Source: Oscillospiraceae bacterium
Lineage (GTDB): Bacteria; Bacillota; Clostridia; Oscillospirales; Ruminococcaceae
DNA length: 49,612 nucleotides
Reading direction: 5' to 3'
Assembly: GCA_009786985.1 (NCBI GenBank)
Contig: WRGW01000109.1
Coordinates: 1-49,612, forward strand
Below, piece after piece: positions 1 to 49,612 of this stretch (positions within the stretch are counted from its first letter, which is position 1; each line of letters starts with the position of its first letter). The position numbers and the translations under genes were made by a program. The notes below the pieces were generated by a model. It ran no database searches and had not been told where the DNA came from. It saw nothing but the letters and a program-made list of their open reading frames with translations.

Positions 1-62
1 TTTGTACGAATATTCGCTAATATTCAAACAAAAATTAACGTAGTATGGTGTCAAAAAGACCG

Positions 63-108
63 AAAAAACTTATAGGTTTTTATGTTAATCGACTATATAA
101 CCTATGAG
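63..108 (-). terminator. probable rho-independent terminator of the tetR gene
   Basis: Read on the minus strand, a stem of about 10 bp (CTCATAGGTT pairing with AACCTATAAG, one mismatch) with a loop of about 20 nt is followed by TTTTTT. It starts just downstream of the TetR stop codon. The long loop makes it a moderate call. Confidence 0.5.
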
Positions 109-113
109 GGGAT

Positions 114-743
114 TCATTTGTAGAATGCTTTGCGAAACAAATCGAAATATTCTTGAATTTCGCTCAAAAATCTTTCGTATTCTTTTTGATAGTCTTCTAA
201 ATTTGTGGATTTGATTGTGTTTAATTGCGTGTTAGAATAGCCGAGCTGTGTCCAGTAAATGACATTGACAGCTTTTTGAGGCTCAACTCCATCTTTGAAT
301 AGGCTTTCATCGATGTTTGCAAAGAATTTAGACATAATTTCTTTGAATGTGTTGCTATATGCGTTTAAGAATCCGTCGCACGTCTTTTCTTGATGTGCTG
401 TTGTGAGAAAATCGAATACCATCGGATATTTGTACGACAAATCGATTTTTAGAAGAATAGTTTGCCACAATCGCTCAAGAATGTCTCTTTGCTCAAAGTT
501 GATTAGCTCAAAATATTCCTTCTTCACAATATCTGTTGCATACGCTAACAAGAACTCAAACAGCTTTTTTTTACTCTCAAAATAATGAAATAACAGCCCT
601 TTTGAAATCCCAGCTTTTTTAACGATGTTTTCGGTATTTGCGACTTTGTAACCTTTGTTGAACTCAACAAGTGCCGCATTTATGATTCTGTCACGTTTTT
701 CTACGTCCATTGACATAATTTTATGTCCTGATAAGTCCTGCAT
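114..743 (-). CDS. TetR/AcrR-family transcriptional repressor
   Basis: A one-component DNA-binding repressor of 209 residues. The N-terminal helix-turn-helix domain shows the family pattern: RDRIINAALVEFNKGY, then ISKGLLFHYFESKKKLFEFL near residues 45-65. The helical ligand-binding C-terminus is divergent, so no ligand can be named. I chose the ATG at 743 rather than the longer ORF at 815 because GGAAAGGAGTG lies about 7 bases upstream. The extra 24 codons of the track ORF run back through a repeated palindromic element. Two copies of the dyad TTGACT-N5-AGTCAA flank the -10 box of its own promoter, so negative autoregulation is likely. No obvious target gene is adjacent; recJ lies behind a strong terminator. 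The repressed partner may be outside the window. Confidence 0.85.
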   Translation of the reverse strand: MQDLSGHKIMSMDVEKRDRIINAALVEFNKGYKVANTENIVKKAGISKGLLFHYFESKKKLFEFLLAYATDIVKKEYFELINFEQRDILERLWQTILLKIDLSYKYPMVFDFLTTAHQEKTCDGFLNAYSNTFKEIMSKFFANIDESLFKDGVEPQKAVNVIYWTQLGYSNTQLNTIKSTNLEDYQKEYERFLSEIQEYFDLFRKAFYK

Positions 744-868
744 TTTATGTTCACTCCTTTCCGCCACCAACGCGGCATAAATAAAACTTGGCAAATTTCG
801 GGTCGGCAAAGCCACCCCTGCAATTTTTATTCAACTTTTATCAACCACCTCGCTTTTATGGAATTGTA

Positions 869-918
869 TTGACTTAACCAGTCAATCATATTATAACATA
901 GTTGACTGGTTGAGTCAA
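869..918 (-). promoter_or_regulatory. tetR promoter with two flanking operator dyads
   Basis: On the minus strand the -35 box TTGACT (918-913) and -10 box TATAAT (895-890) are separated by 17 bp, with TG one base upstream of the -10. Two 17-bp dyads, TTGACT-N5-AGTCAA, lie at 902-918 (covering the -35) and 869-885 (covering the expected start site). Their centres are 33 bp apart, about three helical turns. The arrangement is typical of TetR-family autorepression. The identity of the binding protein is inferred from position. Confidence 0.8.
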
Positions 919-930
919 TAGGTTTTTCAA

Positions 931-974
931 AAAAAACTCGAAAAATTTGAAAATTTTCAAACTTTTCGAGTTTT
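931..974 (-). terminator. strong palindromic terminator downstream of recJ
   Basis: Two 21-bp arms (933-953 and 954-974) abut with a single mismatch and almost no loop. On the minus strand the stem runs into a T tract. It ends the recJ-rel transcription unit just before the tetR promoter. The AT-rich palindrome could work in both directions. Confidence 0.8.
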
Positions 975-997
975 GCCAAATAAGAGTTGCGGTGTCA

Positions 998-1054
998 GTG
1001 GCTCTGCTGGTGAGCAGGCAACTTGAAGCTTTGCAAAACAAGAGCATAAGGGGG
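998..1054. repeat. interspersed repeat, partial copy of family A
   Basis: It contains a CTGCT-GGTG-AGCAG hairpin, then GCAGGCAACTTGAAG and GCAAAACAAGAG. The same modules recur at 28.35-28.5 kb, 38.43-38.52 kb and 46.20-46.25 kb. It lies between the recJ stop codon and the terminator. No coding potential is seen. Confidence 0.55.
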
Positions 1055-1055
1055 G

Positions 1056-3257
1056 TCAATCTGCTGTTAGAGTTTGTTTTTTCAACATAGTCAACAATGG
1101 CGATTTAGATAAGTCCGCTTTTTGAGCGTTCATAGCAGAATCGGTGAGTTTTGCCATACCAGTAGCTGCGTTAAATTCGATTATGCAGACCTCTTCGAAT
1201 ATATCGAGGATTACACGGAGCATACAGTAATTAAATCCAGCCTGATTTGCTTGCAGAATACGCTGAATAATCTCACTTATAAAAAGCGTATGTGTGGGCG
1301 AATTGGGAGTGCTTTTTTGCAAAAACATCTGCTTGATTGATTTATACACCGACTTCAAAGCCATATCATCTGGAGTTATACGCGGATAGAGTTTTGGGTC
1401 GATTGCTTCACCACGTTTGAGCCTTTCATATGTGTCCTTAGCTGCGAACAACCGCTCTTGTGAAGATTTGTTACTTGCAAATCCAGATAACCTGATGTCT
1501 TTTACTTTTATGCTGAGTGATTCTACATCGTTATATTCGTTAATGTCGATATTAACCATAATATCGACTGTGTCGCCGATATTAAACCAGGATTGTTCAA
1601 AGCTACTCGAAAAGTCAAGAATTTTTAGAATCATCCCTAAATATTCGATGTTAAAAGAGGTGTATTTGCCATCTTTGAGTGGGCGTTTGCTAACAATCCT
1701 ACAATCTGGTAGGTAGAAAATTGGCACGGGATTTCCCGCACCAAAAGGGGATAATACGTCTAAACTTTTGATGTTTTGAACTGTTAAATGTTTTGCTTTA
1801 GGTCTAAGAGCGGCTACGATTTCAGCGGTAGGCATACTTCCGATTGCTGAATATTTTTGCTTGGCGTATTTGTAAAGTTTTTCTCTAAAAGCCAGAAGAT
1901 TCTCGTTGTCTTCGCCGCATTCCAGCGAGAACCCGCCTGCTCCGATATGTCCGCCGAATTTGAAGAGCAGGTCTTCACAATAAGTAAGGGCTTCAATTGC
2001 AGAAAATCCAGTGACGTTACGAAAGCTCCCTTTTGCGAATCCGCTTTTATCGATTGTGGTTACTACACACGGTTTTCCGAATTTTGTTACCATACGTGAT
2101 GCGATAATCCCGATTACTCCGTGATGCCAAACTTCACCGTGTAGGAATAAAATTCGTTCGTCTAATAGATTTGGGTCGGTTTCTAAAACAGATTCTATTT
2201 CAGATAAAATCCTACGTTCTTCTTCGACACGCTTAATATTAAGGGTGTTGAGTTCGCTTGCTTTGGTTGAAGCTAGTTCATAGTTTTCACACAACAAAAG
2301 CTCGACAGCATTTCCAGCGTGAGCAAATCTACCAGCCGCATTGATTCGTGGACAGAGTATAAAAGCAACAGTCATCGCATCAAATCCAGATTCGAGGTAG
2401 TCAGATAACCCTGCAACTCTCAAGAGGCAACGCAATCCGATGTTTTCAGAACACTGCATATTTTTAAGCCCCAGCGTCACAAAATTACGATTTTCATCAA
2501 CAAGCTCGACTACATCACCAATCGTTCCAATAGCAATCAAATCGCCGTATTGTTCGATTACTTCAAGTTGAACGTATGGTTCATACTGCGATGCTGTATC
2601 ACACTCCAGCGCGGTAATTAGTTTCAAAACTACGCCACACCCTGCTAATTCTTTGAAAGGGTATCCACAATCTGACTGTTTAGGGTTGATGATTGCCCCT
2701 GCTTCTGGAAGTATCGATGGTACTGTATGATGGTCAGTTATAATCAGTGTCATCTCGTTTTGAGCGATGAGTTTAGCTTCTTCAACTGCCGAAATTCCGT
2801 TATCAACTGTGATTAGAAGTTTCGTTTTGTTTTTAGCGATTTTGTTAATTGCAACATCATTTAGACCATACCCCTCGTCACGAGATGGGATATACCAGTC
2901 AACCTCACCTCCACTAGCTTCAAGGTAGCTGTAAAGAATTACGGTTGACGTTATTCCGTCACAATCATAATCGCCGTAAACAGTGATTTTGTCACCATTT
3001 TCGAGTGCGGTTTTGATTAAAGAAACCGCCTCATCCATTCCTTTAAGCAAAAAAGGATTGTGAAATTTTTCGTGTTCAAAGAAAGACTTTGCCATAGCTT
3101 CCATAACGTCTAATTCCGAGAAACGTGCCTCAAAAATCGCACGTGGAAACGCTCCGAAATTTTCAAGAACCGCAAAAGATTGCGTGTTTTCAGAATTTTC
3201 GGAGCTTTGATTTATTTGTGGTTTTTTTGAACCCATAACATCCCATTTTTTGAACAT
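1056..3257 (-). CDS. recJ: single-stranded-DNA-specific exonuclease RecJ
   Basis: A DHH/DHHA1-family 5'-3' exonuclease of 733 residues that degrades single-stranded DNA in recombination and mismatch/base-excision repair. Visible motifs in order: TVYGDYDCDGITST (motif I, metal-binding aspartates, near residue 93), LLITVDNGISA, LIITDHHTVPS (the DHH signature), WHHGVIGIIASRM and FGGHIGAGGFSL (DHHA1 nucleic-acid binding), then GAGNPVPIFYL leading into the OB-like domain. Length fits the Firmicute RecJ range. The C-terminal ~150 residues are less conserved. The start at 3257 is only fair: the best Shine-Dalgarno, GAGGAA, lies about 14 bases upstream and overlaps the end of rel. The MGSKKPQ methionine a few codons later is an alternative. 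The gene is 16 bp after rel and almost certainly co-transcribed with it. Confidence 0.95.
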   Translation of the reverse strand: MFKKWDVMGSKKPQINQSSENSENTQSFAVLENFGAFPRAIFEARFSELDVMEAMAKSFFEHEKFHNPFLLKGMDEAVSLIKTALENGDKITVYGDYDCDGITSTVILYSYLEASGGEVDWYIPSRDEGYGLNDVAINKIAKNKTKLLITVDNGISAVEEAKLIAQNEMTLIITDHHTVPSILPEAGAIINPKQSDCGYPFKELAGCGVVLKLITALECDTASQYEPYVQLEVIEQYGDLIAIGTIGDVVELVDENRNFVTLGLKNMQCSENIGLRCLLRVAGLSDYLESGFDAMTVAFILCPRINAAGRFAHAGNAVELLLCENYELASTKASELNTLNIKRVEEERRILSEIESVLETDPNLLDERILFLHGEVWHHGVIGIIASRMVTKFGKPCVVTTIDKSGFAKGSFRNVTGFSAIEALTYCEDLLFKFGGHIGAGGFSLECGEDNENLLAFREKLYKYAKQKYSAIGSMPTAEIVAALRPKAKHLTVQNIKSLDVLSPFGAGNPVPIFYLPDCRIVSKRPLKDGKYTSFNIEYLGMILKILDFSSSFEQSWFNIGDTVDIMVNIDINEYNDVESLSIKVKDIRLSGFASNKSSQERLFAAKDTYERLKRGEAIDPKLYPRITPDDMALKSVYKSIKQMFLQKSTPNSPTHTLFISEIIQRILQANQAGFNYCMLRVILDIFEEVCIIEFNAATGMAKLTDSAMNAQKADLSKSPLLTMLKKQTLTAD

Positions 3258-3273
3258 TTGGTCTAATAATTCC

Positions 3274-5607
3274 TCACTTAGTCTTACGTTTTACGTTAAT
3301 CACGCTTTCGATTTTTTCGAGTTTTTTTATAAGTTTGCCCAGCTGTTCCATGCTCAAAATATCGAAAGTAAAGTGTAAAACTGCGTTTCCATTAGGAAGA
3401 ATGCGTGAATTGTTATTGAGAATATTAACCTTGCTTTCCGCAACAAATTCAACTGCATCTTTTAACAACAAATCGCGATTAGTCGCAAGAATTTCGAGGG
3501 TAACTTTATAAGATGTTGTTTTAGATATAGCATCTTCCAACCATGTTGCTTTTACAATTTTTTCTTTGTTTTCTTCGAGTTTGTCTGGGGTTAAGCGTGA
3601 TTTAATGTTCACACAATCAGATATATGAACTGATACACCGTGTCCTTTTGTAATAAATCCGACAATCTCATCATTCGGTAATGGATTACAGCAGTTTGCG
3701 AATTTAACTAGACAATTGTCAAAACCTTCAATTTCGACATTTATTGCTTGTTTTGATTTTTGAATCTTGTCTATATATTTGTCGGTGGCGACATTACCAC
3801 CTGTGTTGTTGGAGGTGGTCGCTCCACCAAGTTCGGTTTTGAGCCATATAGACACATTATTAGTCGAAATTTCTCCGTAACCGATTGCCGCATAAAAATC
3901 ATCAAGGTTGTTGTAGTTATGTTTTTGAGCGAGTTTTAGTAAAGAGTGTTCGAGTTCGGATTGCTCAGAATTGTTGATTACAGTAGCCCCTTCTCGTTTA
4001 AGTATACTTTCTACAAAAGTTTTGCCTGATTTTACGTTATCGTCACGCCGTTCGTTTTTGAGCCAATGGCGAATTTTGCTTTTCGCTAAAGATGTTTTAG
4101 CATAATCCAACCATGAGCGATTTGGTCCTGGTGCAGGATTAGAAACGATGATTTCTATTACGTCACCAGTGTTAAGTTCTTGGCTGAGTGATACTGTTTT
4201 TCCGTGTATTTTAGCCCCAGTCATATTATTACCTATGTTTGTGTGGACAGCGTAAGCAAAGTCAATCACGGTTGAGCCTTTGCGTAAACTTTTATGGTCG
4301 CCTTTAGGGGTAACTACATGGACTTCGTCAGATGTAAAGTCGCGTTTAATCGCTTCGGCGATGTTGTCGACATCTGAAGAAGTGCTTTGCAATTCAATCA
4401 TTTCGCGGATATGGTCAAAGCGTGTGTTTACACCCTCTTTAATTCCAGCTTCGCCGATTTTATATCGCCAGTGAGCCGCAACTCCAAATTGTGCGATTTC
4501 GTGCATTGCACGGGTACGAATCTGAACCTCAAACGGTTGACCCTCGCGCCCTAAAAGAATTGTGTGGATTGATTGGTAGCCGTTATCCTTTTTGTTGGCA
4601 ATATAGTCCTTGAACATCTCGGAGCCTGTAAGTGGGGTGAACATATCATGTAGTATGCCGAGGACGCTATAACAATCACCATTAGTTTCGGTGATTACAC
4701 GAATGGCGTATACATCATAGATTTGTTCAATATTTTTCCGTGTCAGATAATATTTTTGACATAGGCTGTATATGCTTTTTACACGACCTTCCAACAAAGG
4801 TACAGGGTTAATATCAGAAAGTCGGGATTCGATTTTTTTCATAATCGCTTCAATACAATCGAATCGGTTTTGGGTATAGAACTCCAAATCGCTTACAACG
4901 GCGTTATAAGCGTATCTGTCGTAATAAAAAAGTGCGTAGTTCTCAAGCTGATTTTTAAGATAAGTCATACCAACTCTATGAGCGATTGGTGCATGAAATT
5001 CGATTGTTTCAAGTGCGATTCTGATTTGTTTGTCACGCCTAAAAACGCCCAAAGTTTGCATATTATGAAGCCTGTCTGCTAGTTTGATAACAATCACTCG
5101 ATTATCATTAGACATATCAATTAGCATTTTACGGATATTCTCTGAGTTCTCTTCGTCTTTGGTGAGCTGTTTCATAGCTCTATGTCCAGTACCTTCGACA
5201 CCTAAGTTTACTTTGCTGACTTTTGTTGCACCGTCTACTAATTTTGCGACATCTTCACCATATCGGCGTTCTAATTCTTCAAATGTTACGTCACAATCTT
5301 CCACCACATCGTGTAGAAGGGCGGCAATAATCGTATCTGAGTCCATCTTGATTTCGAGAAGAATTTCTGCAACAGAAATAGGGTGAGAAATGTACGGTTC
5401 ACCTGATTTACGCATTTGCCCCTTATGAGAAGTTTGCATAAAATCATACGCATCTTCAATTTTATTGAGGTTGTAGTTAGCTTTAACTTTGCGAACTTTT
5501 CCCATGAATATATGCTTATAGTTGTTATAATCGATTGTCGCTAACTTGTGTTCATGTTCGCGTTCGAGCGTTTCGCGGTCGAGAATATGTGCGTATTCGA
5601 TTTTCAT
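3274..5607 (-). CDS. rel: bifunctional (p)ppGpp synthetase/hydrolase (Rel)
   Basis: Synthesises and hydrolyses the alarmone (p)ppGpp and governs the stringent response; 777 residues, normal for the long RSH family. Domain order is complete: HD hydrolase (HPISVAEIL; LLHDVVED at 98-104; KLADRLHNM at 175-183); synthetase (GRVKSIYSLCQKYY near 274, YDVYAIRVI, YQSIHT at 344-349, EVQIRT at 360-365, GVAAHWRYK); TGS domain (VVTPKGDHKSLRKGSTVIDFAY near 431-451); the CC zinc-finger-like motif FANCCNPLPNDEIVGF; and a C-terminal ACT domain. Both the HD pair and the synthetase Glu are present, so both activities are expected. AAAGGAAG lies about 8 bases before the ATG. A 17-bp-spaced sigma-A promoter at 5831-5859 gives a leader of about 215 nt packed with hairpins, described separately. 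Confidence 0.96.
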   Translation of the reverse strand: MKIEYAHILDRETLEREHEHKLATIDYNNYKHIFMGKVRKVKANYNLNKIEDAYDFMQTSHKGQMRKSGEPYISHPISVAEILLEIKMDSDTIIAALLHDVVEDCDVTFEELERRYGEDVAKLVDGATKVSKVNLGVEGTGHRAMKQLTKDEENSENIRKMLIDMSNDNRVIVIKLADRLHNMQTLGVFRRDKQIRIALETIEFHAPIAHRVGMTYLKNQLENYALFYYDRYAYNAVVSDLEFYTQNRFDCIEAIMKKIESRLSDINPVPLLEGRVKSIYSLCQKYYLTRKNIEQIYDVYAIRVITETNGDCYSVLGILHDMFTPLTGSEMFKDYIANKKDNGYQSIHTILLGREGQPFEVQIRTRAMHEIAQFGVAAHWRYKIGEAGIKEGVNTRFDHIREMIELQSTSSDVDNIAEAIKRDFTSDEVHVVTPKGDHKSLRKGSTVIDFAYAVHTNIGNNMTGAKIHGKTVSLSQELNTGDVIEIIVSNPAPGPNRSWLDYAKTSLAKSKIRHWLKNERRDDNVKSGKTFVESILKREGATVINNSEQSELEHSLLKLAQKHNYNNLDDFYAAIGYGEISTNNVSIWLKTELGGATTSNNTGGNVATDKYIDKIQKSKQAINVEIEGFDNCLVKFANCCNPLPNDEIVGFITKGHGVSVHISDCVNIKSRLTPDKLEENKEKIVKATWLEDAISKTTSYKVTLEILATNRDLLLKDAVEFVAESKVNILNNNSRILPNGNAVLHFTFDILSMEQLGKLIKKLEKIESVINVKRKTK

Positions 5608-5679
5608 GACATTTCTTCCTTTGCATTTGAGTTTTTATCAGCACTATCAGCACAAAGTTAAGTGTATAGCGAGTTAAAA

Positions 5680-5825
5680 ATAAAATGCTCCGCATTTTAT
5701 TCGGCAAGCATTGCTTGCCGCCGTGCCAACGGCACGGGATAATCGCTATGAAATTAAGTCAGGGTCGCCTGAGGCGGACTCCACAGCGAACGCTGCAGAT
5801 TGAAAATGCAAAGCATTTTCAATCT
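5680..5825 (-). repeat. cluster of six short palindromes forming the rel 5' leader
   Basis: Six separate inverted repeats follow one another: 5680-5700 (9-bp arms, loop TCC), 5703-5719 (GGCAAGC-ATT-GCTTGCC), 5722-5736 (CGTGCC-AAC-GGCACG), 5764-5779 (GTCGCC with GGCGGAC), 5784-5795 (CAGCG-AA-CGCTG) and 5797-5825 (13-bp arms, loop AAA). All lie between the rel promoter and start codon, so the mRNA leader would be a string of hairpins. The outermost one sits right at the predicted transcription start. Not recognised as any named riboswitch. Confidence 0.75.
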
Positions 5826-5830
5826 AACTG

Positions 5831-5859
5831 ATTATAACACATATTTGATTTTTTGTCAA
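5831..5859 (-). promoter_or_regulatory. sigma-A promoter of rel-recJ
   Basis: On the minus strand, TTGACA (5859-5854), 17-bp spacer, TATAAT (5836-5831) with an extended -10 TG. Predicted start near 5824. Confidence 0.85.
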
Positions 5860-5889
5860 TAGGCATTCTTAGTTTCTATAAAGGTCTAA

Positions 5890-7158
5890 TTACAATTTAA
5901 TCGGCGAAACACTAAAATCCAGACCGCATTCTCTTTTTTTCTTGAACGCCAATCCGTATATATTGGTACAGCGTTCTTCAAGTAATACTTGTTTTTTCGC
6001 TCCATCGCTTTTTTTCATAAGTGCTGCGAGTGAGGTATTTATAGGCAATTCACAGTTAGAATTAGCTAGAATTTCACGACCTTTTTCATTCATTCCAAGA
6101 ACACGTACATATTGCACACCGTGCTTTATATCGCCTTGAGTAATTCCTAAAAAGCAACACAATACTGCACGCCGAATTCGTGCTAATGTGTACCGTTTAG
6201 TCTTAGTCAGAAAGTATAGCTCGGATAAGTTGCGTGCCATTCGTGCTGCCTTAAAAATACGATTTTCAAGCCCACTCTGAACATTTGGGGCTTTTTTGAT
6301 TTCTTTAGGCGAAAGCATTCGGAGTTTTGCAAGAATCGCCGTTTCAAGTTTACGAATGTCAGCATAATCAGCCGAATCGCCATCTCTCTCATCAAAATCC
6401 ATCGGAGTGACACCGCTAACCATCTTACCTTCAATCAACATCTGGCGAATTTGCGACGCAGACACAATCGAGTCATATTCATCTTTATATTCGTCGTGAG
6501 CTGCCCCCACTCTCTCAATTGTGAACGGTTTAATGTTTGAACCAGATTCGTTCAACGCCTTGATATATTCTACGGCGAGAGTATTGTTCGGGTGAGCAAA
6601 AACTTCTACTACATCATCGGTATAGAACTCTTCCATAGCTGATTGTAATGCGGCTGGGTATGACTTTCCACGTCTCATAGCACTGTGAAATTCTTCGCTT
6701 TCGAGTGTGTAATGCACCGCACCCGCCGCTTCTTCTAAGAGTTCTATGTTGCCGCATTCACTCCCGAAGCTAAGAACATCTATACAGCCCAAGGCGTTTA
6801 GGATTGACACTGCACCAGTCGCAAACTGTTCTGCACTCGATAATACAAACGCACATGGAAGTTCGATGACTAAATCCACACCGTTTTCGAGTGCTGCTTT
6901 AGTCCGCACATGCTTATCCACGATTGCAACATCTCCTCTTTGAGTGAAGTTGCCACTCATCACCGCAACTATGTGAGTGGCTCCAGTTTCAGCACGTGTT
7001 TTTTCGATTTGCAACTTGTGCCCGTTATGAAAAGGGTTATATTCTGCAATTATTCCAGCTGTCACGTGTGTTTCACCACCCCTCAGAGGTGATTCTCCAA
7101 CACTTTTTCCTGCGGTGTTATCAAACATTTGTTTTGAATTGGATGTAGTTTTACTCAT
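5890..7158 (-). CDS. tmcAL: tRNA(Met) cytidine acetate ligase-like protein (YlbM family)
   Basis: Nucleotidyltransferase-fold protein of the TmcAL/YlbM family. In Bacillus subtilis this enzyme uses ATP and acetate to form N4-acetylcytidine at the wobble base of elongator tRNA-Met. The hallmark GIIAEYNPFHNGHKLQIEK (HxGH nucleotide-binding signature) is near the N-terminus, followed by MSGNFTQRG, RTKAALENGVDLVIELP and SFGSECG. The start is uncertain. The ATG at 7158 has GAGG 6-7 bases upstream and gives 422 residues with about 31 extra. A GTG at 7065 preceded by GGGGTGGTG would begin VTAGIIAEYNPFHNGH, which matches where family members normally start (391 residues). The track ORF start at 7263 has no support. 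The gene is divergent from ackA. Confidence 0.85.
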   Translation of the reverse strand: MSKTTSNSKQMFDNTAGKSVGESPLRGGETHVTAGIIAEYNPFHNGHKLQIEKTRAETGATHIVAVMSGNFTQRGDVAIVDKHVRTKAALENGVDLVIELPCAFVLSSAEQFATGAVSILNALGCIDVLSFGSECGNIELLEEAAGAVHYTLESEEFHSAMRRGKSYPAALQSAMEEFYTDDVVEVFAHPNNTLAVEYIKALNESGSNIKPFTIERVGAAHDEYKDEYDSIVSASQIRQMLIEGKMVSGVTPMDFDERDGDSADYADIRKLETAILAKLRMLSPKEIKKAPNVQSGLENRIFKAARMARNLSELYFLTKTKRYTLARIRRAVLCCFLGITQGDIKHGVQYVRVLGMNEKGREILANSNCELPINTSLAALMKKSDGAKKQVLLEERCTNIYGLAFKKKRECGLDFSVSPIKL

Positions 7159-7270
7159 TTTTGGCCTCGACTTTCTATTATTACTCAACTGACACAGTGA
7201 ATTAAATTGACTTTTTTCTTTTAAATACGGCGAAATTCCGTTAAAACAATCGTATTTTTTCAAAAATCGC

Positions 7271-7299
7271 TTGATTTTTTTCTAAAATTATGATATAAT
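7271..7299 (+). promoter_or_regulatory. ackA promoter
   Basis: TTGATT (7271-7276), 17-bp spacer, TATAAT (7294-7299), with the extended -10 TGATATAAT that recurs across the window. It gives a leader of about 50 nt. Confidence 0.75.
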
Positions 7300-7354
7300 T
7301 TATTGTATTGTTTTCGTTTCAGTGACCAAATTAAAATCAAAGGAGTTAAAACTG

Positions 7355-8557
7355 ATGAATATACTTGTTATTAACGCGGGGAGTTCGTCCCTTAAATATC
7401 AACTAATCAATATGCAAAACGAAACTGTAATCGCAAAAGGGCTTTGCGAAAGAATTGGAATTGACGGCAAATTTATACACACAACCCACGATTCACGTAA
7501 AGTTTCGGAAGATTGTTCTTTCCCTACTCACAAAGAAGCGTTTGAAAAAGTTGTAAAAACACTCACAACTGGTGACGCTTCTGTAATTAAAAGTATGGAC
7601 GAAATTAACGCAGTAGGACATCGAGTAGTCCACGGTGGTGAGGTTTATAGCGAAACTGTAAAAATTGACGAAAACGTTGTTTCAAAAATCGAAGAGTTAA
7701 AAGCGTTCGCACCTTTGCACAATCCAGCTAACGCACTCGCTATTCGTGCGTGCCAAGCGGTGTTTCCAGAAAGCACTCCACAAGCGGCTGTTTTTGACAC
7801 TGCGTTCCATCAAACCATTCCAGATTTTGCATACATGTATGGTCTCCCTTATGAATGTTATGAAAAGCACGGAATACGCAAATATGGTTTTCATGGCTCG
7901 TCTCATAGATTTGTTAGCGGATTCCTCGCTGAAAAAACTGGGCGTAAGTTAAAAAACCTAAAAGTCATTTCATGTCACTTAGGAAACGGGTCTTCAATCG
8001 CTGCGATTTGTAACGGTGAGTCAATTGATACTTCTATGGGTTTCACCCCGTTAGATGGACTTCTTATGGGGACACGATGTGGTGCACTTGACCCATCGGT
8101 AGTAACTCATCTTCAAAAAGAATTAGGTTTCACACCAGACCAAATGAATGATTATATGAACAAAAAATCTGGTCTTTTGGGAATCGGTGGTTATTCTGAC
8201 AACCGCGAAATTAGCGATAATGCATACCGTGGTGACGAAAAAGCAATTCTCGCAACTGCGATTTTGCGTTATGGAATCAAAAAATATATCGGTGCATACG
8301 CCGCTGCAATGGGCGGGCTTGATGTAGTAATTTTCACTGGTGGAATCGGCGAAAATGCTGCAGATATTCGCCGTGATGTTTGTTTTGATATGGAGTTCTT
8401 GGGAATCGAATTTGATGAGCCTAAAAACTCACTCCCTGAAACTCGTGGACAATTTGTCAAAGTTTCAAAAGAAAACAGCAAAACCGAAGTCTGGATTGTT
8501 CCAACTAATGAAGAACTTATGATTGCTAAAGATACTAAAGAACTATTCGGGCTGTAA
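7355..8557 (+). CDS. ackA: acetate kinase
   Basis: Catalyses acetyl-phosphate + ADP to acetate + ATP, the energy-yielding step of acetate fermentation, in the cytosol. 400 residues, the family's usual length. Motifs: NAGSSSLKYQ at residue 7, GHRVVHGGE (catalytic Arg near 90), FDTAFHQTIP with Asp148, YGFHGSSHRFV, CHLGNGSSIAAI (phosphate loop), MGTRCGALDPS, FTGGIGENA and VPTNEELMIAKDT. The start at 7355 is preceded by AAAGGAG 7-8 bases upstream. The track's GTG start at 7322 adds 11 residues absent from the family. No pta is adjacent, so phosphotransacetylase must be encoded elsewhere. Transcription appears monocistronic, ending in the inverted repeat after the stop codon. Confidence 0.97.
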   Translation: MNILVINAGSSSLKYQLINMQNETVIAKGLCERIGIDGKFIHTTHDSRKVSEDCSFPTHKEAFEKVVKTLTTGDASVIKSMDEINAVGHRVVHGGEVYSETVKIDENVVSKIEELKAFAPLHNPANALAIRACQAVFPESTPQAAVFDTAFHQTIPDFAYMYGLPYECYEKHGIRKYGFHGSSHRFVSGFLAEKTGRKLKNLKVISCHLGNGSSIAAICNGESIDTSMGFTPLDGLLMGTRCGALDPSVVTHLQKELGFTPDQMNDYMNKKSGLLGIGGYSDNREISDNAYRGDEKAILATAILRYGIKKYIGAYAAAMGGLDVVIFTGGIGENAADIRRDVCFDMEFLGIEFDEPKNSLPETRGQFVKVSKENSKTEVWIVPTNEELMIAKDTKELFGL

Positions 8558-8590
8558 GAGCCAGTACAGTATCGTAAAAGCCAGTTCAAT

Positions 8591-8698
8591 AAACCTCCAC
8601 GGAAGCCAAACAAGATGTCCGCAAGCGGAGCTTTGCTTCGCTATAGGACATTGCCGATGGGAAAACTAACCATCACACGTTAGCTTCCGTGGAGGTTT
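8591..8698. terminator. long inverted repeat between convergent ackA and beta-propeller gene
   Basis: Perfect 16-bp arms (8591-8606 and 8683-8698) enclose about 76 bp that holds a smaller hairpin (GTCCGC-AAG-CGGAG). The right arm overlaps the last five codons of the minus-strand gene. The likely role is bidirectional termination, although no strong T tract follows. Just upstream, AGAGCCAGTACAGTATC resembles a sequence at about 38.95 kb. Confidence 0.55.
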
Positions 8699-11118
8699 GT
8701 TTCATAAACGGCAATCGCCGTAGCGTCCATAGCGGCTGAGCGGATTATTCCGTCGCTGACCACGTATACATACCCACCTCGAATAAAGGCAGTATGAATG
8801 TCGGCGTTTATGCCAACACCCTCCGCTAAATCGAGGAAGATTTGACCGATTACCACGAATCCATATTCTTTAGAATAGCTAAGCACAAACGAACTTTCCA
8901 ACCACGAAACGCCGTTAAAATATCTGACTGGCACCACAATCGCCCCCAGACCAGTTGTCGAGTCATGACTTACTGCTACTGCTGCACGATTATACTCTGA
9001 AACAACAGTTGTAAATTCTTCCCAACCACGGTTTGGGACTGGCAGTGTAAATGTATGTTCGATTATACCAGTGCCAGAATTGTACATAATCAGCTGGATT
9101 CCTGAACGAACCCTTGAATGCCCTTCGGATTCGCTTTCTTCGTTGGTATTGAAGAGGTCACCATCATCATACATCACCCTGATTTCAAAATAACGCTCTT
9201 CTCCCCAAAAATAAAAGCTCCTCCCAGTATTATTTTGATTGGGTGGTGATACGTCAGCGATTAATCTGCTGATTTCGTTAAGAAAATTCGGATTATGAGG
9301 CATTGTTGTGTCGATTGCGTAAATCTGTTCGGCGATTACATAAACTTCGCTATTCGTAAAAGCCGTACCTACGATTTCGCCAGAGCCATCAGCAATATTA
9401 TTGATAGTTGGTGCTACAATTTGTAATTCAGTGTCGAAATTATACAGAGAGACTCCGTTTCTTGTAACCGAAACCGTTCGGATTAACCCAGCACGTTCGT
9501 CTAAAAATCCAAGTTCTACTCTACCGCGGACGTTTGTCCATGAAGTGGTTGTTATTTGAGAGAGTCCGCCACCGCTCATAAGCCCCATACGCAGGAGTTG
9601 GGTTTGATTTTGGCGTTCGTTATAGAATCCCATAATGATTGAGTTTTGGAAAGTTTCGAGCCAACACGGGCGTTCGCCCGAAACAGCGTTAATAGTAAAA
9701 TCACCGTCACCGTCGAATGTACCAATCACAGTCATATTCGCGTATTCTGAACCACGCATAAACTCTATGTTTCTAAGCGGAACGTAACGCATTTCATTGC
9801 CGTTTTCGCTGTAACTTGGGATAAAACCGTCATACTCGTTAGGATTGATGTTATTTCGTGGCATATAGTCGGCAAAAATCAAGAATCCGCCACGATGTTC
9901 ATTTAGAGCAAGTTCTCTGAACATACCGTCAAACATATATATGTGGAGGGGTTCGCCAGTAAATTCGAGTGCACAAAATTCATATACCACAGTTTGTGGC
10001 TGTGTGAATATAAAGGTTTCCCCGTTATTTTGATTGTTAGAGTCGGTTTCAGGGAAATATAGATTGGTCTGCCTAAGTTCGCTATAGATTGCGTATAATT
10101 TATGTTCGTTTACAAAAATGCCTAGCAGTTCACCGCCTGTGCGTGAAAATGTTGGTGCAGTTTCAAATAAACCAGCGTTAATCGCAATTGCTTGAATAAT
10201 TGCGTTTTCATTATTCGTGTTTGCTTTGAATACGTACACTTCACTCGCAACGGTAATAAACGCTGTTTCTGAACTCAGATTTTGTGCGAGCGGATTTTGT
10301 ATTCGGTTGAAACGTTCCGCTCTAAAAAGCGGTTTTGTTGACGTTCGAGCTGTGTTTTGTTCATACGTGCCGCCAAAATAGTACAATCGTTGCGTACTCT
10401 GGAGTTCAAATACTTCAGCATAACTCTGAGGTATCCAGTTTTGAAGCCCTTGCAATCCCCATTCTCCAGTCGAGATATAACGCAGAAAAAAGCTCAAAAA
10501 AATTACAGTAACCGCCATTGAGCTACAAAAAATCACACGTGGAAGATTTTCGTAAGCAGCGTTATTATCAAAATCGTCGCTTTCGCCATATTCGTCAGAA
10601 TCGCTGGATATACTGTTTTTAGTGAATTTCGGAGTGAGGTTGGTGTCGTGTTCTTCAGAAACTTCAGTAATGGCGATTTCGGCAAGTGCTAATTCGCTAT
10701 CGACTTGCGTTATTTCTTCGAGTGGCAGTACTGGAGATAATATTTCTTCGGCGACGTTTTCGGCAGGCGTACCCGGGGAAACATTTCCAGTAACGATTGA
10801 GTTTAGTTGGTTTTCGAGGCGTTCTTCGAGTTCGTGGCGACGGTTTTTAAGTAGCTTTTGGCTTTGGCGTGTGCGTGCGGTGTTCAACAAGCTAACATAA
10901 TCTCCAGTGGAAATGGGCGAATTTTCGAGAATACTTACAAGTTGTTCAAAACTTAAATCAGGGTTATTTTTGATTTCGAGATAACTCACATTATTCATCG
11001 CTGTGCGACCGATTAGTGCGAGAAACTCTTTCCTTGTAAGCTCTAAATCTTTTAGTTCTTGCAAAAATTGTGTAGCAGTCAAGTAGTTTTCCTCGCTTTC
11101 TGCGTCAATTTGTAACAC
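8680..11118 (-). CDS. membrane-anchored protein with C-terminal beta-propeller-like domain
   Basis: A protein of up to 812 residues. Residues 1-193 are hydrophilic and probably cytoplasmic, with Glu/Leu-rich helical stretches (NRRHELEERLENQL) and an acidic linker. A single membrane segment, VIFCSSMAVTVIFLSFFLRYI, spans about 195-215. The remaining ~600 residues are extracytoplasmic, rich in beta-strand patterns (EVYVFKANT, KLYAIYSEL, EVYVIAEQIYAID). They resemble the secreted beta-propeller domain proteins of Clostridia (PF09826-like), including the PLRNIEFMRGSEYANMTVIGTF segment. Function is unknown. The start is weak: GTG at 11118 follows an in-frame stop and lacks a clear Shine-Dalgarno, and ATG at codon 41 is an alternative. 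The 3' end lies inside the inverted repeat shared with ackA. Confidence 0.75.
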   Translation of the reverse strand: MLQIDAESEENYLTATQFLQELKDLELTRKEFLALIGRTAMNNVSYLEIKNNPDLSFEQLVSILENSPISTGDYVSLLNTARTRQSQKLLKNRRHELEERLENQLNSIVTGNVSPGTPAENVAEEILSPVLPLEEITQVDSELALAEIAITEVSEEHDTNLTPKFTKNSISSDSDEYGESDDFDNNAAYENLPRVIFCSSMAVTVIFLSFFLRYISTGEWGLQGLQNWIPQSYAEVFELQSTQRLYYFGGTYEQNTARTSTKPLFRAERFNRIQNPLAQNLSSETAFITVASEVYVFKANTNNENAIIQAIAINAGLFETAPTFSRTGGELLGIFVNEHKLYAIYSELRQTNLYFPETDSNNQNNGETFIFTQPQTVVYEFCALEFTGEPLHIYMFDGMFRELALNEHRGGFLIFADYMPRNNINPNEYDGFIPSYSENGNEMRYVPLRNIEFMRGSEYANMTVIGTFDGDGDFTINAVSGERPCWLETFQNSIIMGFYNERQNQTQLLRMGLMSGGGLSQITTTSWTNVRGRVELGFLDERAGLIRTVSVTRNGVSLYNFDTELQIVAPTINNIADGSGEIVGTAFTNSEVYVIAEQIYAIDTTMPHNPNFLNEISRLIADVSPPNQNNTGRSFYFWGEERYFEIRVMYDDGDLFNTNEESESEGHSRVRSGIQLIMYNSGTGIIEHTFTLPVPNRGWEEFTTVVSEYNRAAVAVSHDSTTGLGAIVVPVRYFNGVSWLESSFVLSYSKEYGFVVIGQIFLDLAEGVGINADIHTAFIRGGYVYVVSDGIIRSAAMDATAIAVYETNLHGS

Positions 11119-11189
11119 TTACAGTAATTCTTGCATATGATTAGTCATAACGTGTCGAAATACGACAATTGACATTTTTGGAGGTAACA

Positions 11190-11738
11190 ATGGCTATTTT
11201 ATCTGGATTGATTGTATCAATAGACGCATTTTTTATCGGAATTTCGTTGGGATTACAGAAAAAGTTCAAATTCAGCTACCTTGTGTTCATTAACGCATTT
11301 CTACTTATTCTATGTATGGCTGGTTTTTTTATAGCTGGCAGGATTTATGAACACATTCCTTTTTCGCCAGATTTGATTGTGGGAGTGACTTTTATAACCC
11401 TCGGAATTTGGTATATTGCGAGCTATTTTGCAAAAAGTGCGTTTAAGAAACAAACAGCAGAAAAATCAAAAGAAATCACAAGTTCCGCTAAAACATTTGT
11501 GTTAATTGGGCTGGTGATGAGCTTTGAAGCTATGCTGATTACCACTGGTGTAACACTCACTTTTGGCGAAAGCTCGACAATTGCAATTCCGCTCACGATT
11601 GGATTAGCACATTTTGCATATTCGGCATTATCATTCTATCTATCAAGAATACGACGTGTTAGGCGTATTCCAGCGGTCTGGAGTAACGTTGTTTCAGGTC
11701 TATCTCTTATAGTTTATGGGAGCTTGGCGCTGTTATGA
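11190..11738 (+). CDS. mntP: MntP/YtaF-family (DUF204) membrane protein, putative manganese efflux pump
   Basis: A 182-residue polytopic protein with about six hydrophobic segments arranged as two related halves. The first half has the family signature LIVSIDAFFIGISLGL with a membrane-embedded Asp. In the second half the equivalent position reads LVMSFEAMLITTGVTL with Glu in place of Asp. Known MntP proteins export Mn2+; the related YtaF group has a sporulation link, so substrate is uncertain. Start ATG at 11190 follows GGAGGTAACA; the track start at 11169 is a TTG upstream of that site. No yybP-ykoY (Mn) riboswitch is visible in the short upstream gap. Its last 25 bp overlap the convergent ispE gene. 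Confidence 0.8.
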   Translation: MAILSGLIVSIDAFFIGISLGLQKKFKFSYLVFINAFLLILCMAGFFIAGRIYEHIPFSPDLIVGVTFITLGIWYIASYFAKSAFKKQTAEKSKEITSSAKTFVLIGLVMSFEAMLITTGVTLTFGESSTIAIPLTIGLAHFAYSALSFYLSRIRRVRRIPAVWSNVVSGLSLIVYGSLALL

Positions 11739-12706
11739 TTCCTCGCCAAACAAACAAACGGATATTCGCCTGATTTTTCGAGTTTTGTGACAGCCGCTTT
11801 CGCAAGTTTTTCACAAGTGAAGGTACCAAAAACAGCACTCCCACTACCAGTCAGCGATGCGATGTCCGCACCTAAATCTTGGAGCTTGTAGCAGAGGTTT
11901 TCTATACGTTCATCAGCGTATAAAGCCTGAAACTCATTAGCGTAAAATTCGCAATTTACAGGCTTTTCCACGTAAGGCATAAAAAGCTCGGCACAGCCGA
12001 CTTTTGTTATGCCCTTGTTTGGCTTTCCGATTTTGTCATACAAAGAAAACGCAGTCTTGGTATCGCAAACAAAATTTGGTTGAACAATCACATAAAACGT
12101 GGGTGGTAAATCTGGCAGTGGCGTGATTTTCTCGCCGATTCCTTCGCACAAAGCATGTCCCCCTACGATTCCGAAAGGCACATCAGCACCAAGTTGTACT
12201 CCCATTTGAATAAGCTGGTCTTGACTAAAAAAATCATGACAAATTTCATTTAATCCTTTTAGAACAGTCGCTGCATTTGTGCTTGAACCACCTAATCCCG
12301 CCATAAGCGGGATTTGTTTTTTTATATGAATTGTTATAAGCGTGATATTGTCAAACAACGGCGATTCGCGTGCTTCGTGTAAGAAAAGTAATGCCGCACG
12401 ATGAGCAATGTTGTTAGAATCAGGGATTTTCCCTGCAATTTGCGAACAGTCACAGCTTACCTTAACTTTAGGTAGTAATCGAGTTCTATGAATAGTTATT
12501 AAGTCATCAATAGAGCGGGGATTTTGTCTACTGAGTAAAAAAACTTCTTTAGTTTTTTTTAAGCGTTTATATAGCATGATTTCGACTGTATCGCAAAGGT
12601 CGATTTCTTGCATTGTGGTACATAATAGGTGGTAGCCGTCTTCTCTGATACCGCAAATTTTTAAATCGAGATTTAATTTAGCGTAAGAGTAGAATTTGTT
12701 CATCAT
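11714..12706 (-). CDS. ispE: 4-diphosphocytidyl-2-C-methyl-D-erythritol kinase
   Basis: GHMP-superfamily kinase of the MEP isoprenoid pathway; phosphorylates CDP-ME with ATP. Motifs: YAKLNLDLKICGIREDGYH (N-terminal signature), PLMAGLGGSSTNAATVLKGL (ATP loop), LGADVPFGIVGGHALCEGIGE, and LTGSGSAVFG near the C-terminus. At about 330 residues it is somewhat longer than the usual 280-300. Two variable segments look inserted: YKRLKKTKEVFLLSRQNPRS, and the GKPNKGITKVGCAELFMPYV stretch. The second is encoded by a palindromic repeat also present in pcrA. The start codon (12706 or 12703) lies one base after the stop of the upstream lipoprotein gene (TAGAATGATG), so translation is probably coupled. No strong Shine-Dalgarno is seen. 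The track ORF start at 12793 is inside the upstream gene. Confidence 0.92.
   Translation of the reverse strand: MMNKFYSYAKLNLDLKICGIREDGYHLLCTTMQEIDLCDTVEIMLYKRLKKTKEVFLLSRQNPRSIDDLITIHRTRLLPKVKVSCDCSQIAGKIPDSNNIAHRAALLFLHEARESPLFDNITLITIHIKKQIPLMAGLGGSSTNAATVLKGLNEICHDFFSQDQLIQMGVQLGADVPFGIVGGHALCEGIGEKITPLPDLPPTFYVIVQPNFVCDTKTAFSLYDKIGKPNKGITKVGCAELFMPYVEKPVNCEFYANEFQALYADERIENLCYKLQDLGADIASLTGSGSAVFGTFTCEKLAKAAVTKLEKSGEYPFVCLARNHNSAKLP
11975..12032. repeat. protein-coding palindromic element, copy 1 (inside ispE)
   Basis: 58 bp, with 55 positions identical to 17201-17258 in pcrA. Core palindrome: GGCATAAAAAGCTCGGC, loop ACA, GCCGACTTTTGTTATGCC. Here it is read on the minus strand as GKPNKGITKVGCAELFMP, within a variable part of IspE between conserved motifs. 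The frame stays open. Confidence 0.9.
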
Positions 12707-12707
12707 T

Positions 12708-13964
12708 CTATCTTGCAATAATAAGCGGAACAATTGGGAGGTTGGCAATCGGCACAGTGAGGTTGTGGATATTACCGCCAATGCTATGCTCAAACCAGTT
12801 TAGGTCTAAAATCTCCCTCGAAGTCAGTGTTACGCCATTTGGAACTTGAACTTCACCATGATTATCCATAATTTCGCCTGCAAAAATTGCCGCAGTTCCT
12901 TCTGAAACTCTCTCGTGAATAAGACCAGCTAGGTCGTGAGTTTCAGGCTCAACAACCATAGGGTCAGCGTTTATTGCTGATAAGCGTACGTGACCAGTCG
13001 ATAAAGCTCCACGTGTTACTGACGGTACAAACGTTTCATTTTGGATTATGCGAACTTGTTCTACAAGGTATGAGTTTACATTAAAGTAAAGTCCAGCGAT
13101 ATGATTGTTCGGTGCTAACTGTGGGACGTTGTTGGCAAAACCCACCACGTTCACACCACGTTGTTCGGCGTACGTAATCGCATACTCAGTGTCGATGTAT
13201 GCAAAAATAGTGTCGTTACCTTCAGCAATCAGTTGGTCTACAGCTTGTCTTACTTCTTCAACACTGCGTGAGTTTACTAAACGAACATGAATAGTAACGC
13301 CTGCCAAGAAGTTGAATTTAGCACCTTGAATGAATGAGTTGACCACTCCGTGTGCGTTGTGCATACGAGAATCAAGAATTATTCCCATAGAATCAACACC
13401 TACAGCAGTGTTATGAGCTGCCGCAAAACCCGCTACGTGTGCTGGTTGGTATAGGTGTGATACAAAAGCAATCAAGTTCGGTGAAACGGTTTCACCACCA
13501 AAGCTGATGAAAACGATGTTTCTGTGATTAACTGATTCAATTTCAACAGCGTTTGCGAAGAAATGACTCGTTGATATGATTACATCAACTCCATAAGTTA
13601 CGAGCAAATCTACCGCTTCAGCGAAGTTTGAGATAAACACGTTTTCTACATAGAAAGTATCAGCATCAAGTTGCATTTCAAGGTTAGCACGAGCATCTTC
13701 CCACATTTTATTGTGGCTTGAACCCTCAATCTGACCCGAATAGATGAAACCCACTCTCTGCGGTGTCAGCTCGGCAGGTTGTTCGTCTTCATTACTTAGG
13801 TCAGTGCCGTTATCTTCACTGCCTTCATCAGTCGTAGTTCCGTTGTTTTCTTCATCGTCACACGCTGTAAATGATATTGTCACGAGCATAATTAGTGCAA
13901 CAGCAAGTAAAATAGATGTCAACTTTTTTATGTAACCTTTAGCTTCAGCCGTTTTGAAAATCAT
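12708..13964 (-). CDS. BMP-family (Med/PnrA-like) substrate-binding lipoprotein
   Basis: Extracytoplasmic solute-binding lipoprotein of 418 residues. The N-terminus has basic residues, a hydrophobic core (LTSILLAVALIMLVTI) and lipobox SFTAC with Cys35 as the expected lipidation site. An acidic linker (DDEENNGTTTDEGSEDNGTD) then tethers the mature domain. The mature part follows the BMP pattern: RVGFIYSGQIEGSSHNKMWE, VDLLVTYGVDVIISTS, NIVFISFGG, HVAGFAAAHNTAVG, GIILDSR, and IFAYIDTEYA. Family members bind purine nucleosides for an ABC importer, but no permease or ATPase is adjacent, so the ligand is inferred. ATG at 13964 follows GGGAGGAAATTTCC; the track start at 14012 lies at the promoter. 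It shares a transcript with ispE, an unexpected partner. Confidence 0.88.
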   Translation of the reverse strand: MIFKTAEAKGYIKKLTSILLAVALIMLVTISFTACDDEENNGTTTDEGSEDNGTDLSNEDEQPAELTPQRVGFIYSGQIEGSSHNKMWEDARANLEMQLDADTFYVENVFISNFAEAVDLLVTYGVDVIISTSHFFANAVEIESVNHRNIVFISFGGETVSPNLIAFVSHLYQPAHVAGFAAAHNTAVGVDSMGIILDSRMHNAHGVVNSFIQGAKFNFLAGVTIHVRLVNSRSVEEVRQAVDQLIAEGNDTIFAYIDTEYAITYAEQRGVNVVGFANNVPQLAPNNHIAGLYFNVNSYLVEQVRIIQNETFVPSVTRGALSTGHVRLSAINADPMVVEPETHDLAGLIHERVSEGTAAIFAGEIMDNHGEVQVPNGVTLTSREILDLNWFEHSIGGNIHNLTVPIANLPIVPLIIAR

Positions 13965-14010
13965 GGAAATTTCCTCCCTAAAAACCTTTACGGTAACAAT
14001 AATTCTAATC

Positions 14011-14039
14011 ATTATAACATACTAATTTTGATTTGTCAA
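14011..14039 (-). promoter_or_regulatory. promoter of the BMP lipoprotein-ispE operon
   Basis: TTGACA (14039-14034), 17-bp spacer, TATAAT (14016-14011), extended -10 TG, on the minus strand. Confidence 0.85.
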
Positions 14040-14144
14040 TATATTTTTCAAAATTTCGACTTTTGTATTTTGTATTGTTAAAAGTCAAGACGATAGATAA
14101 CACATTCACCTAAAAAAATGATATATTGCTAACAGCCATTCTCG

Positions 14145-14243
14145 GGGTCAAGCGTCCGCGCGCTCAGCGTCGGTTCTCACTAGCGACTCAATGAGGGGTG
14201 CAGGAAAGAAGTATATTTTTGATTTTCGTTGCGGAGCAATGCA
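14145..14243. repeat. partial copies of interspersed repeat families C and B
   Basis: GCGTCGGTTCTCACTAGCGA aligns with family C at 22.87 kb (GCGTCGTTTCTCACGAGCGA). It is followed by TTTTCGTTGCGGAGCAATG, the end module of family B (compare about 41.61 kb). Non-coding. Together with the palindrome at 14282-14336 and the pgi promoter, this is all I see in the gap between the lipoprotein promoter and pgi. Confidence 0.5.
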
Positions 14244-14281
14244 ACACTACCCAGTCAAGCAAATGTTTGATATTGTAAGTC

Positions 14282-14336
14282 AACACATTTACACTTTGTT
14301 TAATTGTTGTATAATTCGACAAAGTGTAAATGTGTT
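14282..14336. repeat. perfect 18-bp inverted repeat enclosing a promoter-like sequence
   Basis: Arms AACACATTTACACTTTGT (14282-14299) and its exact complement (14319-14336) flank a 19-bp AT-rich loop. TTTACA in the left arm and TATAAT in the loop (about 14309-14314) are 16 bp apart in the direction of pgi. It could be a regulated second promoter, an operator pair or a mobile palindrome. Confidence 0.7.
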
Positions 14337-14391
14337 TGGGCTATAAAATTTCAAAAAAAATAAAATTTACGAAAAAACTCATAATATGGGG

Positions 14392-14419
14392 TTGACATAA
14401 TATAAAAAAGTGGTATAAT
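14392..14419 (+). promoter_or_regulatory. pgi promoter
   Basis: TTGACA (14392-14397), 16-bp spacer, TATAAT (14414-14419). Leader of about 118 nt before the pgi ATG. Confidence 0.8.
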
Positions 14420-14543
14420 GTTATGGTGTATGTTTACATATGAATAATAGTTAAAAACCTATTGTCCTACTTGTTGAATGTTGAGGTAGTTGAAATTAAA
14501 GGTTTTCGTGTCTAAGTTTTGGACAAGGGTTGTGGAGGTTGAA

Positions 14544-15920
14544 ATGGCTGTTAAAGTAAATTCTGCTTTTTTAGATGGGTTTGTCCGTGAGGACGAGCTT
14601 ACGAACATCGCACCACAATGTGCACTCGCACATGAAGCACTTCATTCAGGAACTGGTGCTGGTAATGATTTTTTAGGTTGGCTTAACTTGCCGAGTGATT
14701 ATGTCACTGGTGCTGGCGATTTTAAGGGAGAGCTTGCACGTGTCAAGGCGGCTGCCCAAAAAATCCGCAAAGATAGCGAAGTTGTAATTGTGCTTGGAAT
14801 CGGCGGTAGTTATTTAGGTGCTCGTGCCGTAATTGAAGCACTTAAAGGGACTTTGTATAACTCAACTGCAAAAAAAGAGGGCAGACCAGAACTCTACTTT
14901 GCGGGGAGTAGCCTTTCGCCAGCATACATGAATGAAATCTTGTCTTTAGTTGACGGGAGAGATTTTTCAGTAATTGTTGTCTCAAAATCTGGCACAACTA
15001 CTGAAACTGCTTTGGCTTTCCGCGTATTCAAGAAGTTGGTTGAAGAAAAATACGGCGACAAAGCGAATGAACGCATTTACGCTGTCACTGATAAAGCACG
15101 TGGAACTCTCAAAGGTCTATCTGATGCAAAAGGTTATGAAACTTTTGTAATCCCTGACAATGTTGGCGGGCGATTCTCGGTTTTGACTGCTGTAGGTTTA
15201 TTGCCAATCGCAGTCTGCGGTTGCGATATTGACGCACTCTTAAAGGGTGCAAATGTTGCAATGAAAGATTCAAGTGTCCCAGACATAGCTAAGAATGAAT
15301 GTTACAAATATGCGGCGTTACGAAATATTCTACACCGCAAAGGTTTTGCAATCGAAATGCTTGTAAGTTATGAAAACTCTTTTATGATGATGAATGAGTG
15401 GTTCAAGCAATTATACGGTGAGAGCGAGGGTAAAGACGGTAAAGGGATTTTTCCAGCGTCAGCCGTTTTCTCGACTGATTTACACTCACTCGGTCAATAT
15501 GTGCAAGACGGTTCTAACATAATCTTTGAAACGGTTGTGTGGTTTGGCAAAACTGATAAAGATTTCTTTTTAGAAGATGAGCCTGATAACGCTGATGGGC
15601 TTAACTTCCTTTCAGGGCAGAATATGTCTAATGTCAATGAAAAAGCGTTCCAAGGGACTTTGTTGGCACATACTCCTAAAGGTGGTGACGGTGGTAAAAC
15701 CCCGAATGTGATTCTTGAAATCCCAAAACTTGATGAGTTTGAGCTGGGTTATCTGTTGTATTTCTTTGAAAAAGCGTGTGCGATTTCTGGTTATATGCTC
15801 GGTGTGAACCCGTTCGACCAACCAGGGGTTGAGTCTTACAAAAAGAATATGTTTGCACTACTTGGCAAATCTGGATTTGAAAAAGAAAAAGAAATATTGT
15901 TGGCTAAATTAAAAGGTTAA
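14544..15920 (+). CDS. pgi: glucose-6-phosphate isomerase
   Basis: Interconverts glucose-6-phosphate and fructose-6-phosphate in glycolysis. 458 residues, typical for the Firmicute form. SIS-domain motifs: [65 protein letters not shown] (region of the catalytic Glu), and the C-terminal signature [24 protein letters not shown] at 14544 follows GGAGGTTGAA; the track's upstream start at 14490 adds 18 residues not found in the family. The stop codon is directly followed by a small hairpin and then by a short P-loop gene, probably on the same transcript. Confidence 0.97.
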
Positions 15921-15939
15921 TGTCACTTATTAAGTGACA
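15921..15939 (+). promoter_or_regulatory. intercistronic hairpin pgi / P-loop gene
   Basis: TGTCACTT-ATT-AAGTGACA starts one base after the pgi stop codon. No T tract follows, so it may be an mRNA-processing or partial-attenuation hairpin rather than a full terminator. Confidence 0.5.
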
Positions 15940-15956
15940 GAAAGGTATGGACTAAA

Positions 15957-16373
15957 ATGGTTAAACTTATTCCTGGAAAAAAAGGTGCTGGTAAAACAAA
16001 AATCTTGATTGAGGCGATTCGTGTTGCAAAAGCTGAAAGCAAAGGTAACATTGTGACAATTCAAACAAAACGTTCGCTTAATTCTGAAATCAGACACGGC
16101 GTTCGTTTGATTGATATCGAAGATTATAATATCGCTAATTGCGACGGAATGCGGGGATTTGTATCTGGAATCATGGCATCTGACTATGACTGTACTCACA
16201 TTTTCGTTGACGGAATCCTTAGAATCGTCGGAGAAGATGAAAGACGTGATATGACTAAAGTTGTAGAAATGCTCGAAAAAATGGACGAAGTTTCAGGCAA
16301 ATTTACAGAAATAACGTTGACTTTCTCGGCTGATGTTTCTGAAATTCCTGAAGCACTCAAAAAATATCTTTAA
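15957..16373 (+). CDS. small P-loop NTP-binding protein of unknown function
   Basis: A 138-residue protein that opens with a Walker A motif, KLIPGKKGAGKTKILIEAI (residues 3-21). A possible second acidic strand is CTHIFVDGILRI (near 80-91), where hydrophobic residues precede Asp as in a Walker B. The closing part, EITLTFSADVSEIPEALKKY, resembles small proteins in Clostridia often mis-named as PilT-like. It is far too short to be a PilT motor. AAAGG lies about 11 bases before the ATG. It follows pgi by 36 bp and precedes the rpmF promoter. Function unknown; a nucleotide-dependent regulatory role is only inference. Confidence 0.75.
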   Translation: MVKLIPGKKGAGKTKILIEAIRVAKAESKGNIVTIQTKRSLNSEIRHGVRLIDIEDYNIANCDGMRGFVSGIMASDYDCTHIFVDGILRIVGEDERRDMTKVVEMLEKMDEVSGKFTEITLTFSADVSEIPEALKKYL

Positions 16374-16414
16374 AGGCTGTCGACCGAAAGTTCACTGAAA
16401 ATTTTGTATTTCTG

Positions 16415-16443
16415 TTGACAAATCTTAAAATTTATGATATAAT
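16415..16443 (+). promoter_or_regulatory. rpmF promoter
   Basis: TTGACA (16415-16420), 17-bp spacer AATCTTAAAATTTATGA, TATAAT (16438-16443). The spacer is identical to that of the promoter at 38512-38540. Confidence 0.9.
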
Positions 16444-16481
16444 AGCGTTTGTGTCAATTTATTGAAAGGTGGTTAAAAACG

Positions 16482-16664
16482 ATGGCAGTTCCAAAGAGAA
16501 AACATTCACGTGCAAGACGTGATACAAGACGTTCAGCGGTAACAAAGCTGACTCCGCCAGCATTCTCAAGTTGCGATAATTGCAATGAACTAAAACTCCC
16601 TCATAGAGTTTGTACAGCTTGCGGATTCTACAAAGGCAAAGAAGTGCTTGTCCTACAAGATTAG
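16482..16664 (+). CDS. rpmF: 50S ribosomal protein L32
   Basis: A 60-residue ribosomal protein. MAVPKRKHSRARRDTRRS is the conserved basic N-terminus. CDNC followed by CTAC forms a four-cysteine zinc ribbon (CDNCNELKLPHRVCTACGFY), so this is the zinc-binding paralogue type. AAAGGTGG precedes the ATG at 16482; the track ORF began 11 codons too early. Many Firmicutes have yceD before rpmF and plsX after it; neither is present here. It has its own strong promoter. Confidence 0.96.
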   Translation: MAVPKRKHSRARRDTRRSAVTKLTPPAFSSCDNCNELKLPHRVCTACGFYKGKEVLVLQD

Positions 16665-16674
16665 TAAAACCAGA

Positions 16675-16847
16675 GTATGCCTTAGAGGGGGGAATTCACT
16701 TCCCACTATAAGGGTTATTTCGGTGAGGCAAGGTTCTTCAAGCTGTTTGTCGACTATGTGAAGTCGTCACCCCGAAGCTCTTGATGGCGAGTAGCTTGAA
16801 CGCATAAATTACAACACCGCTTCGTGTTAGAGCGGTGCTGTTTTGTT
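16675..16847 (+). ncRNA. structured RNA or leader candidate between rpmF and pcrA
   Basis: A gap of about 195 bp with several compatible helices: TATGC/GCATA closing pair; GGGAA-TTCAC-TTCCC; TCGACT-ATGTGA-AGTCG; TTCAAGCT/AGCTTGAA. They end in the terminator at 16813-16847, directly upstream of the pcrA ribosome-binding site. It could be the 3' end of the rpmF transcript, an independent small RNA, or a terminator-controlled leader of pcrA. I looked for the T-box TGGNACC, lysine, SAM, FMN, M-box and SRP-RNA signatures and found none. Confidence 0.5.
16813..16847 (+). terminator. rho-independent terminator upstream of pcrA
   Basis: CACCGCT (16815-16821), 9-nt loop, AGCGGTG (16831-16837), then CTGTTTTGTTG. 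It sits about 10 bp before the GGAGG of pcrA. Confidence 0.75.
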
Positions 16848-16862
16848 GTCAGAGGAGGTCTA

Positions 16863-19250
16863 ATGAAACATTTTTTTGAACGCTTGAACCCTAAGCAAAA
16901 AGAAGCAGTCTTTCATACAGAAGGTGCACTCTTAATTATTGCAGGGGCTGGTAGCGGCAAAACTTCGGTTCTTTGTTGTCGAATCGCAAATATAATCAAT
17001 GAGGGGCTTGCTCTCCCATGGCAGATTTTAGCGGTGACATTCACTAACAAGGCAGCAGGTGAACTTAGAGAACGCCTGTCATCAATGAAAATAGAAAACG
17101 CTAAGGACATCCACGCTGGAACTTTTCATTCAACCTGTGTAAGGATTCTTAGAAACGGAATTGAGGGGCTTAATACACCAGAAGATTTATTTCAGACGTC
17201 AGGCATAAAAAGCTCGGCACAGCCGACCTTTGTTATGCCCTTGTTTGGCTTACCAATTGCGAGTGAAACTCTCCCAGTCGAGAATTTGCTTAACGATGGT
17301 TCTACTACTGTAGTGAGTGGCGGGTATCGCAAAGGGTTCACTATTTATGATACTGATGATTCGTTAAGATTGATTAAATCATGTATGAAAGACTTAAATA
17401 TTTCCGAAAAAGTGTATGCTCCCAAATCGGTGTTTCATAGTATATCGAGAGCGAAAGATTTTCTTGTTACTCCTAAATTTTTTGAGATTACTAATGAAAA
17501 TGGATTACGTGACTCTCATCTTGAAACGGCACAGAGGGTGTATTCGCTATATCAACAACGCTTAAAATCCGCCAATGCACTTGATTTTAATGACTTGATT
17601 ATGAAAACGGTTGAGCTTTTTGAGAAAAATCCAGACATACTTTCACAGTGGCAAAAAAAATTCAGATATATCATGGTTGATGAGTATCAGGATACTAACT
17701 ATGCACAATATCGTTTGGTATCGCTTCTTGCGGGAAAGAACGGTAATCTTTGTGTTGTGGGGGATGAAGACCAGAGCATCTACCGATTTAGAGGGGCAAC
17801 AATCGAAAACATCCTCTCGTTTGAAGAAGAGTTTAAGGCACACACAATCAAACTTGAGCAGAATTATCGCTCTACCCAGAACATACTTGGTGCTGCTAAT
17901 GGTGTGATTTGCAAGAACACACAACGTAAACCTAAAAAGCTCTACAGTACGATAGATGCTGGCGAGAAAGTCCAGCTACATATCTTGGCGAACGAACATG
18001 AAGAGGCTATGTTTATCTCGCGCGAAATCGAAAAAGGTAAAGGTAATGGCATTTCTTTCGGGAAAAATGCGGTGTTGTATCGAACTAATGCACAATCGAG
18101 AACGGTTGAATTAGGGCTGGCACGGGCATCGATTCCGTACAGAATAATCGGTGGCGTTCGATTTTATGAGCGTAAGGAAATCAAAGATGTAATTGCTTAT
18201 ATGAGCGTTCTTGACAATCCGTTTGATTTTATACGTTTTCGCCGAATAGTAAACGAGCCTAAACGCACAATTGGCGATGTTACGCAAATTGAAATCGAAA
18301 ATGCGTCAAACGAACTTGGGATTAGCCCTTTTGATGTGATGGCGACTGCTGACCAGTTTCCGTCCTTATGTAAAAAAGTTGGTGTTTTAAAAGAATTTGC
18401 TTCGGTATTCGGTGAATTGACTGAAATCTCAAACGATAAAAGCAAGAACCTGCCAGATTTAATTGACTCTGTTGTGAATCTGACGGGGTATAAAGCTATG
18501 CTTCAAAAGCAGGGCGAGGAAGGGGCTGAGCGCCTCCAAAATATCGATGAGCTAAAGTCCGCAGCGCTAAAGTTTGCAGAAGAAAACCCTGAATCGGGTT
18601 TGTCTGACTTTTTGGGTCAAGTAGCCTTAGCGTCTGATATGGACGATTATGAGCAGGGTGAAGATAGAGTTTCTCTGATGACAATTCATTCAGCTAAAGG
18701 GCTTGAGTTTGAACGTGTTTTTCTAATCGGGGCAGAGGAGAATCTGTTTCCGTCATTCAGGAGCGTTGCAAACCCTATGGATTTAGAAGAAGAACGCCGA
18801 TTGATGTATGTTGCAATTACGCGTGCTAAAACAATTTTACACATCATAACTGCAAAAGAACGGTTGTTATTTGGAATGACACAACGTAACGGCATTTCGA
18901 GATTTATAAAAGAAATTCCAGCCGACCACATTCAAATAAATGACCGTACCAGACGAGTTATTGCAACTTCTTCTAATAACACCAGTAGCAGCGATTTGCG
19001 AACACTCGAAAAATCGAGTACCCATTCGTCACACTCAAGACCACGCACAAGAATTGAAAGTACAAGAAGTACGCCCTCACAATTAGGTCTTACATTTACC
19101 GAAGGTGAGTGTGTTAATCACAAAGTTTTCGGTAAAGGAACGGTTTTGAGCGTTTCGGATATGGGTAATGATTCGTTATTAGAAATTGCGTTCGATAAAG
19201 TCGGTACTAAAAAAATCATGGCTAATTTTGCAAAAATCACAAAAGTTTAA
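16863..19250 (+). CDS. pcrA: ATP-dependent DNA helicase PcrA/UvrD
   Basis: SF1A 3'-5' helicase for excision repair, rolling-circle replication and clearing of stalled complexes; 795 residues. Motifs: LIIAGAGSGKTSVL (I, 24-37), AVTFTNKAAGELRERL (Ia), AGTFHSTCVRILR (Ib), VDEYQDTNYAQY (II), VVGDEDQSIYRFRGA (III), LEQNYRST (IV), LMTIHSAKGLEFERVFL (V), EEERRLMYVAITRAK (VI). The C-terminal Tudor-like domain (GECVNHKVFGKGTVLSV...) marks PcrA. Unusual: between IEGL and GFTIYDTDD, residues about 104-156 form an extra segment of about 50 residues that PcrA/UvrD normally lack. Part of it is encoded by a palindromic repeat shared with ispE. All helicase motifs remain intact, so the protein is probably functional. 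ATG at 16863 follows GAGGAGGTCTA. Confidence 0.95.
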   Translation: MKHFFERLNPKQKEAVFHTEGALLIIAGAGSGKTSVLCCRIANIINEGLALPWQILAVTFTNKAAGELRERLSSMKIENAKDIHAGTFHSTCVRILRNGIEGLNTPEDLFQTSGIKSSAQPTFVMPLFGLPIASETLPVENLLNDGSTTVVSGGYRKGFTIYDTDDSLRLIKSCMKDLNISEKVYAPKSVFHSISRAKDFLVTPKFFEITNENGLRDSHLETAQRVYSLYQQRLKSANALDFNDLIMKTVELFEKNPDILSQWQKKFRYIMVDEYQDTNYAQYRLVSLLAGKNGNLCVVGDEDQSIYRFRGATIENILSFEEEFKAHTIKLEQNYRSTQNILGAANGVICKNTQRKPKKLYSTIDAGEKVQLHILANEHEEAMFISREIEKGKGNGISFGKNAVLYRTNAQSRTVELGLARASIPYRIIGGVRFYERKEIKDVIAYMSVLDNPFDFIRFRRIVNEPKRTIGDVTQIEIENASNELGISPFDVMATADQFPSLCKKVGVLKEFASVFGELTEISNDKSKNLPDLIDSVVNLTGYKAMLQKQGEEGAERLQNIDELKSAALKFAEENPESGLSDFLGQVALASDMDDYEQGEDRVSLMTIHSAKGLEFERVFLIGAEENLFPSFRSVANPMDLEEERRLMYVAITRAKTILHIITAKERLLFGMTQRNGISRFIKEIPADHIQINDRTRRVIATSSNNTSSSDLRTLEKSSTHSSHSRPRTRIESTRSTPSQLGLTFTEGECVNHKVFGKGTVLSVSDMGNDSLLEIAFDKVGTKKIMANFAKITKV
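17201..17258. repeat. protein-coding palindromic element, copy 2 (inside pcrA)
   Basis: Near-identical (55 of 58) to 11975-12032. Here it is read on the plus strand as GIKSSAQPTFVMPLFGLPI, in the extra segment of PcrA after motif Ib. It is thus used in the opposite orientation to the ispE copy, and both reading directions are stop-free. Confidence 0.9.
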
Positions 19251-19289
19251 GATTGCCCTCTGAAAGTTTGACAATCTTTGTATCTCTAT

Positions 19290-19341
19290 CTTCGCTCGAG
19301 AGAATCGTCCCAAATGGGGCAGGGTATTACACCCAAACTTC
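19290..19341. repeat. interspersed repeat family C, copy downstream of pcrA
   Basis: Contains CTTCGCTCGAGAGAA, GGGGCAGGGTATTACACCCA and AACTTC. Its reverse complement aligns with 22.84-22.90 kb and 34.20-34.29 kb. Confidence 0.7.
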
Positions 19342-19346
19342 AAAAC

Positions 19347-19380
19347 AAAAGTGCGTGTTAATCAAACACGCACTTTTAAG
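19347..19380. terminator. bidirectional terminator between pcrA and secA2-like gene
   Basis: AAAAGTGCGTGTT (19347-19359) and AACACGCACTTTT (19365-19377) form a perfect 13-bp stem with a 5-nt loop and A/T flanks on both sides. The genes converge here. Confidence 0.9.
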
Positions 19381-19423
19381 TTTCTGAGATTGAACAGGTT
19401 TTAGATACCGAACAGGCTCTTAG

Positions 19424-21829
19424 CTACGAACTCTCCACAGAAGCGGAATTTGGATTTTCCTCTTCTTCGTCTGTGAAAGATTCATCTCCTAAAATTCCCA
19501 TCATGATTGGACGGCGGACGAGTTCGTCGCCACTTTCGTCCATAAGGAAAGTGCGTGCGTTCTTAGGTCTAAACAGCTTTGAATCATTAAAACTATTTAT
19601 AGAATCACTTTCTGGGAGTGTCAAGATTTCTTCTAAAATCTCTAAAACTTTTTCAATTAAGCGAGATTCTAACCCCTCGAAATATCGTTCGCAATCTATA
19701 TTATATTCTTCGGCGGGGTTACGTCCAGCGACTGCTCTCAAATGAATACCAGTTCTAAGTTCTGATGTGTATTCGAGGTAATCGCACCAAATTTCGTTAA
19801 TTGATGATAGAATGACCTTGCGCTCTAATTCGATAATTTTGCTTTCACCGTATTGAATTATTGCTTTGTTATAATCGTCTTCAGCGTGTTCGAGCCAAAT
19901 ACTTGACACATCTTTGTCGAGTGTGCCGTCAAGATATTGCAAGCGTTTTTGAAAAATCGCATCGCGGTGTTTTTCGCCAATCATAGTAAATCTAAGCAGG
20001 CGTTTGCGTTCAGCGAGTAACGCACCTTGTGCAATTCGTTGAATTCGCTTAACCTCTTTAAGAATAGTTCGTTTTTCAATCGAATGGGGAGTAGGTTTAG
20101 GGTAGTTCCATTTTCCGACTAATTTTTTGAGTTCATACTTCACCATGATTTCGTCATCAAGCGCTATGAAAAGTACCGTTTCACCGATATCCCCTTGTCT
20201 TCCAGCACGTCCATTTAGCTGTTCATTCATACGTGCATTTTCATACAAAGTTGTTCCGATTATAAAAAGCCCACCAGCTTCTACGACACGTTTGTATTCC
20301 GCACAGTTCGTAGTAGCATCCGCACCGCCGAGCTTGATGTCGATTCCCCGTCCAGCCATATTAGTTGAAACGGTAATTGTACCAGAGACACCAGCGTTTT
20401 TGATGATTTCAGCTTCCATCTCATCGTTTTTAGCATTCAAGACAGCGACTGGTATTTCTAGTCGTCCCCCTAAATGCTCAGTGATTTTTTGGGCGAGCAT
20501 TTCGCTTTCATCAATCGACGTTGTTCCGATTAACACCGGTTGACCTTTAGCGTGGACACGTGCTACTTCTTCGACAATTGCGTTCCATTTAGACTCTGAA
20601 TCATAATAAACTTTAGGCGGATTATCAACACGTTTTGATGGTGTGTGAGGAGGTATGACCTTTACCTCAAGTCCGTACAAAAGTTCAAACTCTTCTTCGG
20701 CTAATTTTGCAGTACCAGTCATCGCAGCAATTTGACTATACTGTCGTGCAAAAAACTGAATAGGAATAGTCCCAGTAACTACTCCGCGTTCGGTAACTTT
20801 TAAGTCATGTTTAGCTTCGACCGCCGCTTGCAATGCACCAGGGAACAGTCGGTGACGTGCAATCCGACCAGACAAAGTGTCAATCAGCTGAATCCGACCG
20901 CCTTTGACTACATAGTCTTTGTCTTCGCTAAGATAAAACAACGCTTTCATAGCCGTTTCGATGTTGCAACGAACCTCAATGTTCTCATCATCATAGAGGT
21001 TATCCATCTCAAAATATTTCTCGACTTTTGCTATACCAGCATTAGTCAAAAATGCCGATAAAATCTCGTGGTTAATACCATAATCATCTTCGTTGAGTGT
21101 TTTCGCAAATTCAAATGCCTTCATAAACTCATCGCTAATCGTAGCATCAACATCACCCGCAATTGTGAGCGGAATGCGTGCCTCGTCAATCAAAACACTA
21201 TCAGCTTCATCAAAAATTGCGATATCAAAATTAAATTCTCCCTGTTCAAGGCTGTGAGGGTGTAGTTTTTGTGAACTGTCAAAAACCATAAAGTCTCTAA
21301 GGAAATCAAATCCACATTCCTTAACTGTCGAGTAGACTACATTAGCTTCATTATAAGCTAATTGACGTTCTTTAAAAGTTGACTTTTCGGTGACAAGTGC
21401 GATTTTTACCCCGAGCAGGTCATACACTGGTTTCATCCAGTGATAATCACGCTTTGCGAGATAATCATTAAAAGTAAAAATGTGTAGTTTATGATTAGAT
21501 TTAACGTATAAAAACGCAGCAAAGACCGCCGAAAGCGTTTTACCTTCGCCAGTTTTCATCTCTATTGCTTTGCCTTCATATAGTGCTAATGCTGCCATCA
21601 ATTGTTCGTCAAAAGGAGTTAACCCTAAAGCCTTTTCAGACGCAACGCAACAAGCTGCTAAGCATTTTGTATACATTTCGTTGGCAACATTAGAAGCAGA
21701 TTTTAGTTTTTGTTTGGAAGTTTTCCCTTTAACATTAACATCTGTAAATGACAACAATTCTGACAAATCATGCTTGGCGTATTCTCTAACTTTATCAAAT
21801 GAAATTTTATAATATTTATTCATCATCAT
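19424..21829 (-). CDS. secA2: SecA-family preprotein translocase ATPase, SecA2-like
   Basis: ATPase of the Sec secretion machinery, 801 residues. Motifs: TPFDEQLMAALALYEGKAIEMKTGEGKT (Walker A, 92-98), FNDYLAKRD, FDEADSVLIDEAR (DEAD box, 207-210), AAMTGTA, VLIGTTSIDESE, ATTNCAE near NMAGRGIDIKLGGA, and NGRAGRQGD. It differs from housekeeping SecA: canonical YGTNNEFGFDYLRD is YSTVKECGFDFLRD here, and LRGRSGRQGD is LNGRAGRQGD. The C-terminus ends in an acidic tail without the CxCxSG zinc motif. I therefore call it an accessory SecA2-type protein; a divergent sole SecA is the alternative. Its start overlaps the end of the CD1247-like gene by up to 14 bp (ATGATGATG), indicating translational coupling in an efp operon. 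Confidence 0.85.
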   Translation of the reverse strand: MMMNKYYKISFDKVREYAKHDLSELLSFTDVNVKGKTSKQKLKSASNVANEMYTKCLAACCVASEKALGLTPFDEQLMAALALYEGKAIEMKTGEGKTLSAVFAAFLYVKSNHKLHIFTFNDYLAKRDYHWMKPVYDLLGVKIALVTEKSTFKERQLAYNEANVVYSTVKECGFDFLRDFMVFDSSQKLHPHSLEQGEFNFDIAIFDEADSVLIDEARIPLTIAGDVDATISDEFMKAFEFAKTLNEDDYGINHEILSAFLTNAGIAKVEKYFEMDNLYDDENIEVRCNIETAMKALFYLSEDKDYVVKGGRIQLIDTLSGRIARHRLFPGALQAAVEAKHDLKVTERGVVTGTIPIQFFARQYSQIAAMTGTAKLAEEEFELLYGLEVKVIPPHTPSKRVDNPPKVYYDSESKWNAIVEEVARVHAKGQPVLIGTTSIDESEMLAQKITEHLGGRLEIPVAVLNAKNDEMEAEIIKNAGVSGTITVSTNMAGRGIDIKLGGADATTNCAEYKRVVEAGGLFIIGTTLYENARMNEQLNGRAGRQGDIGETVLFIALDDEIMVKYELKKLVGKWNYPKPTPHSIEKRTILKEVKRIQRIAQGALLAERKRLLRFTMIGEKHRDAIFQKRLQYLDGTLDKDVSSIWLEHAEDDYNKAIIQYGESKIIELERKVILSSINEIWCDYLEYTSELRTGIHLRAVAGRNPAEEYNIDCERYFEGLESRLIEKVLEILEEILTLPESDSINSFNDSKLFRPKNARTFLMDESGDELVRRPIMMGILGDESFTDEEEENPNSASVESS

Positions 21830-22232
21830 TAGATTCAGAGCTTTCGTCGCTCAAAAAGTCAATATCGAACTCAATCTTTCCGCCACAATTCGGGCATTTG
21901 ACTGAACCGCTATCAAGCACACTCATATCAACCGAAATAGAATTGTCACAGTTGCGACACGTAATTTCGTATAGATTATTTTCAAACTCACAATCGTAAC
22001 TGCTGTCTATACTGCCGTATAGTTCTTCTTCTAATTCTTCTACTTGTTCTTCGAGTTCGGAAACAACTTCCGCCATATCATCAAGCGTTTCGTCGATTTC
22101 TTCGAGTTCGAGTGAAATTTCTTTCAATACATCAAGAACTGCAAGAGTGATTTTACCCTCATTAGTGCTATCATCAATTTTCATGCCTTCGGCCATACCA
22201 GTGATGTATGCCACTTTTTCTGAAATATTCAT
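21816..22232 (-). CDS. CD1247-like zinc-ribbon protein
   Basis: A 138-residue protein matching the clostridial 'CD1247 N-terminal domain' family. MNISEKVAYITGMAEGMKID is followed by a long acidic helical stretch (residues ~30-70: LEEIDETLDDMAEVVSELEEQVEELEEE) likely to form a coiled coil. A zinc ribbon comes next (CRNCDNSISVDMSVLDSGSVKCPNC), then an acidic tail. Biochemical role unknown. GGAGG lies 5 bases before the ATG at 22232, and the Shine-Dalgarno overlaps the efp stop region. The track ORF that starts at 22442 is an artefact of frame extension. It sits 10 bp after efp and overlaps secA2, so the three are one operon. That hints at a translation- or secretion-linked role, but this is only guilt by association. 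Confidence 0.85.
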   Translation of the reverse strand: MNISEKVAYITGMAEGMKIDDSTNEGKITLAVLDVLKEISLELEEIDETLDDMAEVVSELEEQVEELEEELYGSIDSSYDCEFENNLYEITCRNCDNSISVDMSVLDSGSVKCPNCGGKIEFDIDFLSDESSESNDDE

Positions 22233-22242
22233 TAGACCTCCT

Positions 22243-22803
22243 TTAATTAGCACGCTCCATATATTCACCAGTGCGAGTGTCAACACGGATTCTTTCGCCA
22301 GGTTCGATGAATAGAGGAACTTTAATTTCTGCACCAGTTTCAAGAATAGCTGGTTTAAAAGTATTAGTCGCAGTATCGCCTTTGAACCCAGGGTCAGTTT
22401 CGGTGATTTCAAGCTCAACAAAGTTAGGAGGTTCGACCCCAAATACCTTACCCTTGTGAGAAAGCACCATACAGCTCATACCTTCTTTTACGAATCTGAA
22501 CGCATCAGTTAAATCACTTTTATTAATCGGTTCTTGCTCATACGTTTCGCTATCCATAAAGTAGTATAAGTCACCGTCAGCGTAACTATACTCCATATTG
22601 CGACGTTCGATAAACGCTGGTGGGAATTTTGACGAAGGATTGTATGTTTTTTCTACAACTGAACCGCTTATTACGTTTTTGACTTTTGTACGTACAAAAG
22701 CCGAACCTTTTCCAGGTTTAACGTGCTGAAATTCGACCACTTGCATAACATTTCCGTCTTCTTCAAAAGTAATTCCGTTTCTAAAATCACCTGCTGAAAT
22801 CAT
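22243..22803 (-). CDS. efp: translation elongation factor P
   Basis: Relieves ribosome stalling at polyproline stretches. 186 residues, the standard length, with three OB-like domains. [17 protein letters not shown] opens domain I; the tip loop [16 protein letters not shown] carries Lys32, the usual site for modification; [28 protein letters not shown] and the C-terminal [14 protein letters not shown] are conserved. GGAGG lies 9 bases before the ATG. First gene of the efp-CD1247-secA2 operon, driven by the promoter at 22920-22948. A family C repeat lies in its leader. Confidence 0.97.
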
Positions 22804-22837
22804 TGGTTTGAACCTCCGTTTATATTAAATTTTATTG

Positions 22838-22898
22838 AAAGTTGGGTGTAATACCCCGACACTCTGCGTCGTTTCTCACGAGCGAAGCGAGAGGTCTA
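22838..22898. repeat. interspersed repeat family C in the efp leader
   Basis: TTGAAAGTTGGGTGTAATAC, then GCGTCGTTTCTCACGAGCGA and AGCGAGAGG. GGGTGTAATACCC is itself a hairpin. It lies between the efp promoter and start codon. Confidence 0.7.
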
Positions 22899-22919
22899 AT
22901 TTATACTTACTCTACTATT

Positions 22920-22948
22920 ATCATACACTATTTTACTGAATTTGTCAA
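22920..22948 (-). promoter_or_regulatory. promoter of the efp operon
   Basis: TTGACA (22948-22943), 17-bp spacer, TATGAT (22925-22920) on the minus strand. Leader of about 110 nt. Confidence 0.75.
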
Positions 22949-22950
22949 GT

Positions 22951-24099
22951 CTAAATATGAATTAATTTTTTAGGTGTCTTAGTCAGATTTTTGCAACCGT
23001 TCTTGGTGACGACTGCTAAATCTTCAATCCGAACCCCGAATTTGCCCGGTATATACACACCTGGTTCAACTGTGATTACCATATTTTCTCTTAATGAAAT
23101 TCCGTTCTTGGCTTTAATCGAGAGCTGTGGTTTCTCATGAACTTCCAGCCCGACACCATGACCTAAGCTGTGTGTGAAGTAAGACTCATAACCCCATGCT
23201 TCCAAAGTTGAGCGTGCTACGTTATCGAGCAGTTTACCAGTGATATCTGTGCGAATAGCTTTTAACGCATCAATATTTGCTGCCCACACTGCATCATACA
23301 CTCGTTTCATTGAGTCGGTGACGTTTCCTACCGCAACCGTGCGTGTCATATCGGAGTGATAACCGTCTACCACTGCACCAAAGTCTAAAATCAGAAATTC
23401 GCCGTCCTCAAGCGGTTTGTTGGTAGGGGTTGCATGAGGGATTGACGAGTTCTTGCCTGAGGCAGCGATAATGTCAAACGCAAGGCTGTCCGCTCCGAGT
23501 TCAAGCATATAGTATCCTAACACAGCTGCGATTTTCTTTTCGGTGATTCCCGGTTTTAACTTGCTTAAAAGTTTCCCGAATGCACGTTCAGCAATTCGTT
23601 GTGCTTCTTCAATTTTTTGGATTTCCCACTTGGTCTTAACCGCACGTTTGCGTGTGAGTAACTCTGACAATCTTGATGACGTATCAAATTCAAGAAAAGG
23701 GAACATCTTTTTATAACTCTCAAGCCCAGAAATGGTCATCGCTGTGTTTTCGACCAATAGTGAATCAATCGAATGTTTTAGAAAAATATGCTCAAGCCGT
23801 GATTTTAATCCTTGATTATTTTCCCTGCTGACTTCATTTATAAGCACAACTTTGTAGCCCGAAAAGCTCTGTGTCGCCTTTTCGTAATATCGTCCGTCGG
23901 TGAGGAGATATTTTATACTCTTTGTAATCACCACCACACCATAAGATGACTTAAAGCCAGTCACATACTGGCGATTAACAGGTGATGTGATGAGAGCCGC
24001 CTGCGACGAATCCACCAGTGTATCTTTGATAAATTCCGCACAAAATCCCGCAACAGGAAAAGTGCCAGTATTGTTTATGGTCTTAGTATTGCTATTCAC
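22951..24099 (-). CDS. pepP: Xaa-Pro aminopeptidase/dipeptidase (M24 family)
   Basis: Cytosolic metallopeptidase of the pita-bread (M24B) family that cleaves N-terminal residues ahead of proline; 382 residues. The creatinase-like N-terminal half (ITSPVNRQYVTGFKSSYGVVVI, YLLTDGRYYEKA) is followed by the catalytic half with all metal ligands visible: LDFGAVVDGYHSDMTRTV (two Asp), THSLGHGVGLEVHE (His), VITVEPGVYIPGKFGVRIEDL (two Glu). Substrate preference between aminopeptidase and Xaa-Pro dipeptidase cannot be settled from sequence. Start is GTG at 24099 with AGAAGGCG upstream. It lies 33 bp after the endonuclease IV homologue and before the efp promoter. The role in peptide turnover fits an association with polyproline-related efp, a frequent but loose clustering. 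Confidence 0.9.
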   Translation of the reverse strand: MNSNTKTINNTGTFPVAGFCAEFIKDTLVDSSQAALITSPVNRQYVTGFKSSYGVVVITKSIKYLLTDGRYYEKATQSFSGYKVVLINEVSRENNQGLKSRLEHIFLKHSIDSLLVENTAMTISGLESYKKMFPFLEFDTSSRLSELLTRKRAVKTKWEIQKIEEAQRIAERAFGKLLSKLKPGITEKKIAAVLGYYMLELGADSLAFDIIAASGKNSSIPHATPTNKPLEDGEFLILDFGAVVDGYHSDMTRTVAVGNVTDSMKRVYDAVWAANIDALKAIRTDITGKLLDNVARSTLEAWGYESYFTHSLGHGVGLEVHEKPQLSIKAKNGISLRENMVITVEPGVYIPGKFGVRIEDLAVVTKNGCKNLTKTPKKLIHI

Positions 24100-24132
24100 A
24101 GCTTACGCCTTCTTTCTGGGATATTTTATTTA

Positions 24133-25002
24133 TTAGACCTGAGCTTGCCAATATTTTTTCATAACCGCACAATCTTCAGCTTGAGTTCCGTTTGATTCGC
24201 AGACTATAAACGGCTGTAATTGTCGTTTTGCGACTTCTTCTAAAAACGGTTCATAATCGGGACCAAATTCACCACAATCATCAAAAGTTAGATGCTTTTT
24301 TTCGCCACCGCCAGTGCTTTTAGAACCGATTTTGGGAACAGTATATTCGATTTTGCTAAAATGAACATGGATTTGTTTAAGTCGTTCGCTACCGAGCTTG
24401 TCTTGAATTGCCTCAAAAATTGTTGCGTAATCGCCACGCCCTTTGAGTCCTCCAAAAGTTCGTGCGTTTAGGTGACCGAAGTCAATACATGGAAGCATCC
24501 GTTCATCGAAAGAGCATAGTTCGATGACTTCTTCAAGTGTTCCGAGTTGATTGACTTTTCCCATAGTTTCAGGGCAAATCATAATTTGTGAAAGACCTTC
24601 TTCATCAAGAATAGCACGAGCTTTTTTGAGCGTTTTGAGTGAATATCCCAGGGCAACTTCTCTACTAATTTTCGCGCATGAGCCTGAGTGTACAACAATC
24701 CGCTTAGCTCCGATTCGTTTAGCAATTCTCGCACTTTCGAGTATATAACCAATGCTTTTTTCACGGGTGTCGAGTTCAACACTCGAAAGTGAGATAAAGT
24801 AGGGTGCATGAAGGCTCAAATGCAATCTGTCAGCGTTTGTGAGTTCGGTGAATAAATCGCAAACTTCATCAGAGACATTTACGCCTCTACCACACTGAAC
24901 TTCAAACCCATTAAGTCCATAGCTTTCGAGATGTTCGGGCAAATCATGTGGATATTTGCCTTTGAAACTATTTGATTTTCCAGCGGTTGCGAAAACAATC
25001 AT
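24133..25002 (-). CDS. nfo: endonuclease IV-family (AP endonuclease 2) TIM-barrel protein
   Basis: Zinc-dependent AP endonuclease fold, 289 residues, near the family length. Likely metal-ligand motifs line up in order: LHLSLHAPYFISL (His), RIVVHSGSCA (His), MICPETMGKVNQLGT (Glu), PCIDFGHLNAR (Asp, His), IHVHFSKIEY (His), EKKHLTF (His) and PFIVCESNGT (Glu). The typical Asp three residues before the late His is not obvious, so activity on abasic sites is probable but not certain. Some TIM-barrel sugar isomerase-like proteins share the fold. ATG at 25002 follows GAGGAGGGTTAC. It lies within the rpsU-yqeG-nfo-pepP stretch, 39 bp after yqeG. Confidence 0.85.
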   Translation of the reverse strand: MIVFATAGKSNSFKGKYPHDLPEHLESYGLNGFEVQCGRGVNVSDEVCDLFTELTNADRLHLSLHAPYFISLSSVELDTREKSIGYILESARIAKRIGAKRIVVHSGSCAKISREVALGYSLKTLKKARAILDEEGLSQIMICPETMGKVNQLGTLEEVIELCSFDERMLPCIDFGHLNARTFGGLKGRGDYATIFEAIQDKLGSERLKQIHVHFSKIEYTVPKIGSKSTGGGEKKHLTFDDCGEFGPDYEPFLEEVAKRQLQPFIVCESNGTQAEDCAVMKKYWQAQV

Positions 25003-25041
25003 GTAACCCTCCTCGAAAAGTAATATAACTTTCTCGTTGCT

Positions 25042-25545
25042 CTAATTCAGTTTACTAAAATCACGTTTGAATACTAAATCTTCAATCTTGCGTTTTGCTT
25101 TGAATGAAAAATATTCTTCCGTTTCAAAAGGTTCGACTAAAATGCTTTTGATTCCATATAGATTTCCGCCCATTATATCAGTGAAAATTTGGTCGCCAAC
25201 AATCGCAACCTGCGATTTAGGGATTCCGTGTTTATTTAATGCACGAACCCCTTTTCTTATTCCGAAAGGTAGCGGTTTAAGACCAAATGAGATAAATCCA
25301 AGATTTAGATTTTTAGCAAGCGGTGCAACACGCTCCTCATAATTATTTGATACGATGTACATTTTTACACCGAGTTGACGCAAACATTCCAACCACTCTG
25401 GAACGCCAGGTTCGGCATTCGGGTTTCCATGGGTAGACAGAGTGTTATCAAGGTCAAGAATCAAGCCTCTTACCCCGAGTTTGTAAAGTAGCTTTTTGTC
25501 AATTTGAAAAACATTTTTTATCCATATCGTGGGTTTGAATAGCAT
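25042..25545 (-). CDS. yqeG: YqeG-family HAD IIIA-type phosphatase
   Basis: HAD-superfamily phosphatase of 167 residues. Motif I is LILDLDNTLS with the nucleophilic Asp, motif II YIVSNN, motif III Lys in FGLKPLPFGIRK, motif IV VGDQIFTDIMGG. The compact form without a cap domain is typical of YqeG, a conserved Firmicute protein of uncertain substrate; some relatives dephosphorylate phosphatidylglycerol phosphate. GGAGAG lies about 10 bases before the ATG. It is downstream of rpsU across a hairpin terminator with a weak T tract. Confidence 0.92.
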   Translation of the reverse strand: MLFKPTIWIKNVFQIDKKLLYKLGVRGLILDLDNTLSTHGNPNAEPGVPEWLECLRQLGVKMYIVSNNYEERVAPLAKNLNLGFISFGLKPLPFGIRKGVRALNKHGIPKSQVAIVGDQIFTDIMGGNLYGIKSILVEPFETEEYFSFKAKRKIEDLVFKRDFSKLN

Positions 25546-25566
25546 ACGTTATATACTCTCCTATTA

Positions 25567-25600
25567 AAATGACGTGATGTATTTCAACACCACGTCATTT
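25567..25600 (-). terminator. terminator or attenuator after rpsU
   Basis: 10-bp perfect arms AAATGACGTG / CACGTCATTT, extended by TGT/ACA inner pairs. On the minus strand it is followed by TTTTAAT. The U tract is weak, so read-through into yqeG is plausible. Confidence 0.65.
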
Positions 25601-25607
25601 CCGTTAA

Positions 25608-25784
25608 TTACTTAAATTTGCGTTTACGAGCAGCTTCAGATTTTTTTTTGCGTTTAACCGAAGGTTTTTCGTAATGCTCTCTCCTGCGAACTTCAGCTAG
25701 AACGCCATCTCTTGCACATGAACGCTTGAAACGTTTTAATGCGGTTTCGAGAGATTCATTCTTCCCGATACGGATTTCAGCCAA
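25608..25784 (-). CDS. rpsU: 30S ribosomal protein S21 (absent from the ORF track)
   Basis: A 58-residue basic protein, (M)[20 protein letters not shown] followed by [20 protein letters not shown] and a Lys/Arg-rich tail ending KRKFK. It is a clear S21, a small-subunit protein that promotes mRNA-30S base pairing. The start is TTG at 25784, preceded by GGGAGGGGAAAAGG. The non-ATG start and short length explain its absence from the supplied ORF list. It has a near-perfect promoter about 70 bp upstream and a hairpin immediately downstream. Confidence 0.95.
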
Positions 25785-25854
25785 CCTTTTCCCCTCCCTT
25801 GTAAAAGCCCAGTTCAGAACTCAATAATATTAAATCATACATAGTACATTTATC

Positions 25855-25883
25855 ATTATATCATAAAAGTACCCTAAAGTCAA
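25855..25883 (-). promoter_or_regulatory. rpsU promoter
   Basis: TTGACT (25883-25878), 17-bp spacer, TATAAT (25860-25855), extended -10 TGATATAAT, minus strand. Confidence 0.9.
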
Positions 25884-25934
25884 CACATATTAATGAAAAA
25901 TTTTCAAAAAATGCTGAAAAACGCCTAAAATTAC

Positions 25935-26945
25935 TTAAAATGATATGGTGGACTGCATCATACCGTCATAAACAGCAATTGCGGCGGCGGCTTCTACACA
26001 CACAGTCACACGTGGAACTATACAAGGGTCATGTCTGCCTTTGATTTGTAGTGTCGTATTTTCGATACGTGATAAGCTCACGCTTTGTTGTTCGATATCA
26101 ATTGATGGAGTGGGCTTTACTGCGACACGGAACACAATTGGCATACCATTTGTGATTCCACCAAGAATCCCCCCAGAATTATTAGTCTTGATTTTAATTA
26201 CACCGTTTTCACACTCAAAGCTGTCGTTATTTTCGCTACCTCTTAGAGTGGCTCCAGCAAATCCGCTCCCGAATTCAATACCTTTGATTGCGGGGATTCC
26301 GAAAATCGCTTTTGAAATACAGTTTTCGATTCCGTCAAACATAGGTTCGCCTATTCCAGCGGGAAGACCAGTGACAGTACATTCAACTACTCCACCTACT
26401 GAGTCGCCCTCTTCTTTTGCTTTTAAGATTTCTTCGCGGAACAAATCAGGGTCAGTAACACTCCCAATTTGTAGAATACGAGATGTTACAGTTACACCCA
26501 TATCACGCAGGATTTGAACGCAAATTCCGCCAGCTGCACATAAAGGAGCAGTCAATCTCCCTGAAAAATGCCCACCACCAGCAATATCATGAAATTCACC
26601 GTATTTGACAAACGCAGTATAATCGGCGTGACCAGGGCGTGGAATATCACGAAGCTCTTCATAATCGCCAGAACGTATGTTTGTATTTTTAATCAGAAGC
26701 GATAAAGGGGCACCGCAAGTAGTATTATCATCGATAAGACCAGATAAAAATTCTGGTTCATCAACCTCTTTCCTTGGAGTAGAAATCTCACTTTGACCAG
26801 GTGCACGTCGCTTGAGAAAAGCTCTCAGCTTGTCCATATCGATTTTGATTCCAGCAGGAAGCCCATCGATTACTGCACCAATCGCTGTTGAATGAGATTG
26901 CCCAAAAATCTGTACCTTTAAACGTCCACCATAAACTGAAGCCAT
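25935..26945 (-). CDS. aroC: chorismate synthase
   Basis: Converts EPSP to chorismate using reduced FMN, the last common step of aromatic synthesis. Motifs: FGQSHSTAIGAVIDGLPAG, RPGHADYTAFVKYG, GGGHFSGRLTAPLCAAGG, NNSGGILGGITNGMPI, and GRHDPCIVPR. 336 residues is slightly short for the family (often 350-390) but no motif is missing. GGGGGT precedes the ATG. It follows aroA by 24 bp. The rpsU promoter begins downstream, so aroC ends the unit. Confidence 0.97.
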   Translation of the reverse strand: MASVYGGRLKVQIFGQSHSTAIGAVIDGLPAGIKIDMDKLRAFLKRRAPGQSEISTPRKEVDEPEFLSGLIDDNTTCGAPLSLLIKNTNIRSGDYEELRDIPRPGHADYTAFVKYGEFHDIAGGGHFSGRLTAPLCAAGGICVQILRDMGVTVTSRILQIGSVTDPDLFREEILKAKEEGDSVGGVVECTVTGLPAGIGEPMFDGIENCISKAIFGIPAIKGIEFGSGFAGATLRGSENNDSFECENGVIKIKTNNSGGILGGITNGMPIVFRVAVKPTPSIDIEQQSVSLSRIENTTLQIKGRHDPCIVPRVTVCVEAAAAIAVYDGMMQSTISF

Positions 26946-26969
26946 AACTATAACCCCCGTTATTAATTT

Positions 26970-28304
26970 CTATATTGCGACTTCATCGCAAATTCCGCCT
27001 AATGCCCGCAAGTCTTCAAAGAAATGCGGGTAAGATTTTTCTACCGCTGCCGCATCTTCGATTATTACATTACCATCACACATAGTCGCCGCAATCGCTG
27101 CCGACATTGCGATTCTGTGGTCATTGTGGCTCGAAAGCGTTCCGCCAGTTAATTCTTTTCTGCCCTCAATTTCAAGCCCATCATCTGTTTCTTTTACAGT
27201 CGCACCTAAGGTTGTCAGAACTTCAGTCATAGCTGCAAGTCTGTCAGATTCTTTGATTCGCAAACGCCCTGCGTTATAAATCATAGTTGTGCCTTTTGAA
27301 TAAGCTGCCACGACTGATAAAATTGGAACTAAATCTGGAATATCGGAAGCATCGATTTCAATGCCTTTCAGACCATCAGCGGTTTTTGAAACTGTTATAG
27401 AACTCTTAGAATTTTGTGAGCTTTTAGCATCAAAAATGTCGATTTTAGCACCAAAGGCTTCAAGAATATTCAGAATTGCCCTGTCACCTTGACAAGAATC
27501 CAAGTCTAATCCTATAACAGTCACTGGGTTATTGGAAATCGCCCCCGCACTCAACCAGAACGCTCCGTTTGACCAATCACCCTCGATTGTTACTGGTAAA
27601 ATCGCACCTTCGCTTTCTTCAACGGATGGTGCAGTATATATTTGATTACCGTGCATTATAAAACACGCACCATCGAAATGTACTTTGATTCCAAACCGCT
27701 CAATCATAGCGGTTGTGAGGTCGATATAAGATGCCGATTCAGTTTTGCCGTAAAGCCTAATCGTGCTTATTCCGTCAAGCAAAGGAAGTGCGAACAGTAG
27801 CCCTGAAATAAATTGTGACGATACACCAGCGTCAATAATATAATGCCCCGATTTCAGCTGCCCTTTGCATTTGAACAGCTTGCTACCTTGTGGTGAAAGT
27901 GTACATCCATGCTTTACCATCTCTTCGTATAATGGCGATAGAGGGCGTTCAGGTAGTCGCCCTTCGAGCTTGAACTCTGCATTCAACCCCAACGCACCTA
28001 TGATTGGTAGAAGAAATCTAAAAGTACTCCCGCTTTCGCCACAATGGAGAGTGACGTTCTTTTTCCGCTTTTTGAGTGCCGCCTCAATTGCTTGCATACA
28101 CAAAGTGGTGACTTCGATGTCTTTTGATGTTACTTCACAATCGATTTGTGCGATGCTCTCAAAACTGGTTGCGATATTAGAAAGTGTTGCACAAATCAAA
28201 GCTCTATGTGCTACTGATTTTGAGGGAATAGCTTTGACACGCCCACTAAGTCCACCCTGTTCACAAGGCGACACTTTCATAGTCACAGTTGGTTTTGAAC
28301 TCAT
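26970..28304 (-). CDS. aroA: 3-phosphoshikimate 1-carboxyvinyltransferase (EPSP synthase)
   Basis: Transfers enolpyruvate from PEP to shikimate-3-phosphate; 444 residues, normal length. Motifs: PSKSVAHRALICATLS (substrate-binding Lys/Ser), HCGESGSTFRFLLPI, EGRLPERPLSPL, DWSNGAFWLSAGA, RLRIKESDRLAAM and NDHRIAMSAAIAA. GESGSTFRFL replaces the GNAGTAxRPL of class I enzymes, as in many Clostridia, and suggests a class II-like, glyphosate-tolerant type (inference only). GGAG lies 8 bases before the ATG. A repeat-filled gap of about 195 bp separates it from aroB. Confidence 0.96.
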   Translation of the reverse strand: MSSKPTVTMKVSPCEQGGLSGRVKAIPSKSVAHRALICATLSNIATSFESIAQIDCEVTSKDIEVTTLCMQAIEAALKKRKKNVTLHCGESGSTFRFLLPIIGALGLNAEFKLEGRLPERPLSPLYEEMVKHGCTLSPQGSKLFKCKGQLKSGHYIIDAGVSSQFISGLLFALPLLDGISTIRLYGKTESASYIDLTTAMIERFGIKVHFDGACFIMHGNQIYTAPSVEESEGAILPVTIEGDWSNGAFWLSAGAISNNPVTVIGLDLDSCQGDRAILNILEAFGAKIDIFDAKSSQNSKSSITVSKTADGLKGIEIDASDIPDLVPILSVVAAYSKGTTMIYNAGRLRIKESDRLAAMTEVLTTLGATVKETDDGLEIEGRKELTGGTLSSHNDHRIAMSAAIAATMCDGNVIIEDAAAVEKSYPHFFEDLRALGGICDEVAI

Positions 28305-28349
28305 GCTTATTACTCCATTAACACTAAATTATTTGAAATGTCGATTTTC

Positions 28350-28498
28350 TCCAACACCTCGCTACGGCAGGCAACTTGAAGTCTCGTCTCGTCGAGATAC
28401 CCCGACGGGGAAATGAGCTTCAAGTCACATCCCGACTGGCAGAGCCAGTCGCACTGTGGCTCTCGTTTTGCGAATTCCCCCTCTGGGGGTATTCTTGT
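28350..28498. repeat. interspersed repeat family A, fullest copy (aroB-aroA gap)
   Basis: On the minus strand: ACAAGAATACCCCC-AGA-GGGGG, CGCAAAACGAGAGCCA, GACTGGC-TCT-GCCAGTC, TGACTTGAAGCTC, CCCCGTCGGGG, TATCTCGACGAGA and ACTTCAAGTTGCC. Several nested hairpins. The first module starts at the aroB stop codon. Related modules occur at 1.0, 38.4 and 46.2 kb. No gene is seen here. Confidence 0.7.
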
Positions 28499-29599
28499 TT
28501 AGCTTTCCTCGCCCATTCCTATTCTAATAAATCTTGCCATTTCATTCATGCTAAAAGTTTTGAGGTAACAGTGTCCGATTTTCTCTGGCACTACTAAAGC
28601 AATACTGTCGCCAATACGTTTTTTGTCCGAAAAAGCGGCGGAAATTAGCTGTTCTGAAGTGAAATCACACTTACTCGGAAGGTTGTATCTTTTCACCATA
28701 TCGAGAACTTGTTTATAACAATCTTCGCTACAAAGATTCATACCAAACGCACCACGGCTGGCAATCACCATTCCGATTGCGACAGCACTTCCGTGAGAAA
28801 TGCTATAATTAGAACATTTTTCAATTCCATGGGCTTCGGTATGACCAAAATTCAAAAGCTGTCGGATTCCAGTGTCGCGTTCATCCTCGGCGACAATATC
28901 ACGCTTGATTATGACATTGCGTTTGATTACATCTTCGATTTTGTCACAAGTCGCTGTGATTTTGTTCTCGTGCAAAATCTGGAACAAATCCTCACTTCGG
29001 ATTATAGCGTGTTTGATTACTTCCGCCATACCATCAGCAAAAATGTAGTCTGAAAGTGTTTTTAGCGTATCATAATCGCAGATGACTATATCTGGTTGAT
29101 AAAAAGTTCCGACCTGGTTTTTACCGCCGTGGGTTCTGCTATCACCAATATTAATTGCTGTCTTACCGCCCACAGACGAATCCACCATAGAAAGTAAAGT
29201 TGTTGGGATTTGTACAAACTTAATACCACGTAAATAAGTAGACGCTGCAAACCCTGTCAAGTCACCAACTACCCCACCACCAAGTGCTACCGCAATATCG
29301 CTACGAATCAGGTTTTTTTCAGTGAATCGCTTTAAGCATTCGTGATAATTCTTAAAATTTTTAGAACGTTCACCCGCTTCTAATGTTTTTACTGAACTCG
29401 AAAAATCATTAAGTTTGAGCGATGAATTAACCGTTTTATGATACAACTTTGCAACATTATCATCAGTGATAATATAGGCTTTACTCTGACTGCTAACTCC
29501 ACAAACTTCAGCTATTTTGTCGCCACAAGTGTTTAGAAGCCCTTTTCCGATTACAACATCATAACTCTTAGAAGGTGCGTTTATTGACACAGTTGTCAT
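28499..29599 (-). CDS. aroB: 3-dehydroquinate synthase
   Basis: NAD- and zinc-dependent cyclisation of DAHP to 3-dehydroquinate; 366 residues. Motifs: ALGGGVVGDLTGFAASTYLRG, PTTLLSMVDSSVGGKTAIN, GMAEVIKHAII, DERDTGIRQLLNFGHTEAHG (zinc ligands Glu/His) and SHGSAVAIGM. It overlaps tyrA by four bases (ATGA), a classic coupled arrangement. The 3' end abuts a family A repeat. Confidence 0.97.
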   Translation of the reverse strand: MTTVSINAPSKSYDVVIGKGLLNTCGDKIAEVCGVSSQSKAYIITDDNVAKLYHKTVNSSLKLNDFSSSVKTLEAGERSKNFKNYHECLKRFTEKNLIRSDIAVALGGGVVGDLTGFAASTYLRGIKFVQIPTTLLSMVDSSVGGKTAINIGDSRTHGGKNQVGTFYQPDIVICDYDTLKTLSDYIFADGMAEVIKHAIIRSEDLFQILHENKITATCDKIEDVIKRNVIIKRDIVAEDERDTGIRQLLNFGHTEAHGIEKCSNYSISHGSAVAIGMVIASRGAFGMNLCSEDCYKQVLDMVKRYNLPSKCDFTSEQLISAAFSDKKRIGDSIALVVPEKIGHCYLKTFSMNEMARFIRIGMGEES

Positions 29600-30459
29600 G
29601 AGTTTTCACCGCCACTGTTTCTACGGTCAACCTGTTCTTTTAAGAGCTTGCCTTCTGCCAACAAATCTTGTAATTTACCGTGACTACCAGACATAATTGC
29701 AGTTCTATATTCACGCAAAGAAGTTATAAATAAATCAAGCTCGTGTAGAAGATTGTCTTTGTTCTCCATAAAAAGTTCAGTCCACATCTCTTCATTAAGC
29801 CACGCCACACGAGTTAAGTCATTATAGCTACCAGCTGAAAAGCCTTTATGTCCAGACACAACTGGGCTTTTTATGAACGAGTTTGATACCAAGTGTGCCA
29901 TCTGTGAAGTAAAAGCTATGATTTTATCATGTTCTTCCGCGTTAGAAACAGTCATTCGACCGAATTTTGCAGGGGCTAACAGTGTCTTGATGCCGTTTAA
30001 GAACTCAATGTCATTCACTTTATCTTCTGGAGGGATGATAATCATGCTTGCACCTTCGAATAATTCAGCATCACTAAATTTGAAACCAGATTGTTCCGTT
30101 CCAGCCATCGGATGCCCTCCAACGAAAGTGAACCCATATTGTTTCGCCGCTTCAAACCCTGCAATGCAGATATTTTTCTTTGTACCGCAACAGTCAATCA
30201 CAGTTGTTTTTGGATTGGTCATAAACTTTGCAGAAAGTTCCAAAAACTTGATTGCAACAGTCGGGTACAGTGCTATTAAAATCAAGTCACACTCTTTAAA
30301 TTTATCATTCTCTAATTTGCCATCTACCACGTTTGACATGATTGCAAATTCTAAAATACTATCATCAGTGTCGAGGGCTAAAACTGTATGCCCCGCATTC
30401 TTGTATGATTTGGCGAACGAGCCACCGATTAGCCCAAGCCCTACTATTCCTACAGTCAT
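29596..30459 (-). CDS. tyrA: prephenate dehydrogenase
   Basis: NAD-dependent oxidative decarboxylation of prephenate to 4-hydroxyphenylpyruvate for tyrosine synthesis. 287 residues. MTVGIVGLGLIGGSFAKSY is a Rossmann dinucleotide fold; VGGHPMAGTEQSGF, AFTSQMAHLVSNSF and AGSYNDLTRVAWLNEEMW are family motifs around the catalytic His and Arg. There is no C-terminal ACT domain, so feedback control by tyrosine through that domain is not expected. 18 bp after aroF and overlapping aroB. Confidence 0.95.
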   Translation of the reverse strand: MTVGIVGLGLIGGSFAKSYKNAGHTVLALDTDDSILEFAIMSNVVDGKLENDKFKECDLILIALYPTVAIKFLELSAKFMTNPKTTVIDCCGTKKNICIAGFEAAKQYGFTFVGGHPMAGTEQSGFKFSDAELFEGASMIIIPPEDKVNDIEFLNGIKTLLAPAKFGRMTVSNAEEHDKIIAFTSQMAHLVSNSFIKSPVVSGHKGFSAGSYNDLTRVAWLNEEMWTELFMENKDNLLHELDLFITSLREYRTAIMSGSHGKLQDLLAEGKLLKEQVDRRNSGGENS

Positions 30460-30477
30460 TGTTTCAACTATTCTCCT

Positions 30478-31482
30478 TTATATAATCGCTTTTCTGATTT
30501 TGGCCACTTTTTTGGTGAGCCTGTCAAATTGTTCTGGTGTGAGCGATTGTGCACCATCGCAGAGTGCTTCTGCTGGATTGTTGTGAACTTCTATCATAAG
30601 CCCATCAGCACCACAAGCCGCAGCCGCCATTGCCATAGGTTCAACCAAGTTGCGTTTACCAGTAGCGTGAGAAGGGTCAACCACAACTGGCAAATGCGAA
30701 AGTTCTTTTAGAACTGACACCGCCGATAAGTCAAGCGTGTTACGGGTAGCAGTTTCAAAAGTACGGATTCCGCGTTCGCAGAGAATGACGTTTTCATTAC
30801 CCTCAGACATGATGTATTCCGCACTCATCAGTAGCTCTTGCAAAGTGTTCGCAAGACCGCGTTTGAGTAAAATCGCTTTACCACGAACTTTGCCTAGTTC
30901 TTTAAGAAGCTCAAAGTTTTGCATATTACGAGCACCTACTTGAATGACATCAACGTGTTCAAACATAGGTAGATGTAGCCCGTTCATGATTTCAGTGACA
31001 ATTGGCATACCAGTCTTCGCTTTAGCTTCGAGTAACAGCTCAATTCCATCAGCTTTCATGCCCTGGAAGTCATAAGGAGAAGTACGTGGTTTAAACGCAC
31101 CCCCTCTTAGCAAAGCCGCTCCAGATTTCTGAACACTTTCAGCTACCGACAAAATCTGCTCTGATGATTCCACCGAACAAGGCCCTGCAATAATTTGAAA
31201 TTCTCCTCCGCCGATTTTGTGACCACCAATATCTACAACCGTATCATTGGGATGAAATTTGCGGTTTGCACGTTTATAAGGGTCGCTAATTCGTTTGACA
31301 GAATCTACGATTTCAAGCCCCTCTACTAAATCGATATCAACCTTAGTGACATCGCCGATTAGCCCGATAATCGTCTGCTCTTCTCCTTCAGAGATATTGG
31401 TTTTTAACCCTCTCGCTTCAAACCACGTAATTAGGTTTTGGATTTGTGGTTCGGTCGCACCTGGTTTAATCACTGTAATCAT
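30478..31482 (-). CDS. aroF: 3-deoxy-7-phosphoheptulonate synthase (type I-beta)
   Basis: First step of the shikimate pathway, condensing PEP and erythrose-4-phosphate. 334 residues: an N-terminal ferredoxin-like regulatory domain of about 70 residues (MITVIKPGATEPQIQNLITW...) as in Thermotoga-type enzymes, then the KDPG-aldolase-like barrel. Motifs include IIAGPCSVES, RGGAFKPRTSPYDFQG, VTEIMNGLHLP, QVGARNMQNFELL, ILLKRGLANTLQE, RTFETATRNTLD, and VVDPSHATGKR. The extra domain usually mediates feedback inhibition by tyrosine or phenylalanine. GAAAGGG precedes the ATG. It follows rloB by 24 bp, so it would be transcribed through the defence genes. Confidence 0.96.
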   Translation of the reverse strand: MITVIKPGATEPQIQNLITWFEARGLKTNISEGEEQTIIGLIGDVTKVDIDLVEGLEIVDSVKRISDPYKRANRKFHPNDTVVDIGGHKIGGGEFQIIAGPCSVESSEQILSVAESVQKSGAALLRGGAFKPRTSPYDFQGMKADGIELLLEAKAKTGMPIVTEIMNGLHLPMFEHVDVIQVGARNMQNFELLKELGKVRGKAILLKRGLANTLQELLMSAEYIMSEGNENVILCERGIRTFETATRNTLDLSAVSVLKELSHLPVVVDPSHATGKRNLVEPMAMAAAACGADGLMIEVHNNPAEALCDGAQSLTPEQFDRLTKKVAKIRKAII

Positions 31483-31506
31483 TGTTTTGCCCTTTCAAAA
31501 TTTAAT

Positions 31507-32109
31507 TTATGTGGTTGCTTTTCGATATTCGCGTAAGTATTTTGACAACATATAAACCGTCGTACAAGATTGCCAGTCGGATGGGTTATTATTATTTTTT
31601 TCATTCTCCTCGTGGATAATTTTTGCACGATTTTCCGCAGTATCGGTCTTACTTGAGATTTTTTGGTAAACAAATTCTATAAAATCTTTATCCTTTTTGT
31701 ATTCACAATCAAGACAATCTTTTTTACCAAGTTCGGTTTTAAGTTTTTGTTCATTCATTGCTCTTGAAATATTTTTGTAGTGCAATAAAAACCAATATTC
31801 AAACGCTAAGTTTGAATACGCACATTTTATTCCTTGGTCTTCAGCTTTTTCGATTGCTTCATTAAATTTTTTATCATTATCGTAATCAAAAACCGCCCAA
31901 ATTTCTTTGTAATTTAATTTTTCTTTAACGGCTTTTTGAACTACACCCATAGGGTCGCAGTTTGGATGAGTATTCACAGTTTTAACTGATACATTTTTAA
32001 GTTTTTTTGCAAACAAATCGAAATAAATTTTTTCGGTTTGACCACCACAGACAATTAAAATTTGATTTATTTCTTTTGTTGGTTTTTTTGCTCGATTTTT
32101 TCTTAGCAT
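31507..32109 (-). CDS. rloB: RloB-family protein, effector partner of an AbiL-like defence pair
   Basis: A 200-residue RloB-like protein (PF13707 family). QILIVCGGQTEKIYFDLFAK opens the domain with a conserved Glu (residue 26). WAVFDYDNDK (71-80) carries a cluster of Asp residues. SNLAFEYWFLLHYKN is the other family hallmark. The Glu followed by DxDxD resembles a TOPRIM-type metal site, which would fit a nuclease (inference). RloB proteins pair with AAA15 ATPases in RloAB and AbiL abortive-infection modules, exactly as here. AGGAGG overlaps the ATPase stop codon, and the genes are 11 bp apart. The sequence is Lys/Asn-rich and more AT-rich than its aro and recR neighbours, suggesting horizontal acquisition. 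Confidence 0.85.
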   Translation of the reverse strand: MLRKNRAKKPTKEINQILIVCGGQTEKIYFDLFAKKLKNVSVKTVNTHPNCDPMGVVQKAVKEKLNYKEIWAVFDYDNDKKFNEAIEKAEDQGIKCAYSNLAFEYWFLLHYKNISRAMNEQKLKTELGKKDCLDCEYKKDKDFIEFVYQKISSKTDTAENRAKIIHEENEKNNNNPSDWQSCTTVYMLSKYLREYRKATT

Positions 32110-32120
32110 TATTCAACCTC

Positions 32121-33422
32121 CTAATCAAGTAACGATGGTTGCAGAACAGGTTCTTTCAATGGTAGAAATCTTCGTGTTTTGGGGGTAGCACCATACAATC
32201 CAATGAGGTATTGTTCCATAAGTTGATTGTTTTTAGTAGCACCCTTAAACTCATCAAGAGAGTACATACTACTAGCCCCACGTTCATCTTTTTCAACAAA
32301 GTAGATTTGGTCAATGCGAATAGCCTCTTCAAGTAACAGGGCATTGTGTGTATTACAAATCAATTGTGCATTATTAGCATTTTGACTGATTGAGTTGAAC
32401 AATTCTACAACATATCGAACTAAATTAGGGTGCAAATTAGAATCAATTTCATCTAGAAAAATAACATTACCATTTTCGAGGGTGCTTAAAACAGCTCCAG
32501 CCAATGAAAACAATTTTAGCGTTCCTAATGACTCCATGTGAGACTGACATTCAACAACAGCAATTTTTTCTTTGCTTTCGTTATATAAAGCCCTTTGGGT
32601 GGTAAACTCTAATTTTTTGGTAACAGCGGTATTTTCAAAAATATTCTTTCTGGCGATTTTTTTCAGAAGCTTGATGTTTTGTTCATCTTCAATTTCCTTG
32701 AAATCAAAATCCACAATATCAAAATCAGCTTTTTGTATGAATTCTAATACTTTTGATTTTGCGTGTTCATTTTTTTTAATATAATCATAAGTTATATTTA
32801 CAAGCGAATTTGAATTTGTTGCATCGAAAATTTGTAGATTTCCAAACCATTCAAATACATTTCGAGCGAATTTATTGTTACCAGCATTTCCCCAATAAAG
32901 AAAAAGTGTATCAGGGCGTGTGTTTTTTTTGAAAATCTCAACATCTTTCATTTGTTCAGAAAGAGTAATATCTTCAAAATTTGAACTCTTGCGTGAAAAA
33001 AGCACAACTGGTTTTTTCCCTTTGGACTTATATTCCAAATTTTCGCTCACAATTTCACCTTTTTGAAACTCAAAACCATATTTATACATTTTATCATCTT
33101 TTGCAACAAAAATCATTTCAAAACCACGTGGCATATTGATTGATTCTGTGTTGAAGAGAAAAAAGTTATTGTCTTCTAACAAGCGCCCTTGCAAAATCAA
33201 ATCTGACACTATAATTGAACGCATATACAATGCTGATTTAACAAAGTTAGATTTACCACTTCCGTTAGCACCGAAAACAAATGCACTTTTGAGCAAACGC
33301 CCAAAACCATTAGAAGAGAAAGTATTAAACTTTTTCAAAACTTCGCTATTATTAGCCTGCATTGAAAAAGTGGTTTCTTCAAAAAATGACGTATAGTTTT
33401 TTAGTGTAAATTCGATTAACAT
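32121..33422 (-). CDS. AAA15/RloA-type ATPase of an AbiL-like defence pair
   Basis: A 433-residue SMC/ABC-like ATPase of the AAA15 family. MLIEFTLKNYTSFFEETTFS starts the N-terminal strand. Walker A is VFGANGSGKSNF (50-60), the ABC-like signature ESLGTLKLFSLAG (298-309), Walker B VIFLDEIDSNLHP (320-332), and a switch histidine lies in ICNTHNALLLEE (356-366). The middle carries a family-specific insertion with little recognisable homology. It is probably a sensor that licenses RloB on phage infection, by analogy to AbiLi and to the AriA ATPase of PARIS. AAGGG lies about 10 bases before the ATG. It starts 15 bp after recR, and no promoter is visible, so it depends on the dnaX-ybaB-recR transcript. 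Confidence 0.85.
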   Translation of the reverse strand: MLIEFTLKNYTSFFEETTFSMQANNSEVLKKFNTFSSNGFGRLLKSAFVFGANGSGKSNFVKSALYMRSIIVSDLILQGRLLEDNNFFLFNTESINMPRGFEMIFVAKDDKMYKYGFEFQKGEIVSENLEYKSKGKKPVVLFSRKSSNFEDITLSEQMKDVEIFKKNTRPDTLFLYWGNAGNNKFARNVFEWFGNLQIFDATNSNSLVNITYDYIKKNEHAKSKVLEFIQKADFDIVDFDFKEIEDEQNIKLLKKIARKNIFENTAVTKKLEFTTQRALYNESKEKIAVVECQSHMESLGTLKLFSLAGAVLSTLENGNVIFLDEIDSNLHPNLVRYVVELFNSISQNANNAQLICNTHNALLLEEAIRIDQIYFVEKDERGASSMYSLDEFKGATKNNQLMEQYLIGLYGATPKTRRFLPLKEPVLQPSLLD

Positions 33423-33437
33423 TAAGTCACTACCCTT

Positions 33438-34094
33438 CTAAATCTCATTCCTATTCTCTAAAGCCCGTGTAAGCGTAACATCGTCAGCGAATTCTAAAGC
33501 AGCACCTGCTGGAAGTCCATAAGCCAGTCGTGTCACTTTGATTTCGCCAGCACCTACTGTTTTCACAAGTCGACCGATATATGTCGCAGTGGCTTCACCC
33601 TCTACAGTAGGGTTAGTTGCCATAATAATCTCATCTACATTTTCAGTTAGCCGTTCCATTAGCTCGCGAATGCGAAGGTCTTCGGGGTGAGTGCCGTCAA
33701 TAGGCGACAACAATCCGTGCAGAACATGATACACTCCATTAAATCCGCCAGTGCGTTCAAACACAGAAACATCTTTGGGCGATTCGACCACACAAATCAC
33801 TTTATGATTTCGATTATGTTCATCTTGACAAATCACGCACAAACAAACCTGATTTTGAAGATTTTCTGTTTCTAAATCTGATTCCAAATTAGAACTCGTG
33901 AAATTTTGGCACTTAACACAGAATCGAACTGACTCACGTGCCATAAGAACGCCCGCTGCAAATTCTTTCGCAGAATCAATCGGGAGTGTTAAAATATGAT
34001 AAGCCAATCTTTGTGCTGTTTTCATACCGATTCCTGGTAGTTTCGCAAACTGCTCCGCCGCCATAAGTAGCGGAACAGGGGTGTATTCTGCCAT
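33438..34094 (-). CDS. recR: recombination protein RecR
   Basis: RecFOR-pathway mediator for loading RecA at gaps; 218 residues including a Cys4 zinc finger and a TOPRIM domain. LPGIGMKTAQRLAYHIL is the helix-hairpin-helix. CVKCQNF...CVICQDEHNRN holds the four cysteines, with an unusually long spacer between the pairs (FTSSNLESDLETENLQNQVCL). VICVVESPKDVSVFERTGGFNGVYHVLHG starts the TOPRIM. IREL...DEIIMATNPTVEGEATATYI completes it. ATG at 34094 follows GAAAGGAATGGTCATA. The track ORF extends 36 codons upstream into a palindromic repeat and should be trimmed. Usually recR follows dnaX and ybaB, as here. Confidence 0.95.
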   Translation of the reverse strand: MAEYTPVPLLMAAEQFAKLPGIGMKTAQRLAYHILTLPIDSAKEFAAGVLMARESVRFCVKCQNFTSSNLESDLETENLQNQVCLCVICQDEHNRNHKVICVVESPKDVSVFERTGGFNGVYHVLHGLLSPIDGTHPEDLRIRELMERLTENVDEIIMATNPTVEGEATATYIGRLVKTVGAGEIKVTRLAYGLPAGAALEFADDVTLTRALENRNEI

Positions 34095-34102
34095 ATTATG
34101 AC

Positions 34103-34185
34103 CATTCCTTTCTGCCACCAACGTGTTATAAAACATACCGTCTACCGCAGAAGTGGCAAAGCCACTTCTTGACGGTTTTGTTTTA
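34103..34185. repeat. palindromic repeat carrying the recR ribosome-binding site
   Basis: TTTCTGCCACCAACGTGTTATAAA on the plus strand matches TTTCCGCCACCAACGCGGCATAAA upstream of tetR at about 760 bp. Both continue to GGCAAAGCCAC. Here the interior is a strong hairpin, AGAAGTGGC-AAA-GCCACTTCT, flanked by ACCGTC/GACGGT. In both places the repeat ends in the AAAGGA Shine-Dalgarno of the next gene. Confidence 0.7.
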
Positions 34186-34202
34186 ACCTTAAACCTCTGC
34201 AA

Positions 34203-34290
34203 ATTTTATTGAAAGTTCGGGTGTAATACCTCGCTCCTTCGGGGCGGTTCTCTCGAGCTTTGCTCGGAGTAGTGTAGGGGGTGGCTCGGT
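34203..34290. repeat. interspersed repeat family C in the ybaB-recR gap
   Basis: ATTGAAAGTTCGGGTGTAAT, then ACCTCGCTCCTTCGGGGCGG and TTCTCTCGAGC. It aligns with the copies at 22.84 and 39.2 kb. Confidence 0.7.
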
Positions 34291-34324
34291 CAAGTAGTCA
34301 AAGCCTGCTTTTCGAGAATTTTGC

Positions 34325-34672
34325 CTAAAACATCCCTGGAATATTAAGCCCACCAGTGAGTTTTTCCATAGCTTCGGTGTGTTCCACTTCGATTTTGGTT
34401 ATAACTGCGTTTACACCAGCTACGATTACATCTTCTAAATCTTCGATACTATCTTTGTCGACAACATCAGGATTTAGTTTAACGCTTTTTAGTTCTTTAT
34501 CGCCAAGCATTGTTAGTTCAATCAATCCGCCACCAGCTGTCGCTGTATACTCACGTTGGTTTAAGTCTTCTTGTAGCACCTGCATATCTTCTTGCATTTT
34601 TTGTGCCTGTTTAATCATTGAATTCATGCCACCATTTCCTTTGCCGTATCCTTGTGGTAATCTTGCTTTCAT
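34325..34672 (-). CDS. ybaB: YbaB/EbfC-family nucleoid-associated protein
   Basis: Small DNA-binding protein of 115 residues that dimerises and coats DNA. A Gly-rich N-terminus (LPQGYGKGNGGMNSM) precedes the conserved amphipathic helix MIKQAQKMQEDMQVLQEDL, then TATAGGGLIELTMLGDKELKSVKLNPDVVD and a C-terminal helix rich in acidic and hydrophobic residues. GGAGAAC lies about 10 bases before the ATG. It forms part of the conserved dnaX-ybaB-recR cluster, here interrupted by two repeat-bearing gaps of about 200 bp. Confidence 0.95.
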   Translation of the reverse strand: MKARLPQGYGKGNGGMNSMIKQAQKMQEDMQVLQEDLNQREYTATAGGGLIELTMLGDKELKSVKLNPDVVDKDSIEDLEDVIVAGVNAVITKIEVEHTEAMEKLTGGLNIPGMF

Positions 34673-34710
34673 GGTTTGAGTTCTCCTTATAATTTCTTTG
34701 ATTTCTTATA

Positions 34711-34871
34711 AGAAGCTGTATTCATAGCCTAAGCCGTTCGTATTTTGGCAAATTTTCCGCCATACTGCGTTGAATTTTCTTGAAAGGCACAAAGCCTACT
34801 GCGAAAATTCGCCTTATCTGGCGAAAAATTCACTCAAAATCCAAACAACTCAGTCTATGAATACAGCTTCT
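34711..34871. repeat. 161-bp MITE-like element with 17-bp terminal inverted repeats
   Basis: Perfect terminal arms AGAAGCTGTATTCATAG (34711-34727) and CTATGAATACAGCTTCT (34855-34871). The interior holds internal repeats (TACTGCG twice; GGC-ACAAA-GCC). The right arm coincides with the dnaX stop codon (TAG). No open reading frame or transposase. I see no clear target-site duplication. Confidence 0.7.
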
Positions 34872-36585
34872 AATTTATTTCTATTCCCGCTGTTTTTACT
34901 TCAGCTAAAAATAATTCTATTTTTCTGACTGCTGGTGATTGTGCTTTCGCTGGTGGTGGAGCCGGTGATGTTGATACCACCGTTATTGTCTCTTCAACTT
35001 TTGAAAATTCATTATTAAATCCGCCACTTTCGATATTATCGAATACAACCTTATAGTCTTGATTTGTAGTTTCGCGAACCGTTCTTTCAATTACCGCAAT
35101 GTTATCTTGGTTATCGAAAAAGTGTTGTAAAACTTCACCGCCTGTTATTACAAGTGTTCTTCCGCTAAGTCCAGCACTTGTTTCTTCGAGCATGGAAGCT
35201 CTATATGGGTCGAGCTTTTCGAGAACAACATTCCAGTCAGCCCATTTAGCGAGCTGCGATGTATTTCTTCCAGTGATTTTAGGCTGTTCAGGTTGCGGTT
35301 TTGGTGTTTCTTCAGGCGACTGTGTGACTGGTGTTAGTTCTGTCACAGCTAATGGCGTTGGTGTAGGCTCGACATTCGGTGCAGTTGCTACAACAGAAGG
35401 TGTCACCACTGGGGTTGGAGTGGGTGTCGCAACGGTCATAGTCGGAAAGCTAACAGTTGTATTCTCAGACTTTCCAGCACCTCCAGATGTTCTTTCGTCA
35501 ACGCACATTCGCATGATACAGATTTCCGATTCAACTTTACGCCCTTTGATTTGCAAACAACGCTCGAGTTTGTCGAGTCCGTCTAAAATGCTTTCGAGTG
35601 TGAACAGGTTGGCTTGATTTTTGTAATCGTCGTACTCTTCAGGCAAAGCGGTGAGTAGCGAAAAATCATCTGGCATAAGTTTTGCGAGCATTAAATTTCT
35701 GAAATGTTGCAACAATTCGTCAATAAGTCGTGATGGGTCTTTTGACTTTGCGTACAGACCTGAAATGATTGTTAATGCACTTTTACCATCTTTTTTTGCA
35801 ATTGCGTCAGTAATCGCAAACACGTGTTCTTTACCAGCGATTCCTGCACAGTTTCTCACAACTTCTTGTGTTATAGAACTGCCTTTAATAGCCGCTTCTG
35901 ATGCCGCTACATCGAGTAGTGAGAGCGCGTCACGCATTCCACCATCAGATAATCTTGAAATTAGACCAGCCGCATCTTGTTCAAGTGTGAACCCCTCTTT
36001 TTCAGCAATTGCAATGAGTGCCTTGGCTGAATCATCAGCGTTAATTCGATTAAACTCATATCGCTGACACCTTGATAAAATCGTCGCAGGGACTTTGTGG
36101 ATTTCTGTAGTCGCCAAGATAAAAACCACATGAGGTGGAGGTTCTTCGAGTGTTTTCAACAGTGCATTAAAAGCACTAATCGAAAGCATATGAACCTCAT
36201 CTATAATATAAACCTTATACTTTAGTTCAGCAGGGAGATAGCTCGATTCTTCGAGCAAAGAACGCATTTCTTCAACCCTGCTATTAGAAGCAGCGTCAAT
36301 TTCGTGAACATCGGTAGAAGTATTTGCGATTTTGCAGGCCTCACAAGTCAAACAAGGGTCACCATTAGCTGAATTAGTGCAGTTAATAGCTTTCGCTAAG
36401 ATTTTAGCACAACTCGTCTTACCAGTCCCTCTTGAACCCATAAACAAATAAGCATGAGCGATTCTTTGAACTCCATCGTCAGATTTTTTGATTTGATTCT
36501 GCAAAGTCACCGTTATATGTGGTTGCGATATAACTTGTGAAAACGTCTGCGGACGATATTTTCGATATAATGCGAGATGTTGCAT
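34870..36585 (-). CDS. dnaX: DNA polymerase III subunit gamma/tau
   Basis: Clamp-loader ATPase; 571 residues. MQHLALYRKYRPQTFSQVISQ is the canonical start. Walker A is GSRGTGKTS (50-58); the zinc module is CTNSANGDPCLTCEACK; Walker B/SRC region VYIIDEVHMLSISAFNALLKTLEEPP; sensor 1 FILATTEIHKVP and SRCQRYEF follow. Domain III is present. A Pro/Thr-rich linker near residues 385-450 (ATPTPTPVVTPSVV) joins a divergent C-terminal domain that is probably tau-specific. I saw no A-rich slippery site for a gamma frameshift. GGAGGG lies close to the ATG at 36585; the track start 19 codons upstream is unsupported. Confidence 0.95.
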   Translation of the reverse strand: MQHLALYRKYRPQTFSQVISQPHITVTLQNQIKKSDDGVQRIAHAYLFMGSRGTGKTSCAKILAKAINCTNSANGDPCLTCEACKIANTSTDVHEIDAASNSRVEEMRSLLEESSYLPAELKYKVYIIDEVHMLSISAFNALLKTLEEPPPHVVFILATTEIHKVPATILSRCQRYEFNRINADDSAKALIAIAEKEGFTLEQDAAGLISRLSDGGMRDALSLLDVAASEAAIKGSSITQEVVRNCAGIAGKEHVFAITDAIAKKDGKSALTIISGLYAKSKDPSRLIDELLQHFRNLMLAKLMPDDFSLLTALPEEYDDYKNQANLFTLESILDGLDKLERCLQIKGRKVESEICIMRMCVDERTSGGAGKSENTTVSFPTMTVATPTPTPVVTPSVVATAPNVEPTPTPLAVTELTPVTQSPEETPKPQPEQPKITGRNTSQLAKWADWNVVLEKLDPYRASMLEETSAGLSGRTLVITGGEVLQHFFDNQDNIAVIERTVRETTNQDYKVVFDNIESGGFNNEFSKVEETITVVSTSPAPPPAKAQSPAVRKIELFLAEVKTAGIEIN

Positions 36586-36599
36586 GAACCCTCCTACTA

Positions 36600-36698
36600 T
36601 ATGCTCCGCATCGAAACTCTTGTGCCTTACGGTAAGTCGCAAGGCGAGTTTCGATACTCAAAATGCACCTGTTCTCGTCTGCCAGTGGCAGACAATCT
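36600..36698. repeat. interspersed element family B, copy between guaB and dnaX
   Basis: On the minus strand: TTGTCTGCCACTGGCAGACG, AGAACAGGTGCATTTTGAG, then a long stem ATCGAAACTC...GAGTTTCGAT closing on GCGGAGCAT. The other full copy is at 41218-41316. The stem sequences differ by compensatory changes between copies. Confidence 0.8.
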
Positions 36699-36704
36699 TT
36701 AAAA

Positions 36705-38213
36705 TCACTCAACGCTACCAGCACGTCCCTCTTTCAAAATAACGTCATGAGCTCCACCCTCAACTATACTCGTCGGTGAAACAAGAGTAAGTTTTGCGTT
36801 TTTGTGAAGTTCTGGTATAGTCATACAACCACAGTTGCACATAGTTGAACGCACTTTAGAGAGCGAACGTTCTACATTGTCTTTTAGTGAGCCTGCATAA
36901 GGAACATAACTATCTACGCCCTCTTCAAAAGTCAGTTTCTTGTCGCCACCCATATCATACCTTTCCCAGTTACGAGCACGATTTGAACCCTCGCCCCAGT
37001 ATTCCTTGACATACGTACCGTTAATCATGAGCTTATTGGTAGGGCTTTCATCGAATCTTGAGAAATATCGCCCTAACATGATAAAATCAGCTCCCATCGC
37101 AAGTGCAAGGGTCATATGATAATCGTTGACTATTCCACCGTCAGAACAAATTGGAATATAAATTCCTGTTTCTTCAAAATATCGATTGCGCTCGTCACAC
37201 ACCTCTATTATAGCGGTAGCTTGTCCACGCCCGATTCCTTTTTGCTCACGAGTAATACAAATCGAGCCGCCACCTATTCCTACTTTAATGAAGTCAGCCC
37301 CCTGTTCTGCTAAGAACCTAAACCCCTCTCGGTCTACCACATTACCAGCACCGATTTTGACGCTGTCTCCATATTTCGATTTAACCCAGTTTAAAGTGAG
37401 TTTTTGCCATTCCGAAAACCCCTCTGAACTGTCTATACAGAGTAAATCTGCACCAGCTTCAACTAAAGCTGGAACACGTTCTTCATAGTCACGTGTGTTT
37501 ATTCCTGCACCGACTATGTAGCTTTTTTTGGAATCAATCAAAGCATTTGTGTCGATTTTATTACGTTCATAGTCTTTCCTGAAAACGAAATATTTAAGGT
37601 TTTGTTTTTCATCAATAATAGGAAGAGCGTTGATTTTGTTATACCAGATGATGTCATTAGCTTCAGAAAGAGTAATACCGTCTGGTGCAGTGACGAGTTT
37701 TTCAAAAGGTGTCATAAATTCACTTACTGGAGTATCTAGGGTTGTTCTTGATACACGATAATCTTTACTCGTAATCAAACCGAGTAGTTTTGAAGTTTCA
37801 GTACCGTCTTCAGTAACAGCCATAACCGAATGCCCAGTTTTTTCTTTGAGTGCAAGCACGTCAGACAAAAGGGCATCAGGGCGTAGATTAGAATCACTAA
37901 CCACATACCCTGCTTTATAGTTCTTGACACGTGAAACCATCGCTGCTTCAGACTCAATCGATTGTGAAGCATATATAAAAGAAACGCCCCCCTCACGTGC
38001 TAACGCTACTGCCATGTTATGGTCAGATACCGATTGCATAATCGCAGATACAAGCGGAATATTCAGGCTTATTGCAGGCTCTTCCCCTCTTTTGAACTTC
38101 ACGGCTGGGGTTTTGAGCGAAACCTTCGTTGCAATACATTCTTTAGATGAGTAGCCTGGGATTATAAGATATTCTCCAAAAGTGTGTGACGGTTCTGTAC
38201 AAATAATAGCCAT
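36705..38213 (-). CDS. guaB: inosine-5'-monophosphate dehydrogenase
   Basis: Oxidises IMP to XMP with NAD+, the committed step to GMP. 502 residues. The barrel is interrupted near residues 95-215 by a CBS pair ([40 protein letters not shown]). Active-site loop: [21 protein letters not shown] with the catalytic Cys. [29 protein letters not shown] is the phosphate-binding part. The loop ([18 protein letters not shown]) deviates from the common GPGSICTTRxVAGVGVPQ, as in a distinct clostridial IMPDH group. GAGAGGTGG precedes the ATG. It has its own promoter and may read into dnaX past the family B element. Confidence 0.93.
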
Positions 38214-38279
38214 AATATACCACCTCTCTTAACTAAATAATCTCTCATTAACTCTCATTAAAATATAAAAACTCTTTTA

Positions 38280-38308
38280 ATTATACATTATAAATTCCAA
38301 AAAGTCAA
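38280..38308 (-). promoter_or_regulatory. guaB promoter
   Basis: TTGACT (38308-38303), 17-bp spacer, TATAAT (38285-38280) on the minus strand. Confidence 0.8.
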
Positions 38309-38400
38309 GTTTTTTTATGAATTTTGAAAAAATAAAAACAAAAATATAAGAATACGGTTTTAATTTATACTTAAAATCGCAAAAAGTTCACAAAAAACTA

Positions 38401-38429
38401 TTGACAAGGCTATAAAAATATGATATAAT
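38401..38429 (+). promoter_or_regulatory. upstream promoter of tRNA-Arg with repeat-derived leader
   Basis: TTGACA (38401-38406), 17-bp spacer, TATAAT (38424-38429), directly followed by AGCAAAACAAGAGT. TATGATATAATAGCAAAACAAGAGT is also found at the ABC transporter promoter (46.25 kb). Confidence 0.85.
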
Positions 38430-38517
38430 AGCAAAACAAGAGTACCCCCCCGAAAGGCGGGCTTTGCCCGTCTGGAGTGGGGTATCTCGACGAAGCACTA
38501 TTTCAAGTTGCTTGACG
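38430..38517. repeat. interspersed repeat family A between the two tRNA-Arg promoters
   Basis: GCAAAACAAGAGTACCCCCC, CCCGAAAGGCGGGCTTTGCCCG, GGGGTATCTCGACGA and TTTCAAGTTGC. Same module order as the copy at 28.35-28.5 kb. Confidence 0.7.
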
Positions 38518-38540
38518 AATCTTAAAATTTATGATATAAA
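38512..38540 (+). promoter_or_regulatory. proximal promoter of tRNA-Arg
   Basis: TTGACG (38512-38517), spacer AATCTTAAAATTTATGA (17 bp), TATAAA (38535-38540). The spacer is identical to that of the rpmF promoter. Confidence 0.75.
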
Positions 38541-38560
38541 TGTTACACGGTTGTGAAAAT

Positions 38561-38634
<74 letters not shown>

Positions 38635-38788
38635 GAATAAATCTTAAACTTGAACTGTTTTATAAAATAAACGTGGTTCGTTTTTTTGATTTTCATGGAA
38701 ATGTTGTGCATTTTGAGATGAGATAACCCTCGTATCGGGAGTTAGTTGAAAAATATCGAAAACTTTTAATATTTTGTGATAAAAAGGG

Positions 38789-38817
38789 TTGACAAGTCCT
38801 AAAAGATGTGATATAAT
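38789..38817 (+). promoter_or_regulatory. promoter of a small RNA candidate
   Basis: TTGACA (38789-38794), 17-bp spacer, TATAAT (38812-38817) with extended -10. Confidence 0.8.
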
Positions 38818-38823
38818 TACATT

Positions 38824-38920
38824 AGCACCAATCACTTGTTGTTGATAAAAAAGCTGTACGATTATAAATAATAGAAGTTTTAGCAAGCTGTCTTGAATAG
38901 ATGGCTTGCTTTCTTGTTTT
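38824..38920 (+). ncRNA. small RNA candidate of about 95 nt
   Basis: A strong promoter starts transcription near 38824. A terminator-like hairpin, AGCAAGC...GCTTGCT (38882-38910), is followed by TTCTTGTTTT. No Shine-Dalgarno plus ORF lies between them and it is not a tRNA. Identity unknown. The remaining sequence from the tRNA-Arg end to the tRNA-Cys promoter holds only AT-rich DNA and a short GAGCCAGTTCAGTATC repeat near 38.95 kb. Confidence 0.55.
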
Positions 38921-39060
38921 CGATGTTTGTGTTTTTGAAGCACGGTTTTTAGAGCCAGTTCAGTATCTCTAACGAAGCAAAAAAATATTTACAAATTCAA
39001 CCAATAAAAGTTTTTTTTTGAACTTTTTTCAAAAAAAACGAAAAAAGTTTCAAAAAACAC

Positions 39061-39089
39061 TTGACAATACAAAAATGATGTGATATAAT
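39061..39089 (+). promoter_or_regulatory. promoter of the tRNA-Cys/tRNA-Asn transcript
   Basis: TTGACA (39061-39066), 17-bp spacer, TATAAT (39084-39089), extended -10. The leader of about 190 nt contains a family C repeat. Confidence 0.85.
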
Positions 39090-39116
39090 TATAGACGGTT
39101 AATTGATTATTGCAAT

Positions 39117-39232
39117 TGTAATGTTCGGTTGTAATGTTCGGTAACACCGCAGAGCTACCCTGCCCCCTCTCGCTTCGTTCGAGAGAACCGATGCAGTGCG
39201 TCTGGGGTATTACACCCGAACTTTCAATAAGT
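39117..39232. repeat. interspersed repeat family C in the tRNA leader
   Basis: A 13-bp tandem duplication (TGTAATGTTCGGT twice, 39117-39142) leads into AACACCGCAGAGCTACCC, CTCTCGCTTCGTTCGAGAGA (hairpin) and GGGGTATTACACCCGAACTT. This is the reverse complement of the 34.2 kb copy. Confidence 0.75.
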
Positions 39233-39283
39233 AAATCATAAAGCATCAAGAAGAATCATAAAATGATTAGAGAACTGTTTGAC

Positions 39284-39354
39284 GGCGTCATGGCCAAGTG
39301 GTAAGGCATGGGTCTGCAACACCCTGATCCCCGGTTCAAATCCGGGTGACGCCT
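39284..39354 (+). tRNA. tRNA-Cys (anticodon GCA)
   Basis: Acceptor GGCGTCA/TGACGCC, D arm GCCAAGTGGTAAGGC, anticodon loop CTGCAAC, T arm CCCGG-TTCAAAT-CCGGG. 71 nt, CCA not encoded. Confidence 0.95.
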
Positions 39355-39423
39355 TGTCTATTTTCTATTTTTGAGTTCTTACAAATTATTTCATTGTCTT
39401 CTTATTAGTTGCAAATCAGATAA

Positions 39424-39496
39424 TCCTCAATAGCTCAGTTGGTAGAGCATGCGGCTGTTAACCGCAGGGTCGTTGGTTCGAGTCCAACTTGGGGAG
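39424..39496 (+). tRNA. tRNA-Asn (anticodon GTT)
   Basis: Acceptor TCCTCAA/TTGGGGA, D arm AGCTCAGTTGGTAGAGC, anticodon stem TGCGG/CCGCA with loop CTGTTAA, T arm GTTGG-TTCGAGT-CCAAC. CCA not encoded. It shares a transcript with tRNA-Cys. Confidence 0.95.
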
Positions 39497-39516
39497 TAAA
39501 AAATAACGTAATAATA

Positions 39517-39545
39517 AAAACGGTTGACGAGAGTCAACCGTTTTT
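39517..39545. terminator. terminator after tRNA-Asn
   Basis: AAAACGGTTGAC-GAGA-GTCAACCGTTTT followed by T. Perfect 12-bp stem, able to serve the tRNA transcript and the converging comM transcript. Confidence 0.92.
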
Positions 39546-39573
39546 GATTTAACTTATTGGAAATATTAAAAGT

Positions 39574-39879
39574 TCATCCGCTCCAATATTTTCTATCAAG
39601 GCTTCTATAGCTAATCGCCATTGACACGTGTTTTTTGGTGATGACTTCATTTTTGTCTAAATCAGCTGCTGTTCGTGCTACTTTGAGGATTCGGTCATAT
39701 GCACGTGCAGACATTCCGAGTTTATCAAACACGTTCTTGAGCAGACTTTTTGCTACATCATCCATAACGCAAATTTCAGCCATCATCGATGACGGGAGTT
39801 CAGAGTTAGATTTGATTTTAGTGCCTTTATATCGCTCATTCTGAATAGCACGTGCGAGTTCGACTTTTTCGCGCATCAT
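39574..39879 (-). CDS. ComM/YifB C-terminal fragment (frameshifted from 39876-41114)
   Basis: 101 residues equal to the C-terminal domain of YifB/ComM Mg-chelatase-like ATPases: MMREKVELARAIQNERYKG, LGMSARAYDRILKVARTAADLD and the terminal AISYRSLDRKYW. The frame is open further upstream without a start: ...YKEISGDGDSSKPKGETSAMMREKV, which is the expected continuation of the N-terminal ORF. The two frames are joined by a single-base loss near 39936. An ATGA overlap would in principle allow coupled translation of this piece. Most likely this is one gene broken by a real mutation or a sequencing error. Confidence 0.85.
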   Translation of the reverse strand: MMREKVELARAIQNERYKGTKIKSNSELPSSMMAEICVMDDVAKSLLKNVFDKLGMSARAYDRILKVARTAADLDKNEVITKKHVSMAISYRSLDRKYWSG

Positions 39880-41114
39880 AGCTGAAGTTTCGCCCTTTGG
39901 CTTTGATGAATCACCATCGCCTGAAATTTCCTTATAAGTACTGGATTAACCTCGATTTGAATGTCGATTCTATCCAAAACAGGCTGGCTGATTTTTCCTA
40001 AGTATTTGCTCACAGCAAGAGGGGAGCAGGTGCATTTCTTGGCGGGGTGTCCAAAATTTCCGCAAGGGCAGGGGTTCATAGCGGCGACTAACATGAAGTT
40101 ACATGGATATGTCGCCGAGCCGCTCGCTCTTGAAATAACGATTTCACGATTTTCTACAGGTTGTCGAAGCGTTTCGAGGGTTCGACGGTCGAACTCTGGA
40201 AGCTCGTCTAAAAACAAAACTCCATTATGTGCTAATGAAATTTCTCCCGGTTTAGGAACGCTCCCTCCACCACAAAGCCCTGAGGAAGATGCTGTGTGAC
40301 TTACTGGTCGAAATGGGCGTTCTGTTATTAAAGGTGCGTTTTTGTCAAGCGTTCCAGCCACTGAGTATACCCCGGTTGTTTCGATACTTTCCTCAAAAGT
40401 CATAGCTGGTAGAATCGAAGGTAGTCGTTTTGCTAACATTGATTTTCCAGTTCCGGGTGGACCTAACATAATCACATTGTGGAATCCAGCCGCCGCAATT
40501 GTGAGAGCTTGCTTGACGTTTTCTTGTCCTTTAACGTCGGCGAAATCAGCAAAATCGCGTTCGAGGTTTGGGTTCGGTTGATACGTTTGATGAACTGGTA
40601 GAGTTTGTCCGTCTTTCAAATGCCAGTATAAATCAGCAATGTGTTTTACTCCGTAGACTTTTAGTCCCTTAACCACACTCGCTTCATCGGCGTTTTCGTA
40701 GGGTAGAAATAGGTGTTCAATGCCGTTTTTGTGCGCTTCAATTGCCATAGGCAAAGCTCCAAGTACGGGGTTCACTCCGCCTCCTAAGCTGACCTCGCCG
40801 AAAAAAGCAGATTTGCTTAAATCAATCGCAATTTCTTCCTGCGTTGCGAGGATTGCTGTTAAAATAGCTAAATCATACGAAGACCCCGCTTTCTTAATAG
40901 AAGCAGGTGTAAGGCTGATTATAAGTGACTTGTTTGCTAACTTGATTTGTGTGTTAGATAACGCAGACAAAATTCTTTGCTTGCTTTCTTGAACAGAAGC
41001 GTCAGCTAATCCTACTATATAGAACTCTGACATTCCTTTTTGGGCATTGATTTCGGTGACAACTGGAAAAGCATTCATCCCGAATAGCCCTACTGAATTG
41101 ATTTGTATAAACAT
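39876..41114 (-). CDS. comM: YifB/ComM-family Mg-chelatase-like AAA+ protein, N-terminal part (frameshifted)
   Basis: ComM/YifB proteins are hexameric AAA+ helicases that help integrate transforming DNA by branch migration. This 412-residue ORF has the Lon-protease-like N-terminal domain (VGLADASVQESKQRILSAL, AGSSYDLAILTAILA), then Walker A LGPPGTGKSMLAKRLP, Walker B NGVLFLDELPEFDRRTLETL, the cysteine cluster NPCPCGNFGHPAKKCTC and QPVLDRIDIQIEVNPVL. After that the frame runs into non-homologous IRKFQAMVIHQSQRAKLQL and stops. The true continuation is in the -1 frame (see 39574-39879). With one extra base the whole gene would be about 510 residues, the family size. No good Shine-Dalgarno is obvious (GGAACTTATATG). 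Confidence 0.88.
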   Translation of the reverse strand: MFIQINSVGLFGMNAFPVVTEINAQKGMSEFYIVGLADASVQESKQRILSALSNTQIKLANKSLIISLTPASIKKAGSSYDLAILTAILATQEEIAIDLSKSAFFGEVSLGGGVNPVLGALPMAIEAHKNGIEHLFLPYENADEASVVKGLKVYGVKHIADLYWHLKDGQTLPVHQTYQPNPNLERDFADFADVKGQENVKQALTIAAAGFHNVIMLGPPGTGKSMLAKRLPSILPAMTFEESIETTGVYSVAGTLDKNAPLITERPFRPVSHTASSSGLCGGGSVPKPGEISLAHNGVLFLDELPEFDRRTLETLRQPVENREIVISRASGSATYPCNFMLVAAMNPCPCGNFGHPAKKCTCSPLAVSKYLGKISQPVLDRIDIQIEVNPVLIRKFQAMVIHQSQRAKLQL

Positions 41115-41135
41115 ATAAGTTCCTGATATAGTCGG

Positions 41136-41325
41136 TCAGTTTAATAATGCTCGAGTATTATTAAATCGCAATAAAAGTCTTGACTTTTTGCGGTTTAATA
41201 CTGCCCAACAGTTTCGGTTGTCTGCCACAGGCAGACGAGAAACAGGGGCATCTTGAGCAACGAAAGTCCTAATCGGGCTTCGCACGATTAGACAAGACTT
41301 TCGTTGCGGAGTATTATTAAACTGA
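41136..41325. repeat. MITE-like element containing a family B core
   Basis: Outer arms TCAGTTTAATAATGCTC and GAGTATTATTAAACTGA (16 of 17 pairs) enclose about 155 bp. Inside are a second AT-rich dyad, and the family B core at 41218-41316: TCTGCC-ACA-GGCAGA, GAGAAACAGGGGCATCTTGAG, AACGAAAGTC...GACTTTCGTT with inner CTAATCGgGCTTCGCaCGATTAG, then GCGGAGTAT. Non-coding; it lies between comM and tRNA-Ser. Confidence 0.75.
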
Positions 41326-41356
41326 TTGACCATAGAATTTTTGTATGAATAAGTAG

Positions 41357-41385
41357 ACAACCACCGTAAATAATACGGTGGTTGT
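41357..41385. terminator. hairpin downstream of tRNA-Ser
   Basis: ACAACCACCGTA and TACGGTGGTTGT form a perfect 12-bp stem with a 5-nt loop. It follows the tRNA on the minus strand. The U tract is poor on that strand. Confidence 0.7.
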
Positions 41386-41395
41386 TAAAAATTAC

Positions 41396-41481
41396 CGCAG
41401 GCGAAGGGATTCGAACCCCTGTGGGCTTTCGCCCTAACGGTTTTCAAGACCGCCCCGTTATGACCACTTCGGTACGCCTGC
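41396..41481 (-). tRNA. tRNA-Ser (anticodon TGA)
   Basis: Class II tRNA with a long variable arm. Acceptor GCAGGCG/CGCCTGC, discriminator G, anticodon stem with loop CTTGAAA, variable arm GGGC-GAAA-GCCC, T arm AGGGG-TTCGAAT-CCCTT. CCA not encoded. Reads UCA and related codons. Confidence 0.95.
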
Positions 41482-41520
41482 TTCTATATGTCATAAGCAC
41501 TAAAACTCACAACATACAAT

Positions 41521-41549
41521 AGTATATCATATTTTTTACAGCTTGTCAA
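41521..41549 (-). promoter_or_regulatory. tRNA-Ser promoter
   Basis: TTGACA (41549-41544), 17-bp spacer, TATACT (41526-41521), extended -10, minus strand. Confidence 0.85.
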
Positions 41550-41587
41550 CCCCTTTTTGACACTTTTTTTGATTTTTTATGAATTAT

Positions 41588-41632
41588 TAAACCGCAAAAC
41601 TCTTGTCAAGAGTTTCGTTGCGGAGCAATATT
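41588..41632. repeat. truncated family B repeat
   Basis: AAACTCTTG-T-CAAGAGTTT hairpin followed by CGTTGCGGAGCAATATT, the same end module as the full copies at 36.6 and 41.3 kb and the remnant at 14.23 kb. Confidence 0.6.
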
Positions 41633-41645
41633 TAAAAGACACATA

Positions 41646-42443
41646 TCAGATATTTGTATACACAATTCGAGCAACACCACTTAAATCTTTGCGAACTTTC
41701 GAGGACATTCCTATTTCTTTGAGTATTTGCACGACGTTTTCTGCCTGATTATCGCCTACTTCACAAGCGAATAAGCGTGTCTTTTTTATAATATCACTCC
41801 ATTTTGCAAAGAATCGGTGATAAAAATTAAGTCCGTCTTCACTACCACCATATAATGCTGATTCAGGCTCGTGTGTGACTTCTTTTTGCAATGTCAACAT
41901 TTCGTTTTTTGTCAGGTATGGCGGATTGATTAGTATACAATCAGCTTTTTGATTGAACTGCATTTCCAAAACATCTGCTTGTATTGCTTGTATTTGGTTT
42001 TCTAAGCCGTTTAGTTGGATATTAGCTTTTAGATACTGGAATGCCTGTGGTGATTTTTCGACTGAAATCACGTTACAACCAAGCGCTTTAATTTTCTCCA
42101 TTTCATGGGCAATTGCGATTCCGACACAGCCCGAACCCGCACACAAGTCTAATACTGTATACTTTTCGGAATAAGGCGTGAGTGCTTCTTTCGCTAAATC
42201 CACAAGCAGTTCGGTTTCAGGGCGTGGAATTAAAACGCCCTCTCCTACTTTGATGGGATAGCCATAAAACTCCCACTCACCGAGTAGGTATTGTAGAGGT
42301 TCGCCACTCGCACGCCTATTAGCGAGTTTCAGCAAATCGCCCTTACCGTATTCGCAAATCCAGCGTGCTTCTTGTGTAGCGTTTTCGATTCCTGCATTTG
42401 TTAAGATTTCTTGGATTTTTTCGTTTTTTCGAATAAATTCCAT
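41646..42443 (-). CDS. prmC: release factor glutamine methyltransferase
   Basis: SAM-dependent N5-glutamine methyltransferase that modifies the GGQ motif of RF1 and RF2; 265 residues. N-terminal helical domain with RRASGEPLQYLLGEWEFYG, then VLIPRPETELLVD, the SAM-binding VLDLCAGSGCVGIAIA, and the catalytic NPPY in DCILINPPYLTKNE. GGGGGT lies about 10 bases upstream of the ATG. The usual partner prfA is not adjacent. It is separated from the phosphatase gene by a strong terminator, so its promoter must lie in that short gap or it relies on read-through. Confidence 0.95.
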   Translation of the reverse strand: MEFIRKNEKIQEILTNAGIENATQEARWICEYGKGDLLKLANRRASGEPLQYLLGEWEFYGYPIKVGEGVLIPRPETELLVDLAKEALTPYSEKYTVLDLCAGSGCVGIAIAHEMEKIKALGCNVISVEKSPQAFQYLKANIQLNGLENQIQAIQADVLEMQFNQKADCILINPPYLTKNEMLTLQKEVTHEPESALYGGSEDGLNFYHRFFAKWSDIIKKTRLFACEVGDNQAENVVQILKEIGMSSKVRKDLSGVARIVYTNI

Positions 42444-42459
42444 ATATATTTATACCCCC

Positions 42460-42497
42460 AAAAACCCCTGCAAACAACGCCAAGCTGTTTGCAGGGG
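42460..42497 (-). terminator. terminator of the alkaline phosphatase gene
   Basis: Minus strand: CCCCTGCAAACA, 9-nt loop, TGTTTGCAGGGG, then TTTTTGGGGG. Perfect 12-bp GC-rich stem plus T tract. Confidence 0.92.
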
Positions 42498-42529
42498 GGT
42501 AATATATCAGTTTGTGTATTTAGAGCCTT

Positions 42530-44074
42530 TTAGTCTAACCGAACATTTAATATTTCAGCGAACTTAAAGAATACTTCTGTGTTGTCATAAACACCAGTAA
42601 AAATGTTAGAGCCTATACCTTTTGCGAAGATTGGCACATGTTCGCCTGTGTGCATCGAAGAAGTCCACCCGAATCCTGCTTTTGTGTTTAGAATTCTTAC
42701 TGTTTCAGTCGCAAACGGGGTTAGTAGCATACTATAAATTGCTTGTTGTTCTTCGGTAAATTCTAAGAACGACGTTCCAGATACCGTTAAGTCAAAAGCG
42801 GCTTCGAGTGCGTTCAGTTCCCTTGCAGTGAGCTGCATAATCGGGTCTATTCCCGCAGGTGGTACGTCTACCGTTAATCCAAAATACGTTTGGATTAGTT
42901 GTAACCCCTCTTCAAAAGTGACATCTTCGTTACCCACAAAATCAGAGCGAATCATGGCATTTAATGCACGTGCTGAAATTTGTTGATAGTCAAGCACATG
43001 AATGTTCGTTTCAAAATAAATTCCATCTGCTCCGAGTGGTGCGGTAGAATTTAAGGCGTTGTTCCCGATTGAAAATCCGCCAGTTTCGTGGTCGCTCGTA
43101 ACTACGATTAACGTGTCATTTGGATGTTGTGCATAAAAATCCAGTGCTACATCAATTGCTTCAATCATAGCGATTGTTTCGTAAATAGTGGCTTTTGCAT
43201 CGTTTTCGTGAGCCGTATGGTCGATTTTACCAGCTTCAACCATTAAGAAAAAACCATCGTCATTGTTTTCTGTGAGGACGTTGATTGCCATTGAGGTGAA
43301 ATTCGCAATTGAAAAACAAGTGCTATCTCTATCAATTACATGATACAATCCTTGGCTGCTATCCAACCTTGGATTTGTTGCGATTACACGTTCATTACCG
43401 TCAGCACTTTGCGTGAGAGCGTTTAGGGCATCACTCGTGTTAATATGAGCGAAACCAAGTTCGCCAGCTATTTCAAAGATGTTGTCTTCGTCACCTTCGC
43501 GCCCAGCATAATGCTCGAATCCGCCACCACCCAAGAAATGAAATCCACTTGTTACACTTTCATAAGCTATGCCGTAAGTTGCAAAACGGTCATCTTGATT
43601 GGCAAAAAATGAAGCAGGGGTTGCGTGATTTAGCTGAACATCAGCGATAATTCCAATTCGATACTGATGTTGTTCGTAAAGCAAATCTGCTATTGAAGGT
43701 ACTGGATTTCTGTTGCGGTCTACTCCAACCCAGCTGGTATAAGTTTTGACACCAGAAGCAAGGGCAGTTCCAGCTGATGCTGAGTCTGTGATAAACGAAC
43801 CCGCATCATAAGTAGCGATAAGCCCTACCGAAGGAAATTCCATAAAATTAAGTTTTTCGCTCCTAATTTCGCCTCTATGTTCTTTTTGTCCTAAATAAAA
43901 TGATGTTGCAGTCATGTGAGATACACCAAATCCGTCACCGATGATAAAAAATACGTACTTCGGGCTATTGTTGGCATCCGTACTGGTGCTTTCGCAAGCT
44001 GTAAATGATATCAATACCGAAACCGAGATAAAGTAAATTGCTAATAGTGCTACTGTTGTTTTCCATTTTTTCAT
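42530..44074 (-). CDS. alkaline phosphatase (PhoA family) lipoprotein
   Basis: Extracytoplasmic phosphomonoesterase, 514 residues, that releases phosphate from organic esters. Lipoprotein signal: MKKWKTTVALLAIYFISVSV, lipobox ISFTAC with Cys27, the same ISFTAC as the BMP lipoprotein. Catalytic centre: FFIIGDGFGVSH (first metal Asp), SFITDSASAGTALASGVKT with nucleophile Ser98, NHATPASFFANQ, EAGKIDHTAHENDA (Asp/His ligands), TSDHETGGFSIG and SSMHTGEHVPIFAKG. A spacer domain rich in Asp/Glu (near residues 375-440) interrupts the last ligands, as in other clostridial family members. ATG at 44074 follows AAAGGAGTTGAATAGT; the track's start is an upstream TTG. No pho box was recognised. Confidence 0.94.
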   Translation of the reverse strand: MKKWKTTVALLAIYFISVSVLISFTACESTSTDANNSPKYVFFIIGDGFGVSHMTATSFYLGQKEHRGEIRSEKLNFMEFPSVGLIATYDAGSFITDSASAGTALASGVKTYTSWVGVDRNRNPVPSIADLLYEQHQYRIGIIADVQLNHATPASFFANQDDRFATYGIAYESVTSGFHFLGGGGFEHYAGREGDEDNIFEIAGELGFAHINTSDALNALTQSADGNERVIATNPRLDSSQGLYHVIDRDSTCFSIANFTSMAINVLTENNDDGFFLMVEAGKIDHTAHENDAKATIYETIAMIEAIDVALDFYAQHPNDTLIVVTSDHETGGFSIGNNALNSTAPLGADGIYFETNIHVLDYQQISARALNAMIRSDFVGNEDVTFEEGLQLIQTYFGLTVDVPPAGIDPIMQLTARELNALEAAFDLTVSGTSFLEFTEEQQAIYSMLLTPFATETVRILNTKAGFGWTSSMHTGEHVPIFAKGIGSNIFTGVYDNTEVFFKFAEILNVRLD

Positions 44075-44160
44075 ACTATTCAACTCCTTTGATGGACATT
44101 TTCATAATGATGTCCATTTGTTATAATTGTTCAGTTTGATTGCTCTTTGTGAGCTTCGCC

Positions 44161-44180
44161 CTGCGGTGTTACCGAACATT
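44161..44180. repeat. 20-bp repeat shared with the tRNA leader
   Basis: CTGCGGTGTTACCGAACATT is the exact reverse complement of 39133-39152. The rest of the gap between the phosphatase and the ABC transporter is AT-rich, and I see no convincing promoter in it. Confidence 0.6.
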
Positions 44181-44286
44181 TCACCTCTCTTTAGGTATGA
44201 ATACAGTATAACAAATCAAAGTAAAATCAAAAAGTAGTTTGGTGTAAAACATCTGTAAATTTTTTAGATGTTGCGTTTTCACAAAT

Positions 44287-46143
44287 TCATGCAATAGCGG
44301 TAACCTGTTGTTGTGCGGTATATAAAGCGTAATAATCGCCCCGTTTTTCTATGAGTTCGTCATGAGTTCCAGCTTCGGTAATGCCTTGATTGCTGACGTA
44401 CATAATTTTATCACATTCACGAATAGTCGATAGTCTATGAGCGATTATAAACGATGTTCTGCCTTTTAACAGATAGTTTAGGCTTTTTTGCATATTACGT
44501 TCAGTTTTAGCGTCGATTGAGCTGGTTGCTTCGTCGAGAACTAAAATTCGTGGGTCTGCTAGAATTGTTCTGGCGAATGCTATTAGCTGCTTTTGACCTG
44601 CCGATAATCCTGCACCACGCTCTTTGATTACAGTGTCGTATCCATGTTCTAAGTCACGAATAAACTCATCAATTCCGACTATTTTGCAAGCTGTGTAGAC
44701 CTCTTCATCAGTAGCATCACGCTTGCCGTATTTGATGTTGAACATAACAGTTCCAGAAAAAATAAAACTATCTTGCAACATAATTCCCATCTGTTTTCGC
44801 AAAGATGGAATTTTTACATCAGAGATATTAGTTCCGTCAATCAAAATTTCACCTTCATTTATGTCATAGAACCTTGAGATTAAATTTACAATTGTAGTTT
44901 TACCAGCACCAGTAGGTCCTACTAATGCAACACTTTCCCCTGGTTTGATTGTGAATGAAAGGTTTTGTAAGATATTTTCGCTTTTGTTAGTTTCGTATGA
45001 AAAAGTAACATTTTTAAATTGAACTTCGCCTTTAATTTGTGGCAATTCAACTGCATCTGGTTTGTCGGTGATTTTTAGAGGCTCGTCTAACACCTCAAAC
45101 ACACGTTCGAGATAAGCTACTGCGGTTATGAACGTGTTCATAAGGTTTGATAGGTTGATGAGCGGTTGCCAGAATCGCCATGAATATTGGCTCATCGCCG
45201 CAACTGTTCCTAGAGTGGCTGCACCAGTCACTCCGCTTCCTACCACGAATACAAGACCTACTATAAAGATTGCACCACGGACTAAGTTTGCGACATTGTC
45301 GATTACTGGCCAAACGAGTAGAGAATAAGTAACAGCCTTCATCCAGTCTTTCTTATACGATTTAGAAAGTTTGTCGAAAGTTTCGGCGTTTTCATCTTCA
45401 CGTGAGAACATCTGTGTGATTTTTACGCCTACTATGCTTTCATGTAGATATGCGTTCATATTAGAAGTCTTATTAGAAACACCTTGCCATGCTTTTCGTT
45501 GGCGGCTTTTCAAGAATAGCAGGAATCCTACAAATAGCGGAAGCCCACCTAAAATCACCAACGCCAGCTGCCATGACACAAAGAACATAATCACCGCTAT
45601 GAACAAAAGGTTTAGCATTTCCATGACAAAATTTATAATCCCGTTAGTCATAAGCTCCGACACTGAATTAATGTGATTGACGAGTCGCACCAAGATTTTT
45701 CCATGAGGGCGAGTGTCATAATACTCAAACGAGAGATTTTGTAGATGTGCGAACAAATCTTCACGAATATCGTGGATAATATCCTGCCCGACTTTGGTCA
45801 TAACAATCGAGCGACGTTGTGCGAAGAAAACTCCAGTCAAAGTAGCGAGGAGCATTCCACCTGCTAATTTGAACAATAATGGAACATCGCCGTTCGGAAT
45901 AGCGTTATCGATTGCATTTAGTGCAAGCAAAGGTCCTGCTAATCCTGCTAAAATCGAAATCAAGCTCAGGAAAATCCCGAACGCAATCCGCCCCTTGTAT
46001 CGAGAGGCGTAAACTAATGCTCGCTTAAAATGGCGTATATCGAAAGGTGATTCCAGCTCCTCATCTATATCGAACTTGTTCCTTAGTGGTGGAGTGGAAT
46101 CGCGGTTATTATCTTTTTCACGGTTAAGATTTTTTATGGACAT
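44287..46143 (-). CDS. ABC transporter, fused permease-ATPase (exporter half)
   Basis: A 618-residue type IV (MsbA/LmrA-like) half-exporter. After a charged N-terminal tail, residues about 50-340 hold six transmembrane segments (ALVYASRYKGRIAFGIFLSLISIL, NFVMEMLNLLFIAVIMFFVSWQLALVILGGLP). The nucleotide-binding domain follows: VALVGPTGAGKTTIVNLISR (Walker A), Q-loop MLQDSFIFSGTVMFNI, signature LSAGQKQLIAFARTIL, Walker B ILVLDEATSSID, and IIAHRLSTI (switch His). Such genes often come as heterodimeric pairs, but here it is alone, so a homodimer or an unlinked partner is expected. Substrate unknown (lipid, peptide or drug). ATG at 46143 follows GGAGTAATCAAATC. The promoter lies at 46249-46277 with a family A leader. 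Confidence 0.93.
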   Translation of the reverse strand: MSIKNLNREKDNNRDSTPPLRNKFDIDEELESPFDIRHFKRALVYASRYKGRIAFGIFLSLISILAGLAGPLLALNAIDNAIPNGDVPLLFKLAGGMLLATLTGVFFAQRRSIVMTKVGQDIIHDIREDLFAHLQNLSFEYYDTRPHGKILVRLVNHINSVSELMTNGIINFVMEMLNLLFIAVIMFFVSWQLALVILGGLPLFVGFLLFLKSRQRKAWQGVSNKTSNMNAYLHESIVGVKITQMFSREDENAETFDKLSKSYKKDWMKAVTYSLLVWPVIDNVANLVRGAIFIVGLVFVVGSGVTGAATLGTVAAMSQYSWRFWQPLINLSNLMNTFITAVAYLERVFEVLDEPLKITDKPDAVELPQIKGEVQFKNVTFSYETNKSENILQNLSFTIKPGESVALVGPTGAGKTTIVNLISRFYDINEGEILIDGTNISDVKIPSLRKQMGIMLQDSFIFSGTVMFNIKYGKRDATDEEVYTACKIVGIDEFIRDLEHGYDTVIKERGAGLSAGQKQLIAFARTILADPRILVLDEATSSIDAKTERNMQKSLNYLLKGRTSFIIAHRLSTIRECDKIMYVSNQGITEAGTHDELIEKRGDYYALYTAQQQVTAIA

Positions 46144-46195
46144 GATTGATTTGATTACTCCTAATTTAGTTATATAGTACAATATGTATGTGGTC

Positions 46196-46248
46196 TATCT
46201 CGTTAAGCTTCGGGGAAGCCAAGCTCCCCCTTGAACTCTTGTTTTGCT
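46196..46248. repeat. family A repeat in the ABC transporter leader
   Basis: Minus strand: AGCAAAACAAGAGTTC, AAGGGGGAGCTTGGCTTCCCC, GAAGCTTAACGAGATAGAC. It starts at the predicted transcription start and shares the promoter-proximal 25 bp with 38.42-38.44 kb. Confidence 0.65.
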
Positions 46249-46277
46249 ATTATATCATAAAAATGTTTGTAAGTCAA
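46249..46277 (-). promoter_or_regulatory. promoter of the ABC transporter
   Basis: TTGACT (46277-46272), 17-bp spacer, TATAAT (46254-46249), extended -10, minus strand. Confidence 0.85.
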
Positions 46278-46453
46278 GCAAAACAAAAAGAGTCAAGCAT
46301 TTTCGCAAAATATTCAAAAATTGCTTGATGTTTTGGAATTTTCGTCAAATTACACAAAGCATAAAACCGCATTTTTACAAGCGATTTGGTGAAAGTGTTC
46401 AAAAAAAAGCCAAATATGCCAAATTTTTTGTAGAATATTTTTATCCAAAACAC

Positions 46454-46482
46454 TTGACAAGTTTTCAGCTACATGATACAAT
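46454..46482 (+). promoter_or_regulatory. promoter of the cysteine-rich surface protein
   Basis: TTGACA (46454-46459), 17-bp spacer, TACAAT (46477-46482), extended -10. It implies an AT-rich leader of about 255 nt to 46743, in which I see only a weak GAGTA...TACTC hairpin. The sequence between the two divergent promoters (46290-46450) is AT-rich with one TCAAGCA/TGCTTGA dyad. Confidence 0.75.
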
Positions 46483-46743
46483 ATACAGTAATCTGTTGCT
46501 TTTGATTGTAATCTATTTACTTTCATGATTGATTCAGTGTGCTTTGCTTATTTGTTTAATAGTATGTTAAGGTATAGCATTTTTTTAGTGTACCACATCG
46601 TGACAAAAGGACAAAAGCTTGTTGTATTGATTGTGTTGATTAAATTGGTTGAGTAAGTTCAAACTGTACTCAACGTTATTCCAATCAAATTTGATTGCAG
46701 AAGAAAACTAAAACAAATTGAAAACGAAAGAGAGGTTTTTTGA

Positions 46744-49612
46744 ATGAAACATTCAACAAAACAACGCATTCTTTCACTGCTCGTCTCCATCGCAATGGTA
46801 CTTACTTTTGTGCCTACGTTGATGATTACGACAGTGGCCGACCCTGATGCTTCCAACCCGAATTTTTGGAATTTCCGGGCTGAGTTAGACGACCCTGCTT
46901 GTGATGACCCTTGTGAAATCCCTGACCCTGCTTGTGAATTGACAGGTGGAACGCCTGATTCTTGCCCAGGTGATGATACTTGTGTCAATTATGATGCTGG
47001 GACTAGTTTTTGTGGCGACCCTGATGACTGTGACGGCGGTCCTTGCCCAGGTGATGATACTTGTCCAGATTTTACAGTTGGAACTGGTGCTTGTAATGAT
47101 GGCTGTGTAGCTGGCACACCTGGTACTTGGACTTGTGGTAATGCGGACGATTGTACTCAAGCTGACCCTTGTATGATTGAAGACCCTGATTGTGGCGAGC
47201 CTTGCACTATTACTGGTCTTGGTGATAATGTAGAGCTTGTTGTTATCAATACTGATAATGCAAATAACAGATATTTAACTCTTGAAGGTCTTGAAATTCC
47301 TGATAATTTCGCTGATGCTGATACCATCCAACTTGTTTTTGCACTTGATGGTTCGCAAGCGTCAACAAACCGTGGCGTGACGGTTTGGACTGATTTGATG
47401 GATGGAGCAACGATTGGTCTTGCTGCTGATGCAGACCAAGGCGATGCAATTTACGCTCAAAGCACTGGTGGTACATCTATTGTTGTTGAACTCCCGGTGA
47501 CAGCGTTAGTTGATGGTGCTGATGAAGCGACTGAAATCAACGTAGCTTTTAGCTATAACAATAACGCAAGTGGTTTTGATGCTAATGGAAGAGTGGGTGT
47601 TAGTCCGGTAAGACCGCTTCATGTTGCATTTATGAATTCGGCAATTAGTGCAACCCTTACTTTTGCTTTTGAATTCACGTGCGATAGCGACATCTGCTGT
47701 GTAGTGTGCTGTGATTATGACGGCATCGAGTGTACAGTTACAGCTTGTGAATGTTGCCTCGTTTGTGAAGAAACAATTTGCGAATGTTGTGCAATTTGCT
47801 TGATTCCATGTGCTGGTGATAACACTTCACTTTGCTATGAAGTATGTGAGTTTGACCGTGTTGGTGGAACAGTTGCTAATCCTCACCCGACTGCAGAACG
47901 TGGTGGTGGTAGCATAATCCATGGTTTCACTAATGCAAACGTTGTTAATGTTGACGAAGACCACCCTCACAGAGGAGGAGTCAGATTCAACATCAACGAA
48001 CTTGTGGCAGGTACTAATGTATGTGTATCTGATGTAGCAGGCTTTACTTTCGGTGCTACTGCTGATAATAGTGCTACTGATACTTTACAAATTGTACCTT
48101 TAATTCAAACACGTGATGCTGATGACGAGATTGTAACAGTAAACCCAGGTGTAACTTACTGCACATCGGGTTCACTTAATGTAGGTCGTATCTGGATGGG
48201 TCGTCCAGCTGGTTTTGGTGCTGGTACTGCATCAGCGTTTGGAACGTTCTTTAATGGAACGACTTTAGATGAAACTCCTGGATTTACTGAACCTGGTTCT
48301 AACGCAAATCACCCTGATGACCCTGCAACTTTTGTAAATGGTGCTGATGATTATCTTACAATTACATTCAGAGCTAACCAACCTCGGTATAACAGACATA
48401 AAGTTACTTCTTTAACGCTTCTTGATAGCGAAGGCGAAGAATTAGGTACAGTTGTATGGCGTTCTTCTGACAATTACGGTGGCTGGTCTGCATTCTTCTC
48501 ATCTGTAGATTGTGAAGTTTGTGATGACTGTGACTTCGGTTGTTTGGCTAATGATGTTGACCAACACTTCCGTTCAATCTGTGGCGATGGCACTTGTAAT
48601 TCTCCATGCTGTTCAGATTGTTCTGAGTGTCCTTCATGTGGAGATGGTGGTGACCTTGAAACTCGTGAAGTTACAGTAATATACCCAACGTGTTCACAAT
48701 ATGGTGTTGCAAACGTTGAATGTGCTTTCTGCTTTACTGTAACAACTGATGACGATGGTGATGATGTTACTGTTGTAATTCCTGCACTCGGTCCAAATGT
48801 TCCAGAATATCCTGGCGCTGAATGGACTACTGTAGCTCCTACTTGCTTAGAAGATGGTTACAGATGGGCACTTTGCCTCGGCTACAATGATAATGGCGAC
48901 TGTGACTGTTGTGTAGGTGATGCTACTAACGGCGGTAACGGAACTACTAACGGTGGTAACGGAACTACTAACGGTGGTAACGGAACTACTAATGGTGGTA
49001 ACGGAACTACTAACGGTGGTAACGGCGGAACTGACGCTGGTATAGCTCCAACTAATTCTCTAATCACTGACACTGATGACCTTGTAGAACTCGGTTATTA
49101 CTGGACTGTTGATACCTTCACTCAAGTTGAAGGCGAAGGAAGAAGAGACCTTCAATCTTACTTTGATGGTATAGTCCCAGTTGCTCACGAAATCGTAATT
49201 GCTGACGGTCGCTCAAGCGTTACCGCTGTAAGAGTTACTTGGGAAGTTCCAGCTACTGTGACTGACCCAGTTGTAGGTGTAAACTTTGTTACTAATGACA
49301 ATGTTAATGGCTGGGCACAAACTACAATGACTTACGATGCAATTGTTGACGATGCTGAATTTGTATTTGAAGTTGAAGTTGACGAATATCCAGTAATGGA
49401 ATTCTTCCAAATCATGCTTTACTCTGGCACTGCAGTAATGCCAACAGGTGTAACTGCACTTGTAGAACTTCTCGGCGATGACGATGATGCTAACGGTTCT
49501 AACGGCGGAACTGACAACGGTGGTAACGGAACTGACAACGGTGGTAACGGAACTACTAACGGTGGTAACGGAACTGACAACGGTGGTAACGGAACTACTA
49601 ACGGTGGTAACG
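46744..49612 (+). CDS. secreted cysteine-rich repeat protein, partial (runs off the window; absent from the ORF track)
   Basis: The frame opened by ATG at 46744 (after AGAGAGG) has no stop through the last base: 956 codons, 3' partial. The track lists only antisense shadows here. MKHSTKQRILSLLVSIAMVL... is a signal peptide, probably cut after TTVA. Residues ~45-160 are Asp/Cys-rich with imperfect repeats (CPGDDTC twice). A beta-rich domain follows (VELVVINTDN...TLTFAFEF). Next comes an extreme cysteine block (CDSDICCVVCCDYDGIECTV...). A second Gly/Asn/Thr-rich domain leads to another block (CEVCDDCDFGC, CCSDCSECPSCGDGG). Heptapeptide NGGNGTT repeats then separate a third domain, and the NGGNGTD/T array resumes at the window end. 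Probably a cell-surface or extracellular structural or adhesive protein. Function unknown; no sortase or S-layer motif is visible yet. Confidence 0.9.
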   Translation, partial: MKHSTKQRILSLLVSIAMVLTFVPTLMITTVADPDASNPNFWNFRAELDDPACDDPCEIPDPACELTGGTPDSCPGDDTCVNYDAGTSFCGDPDDCDGGPCPGDDTCPDFTVGTGACNDGCVAGTPGTWTCGNADDCTQADPCMIEDPDCGEPCTITGLGDNVELVVINTDNANNRYLTLEGLEIPDNFADADTIQLVFALDGSQASTNRGVTVWTDLMDGATIGLAADADQGDAIYAQSTGGTSIVVELPVTALVDGADEATEINVAFSYNNNASGFDANGRVGVSPVRPLHVAFMNSAISATLTFAFEFTCDSDICCVVCCDYDGIECTVTACECCLVCEETICECCAICLIPCAGDNTSLCYEVCEFDRVGGTVANPHPTAERGGGSIIHGFTNANVVNVDEDHPHRGGVRFNINELVAGTNVCVSDVAGFTFGATADNSATDTLQIVPLIQTRDADDEIVTVNPGVTYCTSGSLNVGRIWMGRPAGFGAGTASAFGTFFNGTTLDETPGFTEPGSNANHPDDPATFVNGADDYLTITFRANQPRYNRHKVTSLTLLDSEGEELGTVVWRSSDNYGGWSAFFSSVDCEVCDDCDFGCLANDVDQHFRSICGDGTCNSPCCSDCSECPSCGDGGDLETREVTVIYPTCSQYGVANVECAFCFTVTTDDDGDDVTVVIPALGPNVPEYPGAEWTTVAPTCLEDGYRWALCLGYNDNGDCDCCVGDATNGGNGTTNGGNGTTNGGNGTTNGGNGTTNGGNGGTDAGIAPTNSLITDTDDLVELGYYWTVDTFTQVEGEGRRDLQSYFDGIVPVAHEIVIADGRSSVTAVRVTWEVPATVTDPVVGVNFVTNDNVNGWAQTTMTYDAIVDDAEFVFEVEVDEYPVMEFFQIMLYSGTAVMPTGVTALVELLGDDDDANGSNGGTDNGGNGTDNGGNGTTNGGNGTDNGGNGTTNGGN
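48925..49029 (+). repeat. 21-bp tandem repeat array 1 (NGGNGTT linker)
   Basis: About five units of ACTAACGGTGGTAACGGAACT, encoding T-N-G-G-N-G-T. A few silent changes separate the units. It acts as a flexible low-complexity linker in the surface protein. Confidence 0.95.
49495..49612 (+). repeat. 21-bp tandem repeat array 2, open at window end
   Basis: Same 21-bp unit with an alternation of GGAACTGACAAC and GGAACTACTAAC (NGGNGTD and NGGNGTT). It continues past base 49612, so its length is unknown. Confidence 0.95.

Follow-up and report, generated by a model that had tools for sequence, protein, structure and literature searches.

An AbiL-type rloA-rloB pair with an altered Toprim motif inserted between recR and aroF in a bacterial housekeeping operon

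The window, that is, the whole stretch of 49,612 nucleotides of DNA that was analysed, carries on its minus strand a complete defence-type gene pair inside a core operon, separated from its neighbours by spacers of 15 and 24 bp. The gene order is recR, rloA, rloB and aroF, the successive gaps measuring 15, 11 and 24 bp, recR ending at 33438 and aroF starting at 31482 in window coordinates, and the position, strand and spacing given in the original prediction proved to be exact. The locus is composed of the following features:

33438..34202, minus strand: recR, the flank upstream of the insertion (TIGR00615, 2.8e-64)
33423..33437, minus strand: recR-rloA junction, 15 bp, AAGGGTAGTGACTTA, absent from the empty sites
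32121..33422, minus strand: rloA/abiLi, an ABC-type (SMC/Rad50-like) ATPase of 433 aa (Pfam AAA_21, PADLOC AbiLi, structure model)
31507..32109, minus strand: rloB/abiLii, an RloB (Toprim-type) protein of 200 aa (Pfam RloB, PADLOC AbiLii, structure model)
31483..31506, minus strand: rloB-aroF junction, 24 bp, with the aroF ribosome site
30478..31482, minus strand: aroF (DAHP synthase), the flank downstream of the insertion (TIGR01361, 1.4e-118)

The true start of recR is probably located downstream of the annotated first TTG (34202 end). As had been foreseen, plausible ribosome sites can be recognised by reading, with TAGGAGG preceding rloB and GAAAGGG preceding aroF, and the description of the junctions as free of promoters and terminators is probably right: the matches returned there by a promoter scan (9/12, in an AT-rich stretch) are not above chance, no terminator is predicted at the junctions of the pair and no RNA family was found at the junctions. 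When the whole stretch was scanned, the strongest minus-strand promoter match, and the sole strong one, was positioned upstream of guaB (38308-38280, 11/12). We infer from this layout that rloA-rloB would share the transcript of the operon and be expressed at a steady housekeeping level.

Searches for defence genes usually focus on islands. In this regard, a scan of nine other proteins of the window, the ORFs beyond these being judged by reading, revealed no other defence or mobile genes, and the only cross-matches among the nine were a housekeeping UvrD/PcrA helicase and an ABC transporter. The UvrD helicase (16824-19250) has a PcrA/UvrD tudor domain and lies far from rloA-rloB. A ComM-like Mg-chelatase protein encoded at 39876-41114 seems short (412 aa, with its C-terminal domain unmatched), possibly as a result of a frameshift.

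The pair is, as originally noted, AT-richer and richer in Lys and Asn than its surroundings, with a GC content of 0.32 (rloA) and 0.30 (rloB) versus 0.39-0.44 in neighbouring genes, and a Lys+Asn content of 18% (RloA) and 24% (RloB) versus 9-13% in the neighbours. The use of AT-richness as proof of recent transfer was dropped because the three relatives checked are also AT-rich compared with their own hosts, which indicates that this property belongs in part to the family and does not in itself point to recent transfer.

Comparison with related genomes demonstrates that rloA-rloB is an insertion between recR and aroF. Within the genus, recR is found in 66 of 71 genomes and aroF in 31, and the two genes are adjacent in only four of the 71, namely the window, G003, G064 and G066. 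The latter three, which are the nearest species with this adjacency, lack the pair between recR and aroF, providing the empty site that had been proposed as a check and showing that the pair is not a shared possession of all relatives at this site. The distance from the recR stop to the aroF start is 11 bp in G003, 91 bp in G064 and 116 bp in G066, as established from joined flanks and raw junctions rather than from a global alignment of the full insert. The order guaB-dnaX-recR-aroF-tyrA-aroB-aroA-aroC in G064 (names read from translations) is that of the window, and since the same operon here contains approximately 1.9 kb between the stop codon of recR and the ribosome site of aroF, this DNA is to be regarded as inserted. 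The ancestral operon is best explained as guaB-dnaX-ybaB-recR-aroF-tyrA-aroB-aroA-aroC. Within the rloB-aroF junction, the part GGGCAAAACA resembles GGACAAAAACA in the empty site of G003; searches at the ends of the insert found no terminal repeats, direct repeats or target duplications, and no mobile-element ends stand out. Given that the genome is a draft of 112 contigs, the assembly might be suspected of having joined unrelated DNA at the recR-aroF junction, yet such an artefact is extremely improbable because both junctions are clean, lie well within a contig of 49.6 kb and place the pair exactly between the stop of recR and the ribosome site of aroF, while the flanks keep the gene order seen in G064. 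Elsewhere in the genus the gene 3' of recR varies and is often guaB, indicating that the recR flank is open to change, and defence-like genes may land there repeatedly.

With respect to the encoded proteins, profile searches matched RloA to Pfam AAA_21 (4.4e-31) and PADLOC AbiLi (1.6e-78), the latter scoring far higher than the PADLOC AriA profile (9e-27), and RloB to Pfam PF13707 (5.1e-36, 125 bits versus a cut-off of 31.5) and PADLOC AbiLii (8.9e-23). The proposed AbiL/RloAB composition has thus been confirmed by the suggested search against defence profiles, and in the window the AbiLi/RloA ATPase gene is directly followed, after 11 bp, by the AbiLii/RloB gene. The ATPase motifs of RloA are intact, including S298-G300-T301 and H359, which are also kept, and the two main ones are located as follows:

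33249..33272, minus strand: Walker A, GANGSGKS, residues 51-58 (G51, A52, N53, G56 and K57 invariant in 49 RloAs)
32430..32453, minus strand: Walker B and following motif, D324 E325 ... H331 (all three invariant in 49 RloAs)

The model of RloA (pLDDT 90.8) has a fold that matches the heads of Rad50, SMC, PtuA, OLD and RecF, and a sequence search of solved structures with this protein returned weak PtuA matches only; one structure prediction was run after three alignment rows from plasmid records had been removed.

Across genome, viral, phage and plasmid loci, an RloB ORF directly adjoins 177 of 193 RloA-like ORFs, which indicates that RloA-RloB is a real unit. Such pairs are found on plasmids, on viral contigs and in a Lactococcus prophage where the annotation reads 'abortive phage resistance', and related pairs are often carried by plasmids or prophages or lie beside other defence candidates. 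Their distribution around the window is patchy: an RloA-like match was found in 9 of 60 relatives, with a best full-length identity of 34% within the genus, and RloB is sporadic in the order to which the window belongs (17 of 295 genomes). A crude survey covered 136 pairs for which the two neighbours could be seen; both were on the same strand in 57, and in three the same-strand neighbours both lay within 50 bp, suggesting that tight two-sided embedding as observed in the window is uncommon; one of these three adjoins an HsdR-like gene, another is placed between metabolic genes near a transposase and the third rests on doubtful ORFs.

The closest known counterpart is AbiL (AbiLi-AbiLii) of Lactococcus lactis, or RloA-RloB, which shares with the window two adjacent genes in the order ATPase, RloB. 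The RloB labelled 'abortive phage resistance' in Lactococcus phage proPhi7 (L139) aligns with that of the window, although it possesses a canonical TEGITE motif where the window has CGGQTE, and Lactococcus AbiL is located on a plasmid or prophage whereas the window pair resides in a housekeeping operon. PARIS (AriA-AriB) likewise combines an ABC ATPase with a separate Toprim effector, but membership of this system was rejected, the effector being RloB (PF13707)/AbiLii with no AriB match in Pfam or PADLOC. OLD nucleases and GajA of Gabija follow the same logic of an ATPase with a Toprim nuclease, while the window has two separate genes and no adjacent UvrD-type helicase partner; assignment to Gabija (fused GajA with an adjacent GajB helicase) was rejected on account of the separate genes and of the neighbours recR and aroF, as was assignment to OLD classes 1-3, in which ATPase and Toprim share one chain as opposed to the two chains of the window. 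Finally, the Rlo genes linked to type I restriction belong to the same protein families, and the L182 pair lies directly upstream of an HsdR-like gene, whereas no restriction genes are present at the window site.

The most distinctive property of the pair concerns the Toprim site of RloB, which was evaluated in an alignment of the window protein with 79 other RloBs (n=80):

32032..32049, minus strand: altered Toprim motif C-G-G-Q-T-E, residues 21-26 (G22 codon 32044-32046; E26 kept)
31879..31887, minus strand: DxD motif D75-Y-D77, kept (D75 in 80/80, D77 in 77/80)
31798..31800, minus strand: E104 of FEYWFLLH, kept (80/80; probable counterpart of OLD E508)

Position 22 is Glu in 73 of the 80 RloBs and Gly in the window, so that the first Glu of a complete Toprim active site (EG Glu, DxD, helical Glu) is missing. 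The loop following this Glu varies by one residue among RloBs, and every gap placement leaves the window position non-acidic. E26, on the other hand, is kept in 79 of the 80, and W106 and H110 in all of them, the window included. Judged by position, G22 would correspond to the invariant Toprim glutamate, E400 of Burkholderia pseudomallei OLD, and E26, D75 and D77 would correspond to OLD E404, D455 and D457, with E104 probably equivalent to E508 (PMC6755086). The model of RloB (pLDDT 93) displays strands and helices that alternate as in Toprim, residue 22 following immediately on the first strand and D75 terminating the third, and its best match among solved structures, modest as it is (E 1.6e-3, TM 0.37), is the Toprim region of an OLD nuclease; sequence searches of solved structures with RloB, single or as a profile, found no relative.

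Loss of conserved RloB residues had been named in the original prediction as an argument against the assignment. One such residue has indeed been lost, at G22, while E26, D75, D77 and E104 are kept, and because the loss is common to a clade and the remaining active site is intact, it alters the expected chemistry and not the family membership. AbiL membership of the window RloB by descent stands, whereas canonical catalysis would not follow from it. The clade in question was delineated with a tree of RloA, and is consequently independent of the Glu trait of RloB: the window groups with G291, G187, Herbivorax sp. ANBcel31 and G492 (bootstrap/SH-aLRT 98/95), with RloA identities of about 35-47%. 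The Toprim Glu is replaced in all four members with a readable RloB, the motifs being CGGQTE in the window (Gly), CAGETD in G187 (L108; Ala), CAGETE in G492 (L133; Ala) and CCGETE in Herbivorax (L145; Cys, from the first 70 residues, after which the contig ends), which gives a clade motif C-[GAC]-G-[QE]-T-[ED]; the RloB of G291 (L338) is off the contig and outside this count. The next nearest RloAs outside the clade have partners with a canonical CEG..TE. On sequence grounds, the clade is a rare Glu-less RloA-RloB subfamily that is newly recognised here. When the search was extended around G492 and G187, the only additions were G291 and a decayed copy in G374, a phylum search produced no further members of the Glu-less clade, and two scans of viral contigs yielded many AbiL pairs and no further member. 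In the decayed copy (L336, G374:C13, ~4739-5784 of the locus), RloA is without its N-terminal part and RloB without the Toprim motif region.

Outside the window clade, the Glu is also lost in scattered RloBs (Asn in L178, L218 and L312, Gln in L253 and Gly in L162 of Crocosphaera). These isolated losses, the visible decay of the related G374 copy and the replacement at G22 of a residue conserved in 73/80 RloBs might suggest that the pair is a passive passenger, recently landed and being lost, with RloB already damaged at its active site. We consider this improbable, because both frames of the window are complete and equipped with ribosome sites and nearly all other invariant residues, and recent damage fits poorly with the fact that four distant clade members share the loss. 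Since losses elsewhere are isolated and all four readable members of the clade are without Glu, the loss is most simply regarded as ancestral and kept.

It has also to be considered that the pair was domesticated and is retained in the operon for a RecR-linked repair or cell-cycle role instead of phage defence. Its position inside a replication/repair and metabolic operon is compatible with such a role, as are the resemblance of the RloA fold to Rad50/SMC/RecF heads, the fact that RecR is itself a Toprim protein, and the finding that Cran1, an archaeal OLD protein, has its function in the cell cycle and not in defence (PMC12796447). However, the pair is absent from the three nearest relatives, the site shows no vertical conservation, and the other clade members occupy unrelated sites, one beside a PDC-M62A/B defence candidate and one decayed (G374), so that domestication seems a poor fit. 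The sites of the Glu-less clade indeed differ from that of the window: the Herbivorax pair is beside PDC-M62A/B, that of G187 lies between fab genes and a nitroreductase and that of G492 between a protease gene and a murJ-like gene (the names in both cases being read from sequence). In Herbivorax (L145:1595-5546), PDC-M62A/B, a candidate defence pair of an ATPase and a putative nuclease, is positioned directly upstream of RloA.

Most likely, then, the pair was horizontally acquired, is of AbiL type and of the Glu-less subfamily, and is expressed with the housekeeping operon, its defence role and catalysis being putative. Taken as a whole, the account that we favour with some confidence is that of an acquired, co-transcribed, Glu-less AbiL-type anti-phage pair in which RloB is an altered metal-dependent nuclease. 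By analogy with AbiL, PARIS and related systems, the ABC-type ATPase RloA would bind RloB and hold it inactive, sense infection and then release RloB as the effector. A network study has shown that AAA ATPase partners neutralised Toprim toxins, and placed RloB with OLD-type Toprim domains (PMC10440598). The effector would act on nucleic acid through a modified metal site, with metal A held by the DxD alone and metal B by E26 and E104, and its activity would more likely be that of a weak nickase or slow nuclease than processive.

Whether a Toprim site can do without its Glu is a controversial matter, as the OLD, AriB and YbjD data disagree, and the Glu-less clade represents a natural test of this requirement in ATPase-Toprim immunity. 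For example, the single mutant E400A of B. pseudomallei OLD still cuts whereas the triple metal-A mutant does not (PMC6755086), from which it follows that a Glu-less site need not be dead. On the other hand, the PARIS Toprim mutant AriB E26A is inactive (PMC12409363), so losing the Glu could abolish catalysis, and the anti-phage effects of E. coli YbjD (OldB) require its ATPase half but not its Toprim half (PMC13261556). The latter results, together with the old and retained loss of Glu in all four clade members with a readable RloB, which span about 35-47% RloA identity, lend some weight to a different reading, in which the RloB of the clade would be a Toprim protein devoid of catalysis and serving in defence as a scaffold, sensor or nucleic-acid binder while RloA or another partner does the work. 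We regard it as unlikely, though deserving serious attention: D75, D77, E26, E104, W106 and H110 are invariant or nearly so and would not be needed by a purely structural Toprim, and the invariance of the remaining acidic residues favours an altered metal-dependent nuclease. Rather more speculatively, the pair may represent an AbiL subfamily of its own, in which RloB manages without the universal Toprim Glu, by other chemistry or without cutting, and in this lineage constitutive housekeeping expression would make the pair a lasting immune component of the repair operon.

A separate group of RloBs (L109-L112, L318-L324) carries T-D-T where the E-G motif would stand, with Asp for Glu and Thr for Gly, and thereby deviates in a further way from the canonical Toprim. 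guaB directly follows recR in many species of the genus, while in the small clade of the window it is upstream of dnaX, a local rearrangement. At the 3' end of recR, G022 carries a convergent Abi_2 gene (L028:442-1329, 1.3e-48) and G023 a convergent gene for a YhcG/DUF1016 PDDEXK nuclease (L045:2376-3416, 4e-61).
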